Assembly (NCBI GenBank): GCA_947479815.1
Contig: CANKAT010000023.1
Coordinates: forward strand, 1 to 41,747
DNA length: 41,747 nt
From: Sphingobacteriaceae bacterium
GTDB lineage: Bacteria > Bacteroidota > Bacteroidia > Sphingobacteriales > Sphingobacteriaceae
Direction: 5' to 3'
A model generated the notes under the pieces. It was not told the DNA's origin. It made no database searches and worked only from the letters and a program-made list of their open reading frames with translations. The stretch's first letter is position 1. Every line of letters begins with the position of its first letter. The translations under genes were made by a program, and so were the position numbers. This document shows, one piece after another, positions 1 through 41,747 of this stretch.

Positions 1-31
1 GTTCATTGACCTTTTAAATATCCTGATTTTT

Positions 32-625
32 TTAGTTTTTTTGCGCTGGGCTGATCATGATATGTGCACGATGAGTTCCCGGATCCATGATCCATGGCAT
101 CCCAGGACTGCTTGGCTTTAAGGGTAATCCGGTGCTTTCTGCGGTTGCATAAGGCACGTAAATTACATATCGGAGGTAACCATCCTTCACTGTGCCTGCA
201 AGCGCATCAAAATTCTCTGCCTTGGCTGTATAAACATATAAGCTTGCTGGTTGTTTAGGCATTTTTAGCTTTCCAGATTTTGCTTCCGCATCTCTGATAT
301 CTGAAACTTCTTTGGGAGTTTTACCAGCCATTTTTAAGTCCCGACCGCGTTTCATGAATGGTTCAAGGTCTTTATGGTAACATGCAACACTTAAACCGGG
401 GATCTTAGGATCGTCGGCCAGGCAAATCATCTCATTTTTGCCTTGTTTCAACAAGGCGAAATCGCCTTTTTCAGTATAGCCATAAACACTTGCATCATCT
501 CGTTTGTCTATTGGAGCAGCCAAAAGTGCTGTTTGAATCTGAACCGAGCTTGATGGAATAGTGGTTTGTGCCGCACTGGTAAGCCCCAGACCTAAAAGTG
601 CAATCGATAAAAAGCTTGTTTTCAT
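32..625 (-). CDS. Secreted protein of unknown function
   Basis: I do not recognise the family. The frame opens 11 codons upstream (658), but I place the start at the internal Met at 625, because there the protein begins with a textbook signal peptide: Lys-Thr, a hydrophobic core (FLSIALLGLGL) and a small-residue cleavage region (TSAAQ). That gives a protein of about 197 residues exported to the periplasm or surface. The mature part is mixed alpha/beta in character, lysine-rich in the middle, with two cysteines (in MICLAD and VACYH) that could form a disulfide. The C-terminus is proline/methionine-rich (SSPGMPWIMDPG). No catalytic motif is visible. It lies alone on the minus strand, 86 bp downstream of the S1-protein gene. 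Confidence 0.75.
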   Translation of the reverse strand: MKTSFLSIALLGLGLTSAAQTTIPSSSVQIQTALLAAPIDKRDDASVYGYTEKGDFALLKQGKNEMICLADDPKIPGLSVACYHKDLEPFMKRGRDLKMAGKTPKEVSDIRDAEAKSGKLKMPKQPASLYVYTAKAENFDALAGTVKDGYLRYVIYVPYATAESTGLPLKPSSPGMPWIMDPGTHRAHIMISPAQKN

Positions 626-711
626 GAGGTGTTTATTTTGATAAAAATTTGCAGTCATTTAATTAATATTAGCAATTTTATTTCGAATAGCAAAATATGC
701 TGGATAGCTGG

Positions 712-1554
712 TTAAGCCTGTACTTTTGGAACCAGTTTGATTTCAAAATCGGAAACTTCGATCAAGCGTTCTTTATACAGGCTACCTGCAGTTTTTTTGA
801 ATGCTTTTTTACTAATCTTTAAACGGTTATAGATGTCTTCAGGTGAACTTTTATCGCCCAGTGAAATTGATCCACCGTTTTCTTCCAGTTCAATCATTAA
901 ACTGTCTTTAAGATCCAGAATATGCTTAAAACCAATTACTTGAAGGCTCAGGTCAATCTTATTTCCTTCTCTGATCTTTTTGATAAACCCTCTTCTTTGA
1001 TCTCCTGCTTTTAAATCTTCAAAAACCTCATTGTGATATAAAAGGCCTAAAAACCTCTGGTTGATCACTGCGGTGTAACCAAGATCACTTTCCTCGGTGA
1101 TCAACAATCTTACCTCATCTCCTTCTTCTAGATCATGTTCGTCCTGATCTACAAACTCTGCTAATCGAGAAGATGCAGTGATGCGTTCACTTCTTTCGTC
1201 ATTAAACAGAAAAACAACATATTTTTGACCAATCTGCATGGGCCTCTTTTGCTCCCTTTCAGGAACAAAAACATCTTTTCCAATGCCCATGTCTAAGAAA
1301 GCACCTTGTTCATTTACATCAACAACGGTCAATAGTGCAAACTCGTCTACCTGAGCAATTGGAGTTTCGGTGGTAGCCATTAATCGGCCATCGCTATGGA
1401 TATAGGTGAAAATATGAAGATGGTCTCCAATTTGAGCATCTTCGGGTGCATGAACATAAGGTAAGAGAACTTCTTTTTCACCATCAGTCAGGATCAGACC
1501 TGCCTCAGTCTTTTTGATAAACCTTAATTCATTAAACTTTCCGATTTCTAGCAT
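712..1554 (-). CDS. CvfB-like S1 RNA-binding protein
   Basis: A 280-residue cytoplasmic protein resembling the CvfB/YitL family: tandem S1-type OB folds followed by a winged helix. The N-terminal third (about 1-65) is an S1-like barrel with the run EVLLPYVHAPEDAQIGD. Residues about 70-140 form a second S1 domain (GAFLDMGIGKDVFVP), about 145-210 a third (GDEVRLLI through KIDLSLQ). The C-terminal 60 residues (SSPEDIYNRLKISKKAFKK) match the winged-helix end that in this family helps bind RNA. Length is normal. Family members bind RNA; in staphylococci CvfB affects virulence regulators, but the role in Bacteroidota is not settled. It is monocistronic, with the start Met fixed by the N-terminus MLEIGKFNELR. 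Confidence 0.88.
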   Translation of the reverse strand: MLEIGKFNELRFIKKTEAGLILTDGEKEVLLPYVHAPEDAQIGDHLHIFTYIHSDGRLMATTETPIAQVDEFALLTVVDVNEQGAFLDMGIGKDVFVPEREQKRPMQIGQKYVVFLFNDERSERITASSRLAEFVDQDEHDLEEGDEVRLLITEESDLGYTAVINQRFLGLLYHNEVFEDLKAGDQRRGFIKKIREGNKIDLSLQVIGFKHILDLKDSLMIELEENGGSISLGDKSSPEDIYNRLKISKKAFKKTAGSLYKERLIEVSDFEIKLVPKVQA

Positions 1555-1719
1555 ATTTTCTGATGATATATCCTACAAAGATACTAAAAGCAGTGTATTG
1601 ATCCTGTTTTAGCTTTGATTTTGATAAAATGTACAAATGAAATTATCAAAATGAATGGTGAATTAAAATGTTTATGCGTTTTATGTTTTTATTATTGAAT
1701 TTTCATTATATTTTAGTGC

Positions 1720-2487
1720 ATGGTTAATTCGAAGCATCGGATAGTATTGGGTCTTGTAGTTTTAGTGCTATTCTCTTTTTCCTCTTTTGGACAGGCGCTA
1801 CAGAAAACCATTATTAAACAGTCTCTTTCTTCTTTTGCCTATTCAACAACCTTTGAACTTTCACCGAAGTGGATTTTGAATACTGAATTTCAGGAGCGTA
1901 TTTTTTTAGACCCAGTCAGGCAGTCGCAACTTTTCGTGAAATCGCAGGTTAATTTTTCTCCGTTGAAAGATCTCACTTTTGGAAATGGTTTTGCTTATTA
2001 TTTAAACTCCCCGGGCGATCCTGAGTTTGCCTCTTCATTTAAGGTTCCAGAAATAAGGCTAAACCACGACCTTGGTTACAGGCATAGATTTAAAAATTTG
2101 ATTGTTGGACATCGTTATCGGATGGAAGAACGTTTTATCAGGAAAAGACTGAATGATTCATTAATTCATGGGTACAAATTCGTAGAAAGGCTATCCTATA
2201 CGGTTGCATTGGAATGTAATCTGCTTAAATCAAAATCTAAAGATCATAATCTGAGCCTGAAACTTAGTGATGGAATTTTCATTAATTCGAGCAGTGGAAT
2301 TATTTACAATACCTTTGATCAGAATCGATTTTATGCCGCACTGAACTACCAGTTGATTAAAAATCTGAGTGTAGAGCTTGGCTATATCAATTTGTTTCAG
2401 CAACGTAGTTCAGGTGACGAGTATTTGAATCGTAATATTGCAAATTTAGCGGTAAGCCATAGGATAAAAATGCATGCCAAAAATTGA
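1720..2487 (+). CDS. DUF2490 outer-membrane protein
   Basis: A 255-residue protein with a signal peptide (hydrophobic core IVLGLVVLVLFSFSSFG, cleavage near residue 25). The mature part alternates short amphipathic strands rich in aromatics (FSPKW, YRHRFKN, GHRYRMEERF, LGYINLFQQR), the pattern of a small outer-membrane beta-barrel. The series HRYRMEERF and the final strand with HRIKMHAKN are typical of DUF2490 proteins, widespread in Bacteroidota and of unknown function. It stops 47 bp before the radical SAM gene on the same strand, so the two may be co-transcribed, although I see no functional link. Confidence 0.82.
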   Translation: MVNSKHRIVLGLVVLVLFSFSSFGQALQKTIIKQSLSSFAYSTTFELSPKWILNTEFQERIFLDPVRQSQLFVKSQVNFSPLKDLTFGNGFAYYLNSPGDPEFASSFKVPEIRLNHDLGYRHRFKNLIVGHRYRMEERFIRKRLNDSLIHGYKFVERLSYTVALECNLLKSKSKDHNLSLKLSDGIFINSSSGIIYNTFDQNRFYAALNYQLIKNLSVELGYINLFQQRSSGDEYLNRNIANLAVSHRIKMHAKN

Positions 2488-2534
2488 GCATTTATCTCAG
2501 TTGAATAGTAGAATTCAACCATTAAATCAAAGCA

Positions 2535-4733
2535 TTGAGGAATAAGATTTATTTAATTACACCGCCTTTTACGCAGCTTAATACTCCTTATCCGGCAACA
2601 GCATATTTAAAGGGATTTCTTAATACAAAAGGCATATCCTCGTATCAGTCAGATCTTGGCATTGAAGTTATTTTGGCTCTTTTTTCAAGATCCGGCCTAA
2701 CTGATCTGTTTGATCAGATTCAATTATCAAACACTGAAAAGAGTGAAAATGCCCAGCGTATAATTGCTTTAAAAGAACATTATATCACTAAAATTGATGC
2801 GGTGATTTCCTTTTTACAAGGCCATAACCCAACACTTTCTCACTTGATTTGCCAAGAAGATTTTCTTCCAGAGGCATCCCGGTTTGAACAGCTTGAGGAG
2901 CTTGAATGGGCATTTGGTACCATGGGTACTCAGGATAGGGCCAAGCATCTGGCTACACTTTTTTTAGAAGACATTTCTGATCTTATCGTAGAATGCGTTG
3001 ACGGTAATTTTGGTTTCAGCAGATATGCAGAACGTCTGGGGAGGTCGGCAGCTAGTTTTGATGAGCTTTATGATGCACTTCAACAGGAATTTACATTTAT
3101 AGATAAGCTTTTAATCAAGGTCCTGGAACAAAAGATGAAGGAGGTACTTCCTGAAATTGTTTCACTATCTGTACCCTTTCCCGGAAATTTATATGCATCT
3201 TTTCGTATTGCTCAATGGCTGAAGTTGGAATATCCGACTGTTAAAATTGCCATGGGCGGTGGTTTTCCAAATACTGAATTACGATCTGTGTCGGATGTAC
3301 GTGTTTTTGAGTTTATGGATTTTATTTGTTTGGATGATGGTGAAGCACCTGTTGAGTATCTTTGTGAGTTTCTTGATGGTAAAAGAAAAATAGCTGAACT
3401 AAAAAGAACATTTGCACTGATTGATGGAAAAGTTAGCTATTGCAATGGAAGTAAATTGCCTGATTACAAGCAATTTGAAACGGGTACTCCTGACTACAGC
3501 GATCTGTTTCTTGATCGTTATATTTCTGTAATTGAAGTTGTTAATCCGATGCATCGGATGTGGAGTGATGGAAGGTGGAATAAGCTTACAATGGCCCATG
3601 GATGTTACTGGGGTAAATGCACTTTCTGCGATATCTCACTCAATTATATTAAAATTTATGAGCCCATTGCAGCCTCTTTGCTTTGTGACAGGATGGAACA
3701 ATTGGTAGAGCAAACAGGGGAACGGGGCTTCCATTTTGTTGATGAAGCTGCACCTCCAGCCTTAATGCGCTCCTTGGCTCTTGAAATTTTGCGCCGTAAA
3801 TTAACGGTTACTTGGTGGACAAATATTCGGTTTGAAAAAAGCTTTACTAAAGAGCTTTGCCTATTGCTGAAAGCTTCTGGATGTATTGCTATTTCGGGCG
3901 GATTGGAGGTTGCCTCAGATCGTTTACTTGAACTGATACAAAAGGGTGTAACCGTAGAACAAGTTGCCCAAGTATGTCATAATTTTACGGATGCGGGTAT
4001 CATGGTTCATGCGTATTTGATGTATGGGTTCCCTACACAAACTGCTCAAGAAACTATTGATTCTTTAGAAATGGTCAGACAAATGTTTGACCTAGGAGTA
4101 TTACAGTCGGCTTTCTGGCATCAGTTTGCGATGACTGCTCACAGCCCTGTAGGTATGTATCCTGAACAATTCAAGGTAGAAAAGGCTTGTGGAACAACCG
4201 GAACTTTTGCTAATAATGATATAGTACACGTTGATAAGGTCGGTACCGATCATGAGCTGTTCAGCTATGGATTAAAGAAATCATTGTTTAATTATATGCA
4301 TGGCATTTGTTTCGATTATCCATTACAGGAATGGTTTGAACATAAAGTACCTAAGACAAAGGTTGACCCTGAGTTTATTATGAAATGTTTGTCAAAAGAA
4401 GAACCTTTTCTAATCAAACCTGATGCAAAAATTGTTTGGCTTGGGACCAAACCTCTGATTGATTATTTTTCGAAAAGTAAAAAGGGAAGGCAATGGGAAA
4501 TGGCAGAGTTAAAATTTTTTGATAAGAAAGATAGCTTTAGCATCCAGTTAGAAAAAGATCAGGCAGAATGGTTACTTAAATTTTTGCCACTCGCAGGTAT
4601 AGATCATGAAGAAGCAATGACCTTCAAAAAGGCAAAAGAAAATTTTGAAGCTGTATTAAATGTCGATTTTGAACCTTTTTGGTATGGCAAAGCAATTAAT
4701 AGATTAAGGCAGGGCGATCTGTTGGTGCTGTAA
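2535..4733 (+). CDS. B12-binding-type radical SAM protein
   Basis: A 732-residue protein of the large class of radical SAM enzymes with an N-terminal cobalamin-binding-like Rossmann domain. The N-terminus reads ITPPFTQLNTPYPATAYLKG, the usual opening of such domains, and is only in frame if translation starts at the TTG at 2535; no ATG lies near. The Rossmann part runs to about residue 290 (VSLSVPFPGNLYASF, IAMGGGFPNTE), but the base-off B12 motif DxHxxG is not visible. The 4Fe-4S cysteines are C357, C362 and C365 in GCYWGKCTFCD, spaced CX4CX2C rather than CX3CX2C. The TIM-barrel follows (WWTNIRFEK, AISGGLEVAS, HAYLMYGFPTQT). The substrate is unknown. It is followed by 332 bp without a gene. 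Confidence 0.87.
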   Translation: MRNKIYLITPPFTQLNTPYPATAYLKGFLNTKGISSYQSDLGIEVILALFSRSGLTDLFDQIQLSNTEKSENAQRIIALKEHYITKIDAVISFLQGHNPTLSHLICQEDFLPEASRFEQLEELEWAFGTMGTQDRAKHLATLFLEDISDLIVECVDGNFGFSRYAERLGRSAASFDELYDALQQEFTFIDKLLIKVLEQKMKEVLPEIVSLSVPFPGNLYASFRIAQWLKLEYPTVKIAMGGGFPNTELRSVSDVRVFEFMDFICLDDGEAPVEYLCEFLDGKRKIAELKRTFALIDGKVSYCNGSKLPDYKQFETGTPDYSDLFLDRYISVIEVVNPMHRMWSDGRWNKLTMAHGCYWGKCTFCDISLNYIKIYEPIAASLLCDRMEQLVEQTGERGFHFVDEAAPPALMRSLALEILRRKLTVTWWTNIRFEKSFTKELCLLLKASGCIAISGGLEVASDRLLELIQKGVTVEQVAQVCHNFTDAGIMVHAYLMYGFPTQTAQETIDSLEMVRQMFDLGVLQSAFWHQFAMTAHSPVGMYPEQFKVEKACGTTGTFANNDIVHVDKVGTDHELFSYGLKKSLFNYMHGICFDYPLQEWFEHKVPKTKVDPEFIMKCLSKEEPFLIKPDAKIVWLGTKPLIDYFSKSKKGRQWEMAELKFFDKKDSFSIQLEKDQAEWLLKFLPLAGIDHEEAMTFKKAKENFEAVLNVDFEPFWYGKAINRLRQGDLLVL

Positions 4734-4807
4734 TTTTTTATTTTAGGATTTGCCATATTTTGTTTTAAACATAAATTAAAAATATTTCCATCAAACTTCC
4801 CGCAAAA

Positions 4808-4970
4808 CTAAAAAAAGCCCCAATATTTAACGTGTGCCTTAATTTTCATGTAGCGATAACAAGGATTTAGAGTTATAAATATTTTTTTTAGTTAATTAAA
4901 TTATTGATTTTCAATAATTTATATTTTAATAAAATCGAAATTAACCAACTGAGCGCAATTGAGATAGGTT
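4808..4970 (-). repeat. tRNA-derived repeat, copy A (most decayed)
   Basis: Copy A shares about 85-90 bp with copy B at near identity: a run of A's, the string gccccaatatttaac, then cttaattttcatgtagcga, a decayed tRNA 3' half (aaggatttagagttataa) and a T-rich stretch. Read on the minus strand the decayed part corresponds to TTCATAACCCTGAG of copy E as TTTATAACTCTAA. At 4943-4954 the plus strand reads aaccaactgagc, the reverse complement of the common tRNA D-arm sequence GCTCAGTTGGTT. That might be a leftover of a 5' tRNA half, but the flanking D stem is missing and the region also aligns loosely with the right arm of copy E. Confidence 0.62.
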
Positions 4971-4985
4971 TTTTCTTAAAAATTA

Positions 4986-5030
4986 ATTTTTTATTGTATT
5001 TATCATTTGATACCTAGTTATAATAGAATT
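4986..5030 (+). promoter_or_regulatory. Upstream element shared by both lipoprotein genes
   Basis: About 45 bp (ttttttatt, then tatcattt, ata, tagttata, agaat) are conserved at 5714-5758, about the same distance (35-40 bp) before the second lipoprotein start. Conservation of non-coding DNA at a fixed distance suggests a duplicated promoter. The AT-rich TAGTTATA block could be the -7 region, but I cannot fit the Bacteroidota TAnnTTTG consensus exactly. Confidence 0.4.
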
Positions 5031-5065
5031 TTAATGTAGATTACAGTACACTAAAAAAGAAAAAT

Positions 5066-5590
5066 ATGAAAAAACTAGCATTATGTTTTCTTGTCTCAGC
5101 ATCTTTGATTGCTTGTAACTCAAAACAAAACGAAACTACATCTAATACAGATGATGCAGCTATGGCTGATTTTAAAGAAAACTCAAAAATCATGGCTGAT
5201 GGTTTTGAAAATTTTTCAAAAAACGATATAGCTACTTTCAGTGCCTTTTTATCTGATACTGTTAAAGCACATGGTCCAGCTTATGGCGAAGAAGCACCAG
5301 CAAATAAAACAATTCATATACAAAGGCTTCAAGGTTTTCACACCATACTTTCTAACATAAAAGCTAACGATATTAAATTTTTACCCAGCGTTGATGAAGT
5401 TACTTTTAAACCGGATGGAGGTGTAAGAGTTTATGCTAGATGGACAGATGATGCAATTGCAAATGGAGCCAAAATTGAACACAAATTTTATGGTGTCTAT
5501 CAATTCAATAAGGATCATAAAATTGTGGATATCGATGAGTATATGGATGTTACTGGAGTTATAATGGCTGCAACTGCACCTAAAAAATAA
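5066..5590 (+). CDS. NTF2-like (SnoaL-type) lipoprotein, paralogue 1
   Basis: A 174-residue lipoprotein: the signal peptide MKKLALCFLVSASLIAC ends in the lipobox LIAC, so the cysteine at 17 is lipidated. After a Ser/Thr/Asn-rich linker, about residues 35-165 have the features of a SnoaL/NTF2-like cone: an opening helix (ENSKIMADGFENFSKNDIA), a Phe-rich loop, then long strands (VRVYARWTD, HKFYGVYQFN, IVDIDEYMDV). Such domains are small ligand-binding or structural pockets; no catalytic residues can be assigned. The signal peptide and start region are almost identical to those of the next gene, so the pair arose by duplication. It belongs to the module between tRNA-like repeats A and B. Confidence 0.83.
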   Translation: MKKLALCFLVSASLIACNSKQNETTSNTDDAAMADFKENSKIMADGFENFSKNDIATFSAFLSDTVKAHGPAYGEEAPANKTIHIQRLQGFHTILSNIKANDIKFLPSVDEVTFKPDGGVRVYARWTDDAIANGAKIEHKFYGVYQFNKDHKIVDIDEYMDVTGVIMAATAPKK

Positions 5591-5612
5591 TTTTAGTTTT
5601 AATTCATTTAAG

Positions 5613-5646
5613 TGTTCACAGTCGAATAATAGTGAACATTTCCATT
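5613..5646 (+). terminator. Weak hairpin after first lipoprotein gene
   Basis: TGTTCAC (5613-5619) pairs with GTGAACA (5632-5638), with a 12-nt loop and then tttcc and attttt. This may be a weak terminator of the first lipoprotein gene. The stem is only 7 bp and the T-tract is interrupted. Confidence 0.38.
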
Positions 5647-5713
5647 TTTCGAGCTTTGATTTAGATTTAAACTAAAAATACTTCAAGCAAACCTAACCTA
5701 AGGTTTAAAAGTT

Positions 5714-5758
5714 TATTTTTTATTATCTGTATCATTTTATAGATAGTTATATCAGAAT
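5714..5758 (+). promoter_or_regulatory. Upstream element, second copy
   Basis: Second copy of the element at 4986-5030, about 37 bp before the second lipoprotein start. It implies that each paralogue has its own promoter despite lying in tandem. Confidence 0.4.
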
Positions 5759-5795
5759 CCTAAGCCTAATTAATTACTTCTAAAAATTAAAAACC

Positions 5796-6311
5796 ATGAA
5801 AAAACTAGTATTATGTTTTCTTGTATCGGCATCAATGATTGCTTGTACAACCAAAGAAACAAAAACCGAAGCAAAAACTGAAACAACAGGCTCAATAACA
5901 ACAACTGGACCGGATGTGGATTTGATGAAAAACAGTTTCACCTATTTTGCGAATGGAGACTGGGCTAATCTTGCTTTATGCTATGCAGATTCTGCAAAGT
6001 CGTTTCATAATGTTTGGGCATCGAAATCTGACACGACAGTCGGGATGAGTGTTCAAAATATTATTGAAGTGTTTAAAAAGCAAAGAGAATTAATTGATGG
6101 CAATATTGAATTGGGAAGAAATATTTATGAAGTTGTAACAATGCCTGATGGTAACAAGTATGGTCATAGTTGGAATGAAATGTCTTGGACATCTAAAAAA
6201 GGAGTACCTGGGAAAATGGTAGTATTTAACTCTTTCGGGTTTAATAAAGATGGTAAACTTACCTTCAATTGGCCTATTTATGATACTAAGGATGTTGTAA
6301 ATCTTAAGTAA
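5796..6311 (+). CDS. NTF2-like lipoprotein, paralogue 2
   Basis: A 171-residue lipoprotein with the signal peptide MKKLVLCFLVSASMIAC, nearly identical to paralogue 1, and a lipobox MIAC. A Lys/Glu/Thr linker follows, then a domain with the SnoaL/NTF2-like plan: helix (LMKNSFTYFANGDWANLALCY), the motif DSAKSFHNVW, and strands ending in VVFNSFGFNKDGKL. The mature domains of the two paralogues have diverged strongly while the signal peptides have not, which suggests selection or gene conversion at the 5' end. A good terminator follows at 6341. No function can be assigned beyond a membrane-anchored periplasmic or outer-membrane pocket protein. Confidence 0.83.
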   Translation: MKKLVLCFLVSASMIACTTKETKTEAKTETTGSITTTGPDVDLMKNSFTYFANGDWANLALCYADSAKSFHNVWASKSDTTVGMSVQNIIEVFKKQRELIDGNIELGRNIYEVVTMPDGNKYGHSWNEMSWTSKKGVPGKMVVFNSFGFNKDGKLTFNWPIYDTKDVVNLK

Positions 6312-6340
6312 TTAATATGTTTTAAGTTTTAAAAAATACG

Positions 6341-6374
6341 AAGAGGCCTCTAGGAATAGGGGCCTCTTTTTTTT
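6341..6374 (+). terminator. Rho-independent terminator after second lipoprotein gene
   Basis: AAGAGGCC (6341-6348) pairs with GGCCTCTT (6361-6368), followed by six more T's. This is a strong plus-strand terminator 30 bp past the stop codon. It lies just before tRNA-like repeat B. Confidence 0.85.
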
Positions 6375-6390
6375 CGAAAATTCAGATAAA

Positions 6391-6515
6391 AACAAAAAAA
6401 GCCCCAATATTTAACTTGTACCTTGATTTTCATGTAGCGATAACAAGGATTTAGAGTTATAAATATTTTTTTTAGTGAATTAAGGCGTTGATTTGTAATG
6501 GGTATATTTGACCCG
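6391..6515 (-). repeat. tRNA-derived repeat, copy B
   Basis: Almost identical to copy A over about 90 bp from the A-run through gccccaatatttaac, ccttgattttcatgtagcga, the decayed tRNA part (taacaaggatttagagttat) and the T-run. Its right arm then follows copies C-E instead (aaggcgttgatttgtaatg). On the minus strand the order is conserved right arm, decayed anticodon region, decayed T-arm, acceptor TCGCTA, then a former hairpin and a T-run. The first ATG of the next open frame (6498) lies inside this repeat. Confidence 0.7.
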
Positions 6516-6530
6516 CAAAATTATAATTCA

Positions 6531-7121
6531 ATGAATAGAATATTAAAATTTCTGATTTTAAGTTTATCTATATCTGTAGCCTTATATGCCCTAGTTGTAT
6601 ATACTTTCCTTGAACTTGGCATTGCAGTTCATCCTATGATGAAAAGTAATTTTCAAGCACACCCTATCGGTATTTACTTGCATATTTTTTCATCACTCAT
6701 CGCTTTAGCAATTGGACCTTTCCAATTCAATGAAAAGTTCAGAATAAATAAAATACAACTTCATCGAATGCTAGGCAAGATCTATCTGATGTGTGTATTA
6801 ATTGGAGGGCTTTCTGGTTTATATATGTCTCAATATTCATTTGGTGGCATGATTTCTCATTCAGGATTTTTTACCTTGGCCATACTATGGTTAGCCACCG
6901 GATATAAAGCGTATCATTCCATTAAAAATAAAAATGTCCAAGCGCATCAATATTGGATGTTTATCAATTTTGCACTCACATTTGCTGCAGTTACTTTACG
7001 AACGGGATTGGGATTGGGTTTTGGAAGCGGTATTCCATTTGAGGTATTTTATCCCTATTTAGCTTGGATTTGCTGGGTTCCGAATTTGCTTGTTGCTTTA
7101 GTTATTGCTGAAAGAAAATAA
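6531..7121 (+). CDS. DUF2306 membrane protein
   Basis: A multi-spanning inner-membrane protein of about 196 residues. I choose the ATG at 6531 rather than 6498, because the first 11 codons of the longer frame are repeat B sequence and the protein proper begins MNRILKFLILSLS. About five to six hydrophobic segments are visible, with conserved-looking histidines: HPIGIYLHIFSS, LHRMLGKIYL, SHSGFF and AHQYWMFINF. These are hallmarks of DUF2306, a family of four-helix-core membrane proteins of unknown function; the paired histidines could bind haem, which is only inference. It is the single gene of the module between repeats B and C. Confidence 0.82.
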   Translation: MNRILKFLILSLSISVALYALVVYTFLELGIAVHPMMKSNFQAHPIGIYLHIFSSLIALAIGPFQFNEKFRINKIQLHRMLGKIYLMCVLIGGLSGLYMSQYSFGGMISHSGFFTLAILWLATGYKAYHSIKNKNVQAHQYWMFINFALTFAAVTLRTGLGLGFGSGIPFEVFYPYLAWICWVPNLLVALVIAERK

Positions 7122-7140
7122 TTCAAAAAAAATTCGAAAC

Positions 7141-7315
7141 CCTCAGGCAAAAAAATAAAATAGAACTCTTCATTTAATGAATACCTTGATTTTTATGTAG
7201 CGAGAATAAGATCTCAGGTTTATGAAATTTTTAAAAAAAATTAAGGCTTTGATTAGTAATGAGCTACATTTTTTAAAAACCGAAATTAATCGTTTCTACC
7301 CGATTTGAAAGTTAG
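7141..7315 (-). repeat. tRNA-derived repeat, copy C
   Basis: Starts with cctcaggcaaaaaa, shared with copy D. A small hairpin (TTCAT at 7169, ATGAA at 7177) stands where copies D and E have theirs. Then come ccttgatttttatgtagcgaga and a decayed tRNA 3' half; on the minus strand this is TTTCATAAACCTGAGAT, keeping the CAT anticodon and A37. The right arm (ttaaggctttgattagtaatgagctac, aaaccgaaattaatcg, acccgatttga) matches copy E. It lies in the 277-bp gap before the VCBS gene, which has no other feature I can name. Confidence 0.7.
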
Positions 7316-7398
7316 GGCATTCTTGGATCAAGATTAATATAATATTGAAAAATTCATATATTTAAATTGCTACCAATAGAGCACAATAAAATTATTAA

Positions 7399-8691
7399 AT
7401 GAAAAAGTTAATCTTTGCTTTTTGGGTATTATTTGGAATTTCTTGTACAAAAACAGATTCAATAACAACTACTCCCAGCACTCCAATAGTTGTTACTCCA
7501 ATAACTCCCCCGCCTTGTACTTTCACAACAATCTCTGAAATAAACAAAAAAACAAGCCATTATAAGAAGTATAATATACCTTTTTATGATTATTTTTTGA
7601 ATTCAAATTCTGAATATACTAAGTTATTTTTTTCAAGATCATTTATTGATTTGAATAAAAATTCTACTCCAGACTTAATCCTATCTTCAGTTTATTGGCC
7701 TGGGTATAAAAAAGGTGAGTTAATCTTAGTTGTAGATAATAAAGTTGAAAAGATTATTGAAAATTTTCAAATTCATTCAAGAAAAATGCTAATAGCTGAT
7801 TTCAATGGCGATAAACAAGATGATGCATTTTTTTTAGATCAAGGCTTAGATGTTAGTCCATATCCCGGTGGTTCAAATGATCTTATTTTATTTAATGGAA
7901 CATCAGTTCAGATTAAGTCCTTTCCAGATATTGGCATATTTCATGGGGGATGCGCGGGCGACATTGATAATGATGGTGATATTGATATATTTCCACTTTC
8001 TAATGGCAAACCAGAATTTTTACTAATAAACGATGGATCAGCTAATTTTACTAAAAAAGAGTTATTTGGAGGGATCGCACTGAATGAATATTTCCATTGT
8101 GAATTCTACGATCTAAATAAAGACGGAAATTTAGATTTGATAATTGGAGGCCATGAATGGAAAAGTTTTGCTTTTAAAAATTCACAATTAGGGGGTATTT
8201 ACGAGAATCATATTTTATGGGGAGATGGTAAAGGTAATTTTAGTTTTAGCAATTCATCTAAATTACCGACTTTGAATTTATGGGGAACAGTTACAGATTT
8301 TGACTTTTACGATTTAGATAATGATGGAACAGAAGAAATAATTGTATCAAGAACCGGTGGTAGCGATGGTTCGACAATGGATAATAACGGAGTTAAAGTC
8401 AAAAATTTTTACAACTACTTTAAAATACAAATTCTTAAAAAGAGTGGTTCTCAGTATATTGATTCATCTGTTCTTGATTATCCTTCAGGTTGGCCAGCTT
8501 CTGAATGGCTTGACTGGGTTGATGTATATGATCTAGATGGTGATTGTAATTTAGATATCATCCCCGATGACCAAGAATTAAATTACACTAGAACCTCAGC
8601 ATACCAAGCCATTAATGATTTAAAGAAATTTACGAATCTATACTTCAAGGGTAATGGAAAAGGTGGATTTAGTGTAACCTATAAAAAGTAA
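7399..8691 (+). CDS. FG-GAP/VCBS repeat lipoprotein
   Basis: A 430-residue lipoprotein: signal peptide MKKLIFAFWVLFGISC with lipobox GISC, then a Thr/Pro-rich linker (TTTPSTPIVVTPITPPP). The rest is a series of about six repeats with calcium-binding loops of the DxDxDGxxD kind: DLNKNSTPDL, DFNGDKQDDA, DIDNDGDIDI, DLNKDGNLDL, DLDNDGTEEI and DLDGDCNLDI. This is the integrin-like beta-propeller (FG-GAP/VCBS) fold, generally used for surface adhesion or protein-protein contact. No enzyme domain is fused. It is monocistronic in the module between repeats C and D, and its DNA is very A+T-rich, like the rest of the accessory zone. Confidence 0.88.
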   Translation: MKKLIFAFWVLFGISCTKTDSITTTPSTPIVVTPITPPPCTFTTISEINKKTSHYKKYNIPFYDYFLNSNSEYTKLFFSRSFIDLNKNSTPDLILSSVYWPGYKKGELILVVDNKVEKIIENFQIHSRKMLIADFNGDKQDDAFFLDQGLDVSPYPGGSNDLILFNGTSVQIKSFPDIGIFHGGCAGDIDNDGDIDIFPLSNGKPEFLLINDGSANFTKKELFGGIALNEYFHCEFYDLNKDGNLDLIIGGHEWKSFAFKNSQLGGIYENHILWGDGKGNFSFSNSSKLPTLNLWGTVTDFDFYDLDNDGTEEIIVSRTGGSDGSTMDNNGVKVKNFYNYFKIQILKKSGSQYIDSSVLDYPSGWPASEWLDWVDVYDLDGDCNLDIIPDDQELNYTRTSAYQAINDLKKFTNLYFKGNGKGGFSVTYKK

Positions 8692-8715
8692 AAATGTATT
8701 TCAATTTGATTAATA

Positions 8716-9138
8716 TCAATTCTTACAGTTTGCACTCTCTTTTTCAATTTTTTGTAGTAAAAAATCTTGTCCAAATGTGAGTTTCTTAGCTAATGGGCTA
8801 TTCGGTTCAATCACTCTCCAAAAAGGTGTGATTTGCTCTATATCTTCTCCTTGTAATAACTTTTCATAGTTTGCTTCTGCAACAATTCGTAAAAATATTC
8901 CTGTCGTTACCGGGCAAGTGTAGTCGGCATTATGCGCTAAAGCAAGGTCTTTCCGTAATGTTTTTATGTCTAGATGCTTTCCAATCTCAATTTCTTTAAT
9001 ATAGCTGTCAATGAGTTTTGGCGTTGCGATAAACATAGTGCTACCTGCTGGAATATCAGCAAAGTCAATATCAATTCGTTTTATTTTTGACTCTTTTTTT
9101 TCGTTCAATTTGTCAAGCCAACTTTTCTTTATTGCCAT
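8716..9138 (-). CDS. MGMT-like (alkyltransferase-fold) protein
   Basis: A 140-residue cytoplasmic protein. The frame opens at 9186, but the Met at 9138 (MAIKKSWLDKLNEKKESK) is the likely start since the preceding residues look non-coding. Residues about 80-130 contain YTCPVTTGIFLRIVAEA and ITPFWRVIEPNSPLAKKL, recognisable as the small Bacteroidota/archaeal MGMT family protein group related to the C-terminal DNA-binding domain of O6-alkylguanine-DNA alkyltransferases. The active-site PCHR of true alkyltransferases is absent; a CPVT stands at a different place. It is therefore probably not a classical repair enzyme, and may bind DNA. It is convergent with the VCBS gene, 24 bp apart. Confidence 0.72.
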   Translation of the reverse strand: MAIKKSWLDKLNEKKESKIKRIDIDFADIPAGSTMFIATPKLIDSYIKEIEIGKHLDIKTLRKDLALAHNADYTCPVTTGIFLRIVAEANYEKLLQGEDIEQITPFWRVIEPNSPLAKKLTFGQDFLLQKIEKESANCKN

Positions 9139-9464
9139 ATTATTTTTTGTAGTTCTAAAAATACAAAAAACTGAAAAACGGTGCAAAACCCTAACTCACT
9201 GATAGACAAAGAAAAAGCCCTGCAAAATGCAAGGCTTGTCCAGTGTGGCTCCCTCTTCTGAACTTGAACTAAGAAATGACAAAACCCTCAGGCAAAAAAC
9301 AAAAAAGACTCTACGATTTATCGTAAAGTCTTGATTATCAGTATATTGTGGAGCATAATCGAACTGCCGACCTCAGGGTATGAATATTTTTTGAGAAAAT
9401 GATGGCGTTGATTTGTAGTGAGTTATGTTTTCACAAAACCTAAATCAAATGATTTGGACCGAAT
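9139..9464. other. Gene-free gap with two tRNA relics
   Basis: The 326-bp gap between the MGMT-like gene and the first SRPBCC gene has no gene. It contains two consecutive tRNA-3'-end relics, each with its own minus-strand terminator hairpin: D' (9212-9280) and D (9285-9480). Confidence 0.65.
9212..9280 (-). repeat. Second-type tRNA 3' relic with terminator (D')
   Basis: On the minus strand the sequence TTAGTTCAAGTTCAGAAGAG followed by GGAGCCACA looks like a decayed T-arm (loop TTCAAGT) and acceptor end. It is followed by a hairpin (AAGCC, TGCA, loop aaa, TGCA, GGCTT at 9215-9237) and a T-run. The acceptor end differs from TCTCGCTA of copies E and F, so this would come from another tRNA. The stems are imperfect and the anticodon arm cannot be read with confidence. 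Confidence 0.45.
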
Positions 9465-9480
9465 TCAGGGGTTGTTTTCC
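9285..9480 (-). repeat. tRNA-derived repeat, copy D
   Basis: Contains ccctcaggcaaaaaac, then a hairpin at 9307-9330 (GACT-c-TACGAT, loop tt, ATCGTA-a-AGTC) that with the six A's before it makes a good minus-strand terminator. Next is ttgattatca and a tRNA-like 3' half (9346-9384): minus-strand TTCATACCCTGAGGTC, a T-loop TTCGATT, and acceptor GCTCCACA. The right arm (attttttgagaaaatgatgg, cgttgatttgta) matches copy E almost base for base. Its far end covers the last codons of the SRPBCC gene (stop at 9465-9467). Confidence 0.75.
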
Positions 9481-9935
9481 TCACAAACTTCTTTGAGTTT
9501 ATTTAGCGCCTTTGGCCATGAATCATTCATGTATTCAGTTAAATCTTCTGTGAGGCCAACTAATTCAACTGCAATATCCGTAACACCATTATTTTCTTGG
9601 AACGTATAATTTTCAAATCCATTAGCCCATTTTTCGACTTCTGGACCAGATGTTATCTCAATATTCGATTGTACCAGTCCATAATGGCGTATTGAGATGT
9701 ATTTATTTGTGATGTTATCTGCAATTTCCGAAACCATACCTCCCTTGTTGCCTTTCTTATCAAATCCTACAAATAACATTTTGCTTCCTTTACTCCAATT
9801 CCCCTCATAGGTAGATGTTGGATTAAACATAGCGGTCCACTGCTCGTAAGTTGATTTTTTACTAATACCAAGCATTAAATCATAAATCTTATTGACTGGC
9901 GCATTTATTTTGATTGTGTATTGTAATTTATTCAT
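9465..9935 (-). CDS. SRPBCC (START/AHSA1-like) protein 1
   Basis: A 156-residue cytoplasmic protein with the SRPBCC helix-grip layout: an N-terminal strand (LQYTIKINAPVNKIYDLML), the middle sheet (GSKMLFVGFDKKGNKGGMVSEI, KYISIRHYG) and the long C-terminal helix (YMNDSWPKALNKLKEVCEE). The family covers AHSA1-like proteins and polyketide-cyclase-like ligand binders; the ligand cannot be told from sequence. Its start lies 10 bp after the stop of the other SRPBCC gene, so the two form an operon read leftward. The final codons lie within the conserved right arm of repeat D, and a related string (gttttcctcacac) recurs at the end of repeat E, which suggests that element E once abutted a similar gene. 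Confidence 0.85.
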   Translation of the reverse strand: MNKLQYTIKINAPVNKIYDLMLGISKKSTYEQWTAMFNPTSTYEGNWSKGSKMLFVGFDKKGNKGGMVSEIADNITNKYISIRHYGLVQSNIEITSGPEVEKWANGFENYTFQENNGVTDIAVELVGLTEDLTEYMNDSWPKALNKLKEVCEENNP

Positions 9936-9945
9936 TTTGTAAAAA

Positions 9946-10353
9946 TTATTGTTCGATATAATTTTTGAAATTATCTAAAATCATTTGCCAGCCTGTTTGT
10001 TGCATTTCTTCAGGATTTTCTTGCTCTGGTTCAAATTCCTCTGTAACTATAGTTCTTGTATCCGAGGAATCAAAAGTTACTTTCATTTTACGACCATCAC
10101 CTAATATAATTTCAATACCCTTTTCAATTTCAATTTTTTCATACGTACCCCAAAAATCAAAACTCATTGAATTGTCTTTGGCTGACATAATATAATGGAA
10201 TTCACCCCCTACTACTAAATTATTAGTAGCATTAGGACAATGCCATTCTGAACTAGCAAAATTCCAATTTTTTATATGCTCTTCTTTAGTCCAAGACTCC
10301 CATACTTTACTGAGAGGAGCATTTATTATTGATTCTACTTTTATTAAGTTCAT
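9946..10353 (-). CDS. AHSA1/SRPBCC-domain protein 2
   Basis: A 135-residue SRPBCC protein of the AHSA1 C-terminal type. The open frame extends to 10425, but the Met at 10353 (MNLIKVESIINAPLSKVWESW) matches the normal start of the family; the longer version adds a hydrophobic stretch derived from the repeat-E flank. Family features are the opening APLSKVWESWTKEEHIKNW, the mid-strand GGEFHYIMSAKDN, the turn FDFWGTYEKIE, and the C-terminal helix QQTGWQMILDNFKNYIEQ. These proteins have a hydrophobic cavity and often occur in stress-linked operons in Bacteroidota. It is first in the two-gene operon; repeat E with its minus-strand hairpin lies just upstream, so the promoter must lie in or next to that repeat. 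Confidence 0.86.
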   Translation of the reverse strand: MNLIKVESIINAPLSKVWESWTKEEHIKNWNFASSEWHCPNATNNLVVGGEFHYIMSAKDNSMSFDFWGTYEKIEIEKGIEIILGDGRKMKVTFDSSDTRTIVTEEFEPEQENPEEMQQTGWQMILDNFKNYIEQ

Positions 10354-10406
10354 TGATATTGATTTTAAAAAGCAAAGAAATATTAAAATTTGGTAAATAA
10401 TGAATT

Positions 10407-10625
10407 CCTCACGCAAAAATATCAATTGACCAACGATTTAACGTGAGTCCTTGATTTTCATATAGCGAGACCGGGATTTGAGCCTGCCGCAGGCAGGCCC
10501 GGGAACTCAGGGTTATGAAGATTTTTTGAGAAAATGAAGGCGTTGATTTGTAAAGCGTTATGTTTTTACAAAACCGAAATAAATCGATTTGACCCGATTT
10601 GAGGGTGTGTGTGTGTTTTCCTCAC
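10407..10625 (-). repeat. tRNA-derived repeat, copy E (best-preserved long copy)
   Basis: Order on the plus strand: cctcacgcaaaaa; a hairpin near 10428-10449; ccttgattttcat; a tRNA-like 3' half (10463-10519); then the conserved right arm (attttttgagaaaatgaagg, cgttgatttgtaa, gttatgtttttacaaaaccg, cgatttgacccgatttgagg). On the minus strand the tRNA part reads TTCATAA (anticodon loop, CAT), CCCTGAG, a T-arm CCGGG/CCCGG interrupted by a palindrome, and the acceptor TCTCGCTA. The 5' anticodon strand CAGGG is absent: homology to tRNA stops at the anticodon loop. The rest of the 352-bp gap (10354-10705) holds no gene. Confidence 0.82.
10482..10498. repeat. Palindrome inserted in the T-loop of copy E
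   Basis: GCCTGCC (10482-10488), loop GCA, GGCAGGC (10492-10498). It sits exactly between the two halves of the T-arm stem, splitting the T-loop that is TTCAAAT in copy F. The GCA loop is also seen in the palindromes at 37942 and 39268. Confidence 0.75.
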
Positions 10626-10705
10626 ACATAGTTTTATAGAATGAAAAGTAATTAAAGGCAATGTTATACCTTTAGATAATCCGTAAAGGATTTATAAAAA
10701 AATTT

Positions 10706-11272
10706 ATGAGAAATAAAACGTACTTTTTTCCTAGTGTGATTATTTTGTTAACAGTAGTATTCTATTTTACTGTAGAAGCACAACAAAAAAATATCACTTT
10801 TCGAACTAAGTTTTCTGGTGAATGGAAATCTAAAGAGCCAATAAGTATAGGCGGAAATATTTTTTGCTCCTATATGGATGGTGATCGTATGAATTCAAAA
10901 ACAATGAAAATAGTAGAGGATCAAAATTTTCTAACTATAGAAAATCCAAAATCGAATCCAAACACTAATAAGAGCCGAGAGAAGCTGATCATAGACGGTA
11001 AAGAAAGCCGAATAAATCATGGCCAAGGAAACGAAAAGAAGTCAACTGTAAAGTTATCAGCTGACGGAAAAACTATGACAATTAAATCAATTGTATACTT
11101 TATGACTGCTACTCCTTACCATGTAAATGTGATGAAAAAAGCATTTACTAATGTAACAGAGGTTTGGAAGTTGAGTCATGATGGCAAGTCTATTACTGTT
11201 CAATCCATTGCGAAATCCAATATATGGGGTGGCGAGCGTTCCTGGAAGACCGTATTCTACAAAACCAATTAA
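10706..11272 (+). CDS. Exported protein of unknown function
   Basis: A 188-residue protein with an N-terminal signal peptide or anchor (YFFPSVIILLTVVFYFTVEAQ, cleavage possible after AQ at about residue 26). I do not recognise the family. The mature part consists of alternating short strands: FSGEWKSKEPISIGGNIF, LIIDGKESRI, TVKLSADGKTMTIKSIVYF, VTEVWKLSHDGKSITVQSIA and SWKTVFYK. The repeated pattern of LSxDGKxxTI strands suggests a lipocalin-like or small beta-barrel fold that might bind a ligand; this is inference. It is the single gene between repeats E and G. Confidence 0.72.
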   Translation: MRNKTYFFPSVIILLTVVFYFTVEAQQKNITFRTKFSGEWKSKEPISIGGNIFCSYMDGDRMNSKTMKIVEDQNFLTIENPKSNPNTNKSREKLIIDGKESRINHGQGNEKKSTVKLSADGKTMTIKSIVYFMTATPYHVNVMKKAFTNVTEVWKLSHDGKSITVQSIAKSNIWGGERSWKTVFYKTN

Positions 11273-11280
11273 TATTAAAA

Positions 11281-11325
11281 AGCTTCTCACTTTCGTGACA
11301 GGCTTTGTAGCGAGACCGGGATTGC
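11281..11325 (-). repeat. Truncated tRNA 3' end with terminator (copy G)
   Basis: The string ggctttgtagcgagaccgggatt (11301-11323) is the same as at 11490-11512 in copy F, then homology stops in the T-loop. Left of it a stem (AAGCTTCTCAC with GTGACAGGCTT, imperfect) occupies the place of copy F's terminator, with A's beyond. So G is a second copy of the tRNA 3' end plus its native terminator, 189 bp from F and in the same orientation. Confidence 0.7.
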
Positions 11326-11380
11326 CAGCTTCGTTTCAAACGCCGTCATCCCAACAAGTTTGATTTACCCAAAGCCTTTC

Positions 11381-11414
11381 AAACAATTCGCGATGCGAAT
11401 CGTTTGTCTTTTTT
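11381..11414 (+). terminator. Hairpin with T-run between copies G and F
   Basis: AAACaATTCGC (11381-11391), loop GAT, GCGAATcGTTT (11395-11405), one mismatch, then gtctttttt. It would work as a plus-strand terminator for the unknown exported protein 109 bp upstream. Confidence 0.55.
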
Positions 11415-11459
11415 AACGCTCATCCGCTCAATCAAGCGAGCTTGTTTCGCAGCTGCGCA

Positions 11460-11495
11460 TTAAAAAAGCCTTCCCGAGAAAATTGGGAAGGCTTT
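11460..11495 (-). terminator. Strong terminator beside the tRNA relic F
   Basis: AAAGCCTTCCC (11465-11475) pairs perfectly with GGGAAGGCTTT (11485-11495) around a 9-nt loop; on the minus strand it is followed by six T's. It lies one or two bases past the 3' end of tRNA relic F, where a tRNA gene terminator belongs. Confidence 0.88.
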
Positions 11496-11496
11496 G

Positions 11497-11543
11497 TAGC
11501 GAGACCGGGATTTGAACCCGGGACCTCAGGGTGATGAACCCTG
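11497..11543 (-). pseudogene. tRNA(CAT) 3' half, copy F
   Basis: On the minus strand this is a perfectly folded 3' part of a tRNA: anticodon arm CAGGG-TTCATCA-CCCTG (anticodon CAT; Met, fMet or Ile2 type), variable loop AGGTC, T-arm CCGGG-TTCAAAT-CCCGG, and acceptor strand TCTCGCT with discriminator A. The 5' acceptor strand (should be AGCGAGA) and the D-arm are missing: upstream is only ttttttaggtaa and then the stop codon of the peptidase gene. Position 37 is C, where copies C and E have the normal A. The gene cannot yield a normal tRNA as it stands. An adjoining terminator survives. Confidence 0.85.
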
Positions 11544-11555
11544 TTACCTAAAAAA

Positions 11556-13109
11556 CTAGTTCACACCACCTTTACGGGTTGGCTGGCGTACAGCTGGCCA
11601 GCTCATCGGTTGACCAGTACGTGAGTTGATCGGTAAAATACTTTTTTCGTTTGATGATTTTGCCGGATCTTCACTGGCCATATAGGCTAATATTGCAGTT
11701 AGAATGGCATTATTCTGTACATCATCAAATACAATTTTATCATAGGTATCGCGGTTGGTATGCCAAGTATAAGTTCCATAAGCCCAGCTTAATGAGCTTA
11801 AAGAGAAGGCTGGAGCACCTGCAGCAACAAAGGAGGCATAGTCAGATCCACCACCACCTGGAGTTCCAGGGAAAGTGCTTTTGATCTCTGAGCGAATGTT
11901 GCTAGGTACCGGATTAAGCCATCTGTTCAGGTAATCATAGGCATGTAAAAATCCTTGTCCTGAAAGATCAACCACCCTGCCGGTTCCATTATCCTGATTG
12001 AATACAGCCTGAATATTTTTTACGATCTCCGGATGATCAGCAATAAATGCTCTTGAACCATTTAAGCCCTGCTCTTCACTGCCCCAATGACCAACAAGGA
12101 TCGTTCTTTTTGGATTAGGATACATCTTTTTCAATATCCTCATCGCTTCAAGCATAGTGATCGTTCCAGTTGCATTATCTGTTGCTCCTGTTCCGCCATC
12201 CCATGAATCAAAGTGGGCTGAAAGAATTACATATTCTTCTGGTTTTTCAGTTCCTTTGATCTCGGCTATTGTATTGAATGTAGGTACCATGCCCAGGTCT
12301 TTTGAATCTGCACGTATACTGATCTTTGGTTTTATTCCTGTTTCAGTTAAACGGTACAACATTCCATAATCTTCTAATGATATATCTACGGTTGGTACCT
12401 TTGTGCTTTGTGCACTAAATATTTTATTGACACCAAAACCTGCCGACCAATTGGAGGCAATGATGCCCACTGCACCTGCTTTTTCAAGAGCCAATGCAAG
12501 ATTTTTTGAATTTAATCCGGTTTTGTTCATCCGGTTTCTCCAGTCTGCGCTTGCCTTTGAACGTTCAGTTTTCATCTTTTCAAATGATTCTTTGGTTGCA
12601 AATTCTTCCCAGTTTTTATCATCTCTGCCTGTTGGCTGCTGCATAGATATCATCACAAACTTTCCCTTTACAGCTGGAAGCCAGTTTTGAAAAGCAATTG
12701 AATCGGCAACATCTGCCAGTATAATTGTTTCAGCTGTAACTGCTTTACCAGACGTTGATGGGCTCCAGGCCAACTGCATGCCCTCTAAAGATTCTACCCT
12801 TGGATGGACTAGGTCGATATGGGTAATTCCTCGTTCCCATCCACGCCATTCACCCCATTGTTCATTCTTTGCAGCTATGCCCCAACTTTGGTATTTTGAA
12901 ACCGCCCAATCATGAGCCTGCTTCATTTGTGGTGTTCCAACAAGCCTTGGACCAATGCCATCAGTTAGCTCCTGAGCAAGTTTTTTTAATTGTGAGTTTT
13001 CACTTGCTTCTTTTATAATTCCCTGTACAATAGGATCTTTACTTTGTGCATAAATGAGGTTTTCTGAAAGTATAAGGCAACAGGCAAATAGAATTAAATT
13101 TTTTTTCAT
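11556..13109 (-). CDS. M28 family zinc aminopeptidase with PA domain
   Basis: A 517-residue secreted metallopeptidase. The signal peptide is MKKNLILFACCLILSENLIYAQ. Residues about 110-265 form a PA (protease-associated) insert domain with GKFVMISMQQP and GAVGIIASNW. The catalytic M28 domain has all ligands: H and D in LSAHFDSWDGGTGATDN (second D bridging), the EE pair in HWGSEEQGLNGS, D in FNQDNGTGRV, and H in YTWHTNRDTYDKI. Such enzymes cleave N-terminal residues or dipeptides from peptides outside the cytoplasm. The stop codon lies 12 bp from the tRNA relic F; the relic's terminator probably also ends this transcript. Divergent from the CBM9-like gene. Confidence 0.92.
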   Translation of the reverse strand: MKKNLILFACCLILSENLIYAQSKDPIVQGIIKEASENSQLKKLAQELTDGIGPRLVGTPQMKQAHDWAVSKYQSWGIAAKNEQWGEWRGWERGITHIDLVHPRVESLEGMQLAWSPSTSGKAVTAETIILADVADSIAFQNWLPAVKGKFVMISMQQPTGRDDKNWEEFATKESFEKMKTERSKASADWRNRMNKTGLNSKNLALALEKAGAVGIIASNWSAGFGVNKIFSAQSTKVPTVDISLEDYGMLYRLTETGIKPKISIRADSKDLGMVPTFNTIAEIKGTEKPEEYVILSAHFDSWDGGTGATDNATGTITMLEAMRILKKMYPNPKRTILVGHWGSEEQGLNGSRAFIADHPEIVKNIQAVFNQDNGTGRVVDLSGQGFLHAYDYLNRWLNPVPSNIRSEIKSTFPGTPGGGGSDYASFVAAGAPAFSLSSLSWAYGTYTWHTNRDTYDKIVFDDVQNNAILTAILAYMASEDPAKSSNEKSILPINSRTGQPMSWPAVRQPTRKGGVN

Positions 13110-13281
13110 GAAATTATTGCTTAGTTAGTAATTGGTTATGAAAACGAAGATATTAAAAAGCTCCAAAAAGAGAAATAGCAATATAGACGGTACAATTCTT
13201 TTTACTTGGTAATGATAGTTTCGTTTCCATACTTTTTCAATAATTCTTCTTATTTTCCATCTCTAATTATTAGTATAAGCC

Positions 13282-14421
13282 ATGTTACTCAACTCAAAAT
13301 GTCAAGTAAACATTCAGAATTTATCTTTTCTGTGTTTCTTTTTATTCGTCAATAATTTTTTGGGTTTTTCGCAATCAAAATTTTCTAATAAAGAGGATCT
13401 TTTGTCTACTCCAAGGCAGTATACTGTTGTTTTTAACCCTGCAGCTCCTGTTGTTGATGGGAAATTAAATGATGCCGTTTGGCAGAATGTGCCCTGGACA
13501 GAACACTTTAAGGATATTGAGGGAGATAAAAGGGTGGCGCCAAGATGGAATACCCGTGCTAAAATGACCTGGGATGATAAGGGGCTTTACATTGCAGCAG
13601 AATTACTGGATCCGCATGTTTGGGCTTATCTGAAAAATTATGACGATATCGTATTTTATGATAATGATTTTGAAATTTTTATAGACCCTGATAATGATAC
13701 CCATCGGTATTATGAGTTTGAAGTCAATGCACTAAATACCATGTTTGATTTATTCATGCCAAAGCCTTATCGCAATGGTAGTGGAGCAATGATTGTGTAT
13801 AATGCGCCAGGAATGAAGTGGGCAGTAGATATACAAGGGACGCTTAATGATGCTTCTGATAGTGATAAGGGCTGGACCACAGAGATATTTATTCCATTCT
13901 CGGCTTTAACGATTGGAAATAGCCCTAAAATTCCCCTTGATGGTGATTTCTGGCGTATTAATTTTTCAAGAGTTGAATGGGATACCGAAGTAAAAGACGG
14001 AAAATATGTGAAGAAGAAAGATACCAATGGCAAAAATCTTCCAGAGCATAACTGGGTATGGTCTCCACAGGGAGTGATCAATATGCATTTTCCAGAGCGC
14101 TGGGCCTATCTTTTTTTCAGTAAAAAAGATGCCGGATTGTCTGAAACTCCTTTTTCAATTCCATATAGCGAGGAGCAAAAGAAACATCTGTGGTATGCCT
14201 ATTATCTTCAGAAAGACTATTTTCAAAAAAATAATTCTTACGCGTCTAGCCTGAGTAAACTCGGCATTAACAATCTTACATTTACGATTGATGGGAAAGA
14301 AAATAAGCTCTGGATGGAAGCTACAAGCCGGCAGTTTATGGTTTATATTAGTGCTGGTGAGGATGTTTATACCCTCAATGATGAGGGTCTCGTTCAATTG
14401 CTAGATAAGAACCGTAAATAG
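13282..14421 (+). CDS. CBM9-like carbohydrate-binding protein
   Basis: A 379-residue exported protein: N-terminal hydrophobic stretch (LSFLCFFLFVNNFLGFSQS) acting as signal peptide, then a domain of about 230 residues of the carbohydrate-binding family 9-like (DOMON-related) fold. Signature segments are VVDGKLNDAVWQNVPW, AKMTWDDKGLYIAAELLDP, DNDFEIFIDPDNDTHRYYEF, GWTTEIFIPFSAL and FWRINFSRVEW. The C-terminal 100 residues are an extra part with no clear homology. In Bacteroidota such stand-alone proteins bind polysaccharide at the cell surface, but the ligand is unknown. It is convergent with clpS, 11 bp apart. Confidence 0.88.
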   Translation: MLLNSKCQVNIQNLSFLCFFLFVNNFLGFSQSKFSNKEDLLSTPRQYTVVFNPAAPVVDGKLNDAVWQNVPWTEHFKDIEGDKRVAPRWNTRAKMTWDDKGLYIAAELLDPHVWAYLKNYDDIVFYDNDFEIFIDPDNDTHRYYEFEVNALNTMFDLFMPKPYRNGSGAMIVYNAPGMKWAVDIQGTLNDASDSDKGWTTEIFIPFSALTIGNSPKIPLDGDFWRINFSRVEWDTEVKDGKYVKKKDTNGKNLPEHNWVWSPQGVINMHFPERWAYLFFSKKDAGLSETPFSIPYSEEQKKHLWYAYYLQKDYFQKNNSYASSLSKLGINNLTFTIDGKENKLWMEATSRQFMVYISAGEDVYTLNDEGLVQLLDKNRK

Positions 14422-14432
14422 GTTTTTTAGAT

Positions 14433-14714
14433 CTAGTCAACAGTAACACTAAGGCCTTCCTGCTGTAAGATTTTACGATAAACTTCTACTTCTGTGAAAG
14501 AACCTTCTAGAACTGTGCATTTGCCATCATTATGCACGGTCCATGCAATGCGCTCAGCTTGTTTCTCACTATAATCAAGATATTTCATTAGGCAGTTAAT
14601 CACATGTTCAAAGGTGTTCGTATCGTCATTCCAGAGGATCAAACGATGGTTAACTTTTAACGCTGCTAAAACTTCTTCGAGCGTTAGTGTTTCTTCCTGT
14701 ACCTGTGTTCCCAT
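14433..14714 (-). CDS. clpS: ClpS, Clp protease adaptor
   Basis: A 93-residue adaptor that delivers N-degron substrates (proteins starting with bulky hydrophobic residues) to ClpAP or ClpCP. The core motif LILWNDDTNTFEHVINCL contains the NDD..T substrate-pocket residues, followed by SEKQAERIAWTVHNDGKCTV (conserved His and Gly-Lys) and the C-terminal strand GLSVTVD. A short flexible N-terminal arm precedes it, as in the family. It is the last gene in the leftward run after ridA (57-bp gap), and may have its own promoter. Confidence 0.95.
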   Translation of the reverse strand: MGTQVQEETLTLEEVLAALKVNHRLILWNDDTNTFEHVINCLMKYLDYSEKQAERIAWTVHNDGKCTVLEGSFTEVEVYRKILQQEGLSVTVD

Positions 14715-14771
14715 CTTACAAAAATACAGAATGGATATCGATTACGGTATGATTATTTTAATTAGAGAATG

Positions 14772-15158
14772 TTATTGAATCACTGCAGAGGCTTCTATTT
14801 CAATAAGCAGATCCGGGTCAATAAGGCTACTAACCTCAACCAGGGTAGTGACCGGTTTTATAGTACCAAAAAATTCAGCATGTGCTTTTGCAGCTTCCTC
14901 CCATTTACTGATATCAGTTACATACATGCGGGTGCGAACTACATCAGTTAATTCAGCGCCGGCATTCTGCAAGGCCTTTTCTATTTTAAGAATAATAAAT
15001 TTCGTCTGCGAATACAGGTCATCTTTTCCAATTAGAGAATCTCCATCAACTGAGGTGGTTCCTGAAATTTCAATGATGTTTCCAATACGTACTGCTCTAC
15101 AATATCCAACTTTGTCTTCCCATGGAGTTCCCGATTCAATATTTATACGTCTTTGCAT
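14772..15158 (-). CDS. RidA family protein
   Basis: A 128-residue protein of the Rid/YjgF/UK114 family. True RidA hydrolyses reactive enamine/imine intermediates made by PLP enzymes. The key arginine is in VVRTRMYVTDI (the family's catalytic Arg), with E at LLIEIEASAVIQ and the substrate-pocket glycine in EISGTTSVDG. The N-terminus RRINIESGTPWEDKVGYCRAV is that of the subgroup of cytosolic Rid-like proteins of Bacteroidota, not the archetypal RidA. It follows the dienoyl-CoA reductase gene by 16 bp and is likely co-transcribed with it. Confidence 0.9.
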   Translation of the reverse strand: MQRRINIESGTPWEDKVGYCRAVRIGNIIEISGTTSVDGDSLIGKDDLYSQTKFIILKIEKALQNAGAELTDVVRTRMYVTDISKWEEAAKAHAEFFGTIKPVTTLVEVSSLIDPDLLIEIEASAVIQ

Positions 15159-15174
15159 ATAAGACTAATTAAGA

Positions 15175-16068
15175 CTAACTTCCTTTAGCCGATCGGGTCA
15201 TCATTTCTAGCATATCCCACATCTCGGGGGTAATGGCCTCAAGACCATTAAACTGACCTGCTCCCTGTAGCCATTCTCCTCCATCAATGGTGATTACTTC
15301 ACCATTGATATAGCCCGAAAAATCAGACATCATGAATGCAGCGAGATTAGCAAGTTCTTGATGTTCTCCAACACGTTTCAGTGGGACCCGGTTTTTGAAA
15401 TCGAATTTTTTAGCCATGTCTCCTGGGAGTAACCTATCCCAGGCTCCTTTTGTTGGGAATGGACCTGGTGCAATGGCATTATTTCTGATTCCATATTTCC
15501 CCCATTCTGCTGCCAGCGAACGGGTCATGGCTAATACACCTCCTTTGGCGCAGGCTGATGGAACTACATATCCCGAACCGGTAAATGCATAGGTGGTCAC
15601 TATATTTAATATTGTTCCTGGCTGTTTTTCTTTAATCCAATGTTTACCTACCGCCATGGTACAATTTGCAGTTCCTTTTAATACAATATCGATGATCGTA
15701 GAAAAGGCATTGGCCGATAGACGTTCAGTAGGTGAAATAAAGTTGCCTGCTGCATTGTTTAAGAGCCCGTGCACCTGACCAAACATTTCCAATGTTTTTC
15801 TTAGAACCTCATCAACCTCTTCCGGTTTGCGTACATCACATTGAACCGCCAATACTTTTGCTCCTCCTTTATTGCTTGCCGCCGCTTCCTGTTCCATTTC
15901 TGCAGCAGTTTTAAGAAGCACATCCATCTTTCTGCTGGTGATCACCACATTGGCCCCAAGCTTAAGAAAATAAGTGCTCATAGCCCTTCCAAGACCGGTT
16001 CCTCCACCTGTAACTAGTATTGTTTTACCATTTAGGGCATCATCACGTAACATGGGTTCATTATACAT
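15175..16068 (-). CDS. 2,4-dienoyl-CoA reductase-like SDR
   Basis: A 297-residue short-chain dehydrogenase resembling the mitochondrial DECR1 enzymes, which reduce 2,4-dienoyl-CoA with NADPH during breakdown of polyunsaturated fatty acids. I start it at 16068 (MYNEPMLRDDALNGK); the upstream frame overlaps the isomerase gene. NADP-binding is seen in TGGGTGLGRA and the adenine-ribose contact after ITSRKMD. The active-site region reads GSGYVVPSACAKGGV, then AEWGKYGIRNNAIAPGPFPTKGA. As in DECR1 the usual Tyr of YxxxK is a Ser and the Lys stays; this is normal for this subfamily, not a defect. It starts 1 bp after the stop of the isomerase gene. Confidence 0.87.
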   Translation of the reverse strand: MYNEPMLRDDALNGKTILVTGGGTGLGRAMSTYFLKLGANVVITSRKMDVLLKTAAEMEQEAAASNKGGAKVLAVQCDVRKPEEVDEVLRKTLEMFGQVHGLLNNAAGNFISPTERLSANAFSTIIDIVLKGTANCTMAVGKHWIKEKQPGTILNIVTTYAFTGSGYVVPSACAKGGVLAMTRSLAAEWGKYGIRNNAIAPGPFPTKGAWDRLLPGDMAKKFDFKNRVPLKRVGEHQELANLAAFMMSDFSGYINGEVITIDGGEWLQGAGQFNGLEAITPEMWDMLEMMTRSAKGS

Positions 16069-16069
16069 A

Positions 16070-16837
16070 TCAGGCCGGTTTTTGTTGAAGATTTTGAATG
16101 ATTGTTTTAAGAATGGATCGGGTAGAAGCCGACCACCACTGTGCAAGCATAGGTCTTAGCATTTCTGTTGGATCTGCACTTACCTTTTTTAATAATTCCT
16201 CACGCATATTCATTTTGCTTTGCTGCCAGGTATTACGTTCCAATTGAATGTAAGTAAGCATTTTACGTTCAGCAGCATGCAAAATACTTTCTGGGTTAAC
16301 TACCTCATCAATTAAACCGGTGCTTAATGCTTGCTGGGTGTTCATCAGTTTTCCTTCCAGCAAAAAGCGATACGCATTTGGCTGACCGAGCCAAAATGAA
16401 TACAAATGAAAAATGCTTTCCGGCACGATAATTCCAACCGGAACTTCGTTCAGTCCGATGATGAATTTACCTTCGGCCATTATTCTGTAATCACAGCAAA
16501 GGGCAAGTACGCAACCACCTGCAGGGCTATGCCCACTGATAGCAGCTATCATTGGTTTTTTGAAGGAAACTAATGTCGTTACCAGATCTAAAAAGTCGAT
16601 CCAGAAGTTTTTAATTGTTTCCTCATCGTAATTGTAAAGCTCAATAAGGTCAAGACCGGCAGAGAAAAAACCATCCTTTCCTGTCAAAATTAATCCCGCA
16701 ATCGAATCGTCATTTTCTATGTTTCTGACCATTTGATGAAGTTCAGCAACCATTTCTGCATTGATGGCATTTGAACGACCGCGGTTCATTGACAGAACAG
16801 CAATTTTATCTTTAATATTAACCTTAATTGTATTCAT
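16070..16837 (-). CDS. Enoyl-CoA hydratase/isomerase (ECI1-like)
   Basis: A 255-residue crotonase-fold protein close to the mitochondrial delta3,delta2-enoyl-CoA isomerase group. The oxyanion-hole motifs are FSAGLDLIEL and SGHSPAGGCVLALCCDYRIM. The glutamate in IIGLNEVPVGIIVPESIF is placed like the single catalytic Glu of ECI1 that shifts the double bond. Hydratases use two Glu residues; here the other one is not seen (the stretch has SPAGGC), in keeping with an isomerase. Paired with the dienoyl-CoA reductase just downstream, it gives the auxiliary enzymes needed to oxidise unsaturated fatty acids. Its start is 2 bp after the stop of the MG2/plug gene, so translation is probably coupled. Confidence 0.85.
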   Translation of the reverse strand: MNTIKVNIKDKIAVLSMNRGRSNAINAEMVAELHQMVRNIENDDSIAGLILTGKDGFFSAGLDLIELYNYDEETIKNFWIDFLDLVTTLVSFKKPMIAAISGHSPAGGCVLALCCDYRIMAEGKFIIGLNEVPVGIIVPESIFHLYSFWLGQPNAYRFLLEGKLMNTQQALSTGLIDEVVNPESILHAAERKMLTYIQLERNTWQQSKMNMREELLKKVSADPTEMLRPMLAQWWSASTRSILKTIIQNLQQKPA

Positions 16838-16839
16838 AT

Positions 16840-19548
16840 TTATTTAACGCTGTATCTGAATATTTGTCGCCCTATTGTTCCATTCACATTAATTCCCTCA
16901 ACAATGGCTTTGTAATTTCCCGTACCATCCGAATTAAAGAACTCCACACTTGCTTTTCCGGTTGAGTCGCTGATCACATTCGGATTCCAGTAAATGGTGG
17001 TCCGGAGGTCGGCAATTTTTGAATTAATTTCCGGATCATCATAGTTGGGTGAGTAGAACTCACGCCCTTTGTAATAACCTCTCGGATTATAGCCTGCAAT
17101 TCCTGGAGCGTAATTTTTATAAGCTCTATTATTGTCTCCTCGTTTGGTGGTTATTATAAGTACACCGCCGCCTCCCCGGCTTCCATAAACAGCGGTATTT
17201 GCACCACTTTTCAATATTTCAATAGTCTCTACATCGTTTGGATTGATGGACGAAAGAAATTCTGGCTCCAAAAAGGTGCCATCAAGAACCAATTGCATTG
17301 GAATCGGGCCAGAGAAAGAATACATACTTCTCATAGAGTAAACTATACCATTCATCACCATAACTCCTGCCACTCTGCCCTGAATACACTGGGCAATATC
17401 AAAGCAATTTCGAAGCTGTTCAGCTTTAATTATTGCGTCGGCTCTACCTGCTCCATTTAAATTGGATGAGTTTTTAGCTTCTACTTTCGTGTCAACTACC
17501 TTAACCTCATCTAGAAGGATATTCCTAACAATCATCCCGTTTCTTTTTAGATCATCATATTGAGCACGGCTATTCTTAAGGTAGGCAAACATCGATTTAT
17601 TTACATTAACCTCGAGCATGGCCTCATTCTTGTTTTTTGTTACTAGTTGAGCCGGGATTCTATCAAGAAATATTTCTACATTTTTCTTATCCCTTTCATT
17701 TCGGGCCTGAACTATGAATTTTGTGCTATCATTGAAATAGAGATTGTCAAATCGAAATAATCCATTCTGGTCTGTTAGTGTATCTAGCAAAATTGACGTT
17801 CCAGAAGAGGAAAATAGCGTAACCTTGCCACCAATAACAGGTTTTCCATTGAGTGAAGTTACTTTTCCGCTAACCTGCATGCTGCTTTCCGGTCTATATA
17901 CTAATGTTGGATAGTTATTTGACAAAATATTTTTCCATTCAAAACGACGCCATCCTTGTGTTAATAATAGATTATCGAGCTGTCTTACCTTAGCTTGACT
18001 CGTATCAGTGAAATAATAATTGGCTTGTTCAATAAAACCCTTCAGGTCTGAACTGAGCAGTAGATTCGAAATAATACTCGTTTCACTTGCCTCATCAACT
18101 GGAACTTTTGTTTCATCAACTATTGCAATTGAAAAACTGCCAAGCGTAGGGTTACCTTTAGGATCATTTACATCCAGCATGAGCTTTACTTTTTCTCTTT
18201 TCTGAAACTCAGTCTTATCAGTACTTAGATTTATTTTAAGAAAATCAGAATGATTGATGAACACTAGGCGCTCTGCAACCGGCTCATTTTTAGGAGAAAA
18301 TAGAGTTAACTGAAGAATTCCTGTCGGGAAACGTGATTTGGGAATAGACGCGTTGAAAGTTCGGCTATTCATCTTGTTCTTGGATACAAATTGTACTTGT
18401 CCGTTTGTTTGTGCTACTAGTGTGAGTTCTGAATCTGGTTGATCCAGTTCTGTTGTGGAAATTCTTAATTTCAGTTCATTGGAATCTGAATTATCGGCAG
18501 TTAATACATATCCCTGTGTTTTAACCTTTGGCAGCGGAATTGCTTTTTCTGAGCCATCCTTAAAGGTGATATATGCGGTATAGGTGTTTGATGCGATTGG
18601 TTTTATTTTGAAAGAACCCATGCCTGCATGTTCCGATTGGAATTCGCTCATCCTGACATTATTTTGGTCGGAAATGTATCCGCTTACAGCAATTCCAAGT
18701 CCATCAGATCCAAGTGCTTTAAAGGCAACCCGTGTACTGATGCCATTGATCATGTCGCCACCTTCAGGAAAAAATTTCACATCGGTTTCGTTTGAAGTCG
18801 ATTTAACCGGAAAATTTTTGCTGGCACTGATTTTCTCATCCAGGCGGATCGTGGTCAGAATCTTTCCTGATTTCAATATAAAAGGCTGATTATTGACAAA
18901 GCTGATCAGTAAATTACCTTTGGAATCGGTTATGCCATTTCCTTTCAGGATGGTTCTGAAATCTAATACCACCTGATAAGTGACCTCCTTATTGATCAAA
19001 GGTTTACCGGCCATGTCGGCATAGTTTAAACTCGCCATCACTTTTTGGCCTTTTACATCTTTACTGTAGGTATAATCTGCCTGAGTTATTACGGTATTAG
19101 CGATAGAATTACCAACAGTAAATGTTTTGTCAAAAAAGTATTCTTCACCAAAATTCCGCATCCAGTTAGTATAGGCTCTAATCCTGTAATTACCCTCTTT
19201 TAAAGAGTCAGTAAGTGAAAAATCACCCCAGGCAAGCCCCATTTCTAAAGGCAATACTATGGATTGCTTCACAGAATCTTTATCATTGATTAGTTCAACA
19301 TATAGAATTTTGCTTAGGTCTGATAACTCATTTTTTTCAGCAGTTACTACATAGGCCTTGAACCATATATTATCGCCGATTGCATAATATGGCTTATCCA
19401 TATGTAGGTGAATTTTTTCTTGAGGGTACTGCAATCGATATTTTTCAATCTGCTGAAGTATTTTTTTCAAGGGTTCATCATCTCTGACAAATCCCAGTAC
19501 AAGTATGGATGCGATGACAAAAAATAGTAGAATAACGTATTTTTTCAT
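16840..19548 (-). CDS. MG2-domain protein with orphan TonB plug domain
   Basis: A 902-residue exported protein of a type common in Bacteroidota. After a signal peptide (KYVILLFFVIASILVLGFV) the segment YPQEKIHLHMDKPYYAIGDN is the start of an alpha-2-macroglobulin-like MG2 domain, followed by further Ig-like beta-domains. A carboxypeptidase-regulatory-like domain lies at about 555-625 (VSGKVTSLNGKPVIGGKVTL). Around 690-800 is a TonB-receptor plug (CIQGRVAGVMVMNG, MQLVLDGTFLEP, NDVETIEILKSGANTAVYGS, GGGVLIITTKRG), but no 22-strand barrel follows; the C-terminus is about 80 residues of Ig-like strands. It is probably a periplasmic or surface protein that interacts with a transporter. Confidence 0.88.
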   Translation of the reverse strand: MKKYVILLFFVIASILVLGFVRDDEPLKKILQQIEKYRLQYPQEKIHLHMDKPYYAIGDNIWFKAYVVTAEKNELSDLSKILYVELINDKDSVKQSIVLPLEMGLAWGDFSLTDSLKEGNYRIRAYTNWMRNFGEEYFFDKTFTVGNSIANTVITQADYTYSKDVKGQKVMASLNYADMAGKPLINKEVTYQVVLDFRTILKGNGITDSKGNLLISFVNNQPFILKSGKILTTIRLDEKISASKNFPVKSTSNETDVKFFPEGGDMINGISTRVAFKALGSDGLGIAVSGYISDQNNVRMSEFQSEHAGMGSFKIKPIASNTYTAYITFKDGSEKAIPLPKVKTQGYVLTADNSDSNELKLRISTTELDQPDSELTLVAQTNGQVQFVSKNKMNSRTFNASIPKSRFPTGILQLTLFSPKNEPVAERLVFINHSDFLKINLSTDKTEFQKREKVKLMLDVNDPKGNPTLGSFSIAIVDETKVPVDEASETSIISNLLLSSDLKGFIEQANYYFTDTSQAKVRQLDNLLLTQGWRRFEWKNILSNNYPTLVYRPESSMQVSGKVTSLNGKPVIGGKVTLFSSSGTSILLDTLTDQNGLFRFDNLYFNDSTKFIVQARNERDKKNVEIFLDRIPAQLVTKNKNEAMLEVNVNKSMFAYLKNSRAQYDDLKRNGMIVRNILLDEVKVVDTKVEAKNSSNLNGAGRADAIIKAEQLRNCFDIAQCIQGRVAGVMVMNGIVYSMRSMYSFSGPIPMQLVLDGTFLEPEFLSSINPNDVETIEILKSGANTAVYGSRGGGGVLIITTKRGDNNRAYKNYAPGIAGYNPRGYYKGREFYSPNYDDPEINSKIADLRTTIYWNPNVISDSTGKASVEFFNSDGTGNYKAIVEGINVNGTIGRQIFRYSVK

Positions 19549-19647
19549 AATTTTCTTTAGAGACAGTTAGCAAGATAATTTCGAAAGATATGAGCTTCTG
19601 GGTAAAACATGATGAACAGTTTTAGGAATCGACAGATAATTAAAGTA

Positions 19648-19680
19648 ATAAGCCTCAATTTACTTAAAATTGAGGCTTAT
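19648..19680. terminator. Terminator between dcd and the MG2 gene
   Basis: A 14-bp perfect stem (AAGCCTCAATTT at 19650-19661 with AAATTGAGGCTT at 19667-19678, extended by two A-T pairs each side) with a 5-nt loop. It lies 35 bp past the dcd stop codon on the minus strand. The T-tract is weak on both strands. Confidence 0.7.
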
Positions 19681-19714
19681 CTATATAATATACGAATTAT
19701 TTGGTACTTAGATC

Positions 19715-20251
19715 TTAGAATGCATTCTTCCACATCATACTTTCCACAGGCTTGGTAGTTTTATTATTGTATTTAGCATTTGCCTTGGTATTGTACATGG
19801 TTTCTACATCTCCTTCAACAACAAAGTAGATCAATTGACCGATAGGCATTCCAGCATAAATCTTTACAGGCTGGGCGCATGAAATTTCCAGAGTCCAGGT
19901 ATTGCAAAACCCTACATCGCCCTTTCCTGCAGTAGCATGAATGTCAATTCCCAGACGGCCGGTACTTGATTTTCCTTCCAGAAATGGCACATGTCTGTGA
20001 GTTTCCGTGTATTCTAGGGTTACTCCCAGATAAAGTGTGTTTGGCTGAAGTACAAAACCATCTTTTGGTATTTCGAAATGATCAATTTCATTATGTGCTT
20101 TCGAATCTAATACCCTGTTTCTGTACGTTGCCAGATATTTGCCCAGATGTACATCATACGAATTTGTGCCTAAACAATCTTTTTGGAAGGGTTCAATGAT
20201 AATATTCCCTTTTTCAATTTCTTCCAGTATAATTTTATCAGAAAGTATCAT
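19715..20251 (-). CDS. dcd: dCTP deaminase
   Basis: A 178-residue enzyme that deaminates dCTP to dUTP, feeding dTMP synthesis. Family landmarks: the N-terminus MILSDKIILEEIEKGNIIIEPF; the phosphate/active-site segment EGKSSTGRLGIDIHATAGKGDVGF; the catalytic Glu in NTWTLEIS; and the C-terminal lid with YNTKANAKYNNKTTKPVES that closes on the triphosphate. Length is usual (E. coli 193). It is divergent from the phosphopantetheinyl transferase gene with a 70-bp spacer that must hold both promoters. Confidence 0.95.
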   Translation of the reverse strand: MILSDKIILEEIEKGNIIIEPFQKDCLGTNSYDVHLGKYLATYRNRVLDSKAHNEIDHFEIPKDGFVLQPNTLYLGVTLEYTETHRHVPFLEGKSSTGRLGIDIHATAGKGDVGFCNTWTLEISCAQPVKIYAGMPIGQLIYFVVEGDVETMYNTKANAKYNNKTTKPVESMMWKNAF

Positions 20252-20321
20252 AAATAAGCTTAAGATTTGGACTAAATTATGATTTATTTGAGATAGTTTT
20301 ACAGGTATTTTAAATTTAAAA

Positions 20322-20975
20322 ATGGCTCTTGCTTATCACAAAGAAATTGATCCCTTTACCTCTTTCGCTATTTGGAAGATTGAAGAATCTGCAGATGAAC
20401 TTTTTGCTCAATTGCAGTTAAAAGAGCATGAAAAAACATATCTCGATAGTCTGTCTAATGGTAAGAGAAATATGCATTGGCTGAGCACGCGTGTCTTACT
20501 TCGCAGAATGATGGATACTGACCAATACATTGATTGTAGAGTTGACTCAAGCGGCAAGCCCTACCTCAGTAATTTTCCTCATTATATCTCTCTCAGTCAT
20601 TCGTATGATTATGCCGCAGTCATGGTGAGTAAGAACAAAGCGGTAGGAATTGATATTGAATTGATTAAAGACAAGATCGAACGTATTGCCAATAAGTTTT
20701 TAAGCACAAAGGAACTAGAATTTATTCAGGAGCAAGATAGGATTGAACAGTTATATGTTTGCTGGTGCGCTAAGGAGGCTATTTATAAGCTTCATGGGAA
20801 AAAGAATGTGAGCTTTGTAGAGAATATTGAACTAAAGCCATTCCATTACAGTGGCGATGGATCATTTTTAGCAAATCTAGATGTTGGTTCTACTCATAAG
20901 GAGTTCAAGGTTCATTATGAGAAATTTGATGAATATATGATTGGGTTTGTTTCAGACGATAATAATGAAGAATAA
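20322..20975 (+). CDS. 4'-phosphopantetheinyl transferase (Sfp type)
   Basis: A 217-residue enzyme that moves the 4'-phosphopantetheine arm from CoA to a serine of carrier proteins. Motifs in order: YISLSHSYDYAAVMVS (His of the CoA-binding block), GIDIELI (first Mg ligand, D and E) and CWCAKEAIYKLHG (WxxKEA with catalytic Glu and Lys). Size is like Sfp/AcpT enzymes. No carrier protein or synthase is in the window, so the target (fatty-acid ACP or a natural-product carrier) is unknown. The last 11 bp overlap the lipB start. Confidence 0.92.
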   Translation: MALAYHKEIDPFTSFAIWKIEESADELFAQLQLKEHEKTYLDSLSNGKRNMHWLSTRVLLRRMMDTDQYIDCRVDSSGKPYLSNFPHYISLSHSYDYAAVMVSKNKAVGIDIELIKDKIERIANKFLSTKELEFIQEQDRIEQLYVCWCAKEAIYKLHGKKNVSFVENIELKPFHYSGDGSFLANLDVGSTHKEFKVHYEKFDEYMIGFVSDDNNEE

Positions 20976-21663
20976 GAAGGTGATTTTTCAGGATTGGGGT
21001 TTGCTCGATTATCAGCAGGCTTGGGATAGGCAGGAGCAGGTTTTTTCGGAGACAGTTCAGGCAAAAACACATAATAGAAATAATAATACCACTGATCCGG
21101 TTAAAAATCATCTCATTTTTGTTGAACACCCGCATGTTTTTACACTCGGTAAAAGTGGTAAGCCTGAAAATTTGCTACTTGATGAGGCGGGGCTGAAAGA
21201 AAAAAATGCTTCTTATTATAAAATTAATCGGGGAGGTGATATAACCTATCATGGACCTGGACAACTTGTAGGATATCCAATTCTCGATCTTGATAATTTT
21301 TTTACGGATATACATCTGTATCTACGTACTCTAGAAGAGGCTGTAATACGTACACTTGCCGATTATGGAATAAAAGCTGGTAGGTATGAAGGGTATACAG
21401 GCGTTTGGCTTGATGCGGATAATGAGCGCGCTAGAAAGATTTGCGCAATGGGAGTGAGGTGCAGCCGCTGGGTTACTATGCACGGACTTGCATTTAATGT
21501 TAATACAGATCTGTCTTATTTTAAAAATATTGTTCCCTGTGGAATCGATGACAAAGACGTTACCTCAATGGAAAAGGAACTGAGATACAAGCTGGATATG
21601 GATGAAGTAAAGCAAAAATTAAAGATCCATATTGCTGAACTTTTTGAAATGGAAATTCTTTGA
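20965..21663 (+). CDS. lipB: Octanoyltransferase LipB
   Basis: A 232-residue enzyme that moves octanoyl from acyl carrier protein onto the lipoyl domains of 2-oxoacid dehydrogenases and the glycine cleavage H-protein. I choose the ATG at 20965 (MKNKKVIFQDWGLLDYQQAW); the frame opens at 20941 inside the preceding gene. Motifs: EHPHVFTLGKSG, RGGDITYHGPGQLVGYPI (the RGGxxTxHGPGQ signature), the Lys in RKICAMGVR, GLAFNV, and Cys in VPCGIDDK. The catalytic Cys and Lys are both present. It overlaps the phosphopantetheinyl transferase gene, linking octanoyl-ACP use to the enzyme that can make holo-ACP. Confidence 0.95.
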   Translation: MKNKKVIFQDWGLLDYQQAWDRQEQVFSETVQAKTHNRNNNTTDPVKNHLIFVEHPHVFTLGKSGKPENLLLDEAGLKEKNASYYKINRGGDITYHGPGQLVGYPILDLDNFFTDIHLYLRTLEEAVIRTLADYGIKAGRYEGYTGVWLDADNERARKICAMGVRCSRWVTMHGLAFNVNTDLSYFKNIVPCGIDDKDVTSMEKELRYKLDMDEVKQKLKIHIAELFEMEIL

Positions 21664-21682
21664 TAGTGAGACTAGTAGTATG

Positions 21683-22225
21683 CAGATAACAGAATCAAGA
21701 ACCAGGAACCAGGAACAAAGAACAAAGACTGTGTAGAGCTAATTTGAAATTTTCTGCTTTTTTCATACTTCAGACCTCCTGCCTCAGACAACTGAACAAA
21801 GAACCAGGAGCCAAGAACAAAGACTGTGTAGAGCTAATTGAAATTTTCTGCTTTTTTCAGACCTCAGACCTCCTACCTCAGACAACAGATAACAGACAAC
21901 AGACAACAGAATCAAGAACCAGGAACCAAGACAAAGGACAATTCAGCGCTAATTTGAAATTTTCTGCTTTTTTCATACTTCATACTTCATACCTCCTACT
22001 TCATACTTCCTACCTCCTACTTCCTACCTCCTACCTCAGATAACAGATAACAGATAACTGACAACAGATAACAGAATCAGGAACCAGGAACAAAGACAAA
22101 GGACAATTCAGCGCTAATTTGGATTTTTCTACTTTTTTCAGACTTCATACCTCCTACTTCATACTTCCTACTTCATACCTCCTACCTCCTTCCTCAGACC
22201 TCAGCCTTCCTTCCTCAGCTAAAAC
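21683..22225. repeat. Four-unit array of phased 7-bp repeats
   Basis: About 0.54 kb, within the 614-bp gap between lipB and groEL, is built of heptamers in constant register. A block of CCTACCT/CATACTT/CAGACCT-type heptamers passes into CAGATAA/CAGACAA, then CAGAATC, AAGAACC/AGGAACC and AAGACAA/AGGACAA. Each of the first four heptamer blocks ends in a 31-32-bp linker (forms of ttcagcgctaatttgaaatt then ttctgctttttt) at 21732-21763, 21827-21857, 21942-21973 and 22107-22138; after the last linker a final pyrimidine-rich block runs to 22225. The linkers are non-heptameric and nearly identical. No gene is supported here; an open frame across it only reads the repeat. Confidence 0.9.
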
Positions 22226-22226
22226 A

Positions 22227-22257
22227 ACAAAGCCCCGAAATTAATCCGGGGCTTTGT
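22227..22257 (-). terminator. groEL terminator
   Basis: ACAAAGCCCCG pairs with CGGGGCTTTGT (stem 22227-22237 with 22247-22257) around a 9-nt loop. It lies 20 bp past the groEL stop codon on the minus strand, followed there by tttt. The heptamer array begins right beyond it. Confidence 0.88.
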
Positions 22258-22277
22258 CATGTATTGGGTTAATGATA

Positions 22278-23921
22278 TTACATCATTCCACCCATACCGC
22301 CGCCGCCGCCCATTGGAGGCATATGGCCACCACCTTTGTCCTCTTCAGGCTCATCAGCTAAAACCACTTCAGTAGTTAATAACATAGATGCAATTGATGC
22401 TGCATTTTCTAATGCAATACGACCAACCTTTGTAGGGTCAATAACACCAGCACCGATTAGGTTTTCATAAACATCTGTACGTGCATTGTAACCGAAGTCT
22501 TCTTTACCTTCTTTTACCTTTTGAACCACGATAGAACCTTCAATACCTGCATTCTGACAGATTTGACGCAATGGTTCTTCGATTGCACGTCTGATGATTG
22601 CAATACCTGTATTCTCATCTTCATTAGAGCCTTTAAGGTTAGCTAATGCTTCGATAGCACGAATAAATGCAACACCACCACCGGCAACGATACCTTCTTC
22701 AACCGCAGCACGGGTTGCATGTAAAGCATCATCAACTCTGTCTTTTTTCTCTTTCATTTCAACTTCTGTAGCAGCACCAACATAAAGTACAGCAACACCA
22801 CCAGAAAGTTTCGCTAAACGCTCTTGTAGTTTTTCCTTATCGTAATCAGAGGTTGTAGTTTCAACCTGTGCTTTGATCTGGTTAACACGAGCTTTGATAT
22901 CAGCAGATTTTCCTGCACCGTTAATTACGATGGTATTATCCTTATCAACTACTACTTTTTCTGCCTGACCTAAGTAAGTAAGATCTGCATTTTCTAATTT
23001 ATAACCTCTTTCTTCAGAGATAACTGTTCCACCTGTAAGGATAGCGATGTCTTCAAGCATTGCTTTACGACGATCACCAAAGCCAGGAGCTTTAACAGCA
23101 GCAACTTTCAGTGAACCGCGGATCTTATTAACAACAAGTGTTGCTAAGGCTTCACCATCAAGATCTTCTGCGATGATTAGTAATGGTTTACCAGTTTGAA
23201 CTTGCTTTTCAAGTACCGGAAGTAATTCTTTCATAGAAGAGATCTTCTTATCGTAAATAAGAATATATGGGTTTTCCAACTCAACTTCCATTTTATCAGC
23301 ATTGGTAACAAAGTATGGAGATAAGTAACCACGGTCAAATTGCATACCTTCAACTGTTTTCATTTCAGTTTCAGTACCTTTTGCTTCTTCAACAGTAATT
23401 ACACCATCTTTACCAACTTTAGCCATTGCATCAGCAATCAGAGTTCCAATTATTTCATCATTGTTTGCTGAAATAGAAGCAACTTGTTTGATTTTTTTGT
23501 TGTCTTCACCAACAGACTGAGATTGTTTCTTAAGATTGGCAACCACAGCTGTAACTGCTTTGTCGATTCCACGCTTTAAATCCATTGGATTTGCACCGGC
23601 AGCAACGTTTTTAATTCCTGCTGTAACAATCGCCTGAGCTAAAACAGTTGCAGTAGTAGTACCATCACCAGCCTGATCAGCTGTTTTTGATGCAACTTCT
23701 TTAACCATTTGTGCACCCATATTTTCAAGAGCGTCTTTTAATTCAATTTCTTTGGCAACAGTAACACCATCTTTAGTGATTGCTGGTGAACCGAATTTCT
23801 TATCAATAATTACGTTACGTCCTTTTGGTCCAAGAGTTACTTTTACTGCATTGGCAAGGATATCCACGCCTCTTTTCAGAGCATCACGTGCTTCAACGTT
23901 GTATTTAACTTGTTTTGACAT
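22278..23921 (-). CDS. groL: Chaperonin GroEL
   Basis: A 547-residue Hsp60 subunit of the tetradecameric chaperonin that folds cytosolic proteins in an ATP-driven cycle with GroES. It starts [20 protein letters not shown]; the ATP site shows [12 protein letters not shown] and [15 protein letters not shown] (with the catalytic Asp). The apical domain carries [13 protein letters not shown], and the C-terminal part [16 protein letters not shown]. The tail is the usual Gly-Met-rich end ([13 protein letters not shown]). Length is standard. It is the second gene after groES with a 141-bp gap, longer than usual, into which a small heptamer repeat (24007-24048) has come. Confidence 0.98.
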
Positions 23922-24006
23922 GTTTAAAGATTTTAAATGCTGGAGCTAATTCAAAACAGATGTTTGGATCAGGCTCCTGGGTTTCAATTTATTAGATTTT
24001 GCTTAA

Positions 24007-24048
24007 GAGGTCTGGAGTCAGAGGTCAGAGGTCTGAAGTCTGATTTCC
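24007..24048. repeat. Short heptamer array between groES and groEL
   Basis: Six consecutive 7-bp units: gaggtct, ggagtca, gaggtca, gaggtct, gaagtct and gatttcc. They are the reverse complement of the agacctc-type heptamers in the arrays at 21.7 and 36.3 kb. The array lies 14 bp past the groES stop codon, inside the operon. Confidence 0.78.
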
Positions 24049-24062
24049 GAATTCCTTCTTCC

Positions 24063-24356
24063 TTATAATGTTGCGAAAATATCAGATTCACGCATGATAA
24101 GATATTCTTTACCATCATGAGTAATCTCAGTGCCAGCATACTTGCCGTATAATACCACATCGCCTACTTTATAAGCCATAGGGATCAAATTGCCTGTTTG
24201 TTCCGCATATTTACCCGGACCAACGGCTACAACAGTTCCTTTTTGAGGTTTTTCTTTTGCAGTATCAGGGATATAAAGCCCTGAGGCTGTTTTTTCTTCA
24301 GCTGGAGCAGCTTCTATAACTACCCGGTCTGCGCTAGGTTTGATATTTAATGCCAT
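24063..24356 (-). CDS. groS: Co-chaperonin GroES
   Basis: A 97-residue Hsp10 that caps the GroEL ring. The beginning [20 protein letters not shown] and the mobile loop [15 protein letters not shown] (hydrophobic Leu-Tyr-Ile patch that touches GroEL) are visible, then [31 protein letters not shown] and the C-terminal [12 protein letters not shown]. Length and motifs are normal. It is first in the groES-groEL operon. Upstream there is no CIRCE sequence; see the TGTCA repeats and inverted repeat at 24421-24518. Confidence 0.98.
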
Positions 24357-24420
24357 AGTGTTGTTATGTATTTAATTAATTAAATTTTTCTTCCTTATTG
24401 AAGTCACTAATTATGCCAAA

Positions 24421-24518
24421 TGACCTCTGGTCAATATTCTTGTCAAATTTTCATTAATAGAAACCTTGAATTGCTTTATCCAATCCGTTTCGGTGTCAAG
24501 CTGTCAGTTGAATGTCAG
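24421..24518 (-). promoter_or_regulatory. Candidate control region upstream of groES
   Basis: Two features lie in the 220-bp gap before groES. A perfect inverted repeat TGACC-TCT-GGTCA is at 24421-24433, about 65 bp before the start codon. Three TGTCA motifs stand at 24494, 24502 and 24513, spaced 8 and 11 bp. No CIRCE element is present. The motifs could bind a regulator or be part of a heat-shock promoter; this is inference. Confidence 0.35.
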
Positions 24519-24530
24519 CCTGTTCCCAAA

Positions 24531-24561
24531 AAAAAAGGTCACCCGCAATCAGGTGACCTTT
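24531..24561 (-). terminator. Terminator after secG
   Basis: AAAGGTCACC (24534-24543) pairs with GGTGACCTTT (24552-24561); the plus-strand A-run before it (from 24527) gives a T-run on the minus strand. It ends the miaB-to-secG operon and separates it from groES. Confidence 0.9.
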
Positions 24562-24576
24562 ACTATTGATTTCTTG

Positions 24577-24912
24577 TTATTTTTTTGTGGTGTCTATTGG
24601 AAGTGAAAGATTTGATGGCGCAGCAACCGGTGTAGCAGGTTTATTGATCTGATTTTGAATTTCATTTTTTTCTTGATCAACAACTCCTCCGCGAGGTACA
24701 ACAACATTAACCATCAATGCTAAAATCATCAATGTTACCGCAAGAACCCATGTTCCCTTTTCAAGAAAATCACCTGTTCTCTGAACTCCCATGATGTTGT
24801 TGGAACCTGCAAAACCTGATGATAGGCCGCCTCCTTTAGGGTTTTGGATCAAAATGATCACTACTAGCAGAAAACAAACAATGATAGCCAGAATAATAAT
24901 TGTATATAACAT
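24577..24912 (-). CDS. secG: Preprotein translocase subunit SecG
   Basis: A 111-residue inner-membrane protein with two transmembrane segments (about 2-21: TIIILAIIVCFLLVVIILIQ; about 53-72: TWVLAVTLMILALMVNVVV). The cytosolic loop between them holds the SecG signature IQNPKGGGLSSGFAGSNNIMG. The C-terminal tail is longer than in E. coli and Pro/Ala/Asn-rich, as usual in Bacteroidota. It helps SecYEG-SecA export. It lies 5 bp after the TPR gene, as the last gene of the operon. Confidence 0.95.
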   Translation of the reverse strand: MLYTIIILAIIVCFLLVVIILIQNPKGGGLSSGFAGSNNIMGVQRTGDFLEKGTWVLAVTLMILALMVNVVVPRGGVVDQEKNEIQNQINKPATPVAAPSNLSLPIDTTKK

Positions 24913-24917
24913 ATGTA

Positions 24918-26096
24918 TTAATTTACTTTCTTTTCTAATTCAAGAATTTGGTCGGCAAAGTACGTGCTTTTTTCTGGAAATTTCAAACTTAATTTTTTGT
25001 AGGTATCGATCGCTTTTTGAAATAACATTTGATCGGTGTAGATCTGAGCCAATGTTTCTGAAACCAGGTCATTTGGATCCTCTGCACTTTTACGCGCCTT
25101 ATTCTCGGTATCTAATTTCTGTGAATTTGGTGGTTTGATCTGGGGCTCTTCTTTAATGAACTTATCCAGGATTGAATCTTCTTTGCGCCGAACCTGAAAA
25201 GGGACAGTTTTTGGCGCATTTGCTATATCCTCAAGAGGTGATTGCAAATGGAATATATTTTCAATGATTTGACTGCTTAACTGATCAACTGAATTTCTTT
25301 TTATGGTCTGCGTAGTATCCAGTTTGAATTCTACAAATGGCTGGTAGGTATCGGAATGTTCGTTTCTTGTTTTGTTAAGCCACCATAAAAATGAATATGG
25401 CATTTTATCATCATCGTATTTTGATACATTTTGATCTGATTCCTTGACTTTGGCAGACTTTATTAGAGATTCTGAAACCGGTACATATACTGGGGCAACG
25501 ATTTCGATTACTTCAGTTTTGGCTTCAGCTTCTGGCTCCGCCTGTATTTCTGCTTCCTGATTTGTTGGTATGGTTTGTACTTCGGTTATGCCTACTTGCT
25601 GAATCTCTGCATTGATTTCTTGTTCATCAATTAACTGAACAGAATTAGTATTGCTTTCTTCCTGAATACTCTCTTCACTGTTGAACTCTTCAGCAATACG
25701 TTCTTCAACTTGGCTTTCATCCTGTGGCTGGATTTGTTCTGTTAATGAAAGTACTTCAAATTCTTGTTCATCAATAAGTGTATCAGTGTCCTCGATTCCT
25801 TTAATATCTGTAGGTATTGGAGGTTTACTTTTTAATTTTTCAGGGGTGTTAAGTGCTGTGTATAAAACCGTTCTGTTAGGAATCAGCAAGGCCGTTCTTG
25901 CAAAATGGGCTGTATTTTCTGACAGATCTTGAGCAGCTGTAGCGCGTGAATAGATAATATGTAGCAGCTGGCAATATGGAAATTTTTCAAGTGCAGATAG
26001 TAATTCTCCAGGTTCAGCGAAGCTTGTTGCCGATGGATCTGCAATATATTCTGAAAATAATTTGATGTCAAAATTCTGGTTATTTACCTCTTCCAC
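24918..26096 (-). CDS. TPR-ended acidic protein of the lptE-secG operon
   Basis: A 392-residue protein without signal peptide. The N-terminal 90 residues are helical and conserved-looking (LFSEYIADPSATSFAEPGEL, FPYCQLLHIIYSRATAAQD). Residues about 100-205 are a low-complexity acidic linker rich in Glu, Gln and Ile. A short segment MPYSFLWWLNKTRNEHSD resembles a conserved motif, and the C-terminus carries one TPR-like unit (ETLAQIYTDQMLFQKAIDTY then FPEKSTYFADQI). This kind of gene is often found between lptE and secG in Bacteroidota and is annotated only as a tetratricopeptide protein. A role in envelope assembly or secretion is suggested by neighbours only. Confidence 0.78.
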   Translation of the reverse strand: MEEVNNQNFDIKLFSEYIADPSATSFAEPGELLSALEKFPYCQLLHIIYSRATAAQDLSENTAHFARTALLIPNRTVLYTALNTPEKLKSKPPIPTDIKGIEDTDTLIDEQEFEVLSLTEQIQPQDESQVEERIAEEFNSEESIQEESNTNSVQLIDEQEINAEIQQVGITEVQTIPTNQEAEIQAEPEAEAKTEVIEIVAPVYVPVSESLIKSAKVKESDQNVSKYDDDKMPYSFLWWLNKTRNEHSDTYQPFVEFKLDTTQTIKRNSVDQLSSQIIENIFHLQSPLEDIANAPKTVPFQVRRKEDSILDKFIKEEPQIKPPNSQKLDTENKARKSAEDPNDLVSETLAQIYTDQMLFQKAIDTYKKLSLKFPEKSTYFADQILELEKKVN

Positions 26097-26127
26097 TTTT
26101 GCTCATTTTTTGAAAGCTAAATATTTT

Positions 26128-26646
26128 TTACCAATTGGCAAAAGCCTTGTTAAAAATATTCTCAGTTAGCTGACGGTTGATCAATGTTAATAATTTTTGT
26201 TCTTGCGTTTGTATCGGTCCTTGGTTAAGACTGAATTCCTGAAACGCCTGAAAACTTTGTTCAAAATTCAGTTCTGGATTCAGGCTATTCGTATATTTTA
26301 CGCTGACTGTTACTGTAACCCTGTTTAATCCTGCACGATCATTACCCTGAATAGCTACCGGCCTGATGGTATAATCGGTAATCCTACCCTCTAAATTAGC
26401 ATCTCCTTCAACTCTTACAATACTCAGTCTGGATTGATTACGAATCCTTTCTTTTAATGCTTCAGTGAATTGCTGACTTAAATAAGGAACCACCAGAGCA
26501 GAGTTATTCTCGAAAAACTGCACGGAGATTGTTTTCATTTCTGCAGGAATTGAAGCGCCTGAAAATGAATAAGTTCCACACGACTGAAAAATCAGGATGC
26601 TCGACAGAACAATAAAACACTTAATATTTAAAAAAAACTTATGCAT
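26128..26646 (-). CDS. lptE: LptE-family LPS-assembly lipoprotein
   Basis: A 172-residue lipoprotein: signal peptide with hydrophobic core (CFIVLSSILIFQSC), lipidated Cys in QSCGTYSF. The mature part is the LptE/RlpB-like two-layer fold: GASIPAEMKTISVQFFENNS, then QQFTEALKERIRNQSRL, EGRITDYTIRPVAI and the C-terminal helix LTLINRQLTENIFNKAFANW. LptE plugs the LptD barrel that inserts lipopolysaccharide into the outer membrane; LptD is not in the window. The Bacteroidota version has a stronger start motif (CGxYSFxGAS) than the enteric one. It follows the sigma-54 activator by 13 bp. Confidence 0.9.
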   Translation of the reverse strand: MHKFFLNIKCFIVLSSILIFQSCGTYSFSGASIPAEMKTISVQFFENNSALVVPYLSQQFTEALKERIRNQSRLSIVRVEGDANLEGRITDYTIRPVAIQGNDRAGLNRVTVTVSVKYTNSLNPELNFEQSFQAFQEFSLNQGPIQTQEQKLLTLINRQLTENIFNKAFANW

Positions 26647-26659
26647 AATAAAGATGAGC

Positions 26660-27895
26660 TTATAATTCCAATTCTTTTATTTTACGATACAGGGTACGCT
26701 CAGATATTCCAAGTTCCTGTGCTGCCAGTTTCCTTTTCCCCTTATGTTTTTTCAGGGCTTTCTTAATTAGGTCAGATTCTTTATCTATCAATGATAATGA
26801 CTCTTCCACTTCTTCAGCTTCATGCATCATATCGTATGACTTATCATTATTGGGCTGATGAATTACCAATTGATGCGGATCTGATTGAATGGTACTATCT
26901 CCTGGAATTTCAATATCACGGTAAAGCTGATTGATCACATTTTGGTTAGATTGTATACTTGAAGTATTTCCCCCGTTTTGTATAATTTCTGCAACTAGTT
27001 TTTTAAGATCCGTCATGTCCTTTTTCATATCGAAAAGAACCTTGTAGAGGATATCGCGTTCCGAAAAATCATCTTTATTCTGGTTCTGAATTCGCATCGG
27101 AAGAGTGTTTCCAGCCTCTTTAGGAATGTAATTTTGCAAGTGCTCTGCTGTTAAATTTCTTTCCTTCTCAAGTACGGCAATTTGCTCCGCAATATTTTTT
27201 AGCTGACGAACATTTCCTGGCCAGTTATAATGCATTAAAATCTGCTGAGCGCTTTGATCTAGTTGTACTGTTGGGCTTCTGTATTTGTCTGTGAAATCGG
27301 CAACAAACTTCCTGAACAATAAATTGATATCCTCCTTGCGCTCTCTCAACGCTGGTATTTTCAATGGAACAGTGTTTAAGCGATAGTAAAGATCTTCCCT
27401 GAATTTGCCGGCACTTACCGCATCAAAAACATCCTTATTTGTAGCTGCTATCACCCGTACATTTGTTTTCTGTACTTTAGAAGAACCCACTCGAATATAT
27501 TCTCCGGTTTCTAATACCCGTAACAAACGGGCCTGTGTACCTATTGGTAATTCTGCAACTTCGTCTAAAAATATTGTACCCCCATCTACCACTTCAAAAT
27601 ATCCCTTTCGTGCATCATGGGCGCCGGTAAATGATCCTTTTTCATGACCGAATAATTCTGAATCAATCGTTCCTTCTGGTATCGCTCCACAGTTTACCGC
27701 GATAAACGGACCATGTTTACGTGCACTTAATGAATGAATAATATGAGAAAATACCTCTTTACCACTTCCACTTTCGCCCGTGATCAGCACCGAAATATCA
27801 GTTGGTGCTACTTGTCTGGCAATATCAATAGCCCTGTTTAGTAAAGGTGAATTCCCAATTATTCCAAATCGATTTTTTATATCCTGAACATCCAT
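26660..27895 (-). CDS. Sigma-54-dependent activator without receiver domain
   Basis: A 411-residue enhancer-binding-protein. It begins directly with the AAA+ domain (about 10-250): Walker A GESGSGKE, the sigma-54 contact loop GSFTGAHD (GAFTGA with Ser for Ala), Walker B GGTIFLDEV, the arginine-finger region and the HYNWPGNVRQLKN end. There is no N-terminal receiver or GAF domain. A 100-residue linker rich in Asn, Gln and Asp follows, then a Fis-type helix-turn-helix (KKALKKHKGKRKLAAQELGI, SERTLYRKIKEL). Lacking a sensor, it may be constitutively active or controlled by a partner. It stands between miaB and lptE in a leftward operon. Confidence 0.93.
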   Translation of the reverse strand: MDVQDIKNRFGIIGNSPLLNRAIDIARQVAPTDISVLITGESGSGKEVFSHIIHSLSARKHGPFIAVNCGAIPEGTIDSELFGHEKGSFTGAHDARKGYFEVVDGGTIFLDEVAELPIGTQARLLRVLETGEYIRVGSSKVQKTNVRVIAATNKDVFDAVSAGKFREDLYYRLNTVPLKIPALRERKEDINLLFRKFVADFTDKYRSPTVQLDQSAQQILMHYNWPGNVRQLKNIAEQIAVLEKERNLTAEHLQNYIPKEAGNTLPMRIQNQNKDDFSERDILYKVLFDMKKDMTDLKKLVAEIIQNGGNTSSIQSNQNVINQLYRDIEIPGDSTIQSDPHQLVIHQPNNDKSYDMMHEAEEVEESLSLIDKESDLIKKALKKHKGKRKLAAQELGISERTLYRKIKELEL

Positions 27896-27910
27896 ATTCT
27901 ATTCCTTCTA

Positions 27911-27942
27911 TATTCAAATGATGGTCTAACATCATTTGAATA
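27911..27942. other. 13-bp perfect hairpin between miaB and the activator gene
   Basis: TATTCAAATGATG (27911-27923), loop gtctaa, CATCATTTGAATA (27930-27942). It lies in the 56-bp gap between miaB and the sigma-54 activator, right before the latter's start. No T-run follows on the minus strand, so it is not an evident terminator; it could be an operator, an attenuator or an RNA-stabilising stem. Confidence 0.7.
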
Positions 27943-27951
27943 TTTATTTTA

Positions 27952-29373
27952 TTAATTAATAATTTGACCAATAAGAGTGGCCGGAGTGCAACGAACTATC
28001 GCCACATTAACGTAATCGCCGCGCTTATTGTTTTCATTGATTGGGAAAACAACGGTGATGTTATGTTCAGTTTTCCCTGAAAAATCCTGATCAGATTTTT
28101 TCGAAAAGCCATCGATCAGTACGCGATGTGTTTTACCAATGTGCTGCTCCAGCCGATGTAATGAACTGGCCTGCTGCATTTTCAGGATCTCATTAAAACG
28201 TCGTGTTTTAACATCCTCAGGTATATCATCTTCAAAACGTTTGGCTGCAAGCGTACCCGGACGTTCCGAATAGGTGTACATGTATGCAAAATCAAATTTT
28301 ACATAATCCATCAAACTTAACGTATCCTGATGTTCTTGTTCTGTTTCAGTACAAAAACCAATGATCATATCCGTTGAAATAGAGCATTCAGGGATCAGAC
28401 GCCTGATGGTATCGATCCGTTCAAGATACCATTCCCGTGTATAGGTGCGGTTCATCAGTTCAAGTACACGCGAATTCCCTGATTGTACTGGCAGATGGAT
28501 ATGATTACAGATATTATCATACTTATTTATTGTATGTAATACCTCATTGGTGATATCTTTTGGATGAGACGTAGAAAAACGAACACGCAATAGCGGATCA
28601 ATCTGAGCAACAAGCGCTAACAGACCTGCGAAATTTAGCCTGTCTTCCCATTTATATGAATCCACATTCTGGCCCAGAAGGGTTACTTCGCGATATCCCT
28701 CTTCAAATAATTCTTTGGCTTCTCTGACAATTGATTCCGGATCTCTGCTTCGTTCTCTTCCTCTAGTAAATGGAACTACGCAGAATGAGCACATATTATC
28801 GCATCCACGCATGATGGAAACAAAAGCAGAGATACCATTGCTGTTTAAGCGAACCGGACTAATATCCGCATAGGTTTCTTCACGGGATAGAAGAACATTT
28901 ACAGCACGAATTCCTTCGTCGGCTTGTGAGAGTAAATTGGGCAGATCGCGGTAAGAGTCTGGCCCGATAACGATATCAACTAGCTTTTCCTCTTCTAAAA
29001 ATTTAGATTTCAAGCGCTCAGCCATACATCCCAGTACACCGATTGTCATTCCGGGACGTTTCTTTTTTGCCGCGCTGAACTCACGTAGCCTATTTCTTAC
29101 TCTTTGCTCAGCATTATCACGTATCGAACAGGTATTGATAAATATTACATCTGCCTCTTTATACTGAGCAGTTGTTTCGAAACCCATATCCAGCATCAAA
29201 GAGGCAACGATCTCACTGTCAGCAAAATTCATTGCACAACCGTAACTCTCGATATAGAGTTTGCGTCCGGTATATTGTTTTGGCCTTTCAATTATTAAGG
29301 CTTCACCCTGACGGGATTCATCGTGCAAGGCAATCTCTGATGAATCTTTTAAGTTTAATGGGCGGTCAGACAT
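27952..29373 (-). CDS. miaB: MiaB, tRNA methylthiotransferase
   Basis: A 473-residue radical SAM enzyme that adds the methylthio group to i6A37 in tRNAs reading UNN codons. The N-terminal UPF0004 domain has its three cluster cysteines in YGCAMN, NTCSIRD and VLGCMAE. The radical SAM cluster is in [18 protein letters not shown] (CX3CX2C), and the C-terminal TRAM domain is from about residue 405 ([13 protein letters not shown]). The gene is complete. It is the first gene of the operon with the activator, lptE, the TPR protein and secG, and is divergent from the AsmA-like gene. Confidence 0.97.
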
Positions 29374-29533
29374 TTGAATTTTAATTAGCTTACAAAAATA
29401 CGTAAATTTCTATTGAATGACAATTTGTCAGGCACACTTTTTTATCTTAATTCCAATATTTTTATTTTGCGCTGACATATCCCACAGGTATTTATTGGTT
29501 TTAATTGTATAAGTTTAAATTTTAGACAGTTAT

Positions 29534-31333
29534 ATGACTGAAATAAATAGGTATGCCATTATCCGTAAATGGGTCCTGATTGGATTTTTGACTCTGATCG
29601 TATTGATTTCAGGTATGGCCTTATATCTAAATTATTATTGGAAACCTATTATTACCGAAAGAATTAAGGAAGCCATTCATAAATCTACTGATGGTTTGTA
29701 TCGTATTGATTTCGACAATGTGAGGATCAATTTTGTTACAGGGAGAATGAATATTCTAAATATCCGTTTTACTCCGGATACCTTGGTATACAAGGCAATG
29801 AAAAGAGACAGTATTGCTCCCAGGCATTTGTACACAGTTGCTGTTGCTGAACTTATCCTGAAAAGAATCCAGCCCTGGAAGGTTTATTTTGACAGGGATC
29901 TGGAAATGGGAACAATAGAGATCGACCATCCTAGTTTGGAGCTTAATTTTACTGATTTAAAGAATAATAACGACACTTTGAAAGAAAATAAGCGTACCGC
30001 CTACCAGCGATTGGCTCCTTATTTGAAGTCGGTTAAGATTGGTGATATTATTTTCAAAAATGCCGACTTTAAATACATTGATCATAGCTTGAACGGAAGT
30101 AATGTAACGGCCCTAAAGAGCCTCTACATTAAGATTAGTGATCTTCTTATCGATTCTGCATCCCAATTTGATAAGTCGCGTCTGTATTATACTCGTGATA
30201 TATATGCAGAATTTATGGGATACAATACGATCACATTTGACAAAAATTACAGTGTTCAAATTAAGGAATTTAGAGCTTCAACTGCTGGCGCTTATGTTCG
30301 AATGAATGGCATTCGGGTAGTTCCGCGTTTTGGGGAAATGGAGTTTTCACGAAGATTTAAATTTCTTAAACCCCGTTACGCCATGAATATTCAAGAATTG
30401 CAGCTCAATAAGGTTGATTATGAACTTCTAAATACAGACCGACGAATTTCTGCTTCTGCATTGATTTTAAATAAGGCTAATTTGTCCATTTTTTTAAACA
30501 GACAGATTCCTGATTCGATAAGGAACAAGGGAATGAATTTTCCTCAGATAGCTTTGCAGCGTTTTAAATTGAATACCACAGTAGATTCAGTTTTATTGCA
30601 TAATTCCAGAGTAGATTATTCGGAGTATAATCCGGGTTCTCTTCGCAAAGGAAAAGTTACTTTCAGCCAAATAAATGGAACCATAACTAATGTAACGAAC
30701 GATTCGATTAGGCTCATCAAAAACAAATACAGTGATGTGAAGCTTACTTCACTCCTCATGGATCGGGGCAGACTAGATGTAACTATGAAATTTAATCTGA
30801 ATGATCCTGGTGGAGCATTTGCATTCGGTGGCCGATTCGGTAATTTTGATGCAGACATACTTAACTCTGCGATTAGGCCTCTGTCTCTAATTGAGATCAA
30901 ATCTGGGTTTATTGATAAAATAATATTCAATGGAACCGGCAGTTTAAAAGGTGTAAGGGGTAAACTGACTTGTTTTTATCAGGATCTTAAGATAGCCCTG
31001 CTTAAAATGAGTGGTAATACAATCAGGCTGAAAAGAAAAGGAATTGCTTCGATCTTTGCAAATATCCTAATCATAAAAGATGATAATCCATCTCCGGGGG
31101 CATCTGTAAGGTCGTCTAATTTTCTATTTAACCGTCCACAACATTCTTCCTTTTTTAATATGATATTCAAAGGCTTTGCTGGAGCTTTACTCGAGACCAT
31201 TGGTTTTGATTCTGCTACACAGAAGGAGATCAAAGTCAGATTGCGGAAAATGGAAAACGAACGTATCGCCAGAGATGGACGTAGAGACAATAGGTTGAGG
31301 AAAAGAGATGCACGTAGGAGTAATAGAAATTGA
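29534..31333 (+). CDS. AsmA-like membrane-anchored protein
   Basis: A 599-residue protein with one N-terminal transmembrane helix (about 12-32: WVLIGFLTLIVLISGMALYL). It is followed by a long beta-rich region with the openings typical of AsmA/TamB-like proteins (ITERIKEAIHKSTDGLYRID, FDNVRINFVTGRMNILNIRF, MGTIEIDHPSLELNF). Near 425-490 is a segment like the AsmA-C region (DPGGAFAFGGRFGNFDADIL, RPLSLIEIKSGFIDKIIFNG), and the end is a basic tail (ENERIARDGRRDNRLRKRDA). Proteins of this kind are thought to move lipids between membranes; this role is from family knowledge. It stands alone with its own promoter. Confidence 0.75.
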   Translation: MTEINRYAIIRKWVLIGFLTLIVLISGMALYLNYYWKPIITERIKEAIHKSTDGLYRIDFDNVRINFVTGRMNILNIRFTPDTLVYKAMKRDSIAPRHLYTVAVAELILKRIQPWKVYFDRDLEMGTIEIDHPSLELNFTDLKNNNDTLKENKRTAYQRLAPYLKSVKIGDIIFKNADFKYIDHSLNGSNVTALKSLYIKISDLLIDSASQFDKSRLYYTRDIYAEFMGYNTITFDKNYSVQIKEFRASTAGAYVRMNGIRVVPRFGEMEFSRRFKFLKPRYAMNIQELQLNKVDYELLNTDRRISASALILNKANLSIFLNRQIPDSIRNKGMNFPQIALQRFKLNTTVDSVLLHNSRVDYSEYNPGSLRKGKVTFSQINGTITNVTNDSIRLIKNKYSDVKLTSLLMDRGRLDVTMKFNLNDPGGAFAFGGRFGNFDADILNSAIRPLSLIEIKSGFIDKIIFNGTGSLKGVRGKLTCFYQDLKIALLKMSGNTIRLKRKGIASIFANILIIKDDNPSPGASVRSSNFLFNRPQHSSFFNMIFKGFAGALLETIGFDSATQKEIKVRLRKMENERIARDGRRDNRLRKRDARRSNRN

Positions 31334-31433
31334 GGCAATTATTACGTTAATTCATTTCTTATACATGATTGACTCTGAGATTATTTGAATGCCGAAAATT
31401 CGGCAAATCAAGCTCCATTAATAGTTTTTTTAA

Positions 31434-31464
31434 ACAAAAAAAGCTGCATAATTTTAGCAGCTTT
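31434..31464 (-). terminator. ilvE terminator
   Basis: AAAGCTGC (31440-31447) pairs with GCAGCTTT (31457-31464). On the minus strand, the direction of ilvE, the stem is followed by seven T's. Next to it a second small palindrome (GCCGAA/TTCGGC, 31391-31404) lies toward the AsmA-like gene. Confidence 0.88.
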
Positions 31465-31486
31465 ATGATAATCAAATTAATATTCT

Positions 31487-32557
31487 TTATTGTCCTACCA
31501 TATAATTCCATCCAAATTCATCTACTGATCTACCATAGCGTAAGTTATTTAGCGTATTCAAAACCTTGTTTGAAAATACACGCTGTGCAGGATCCGGAAG
31601 GGTATAAAGCGCTCCATTATGTCCAATTTCAGCAATGTGTGCAATGGTTGCAGCAGTTCCTACACCAAAGGCATCAGAAATGCGACCTTCTTTAATTCCG
31701 GTGATGATTTCATCCACAGAAATTCTGCGTTCTTCAATGTTTAAATTCCAATTTCTGGCCAATGTAAGAACAGTATCACGGGTTACGCCTTTCAGAATCG
31801 TATCCCTTGTTGAAGGAGTAATTAATGTCCCATCCATCAGGAACATCACATTAGCAGCTCCTAGCTCTTCAATGTATGCATGTTCACGTGAATCAGTCCA
31901 AATTAACTGGTCAAATCCTTCCTGGGTAGCTTTTAAATTGGGTAGCATCGAGCCACCATAATTTCCAGCAGCTTTTGCAAAACCAAAACCTCCATCGCAG
32001 GCTCTTGAATAATGGGTCTCAATTTTAACTTTTAGGTTCTTCGAAAAATAAGGGCCTACTGGTCCGGTTAAAACCATGTATTTATAACTAGTTGATGGAG
32101 TAACTCCAAGGAATGGATCAGTGGCAAACATGAATGGCCTGATATACAAGGAATGATTTTCTTTTCCCGGAACCCAGTCTCTGTCAATGTCTACCAATGT
32201 AGCAATACTTTGTAAAAATGTTTGTATAGGTAGCTCAGGCATACACAAACGTCGCGCAGAAAGGTTAAAACGTTCCGCGTTTTTATCCGGACGGAAGATT
32301 GAAACCTTGCCATTGGCATGTTTGTAGGCTTTAATGCCTTCAAAAAATGTTTGACCGTAATGAAGTGCTGATATCGCCGGATTAATACCGATCTCTCCGA
32401 AGGGAAGGATCTGGAAGTTTTTCCATTCGCCATCGCTGTAATCTGCCATGAACATATGATCGGAAAAAGTTTTTCCAAAGGGCAAATTATCGAAATCGGT
32501 TTCAGCTAAGCGTGATTTCGCAGTTTTAGTTATAGAGATATTAAGTTTATCAGACAC
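31487..32557 (-). CDS. ilvE: Branched-chain amino acid aminotransferase
   Basis: A 356-residue PLP enzyme (class IV fold) that interconverts Val, Leu and Ile with their 2-oxo acids. It is of the longer eukaryote-like BCAT type: DNLPFGKTFSDHMFMADYSD, LHYGQTFFEGIKAYKHANGK, RPDKNAERFNLSARRLCMPE, the catalytic Lys in GFGFAKAAGNYGGSMLPNLK, and the cofactor residues in YIEELGAANVMFLMDG and TPSTRDTILKGVTR. The length fits the family. It is preceded by a heptamer array that separates it from the phosphoserine phosphatase gene. Confidence 0.95.
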   Translation of the reverse strand: MSDKLNISITKTAKSRLAETDFDNLPFGKTFSDHMFMADYSDGEWKNFQILPFGEIGINPAISALHYGQTFFEGIKAYKHANGKVSIFRPDKNAERFNLSARRLCMPELPIQTFLQSIATLVDIDRDWVPGKENHSLYIRPFMFATDPFLGVTPSTSYKYMVLTGPVGPYFSKNLKVKIETHYSRACDGGFGFAKAAGNYGGSMLPNLKATQEGFDQLIWTDSREHAYIEELGAANVMFLMDGTLITPSTRDTILKGVTRDTVLTLARNWNLNIEERRISVDEIITGIKEGRISDAFGVGTAATIAHIAEIGHNGALYTLPDPAQRVFSNKVLNTLNNLRYGRSVDEFGWNYMVGQ

Positions 32558-32630
32558 CTTGGTATTGTTTAGAATATTTGCGCAATTTAATGATTTTTGT
32601 TCGAAAACAGTATTGAAACCTCCTTTTTTT

Positions 32631-32712
32631 AGCTTTCGGCTTTCTCCTTTCAGCTTTCCCCTTTTAGCTTTCCGCTTTTAGCTTTTAGCTTTCAGCTTTC
32701 TCCTTTCAGCTT
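32631..32712. repeat. Heptamer array between ilvE and the SerB-like gene
   Basis: Eleven consecutive 7-bp units in perfect register (agctttc, ggctttc, tcctttc, agctttc, ccctttt, agctttc, cgctttt, agctttt, agctttc, agctttc, tcctttc), then agctt. The array runs right into the TAA stop codon of the SerB-like gene (32711-32713). It has the same period but different letters from the arrays at 21.7, 24.0 and 36.3 kb. Confidence 0.85.
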
Positions 32713-34003
32713 AATAAAGAATCCTGAACTTAATAGTATGATTGATCTGTTTCAAGGCTTTCAATACTTTTTTATCATATTCATCACTCACATCGGTAAT
32801 TACATAACCAATGCTTGGGTTGGTCATTAGGTACTGTCCTACAATATTAATGTGATGGTCGGCGAATACTTTGTTGATTTGAGCCATAATGCCCGGCATA
32901 TTTTTGTGGATATGTATCAAGCGATGTGCTCCTTTAATACGTGGAAGCTGCAGATTCGGAAAATTTGCACTCACGAAGGTATGACCATGATTAATAAAAT
33001 TAATCATCCTTTTGGCTATAAATTCGGGGTTTCTAGGGCTGTTCTTCGGGTCGTCAAAAATTACAATACCCATATCAGTACACAGTCCGTGCGAAAGCTT
33101 CGATTCACTTTTACCCAGATAACCGATGGTCTTTAATTTTACCGCGCGTTCCAGTTTTTCACGGTCCAGTATTTCGCCATTGGCTAGTAACATCATTCCT
33201 ACATCGGCTACATATTTTTCTTCAAAACTTGACTTATGACGGATAGAAAAACCATCTTTTTTTAATGCTTGGATAGCCAGTTCAGGAACATCTCCGATCA
33301 CCAAGCAAAGAATTCTGTTTTTGGGATAAGAAATAGCTCTTGGAAGGTTATTGACGTATAAAAATTCATCAAAACTTGGTGTAACATGATCAGCCTTTTC
33401 AGCAACAGTTTTACGTTCAATATTTTCGGTAAAGGCGTAAAATTTCTTGATCATCCCAAATTCCTTAAGCTGGAAATCTGAATGCCCGTCGCCTATACCA
33501 TAAATATCGCCTTTAAGATTTAGCTCTTTCAACAAGGTTACTTTTCCTCCTTCATTTGAAAGCGGGTTTTTTTCATCATAACCGATGATTCTATCTTGAT
33601 CATCGAAAATAAAGGTATTGGCGTAAATATTTTCTTTCAGGATATGATAGGGAAGAACAACTGGAATAATAAATTCTTTAAATCCACCAGATACGATTAG
33701 GGCGGATGCTGAATGTTTCTTGAAGAATGTTTTATTTCTGGAGAAGGAAGAAGACACTTTCTTTTTAAGTACTGAAATCAATTGCTTTAAATGGTCGCGG
33801 TTTGCTTCTAAAAGTCGTACCCTCCCAGTCAGGCTTTCACGGAAAGACATTTTACCCTCCATCGCTAAATTGGTCAGATCTTCAATTTTTTGGTAGATCA
33901 TTTCCCTGTCGGGATGGCTTTGTAATGAGATACGGGCTAATTCATCAAGCGCCTCCACTTGAGTAAATGTACTGTCGAAATCTATGATGTAAAACTGCTT
34001 CAA
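32711..34003 (-). CDS. Phosphoserine phosphatase fused to SerA-derived ACT module
   Basis: A 430-residue two-part protein. Residues 1-210 are a SerB-type HAD phosphatase: nucleophile motif D8-F-D10-S-T, Ser in ALIVSGGF, and GIGDGHSDFQL near residue 165. Residues about 228-430 resemble E. coli SerA with its middle removed: a substrate-domain-like part (NRILCLVIGDVPELAIQALK, LKTIGYLGKSESKL, GIVIFDDP), no NAD-binding Rossmann domain, then SerA's end (HGHTFVSANFPNLQLP, LIHIHKNMPGIMAQINKVFA) with an ACT domain that in SerA binds serine. So the enzyme likely makes serine from phosphoserine under serine feedback. It starts 22 bp after the epimerase gene. Related proteins may exist in sister taxa. 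Confidence 0.85.
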   Translation of the reverse strand: MKQFYIIDFDSTFTQVEALDELARISLQSHPDREMIYQKIEDLTNLAMEGKMSFRESLTGRVRLLEANRDHLKQLISVLKKKVSSSFSRNKTFFKKHSASALIVSGGFKEFIIPVVLPYHILKENIYANTFIFDDQDRIIGYDEKNPLSNEGGKVTLLKELNLKGDIYGIGDGHSDFQLKEFGMIKKFYAFTENIERKTVAEKADHVTPSFDEFLYVNNLPRAISYPKNRILCLVIGDVPELAIQALKKDGFSIRHKSSFEEKYVADVGMMLLANGEILDREKLERAVKLKTIGYLGKSESKLSHGLCTDMGIVIFDDPKNSPRNPEFIAKRMINFINHGHTFVSANFPNLQLPRIKGAHRLIHIHKNMPGIMAQINKVFADHHINIVGQYLMTNPSIGYVITDVSDEYDKKVLKALKQINHTIKFRILY

Positions 34004-34025
34004 TGGATCGTTGTTTTGAATATTA

Positions 34026-34991
34026 TTATTGAAAATCTCGGCAAATCTCGCCGATAGAATCTTTAATGGATTTAAATTCCAAATTTAAGGTCTTTTTAAT
34101 TTTATTATTAGAATACTTTCGTTTTTTAAAGGCACTGTTTGCTGTATCTTTTGTCAGGTTGAATTTTTTGCCTGTAAAGGCAGCAATAATTCGTGTCCCA
34201 ATATAGGCTAATTGCATCATCCAGGGTTTTAGGGCAATTTCTGGCGGAACTTTCTTAAAATTCAAGGCAATTTCAGTAAAAAAATCGCGATAGCTCCAGT
34301 TCTCGGCATTAATTATGAAGCGTTCATCAGAAATATCTGAATCCATTAATAAGATCATGGCTTTTGCGACATCTTCAACATGAACATAGCCAAAACTTCC
34401 TCCCGGATAGTATTTCAAGCCTTTTTTAATGGTTTCAAATAAGGCACCGCTACCTTGTTTGCCAGCATTTTTACCAATAATGATCGATGGATTCACGATT
34501 ATGGTATTCAAACCTTCGGCAGTGGCTCTGAAAACCTCCATTTCACTCTCATATTTTGAGATCGAATAGGCGCTGCGGTCTGTAGAATATTCCCATTGAT
34601 CTTTTTCGGTGATGAATTCGTCTTTATTATTTTCGCCCAATGCTGCAACCGAACTAACATGTAAGAAGCGGGAAATATTTTTTTCAATAGAAGCATTGAG
34701 CAGATTTACTGTGCCCTCCACATTTATCTTGTTCATTTTTTTCTTATCGGCAGGGTCAAAAGATATAAATGCAGCACAATGATATACCTTACTGATACCT
34801 TCCATGGCATCGTTCAGCGCAAAATAATCTAGGATATCGGCTTTAAACCATTCAATTTTTTTTTCGTTTTTGAGCAATGCCGGTATTACGGATTTATCAC
34901 GCATGATTGCCCTGACTTGTTCACCTTTGAGAAGCAATTGTCTGATTAATTCTGAGCCTAAAAACCCGGTAGCACCGGTAACTAAAATCAT
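34026..34991 (-). CDS. NAD-dependent epimerase/dehydratase-like reductase
   Basis: A 321-residue extended SDR. NAD(P)-binding is at the start (MILVTGATGFLGSELIRQLL), substrate-side features are in VYHCAAFISFDP and LHVSSVAALGE, and the catalytic YxxxK is in AYSISKYESEMEV. The C-terminal part (RFIINAENWSYRDFFTEIAL) is like that of dihydroflavonol-4-reductase/3-beta-HSD relatives. The substrate is not clear. It is the first gene of a two-gene leftward operon with the SerB-like gene and is divergent from the arginase-like gene. Confidence 0.9.
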   Translation of the reverse strand: MILVTGATGFLGSELIRQLLLKGEQVRAIMRDKSVIPALLKNEKKIEWFKADILDYFALNDAMEGISKVYHCAAFISFDPADKKKMNKINVEGTVNLLNASIEKNISRFLHVSSVAALGENNKDEFITEKDQWEYSTDRSAYSISKYESEMEVFRATAEGLNTIIVNPSIIIGKNAGKQGSGALFETIKKGLKYYPGGSFGYVHVEDVAKAMILLMDSDISDERFIINAENWSYRDFFTEIALNFKKVPPEIALKPWMMQLAYIGTRIIAAFTGKKFNLTKDTANSAFKKRKYSNNKIKKTLNLEFKSIKDSIGEICRDFQ

Positions 34992-35150
34992 CCGGATGAA
35001 TTTTTTTAAATGCTTTCAAAAGTAACTGAATAAACTGATATTTGCTTTGAGAATACTCAAAAACTAATAATCTTCAGTTTTCCCAAAACATCTTTAAATT
35101 GGGGAGTTGAAGATCATTGTATTTATCAATTAACAGGTGCAAAATAAATT

Positions 35151-36332
35151 ATGTCATTATCCGATTTTCTAAGTCCTGTTGATTTGAATAGCCTGACTCC
35201 TGAAGATGGTTTTTATACCAGTCATCTAGGCTCAAAAATTGTTGTTTACCAAACTGATTTTCCAGATCTGGATGATAATCAATTTGATGTGGCCCTAATT
35301 GGAGTTCTTGAAGATCGTAATTCGATAAATAATAAGGGAACAGCTAAAGCTCCAGATTTGTTCAGAAGAAAATTTTATGAGCTGAATGAAGGTAATTATG
35401 TTACTCGCATTGTTGACCTTGGAAATATAAAGGCGGGAAATCAGGTTTCAGATACCTATGTAGCATTGAAGCTAGTGGTTGCCGAACTGATCAGCAAAAA
35501 TATTCTGCCAATTATTATTGGTGGAGGTCAAGACCTTACCTATCCGCAATTCATGGCTTATGAGGAACTGGAGCAAAAAGTAGATCTCTTGGTTGTTGAT
35601 TCCCATTTTGATCTGGATGAAAATTCGGACGATACGATTGAGACCAACTCAGCATCCTACCTCAATAAAATATTTCTACACCAGCCTAACTTCCTGTTTA
35701 ACTTTAGCAATATCGGTTATCAAACCTTCTTTGTTAATCAGGAAAGTCTGAAGGTGATGGATAAATTTTACTTTGACGTTCACCGCCTGGGTGATTTTAC
35801 AAATAGTGTGAGTACAGCAGAGCCAATTATCCGCAATGCGAATATGATCAGCTTTGATATTTCAGCGATCAGATCTTCAGATGCAGCTGGAAATGGTAAT
35901 GCAAGTCCCAATGGTTTTTATGGGGAGGATGCCTGTCAGATTGCACGTTATGCAGGAATAAATGATAAATTGTCGTCTATCGGATTTTATGAATACAATC
36001 CTGAACATGACCCCAAGGGGCAAACGGCTATGCTGCTTTCTCAGATGATATGGTATTTTATCGATGGATTTTATAACCGGAAAAAAGAATTTCCGATGCT
36101 TCCAAAATCGCGATATATTACTTTCCGTACTAGCCTGAAAGATGGCTCGCATGAGCTTGTATTTATAAAGAGTAAGAAATCTGACCGTTGGTGGATGCAG
36201 GTTCCTTATCCTACAGGATCATCTAGGAATGCAAGGCATCATCTGGTACCCTGCAGCTATGAAGATTATCAGCTGGCAAATGCTGGCGAAATGCCAGATT
36301 TATGGTTGCGAACGTATCAGAAATTGAATTGA
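35151..36332 (+). CDS. Arginase-fold protein (formimidoylglutamase-like), atypical metal site
   Basis: A 393-residue ureohydrolase-fold protein. The three metal motifs are at the right places but altered: GGDHS is GGGQD (Q127 for the His ligand); DAHxD is intact as D150-S-H152-F-D154; and SFDxD is SFDIS (D236 kept, S238 for the next Asp). So four of six dimanganese ligands are seen. Similar proteins in Bacteroidota are named formimidoylglutamase, but the lost ligands make an active two-metal centre doubtful. The N-terminus (SLSDFLSPVDLNSLTPEDG) and the extra C-terminus (SRYITFRTSLKDGSHELVFI, WWMQVPYP) are not in classic arginases. It is followed by a heptamer array and xylB. Confidence 0.85.
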   Translation: MSLSDFLSPVDLNSLTPEDGFYTSHLGSKIVVYQTDFPDLDDNQFDVALIGVLEDRNSINNKGTAKAPDLFRRKFYELNEGNYVTRIVDLGNIKAGNQVSDTYVALKLVVAELISKNILPIIIGGGQDLTYPQFMAYEELEQKVDLLVVDSHFDLDENSDDTIETNSASYLNKIFLHQPNFLFNFSNIGYQTFFVNQESLKVMDKFYFDVHRLGDFTNSVSTAEPIIRNANMISFDISAIRSSDAAGNGNASPNGFYGEDACQIARYAGINDKLSSIGFYEYNPEHDPKGQTAMLLSQMIWYFIDGFYNRKKEFPMLPKSRYITFRTSLKDGSHELVFIKSKKSDRWWMQVPYPTGSSRNARHHLVPCSYEDYQLANAGEMPDLWLRTYQKLN

Positions 36333-36443
36333 GTTCTAAGTTCTAAGTTATAAGTAATAAGTTGTAAGTAATAAGTTATCAGACCTCATACCTCATACTT
36401 CATACCTCAGACCTCAGACCTCATACCTCATACCTCAGATAAC
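36332..36443. repeat. Sixteen-unit heptamer array abutting xylB
   Basis: Sixteen 7-bp units in exact register over 112 bp: agttcta, agttcta, agttata, agtaata, agttgta, agtaata, agttatc, agacctc, atacctc, atacttc, atacctc, agacctc, agacctc, atacctc, atacctc and agataac. The array begins at the last base of the arginase-like stop codon and ends 6 bp before the xylB ATG, so it forms the whole intergenic region and would provide the leader of xylB. Confidence 0.9.
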
Positions 36444-36449
36444 CCTACT

Positions 36450-37922
36450 ATGCTTCTACTCGGAATTGACCTCGGCACCTCATCCATTAAAGTTTCAGTT
36501 ATTGATTCTGCTACACAGCGGTGTCTTTGCACTGTACAATATCCAGACACCGAAACACTAATTATTGCGGAACAAGCGGGTTGGGCTGAACAGTCGCCTG
36601 AGCTATGGTGGGAAAATATACAACAGGCGATTCTTAAAGCTCATGCTTTAAAAGTGTATGATCCTGATGCTATTGGAGCTATTGGAATTGCTTATCAGAT
36701 GCACGGATTAGTACTGGTTGATAAGCAGCAAAAGGTGATTAGGAATTCTATTATTTGGTGCGATAGTAGAGCGGTAGAGATTGGTAATAATGCTTTTAAA
36801 GCTATTGGAGAAGAAAAATGCCTCTCAGACTTGTTAAATTCTCCCGGTAATTTTACGGCTTCAAAATTGGCATGGGTCAAGCAAAATGAACCTGCTATTT
36901 TTGAGCAAATACATAAGGTGATGCTTCCTGGCGATTTTATAGCAATGAAGCTCACAGGCGAGATTAGTACCAGTATTTCTGCACTTTCTGAAGGTATTTT
37001 CTGGGATTTTAAGAACGATGAACTTTCCAAAGATGTTTTTGGATATTATGGATTTGATACCGCTATCATTCCCAAAATCTTGCCAGTATTTTCTGAACAT
37101 GGTAAGCTGGATAAGGCTATTGCCGCTAAACTTTCTCTTGCTTCAGATACTGTTGTTACGTATAAATCAGGCGATCAGCCAAATAATGCGCTATCTCTGA
37201 ATGTTTTAAAGCCCGGAGAGGTTGCTGCAAATGGGGGTACTTCGGGAGTTATTTATGGTGTTTCTGATAAGCTAACCTATGATGAGCAGTCAAGAATAAA
37301 CACCTTTGCGCATGTGAATTATACCCTGAAGCAACAACGTCTTGGGGTTTTACTGTGTATCAACGGAACAGGAATTTTGAACCGTTGGGTTAAAGATGTG
37401 GTGGCATCGGGGCTAAGCTACGATACTATGAATTTGGAAGCTGCTCAGATTCCAGTAGGAAGTCAGGGTTTGAGGATACTACCTTTTGGAAATGGAGCAG
37501 AGCGCATGTTGAATAACCGAAATATAGGCGCTCATTTTCACCATATCGACTTCAATCTTCATAGTCGTTCGCACATTTTCAGGGCTGTTCAGGAAGGAAT
37601 TGCATTTGCTTTCCGCTATGGCCTGGATATCATGCGTGGAAATGGGATGAACCCCAGCCTAATTCGTGCCGGACAGGCGAATATGTTTTCTAGTGAACTC
37701 TTTATACAAGCTTTTGTTAATTCTTGTGGGGTACCTCTTGAGCTACATAGCAATGAAGGCAGTATTGGTGCGGCCATTGGCGCCGGTATTGGAAAAGGAG
37801 AATTTACTACAGAAAATGCATTCAGCAATGTGAGGGCTTTGAAAGTTGTAGAACCGAAAAAGGATTCAGAATACGAGACTGTTTATCAAGAGTGGAAGGC
37901 GCTGTTGAATAAGCATTTGTAG
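36450..37922 (+). CDS. xylB: Xylulokinase
   Basis: A 490-residue FGGY-family sugar kinase that phosphorylates D-xylulose to xylulose 5-phosphate, entering the pentose phosphate pathway. The N-terminal ATPase half has GIDLGTSSIKVSVIDS; the sugar pocket has GIAYQMHGLVLVD and CDSRAVEIG. The C-terminal half has GDQPNNALSLNVLKPGEV and GGTSGVIYG, plus GIAFAFRYGLDIM and GSIGAAIGAGIG near the end. Length is typical. The start lies 6 bp after the heptamer array, so no ordinary leader or Shine-Dalgarno site is visible. xylA follows downstream of the oppositely oriented CE15 gene. Confidence 0.94.
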   Translation: MLLLGIDLGTSSIKVSVIDSATQRCLCTVQYPDTETLIIAEQAGWAEQSPELWWENIQQAILKAHALKVYDPDAIGAIGIAYQMHGLVLVDKQQKVIRNSIIWCDSRAVEIGNNAFKAIGEEKCLSDLLNSPGNFTASKLAWVKQNEPAIFEQIHKVMLPGDFIAMKLTGEISTSISALSEGIFWDFKNDELSKDVFGYYGFDTAIIPKILPVFSEHGKLDKAIAAKLSLASDTVVTYKSGDQPNNALSLNVLKPGEVAANGGTSGVIYGVSDKLTYDEQSRINTFAHVNYTLKQQRLGVLLCINGTGILNRWVKDVVASGLSYDTMNLEAAQIPVGSQGLRILPFGNGAERMLNNRNIGAHFHHIDFNLHSRSHIFRAVQEGIAFAFRYGLDIMRGNGMNPSLIRAGQANMFSSELFIQAFVNSCGVPLELHSNEGSIGAAIGAGIGKGEFTTENAFSNVRALKVVEPKKDSEYETVYQEWKALLNKHL

Positions 37923-37941
37923 TGTTTTCTGGTTTTATTAG

Positions 37942-37967
37942 AGCGCACGCGGCACGCCTGCGCTAGC
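37942..37967. repeat. REP-like palindrome, copy 1
   Basis: AGCGCACGCG, loop GCA, CGCCTGCGCT, then agc: a 10-bp stem with one mismatch. It lies 10 bp before the CE15 stop codon, between the convergent xylB and CE15 genes, where it could also act as a transcription barrier. A close copy is at 39268-39294. Confidence 0.82.
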
Positions 37968-37977
37968 ACTTTTACTG

Positions 37978-39183
37978 CTATCTGCCTTCCTTCTTAGTAT
38001 AATGATAATCTGCGAATCGTATAAATTGTTTCCAGTCGTATACCGTTAAATCATGCTTTCCTTCGCGGTTATGATAGGCCATCGGCGATTCAATGATGGG
38101 TATATTTAATGCTGGCTGAAACTCTGGTAGGGCTGATTTTAAGCCATATAATCCATAAACTTCTTCCGCATTTTTTAGAGATAAATAGGTTCCTTTCGGA
38201 TCTGCCCAGAGATCTTCGGATGCGTTTGTTGCATAAACCGGTCTTGGAGCGATCAAGGATATTAGCATATGCTGATCTACAGGAAGTTGATCTTCATGCT
38301 CATTGTATTTTTTATAATTGGTGTTAAACCAATGAGGGAAAGAAGTATTAATCACTTTTATTCGTTCACCAAATTGCCTTCTTGCTAGCGCAGCACCCGA
38401 GTTTCCGGAACAGTTACTGATGCAGAGCGCAAATCGTTGATCATTAGCTGCCGCCCATAAAGATGCTTTTCCACCCCGCGAATGTCCGGTTATTGCTACT
38501 CGTTTTTTATCCAGCTGAGGGTCTGTTTCAAAATAATCCATCACCCTGCTTGCTCCCCATGCCCATGCACCGATTGCTCGCATTCCATTATCTGCATTTA
38601 GTAATTCAGGATACAATTGCAATGCACCATTCATGAAAGATACTTTGTTATCTGGTGCTAGGTCATTTACTTGAAAGGCTGCAATGGCATAGCCCCCTTC
38701 AATCAATACCTCTGCCGGCCAAAACTCGCTTATTACTGTTCTGCTAGGATCTGTATTCTCTTTTGGTCGGTTATTGATCAGTAAAAATACAGGTGCAGGT
38801 CCGGTTTTATGATTCGGAATAAAAAGGGTCAGGTTAATTTTCACGCTCTTATTCTGGTTGAAAACTTCAATCATCACTTCCTTCAAGTGTGCTTTCCCGC
38901 TCATGCTCTTCTTATCCTCATTAATTAGAGAGTAAGTGATTCTATCATATTTGAGAGGCATCTGTCCGTAAATATTTTCTGCAAAAAGATTCAGTATCTC
39001 AGGGCGTCTTGCTTTTTCCCAAGATTTAACTGATGTTACTTTTTTTCCAGTGCTCGTTTTTAAAACTGGTGGCAATGTATATTCTGGCACTTTCGACTCC
39101 TCATAATTTGTAGATGCTGGCCTTTGTGCATGGAGTTGGAGCGCAATAGAAAATAACAGGAGCAGGGATAGGATGCTTTTCAT
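37978..39183 (-). CDS. CE15-like glucuronoyl esterase
   Basis: A 401-residue exported alpha/beta hydrolase. Signal peptide: MKSILSLLLLFSIALQLHAQ. It resembles carbohydrate esterase family 15, which cuts the ester between glucuronoxylan and lignin. The nucleophile Ser is in VAITGHSRGGKASLWAAAND; the segment CISNCSGNSGAALARRQFGE, the region SFPHWFNTNYKKY, LISLIAPRPVYATNASEDLW with the acid, and the His in MAYHNREGKHDLTVYDWKQF follow in family order. An acetylxylan esterase role is less likely but cannot be excluded. It stands between xylB and xylA in opposite orientation, consistent with a xylan-degradation locus. Both flanks carry a REP-like palindrome. Confidence 0.85.
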   Translation of the reverse strand: MKSILSLLLLFSIALQLHAQRPASTNYEESKVPEYTLPPVLKTSTGKKVTSVKSWEKARRPEILNLFAENIYGQMPLKYDRITYSLINEDKKSMSGKAHLKEVMIEVFNQNKSVKINLTLFIPNHKTGPAPVFLLINNRPKENTDPSRTVISEFWPAEVLIEGGYAIAAFQVNDLAPDNKVSFMNGALQLYPELLNADNGMRAIGAWAWGASRVMDYFETDPQLDKKRVAITGHSRGGKASLWAAANDQRFALCISNCSGNSGAALARRQFGERIKVINTSFPHWFNTNYKKYNEHEDQLPVDQHMLISLIAPRPVYATNASEDLWADPKGTYLSLKNAEEVYGLYGLKSALPEFQPALNIPIIESPMAYHNREGKHDLTVYDWKQFIRFADYHYTKKEGR

Positions 39184-39267
39184 TATGGATTTTTTTGTTG
39201 GACTAAATATACGCTATGCAATCTCGTTTTAACGTATAGAATGGTAGTGATTTTTTTGGAATTAAAA

Positions 39268-39294
39268 AGCACACGCGGCACGCGTGCGCTAGCG
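39268..39294. repeat. REP-like palindrome, copy 2
   Basis: AGCACACGCG, loop GCA, CGCGTGCGCT, then agcg: a 10-bp stem with one mismatch, same layout and 23 of 26 bases alike with copy 1. It is in the 264-bp divergent gap between the CE15 gene and xylA; the rest of this gap shows no other feature. Confidence 0.82.
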
Positions 39295-39447
39295 TTGCGG
39301 CATGACTCTTTCAACGCACACACAATTTTTCAACTAATCCTATTCTTTACCAATTCAAAAAATTCTATAAATTAGGAAACCAAAATAGAGGTCTTATCAA
39401 TTCGCGCTTTGCGGGGTTGATCTTATACTTGAACCAAACAAACGAAC

Positions 39448-40779
39448 ATGTCAAACATCATTACAGGAGATAAAGAATTTTTTAAAGGTATTGGCCAGAT
39501 TGCATATGAAGGCCCTGAATCAGATAATCCATTAGCATTTCGCTGGTACGATGAGAACCGAATAGTAGCTGGAAAAACTATGAAGGAAACGTTGCGCTTT
39601 GCCTGTGCTTACTGGCATTCTTTTGTAGGCAACGGAGCAGATCCTTTTGGCGAACCAACCCATATCTTTCCGTGGGATGCAAAAACCGATGCGGTAGCGC
39701 GTGCTAAGGATAAAATGGACGCCGCTTTTGAATTCATAACCAAAATGAATCTTCCGTTCTATTGTTTCCACGATGTGGATGTGGTGGATTATGGAAATGA
39801 TATAGCAGAAAATGAAAGGCGACTGCAGGCAATAACAGCTTATGCCAAACAAAAGCAGGAAGCCAGTGGCGTAAAATTACTTTGGGGAACAGCCAATCTT
39901 TTCTCACATCGCCGGTACATGAATGGAGCTTCTACTAATCCTGATTTTCATGTCTTGAGTCATGCAGGGGCACAAGTTAAGGCAGCTTTAGATGCAACTA
40001 TCAGTCTAGGTGGTGAAAACTACGTTTTTTGGGGTGGTAGAGAAGGGTATATGAGTTTGCTGAATACCAATATGAAGCGCGAGCAAGAGCATCTAGCCCA
40101 ATTCCTGCATATGGCAAAAGATTATGCGCGCAAGCATGGTTTTAAAGGCACCTTCTTCATTGAACCTAAACCATGCGAGCCAAGTAAGCATCAGTACGAT
40201 TATGATGCAGCAACTGTGATCGCTTTTCTTCGTCAGTTCAATTTGATGGACGATTTTAAATTGAATATTGAGGTAAACCATGCCACGCTTGCCGGCCATA
40301 CCTTTCAGCATGAATTACAGGTAAGTGCTGATGCAGGTTTATTAGGATCTATGGATGCCAACCGTGGCGATTACCAGAATGGATGGGATACAGACCAGTT
40401 TCCAAATAATATCAATGAACTGACCGAGGCCATGCTTGTAATCATTGAGGCCGGTGGTTTTCAGGGTGGAGGTATTAACTTCGATGCCAAGATTCGAAGA
40501 AACTCAACCGATCCTGCCGACTTATTTTATGCCCATATTGGTGGTATGGATAATTTTGCACGTGCATTGATTGCCGCAGATAATATTCTCAATAAATCTG
40601 ATTATAAAAAAGTTAGAACAGCGCGCTATGAATCATTTGATTCCGGAAAAGGAAAAGACTTTGAAGCTGGCAAATTGAGCCTTGAAGATCTTAGAGCTTT
40701 CGCCATCGAAAATGGAGAGCCTGAAGTGAGAAGCGGAAAGCAGGAGTATCTGGAAAATGTGGTGAACAGGTTTATTTAG
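39448..40779 (+). CDS. xylA: Xylose isomerase
   Basis: A 443-residue class II xylose isomerase, turning D-xylose into D-xylulose. The metal and substrate residues are in [16 protein letters not shown] (active His), [36 protein letters not shown] (metal-bridging Glu and Lys), [18 protein letters not shown], and [20 protein letters not shown]. The length is typical of class II. Xylose made outside by xylanases and CE15 would be handled by XylA and then XylB. The start ATG at 39448 is followed by [17 protein letters not shown], as in the family. Confidence 0.97.
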
Positions 40780-41030
40780 AATAAATGAGCAAAATCCACT
40801 TTTAAACTTTTGACTGTTCTTCCATCATAAAAACTGAACAAATGTGGTTTCAAAAGAGCTGATATATCATTGATATGTAATTGAAAGCGAGTTTAAACTG
40901 CTTATTGTAGATGGCGAATTCTTGAAACTTGAATAGTTCTTTTAATAGCTATTCTGTTCTATATAGTTTAGTAATGCGAAAATTAGTACAGTCAAATATC
41001 CAGTATATAAGGTCAAATTAGCAATACAAT
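40780..41030. other. Intergenic region xylA to PLP enzyme gene
   Basis: A 251-bp A+T-rich spacer. I see no gene, repeat of the above families or strong terminator hairpin. It probably holds the promoter of the downstream gene. Confidence 0.55.
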
Positions 41031-41747
41031 ATGGGAACCTTAAACCTCATTCATAATACCCCATTAATATTTCTCGACAAGATCAGCGCAGGCTTGACGG
41101 GAAAGATTTATGCTAAGGCCGAACATCTTCAGCCGGGTGGAAGTATGAAAGACAGGGCTGCTTATCAGATTATTTTAGATGCGTATCAGAATGGAAATTT
41201 GATAAAAGGGCAGACTGTGGTTGAAATGACCAGTGGGAATATGGGAGCTGGATTAGCATTGGTATGCAAGCAATTTGGTAATCCATTTATTGCCGTGATG
41301 TCGGAGGGGAACAGTTTGGCAAGGCGCAAAATTCTGAATGCATTTGGAGCAGAGATCATACTTACAAAGCAAGTCGACGGTAGTCCTGATATGGTTACCG
41401 GAGCAGATATTGCCTATGCTGCCGATGTTGCAAAAGATATTGCTCAGAACAGGAATGCATTCTATGTAGATCAGTTCAATAACCCATCAAGTATTAAGGT
41501 ACATTTTCATCATACGGGGCCAGAAATTGTACAGAATTTGCCTGAAATTGATGTTTTTATGGCATCAGTTGGTAGCGGTGGTACATTCATTGGGGTATCT
41601 AAGTATTTGAAGTCAATTAATTCGAATATCCAGTGCATGGTTGTAGAACCCCAAAATGCCGCGATCTTGAAAACTGGAAAAGTTAAAGATCCAAGACACG
41701 TAATTCAAGGAACTGCCTATGGTTTGATTCCTCCACATTGGGATGAA
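41031..41747 (+). CDS. Cysteine-synthase-family PLP enzyme (partial)
   Basis: The first 239 codons of a gene that runs off the right edge. The translation is fold-type II PLP enzyme, cysteine synthase/cystathionine beta-synthase family: NTPLIFLDKI at the start, the cofactor Lys in LQPGGSMKDRAA, the substrate loop in EMTSGNMGAGLALVCKQFG, LARRKILNAFGAEIILT, and the phosphate-binding glycines in ASVGSGGTFIGVSKYL. In OASS enzymes these blocks are NPxxSxKDR and TSGNTG; here GGSMKDR and TSGNMG stand instead, so substrate specificity may differ. The start ATG at 41031 is placed by the NTPL motif; the 3' end is missing. Confidence 0.87.
   Translation, partial: MGTLNLIHNTPLIFLDKISAGLTGKIYAKAEHLQPGGSMKDRAAYQIILDAYQNGNLIKGQTVVEMTSGNMGAGLALVCKQFGNPFIAVMSEGNSLARRKILNAFGAEIILTKQVDGSPDMVTGADIAYAADVAKDIAQNRNAFYVDQFNNPSSIKVHFHHTGPEIVQNLPEIDVFMASVGSGGTFIGVSKYLKSINSNIQCMVVEPQNAAILKTGKVKDPRHVIQGTAYGLIPPHWDE

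Follow-up and report, generated by a model that had tools for sequence, protein, structure and literature searches.

Integrons are the textbook system for moving single genes as cassettes. Alteromonas has been described as having additive flexible genomic islands (fGIs) whose target is a tRNA gene (PMC4119200), and so have, with 20-bp tRNA-Lys repeats, Methylophilaceae, whose islands start at 330 bp (PMC10872708). Composite ICE/IME islands hold two to three elements of 1.2–13 kb, or gene-less microCIMEs of 130–220 bp (PMC7563491), and tycheposons are large cargo elements of 4–200 kb (PMC10872708). The locus analyzed here lies in a 41,747-nucleotide contig of a Sphingobacteriaceae bacterium (the window, i.e., the whole stretch of DNA that was analyzed), where relics of the 3' half of a tRNA recur between small unrelated genes. 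The literature we searched, its scope leaving aside most subscription journals and bioRxiv preprints, held no description of such a system. We put the probability at roughly 85% that the observations as a whole are best explained by attP-bearing cassettes that are served by an integrase and accrete at tRNA-Met or at look-alike palindromes, with the window containing an old array of them.

The window array is old and consists of non-autonomous gene cassettes; its target was the gap between a radical SAM protein gene (2535–4733, plus strand) and an M28 peptidase gene (11556–13109, minus strand). As these two genes are direct neighbours in nine congeners, the 6.8-kb array (4742–11548, minus strand, reading from F to A, and absent in the congeners) represents an insertion at a secondary, non-tRNA site. 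A 240-bp site model was built from 84 junctions, all from other genomes, so that its matches in the window are independent of the window itself. Seven matches were obtained, six relics (A–F) and a fragment (G), exclusively on the minus strand and with scores of 20–192 bits, against a top score of 6.3 bits after shuffling the region 200 times. A sequence-only reading of the window had claimed such minus-strand relics, with tRNA homology stopping at the anticodon loop, a shared arm following and a terminator hairpin on the other side; this was borne out, the homology ending in the anticodon loop (CTTCATAA), succeeded by a conserved arm of ~115 bp and opposed by the hairpin. ARAGORN detected no tRNA gene in the window, and no further copies of the window repeat were found in its own genome (3.2 Mb, 157 contigs), i.e., the repeat is not scattered genome-wide, which that reading had named as evidence against itself. 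The full tRNA with acceptor TCTCGCTA that it expected was not found among the tRNA-Met genes of the own genome, whose elongator tRNA-Met ends in CCCCGCTAC; intact tRNA-Met genes with a TCTCGCTA-type 3' end are present in other Bacteroidota.

The consensus of the 84 sequences consists of CTGCGTGAGG-arm-AAAAAAT, the core CTTCATAACCCTG, and AGGTCCCGGGTTCAAATCCCGGTCTCGCTAC-terminator-TGCGTGAGG. What follows the core corresponds to elongator tRNA-Met, namely its 3' half together with the terminator (hereafter the half), as evident from the same terminator following intact tRNA-Met genes in related genomes. Of 70 sites, about 60 have a GTGAGG repeat at –100, and 32 have one between +85 and +120. The order within a cassette is half, cargo, arm. 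Arm, CTTCATAACCCTG and half meet in a full relic, so that there is one complete attP per cassette. The unit became apparent from a lone ~0.6-kb insertion in one genome (G011) that splits a palindrome after yidC, with the order CGCTGACAGGG-TTCATAACCCTGAGG, half, gene, arm, CTTCATAACCCTG-TCAGCG, when compared with the uninterrupted palindrome after yidC in five congeners (e.g., AACGCTGACAGGGTTTTGAACCCTGTCAGCGTT). Each module of the window, the bounds having been drawn differently before, accordingly begins with a half and ends with the arm that comes next; in every full relic, two adjoining units meet. A second lone unit adjoins a MazG-like gene in G017, the corresponding palindrome being empty in G006 and imperfect in G011. 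Single cassettes of ~0.6–1.1 kb are thus located in secondary palindromes of congeners, and the palindrome centre CAGGGTTCATAACCCTG differs by one base from the Met anticodon stem-loop CAGGATTCATAACCCTG; judged by this resemblance, the split terminator palindromes are mimics of that stem-loop.

Read in its own direction, the window array begins with F (11459–11545, minus strand, 47 bits), a first half at one array end (CAGGGTTCATCACCCTG, tRNA 3' half and an alternative terminator), in a region that scores 32.6 bits with the Rfam tRNA model (11497–11570). Then come G (11275–11323, minus strand, 20 bits), a fragment of a second half (CCCGGTCTCGCTAC plus hairpin), and a cargo gene of 188 aa without a Pfam match (10706–11272, plus strand). 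Site E (10400–10641, minus strand, 192 bits, model positions 11–231) is the best-kept junction, with arm, core CTTCATAACCCTG and half, and is near-complete and attP-like. It adjoins a cassette (9385–10505, minus strand) with two genes assigned by Pfam to the AHSA1/SRPBCC type (9946–10356 and 9465–9935, both minus strand). Junction D follows (9277–9487, minus strand, 146 bits), and next to it lies a stub (9260–9276, minus strand) that, going by the 3' end of the integrase gene, looks like the last part of the integrase ORF (TAAGAAATGA). The next cassette (7226–9385, minus strand) encodes a Pfam-recognized FG-GAP repeat protein (7399–8691, plus strand) and a 156-aa protein of unknown type (8716–9186, minus strand). 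Beyond the decayed junction C (7135–7308, minus strand, 73 bits) is a single-gene cassette (6464–7226, minus strand) for a DUF2306 membrane protein according to Pfam (6498–7121, plus strand). Decayed junction B (6384–6505, minus strand, 42 bits) precedes a cassette (4881–6464, minus strand) with two small genes on the plus strand, one weakly SnoaL-like (5066–5590) and one without a Pfam match (5796–6311). The decayed site A (4789–4975, minus strand, 45 bits) is the last junction; no arm was found between it and the host gene to its left. Overall, the array has decayed, with E and D well kept and A, B and F weak. Its oldest sites are degenerate. Of the eight relics counted in the sequence-only reading, A–F stand and G persists as a fragment only. 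The eighth, D', was rejected as a tRNA relic: it includes the stub, with apparent last integrase codons (reverse complement TAAGAAATGA), and sequence that is seen beside halves in other loci.

A pattern derived from the arm was scanned over 84,980 species genomes, yielding 103 stretches and, after removal of chance matches, 53 assemblies with the site. Nearly all are Bacteroidota MAGs, many bearing the names of lakes, ponds and rivers (mostly freshwater), and their labels, rough as bin labels are, include Chitinophagaceae, Sphingobacteriaceae, Cyclobacteriaceae, Cytophagaceae, Saprospiraceae and others. In twenty genomes, the number of site matches reached as many as 18 per genome, most of them lying on a single contig or a few, and all 104 adjacent site pairs out of 104 share one orientation. 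The roughly 75 cassettes have a median size of 2.0 kb (range ~0.6–23 kb), and 33 of 71 contain exactly one ORF of at least 80 aa. Cargo includes TonB receptors, alpha/beta hydrolases, short-chain dehydrogenases, Fic and HepT/nucleotidyltransferase proteins, AHSA1 and FG-GAP proteins and many unknowns, with few matches to defence models. Arrays start at an intact tRNA-Met(CAT) in G324, G325, G334, G333, G332 and others, the half being contiguous with the tRNA 5' half at the array starts. Six genomes (G324, G325, G332, G333, G330, G331) share the location pth, FAA hydrolase-like gene, tRNA-Met, gene names being taken from reading the sequences. The array of G324 runs over 40 kb, starting at an intact tRNA-Met, and the farther a junction lies from the tRNA, the lower its score (Spearman –0.72, P 0.03, for nine sites in this one array), as expected if new cassettes enter beside the tRNA. 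Repeated arrival at one tRNA, as had been proposed for the window, is supported for the arrays at intact tRNA-Met genes, and not for the window array between its two protein genes.

Cargo of 23 of the 75 cassettes was matched in another genome at 70–99% identity, and in 12 of these shared-cassette pairs sites are present on both sides. The AHSA1 cassette of the window is 91% identical to a lone cassette of a Daejeonella genome (G017:C115, JAURKO010000024), both ends lying at sites, and its DUF2306 cassette is 86–89% identical to cargo on array contigs of MAGs labelled Chitinophagaceae and of other Bacteroidota MAGs. Cassettes are common to several genomes, with breakpoints at the site. The earlier proposal of integrase-less, gene-cassette-sized modules that insert site-specifically at a tRNA anticodon-loop sequence gains support from these comparisons, as genomes differ in whether they have a given single module, the breakpoints lying at the core, and as the modules common to two genomes terminate, in 12 such pairs, at the repeats rather than away from them. 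No circular cassette, excision or recombination was observed in these data, most of which are MAGs.

The tyrosine recombinase with a matching attachment site, for which a search had been suggested, is present in other genomes. Four assemblies carry a tyrosine integrase of the 422-aa type, three of them beside an intact tRNA-Met and its half; in two, the far end bears the same arm. In G333, the order is tRNA-Met, half, three TGCGTGAGG repeats and the gene for a 422-aa tyrosine recombinase ending 17 bp from the modelled half, with the same arm 23 kb farther on. The integrases of G330 and G331 are 82% and 78% identical to that of G333 and occupy the same position at tRNA-Met. ARAGORN identified the intact tRNA-Met in each of the three genomes, where the integrase gene lies beside the att site and the restored tRNA marks one end; these are tyrosine-integrase elements at a tRNA gene. 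A partner gene of 90–126 aa without a Pfam match precedes the integrase in G330 and G331 and is possibly an excisionase. A compact 5.9-kb contig (L146) begins and ends with these parts, an integrase gene on one side and the arm on the opposite side. Two contigs of G330 have the tRNA in common, after which one continues as an integrase element and the other as a cassette array, which may reflect population polymorphism or an assembly effect. The integrase elements also encode a methylase with a weak ParB domain, an HTH_36 protein and a second recombinase; among ten tested proteins of these incompletely assembled elements, no relaxase or coupling protein was found. Phage records and IMG/VR contained no relative of site or integrase except phage tRNA-Met, and plasmid records, searched with the site only, contained none. 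No integrase was found in the window's genome or in the searched congeners with cassettes, so the window array may be inert; as most genomes are fragmented MAGs, integrase absence and array length are uncertain.

Integrase C-terminal stubs adjoin halves in integrase-less cassettes elsewhere, and 10 bp that match the final integrase codons persist in the D cassette of the window. Such stubs, together with integrase elements occupying the same position, would also be in line with plain CIME/IME decay, in which full-size elements accreted and each was deleted in place to one or two genes, the small units being immobile; streptococcal CIMEs do originate in this manner (PMC7563491). We nevertheless regard this as improbable, as a given small cassette can recur at other sites and in other genomes, delimited on both sides by att cores, as single small cassettes sit in secondary palindromes, and as the cassettes conserve complete attP arms. 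Most simply, the cassettes can be read as relatives that have lost the integrase and kept the attP in full.

Residues R262, R369, H390 and Y400 are invariant among seven integrase homologues, and a Cys-rich N-terminal segment is conserved; distant homologues (41–43%) occur elsewhere in three genomes. The Pfam integrase score of 23.6 bits lies below the gathering cut-off of 27.1, and the protein matches integrase and XerD-like models in PHROGs and NCBIfam. Its structure model is poor (pTM 0.37), and a sequence search revealed no relative with a solved structure. Long arrays in which single-gene cassettes all point the same way, and which mostly have no integrase linked to them, might suggest a chromosomal integron or CALIN with attC-bounded cassettes moved by IntI. 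We rejected this reading as very unlikely, since the site, with its tRNA half and repeats on both flanks, resembles a phage attP rather than attC, and since the recombinase linked to the site is an integrase of the phage type that bears an N-terminal extension and, in NCBIfam, matches XerD best; the NCBIfam model covering integron integrases matches more weakly, far below its cut-off. Least credible is a MITE-like dispersed ~240-bp repeat (arm, core, half) transposing between genes that are not cargo: the junction is indeed a conserved compact repeat, but site orientation is uniform, the own genome lacks copies elsewhere, the half joins the tRNA 5' half at array starts, and isolated insertions put half and arm at opposite gene ends inside a split palindrome, the yidC insertion contradicting this reading outright.

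For cassettes accreting with the help of an integrase, the following mechanism can be envisaged. A circular cassette would hold one attP of ~240 bp, composed of the left arm, the core TTCATAACCCTGAGG (which covers the anticodon loop and 3' stem in elongator tRNA-Met), what remains of the tRNA-Met 3' half, and the terminator. Short direct repeats TGCGTGAGG, which may play an arm-type role, would flank it on one or both sides. A tyrosine integrase encoded on larger elements with the same attP would recombine it with the tRNA-Met anticodon stem-loop, or with look-alike terminator palindromes such as GACAGGGTTCATAACCCTGTC, the crossover probably falling inside TTCATAACCCTG. Every insertion would restore the tRNA 3' half, so that the site would stay usable and cassettes would accumulate in one orientation. 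Cassettes would descend from integrase elements through loss of the integrase, with 3' stubs remaining, and gain of cargo, and we infer that the 422-aa-type integrase mobilises them in trans. We lean slightly toward the broader notion of a general, integron-analogous capture system of Bacteroidota, in which single-gene cassettes with a complete phage-type attP would gather at tRNA-Met and a common tyrosine integrase would shuffle them in trans from family to family, different integrases serving two or more arm classes on the same target.

The data point to an independently built counterpart of integrons in mostly freshwater Bacteroidota, one that uses a tRNA and a phage-type integrase. If true, much of the variable gene content of these lineages would be explained; the site is a sequence signature searchable in any genome, and a single integrase with a single 240-bp site suffices to test gene-by-gene transfer between families directly.

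Compared with known systems, tycheposons are likewise tRNA-bounded, with a tyrosine recombinase and cargo genes in aquatic bacteria (PMC10872708), whereas the units here are gene-cassette sized, a distinction drawn from secondary descriptions only. Integrons and CALINs share the primary site at one end and one-gene cassettes in one orientation and, as we infer for the present system, one integrase serving many cassettes (PMC11389934); here, what appear to be phage-type attP/attB sites at tRNA-Met take the place of attC/attI, and neither attC hairpins nor IntI were recognized, as judged from site content and integrase families. The same cassettes in many Bacteroidota and an integrase with the same site therefore give the appearance of integron-like gene shuffling, not of an integron. 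A phage or phage satellite would have relatives of site or integrase in phage records, which were not encountered. With CIMEs and tandem ICE/IME accretion, the cassettes share integrase-less units with flanking att sites, tandem arrangement at one target and probable descent from integrase elements, and their att arms and halves are intact, most lacking an integrase; unlike those islands, the present arrays comprise many units and extend over tens of kb, and the few helper proteins examined showed no recognizable conjugation functions. As in fGIs, a conserved tRNA is the target of variable cassettes and direct repeats of the tRNA 3' end are present; a repeatedly used tRNA target at the same location in related genomes is seen elsewhere, the window array being at a non-tRNA site. 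In contrast to fGIs, cassettes are often single-gene, carry a conserved attP of ~240 bp instead of a 20-bp tRNA tail and are common to different families, and a matching integrase is identified. Additive fGIs and CIME accretion are thus the closest kinds, the arrays described here being integron-like in scale.

A handful of cassettes carry a second conserved arm, GGGAGCAACAACATTTCTAACTAATTGAAAATTAAACAGATGTGATATATTCGTTGTC, which is unrelated to the first and joined to the same anticodon-loop core and tRNA half (contig G324:C7, at 32060 when loci L235-L237 are joined and reversed; contig G336:C89, 9414 reversed; loci L294:1618, L181:6876 and L153:2947-3054). Because a different conserved arm here adjoins the same core and half, the arrangement suggests a second integrase specificity that would address the same target. 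The tRNA halves themselves fall into subfamilies, as at least three terminator versions (ATGAAAATCAAGGACTT..., AAAGCCTCTCACG... and AGTGTTAT...) follow just past the tRNA end at the junction sites of many loci.

A minimal tyrosine recombinase of 189 aa (PF00589, MTTTIEKTSDYLTTDELKRLNRYF...) was found repeatedly inside or near the larger integrase elements (L291:2241-2807; the G333:C16 element, L252/L253; L293:7442-8000), and in genome G326 it directly adjoins a partial half.

Behind the elongator tRNA-Met of the window's own genome (G000:C50, ~10300-10510; L024, L100), the 3' end of this gene recurs as a short repeat, ACTGCTCCCCGCTACAAAAAGC, possibly the trace of an older integration; such a repeat is also partly present in genome G008. 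Gene ends in the window's genus recurrently bear palindromes of the form AACGCTGACAGGGTTNNNAACCCTGTCAGCGTT (L085, G006:C10; L095, G011:C158; L300-L304; L323), which can serve as secondary targets.

In genome G330, two contigs (C47 and C58; L289 versus L343) have 83 bp around tRNA-Met in common and then diverge, one leading into an integrase element and the other into a cassette array. Being alike at tRNA-Met and different beyond it, they suggest a polymorphism within the population.
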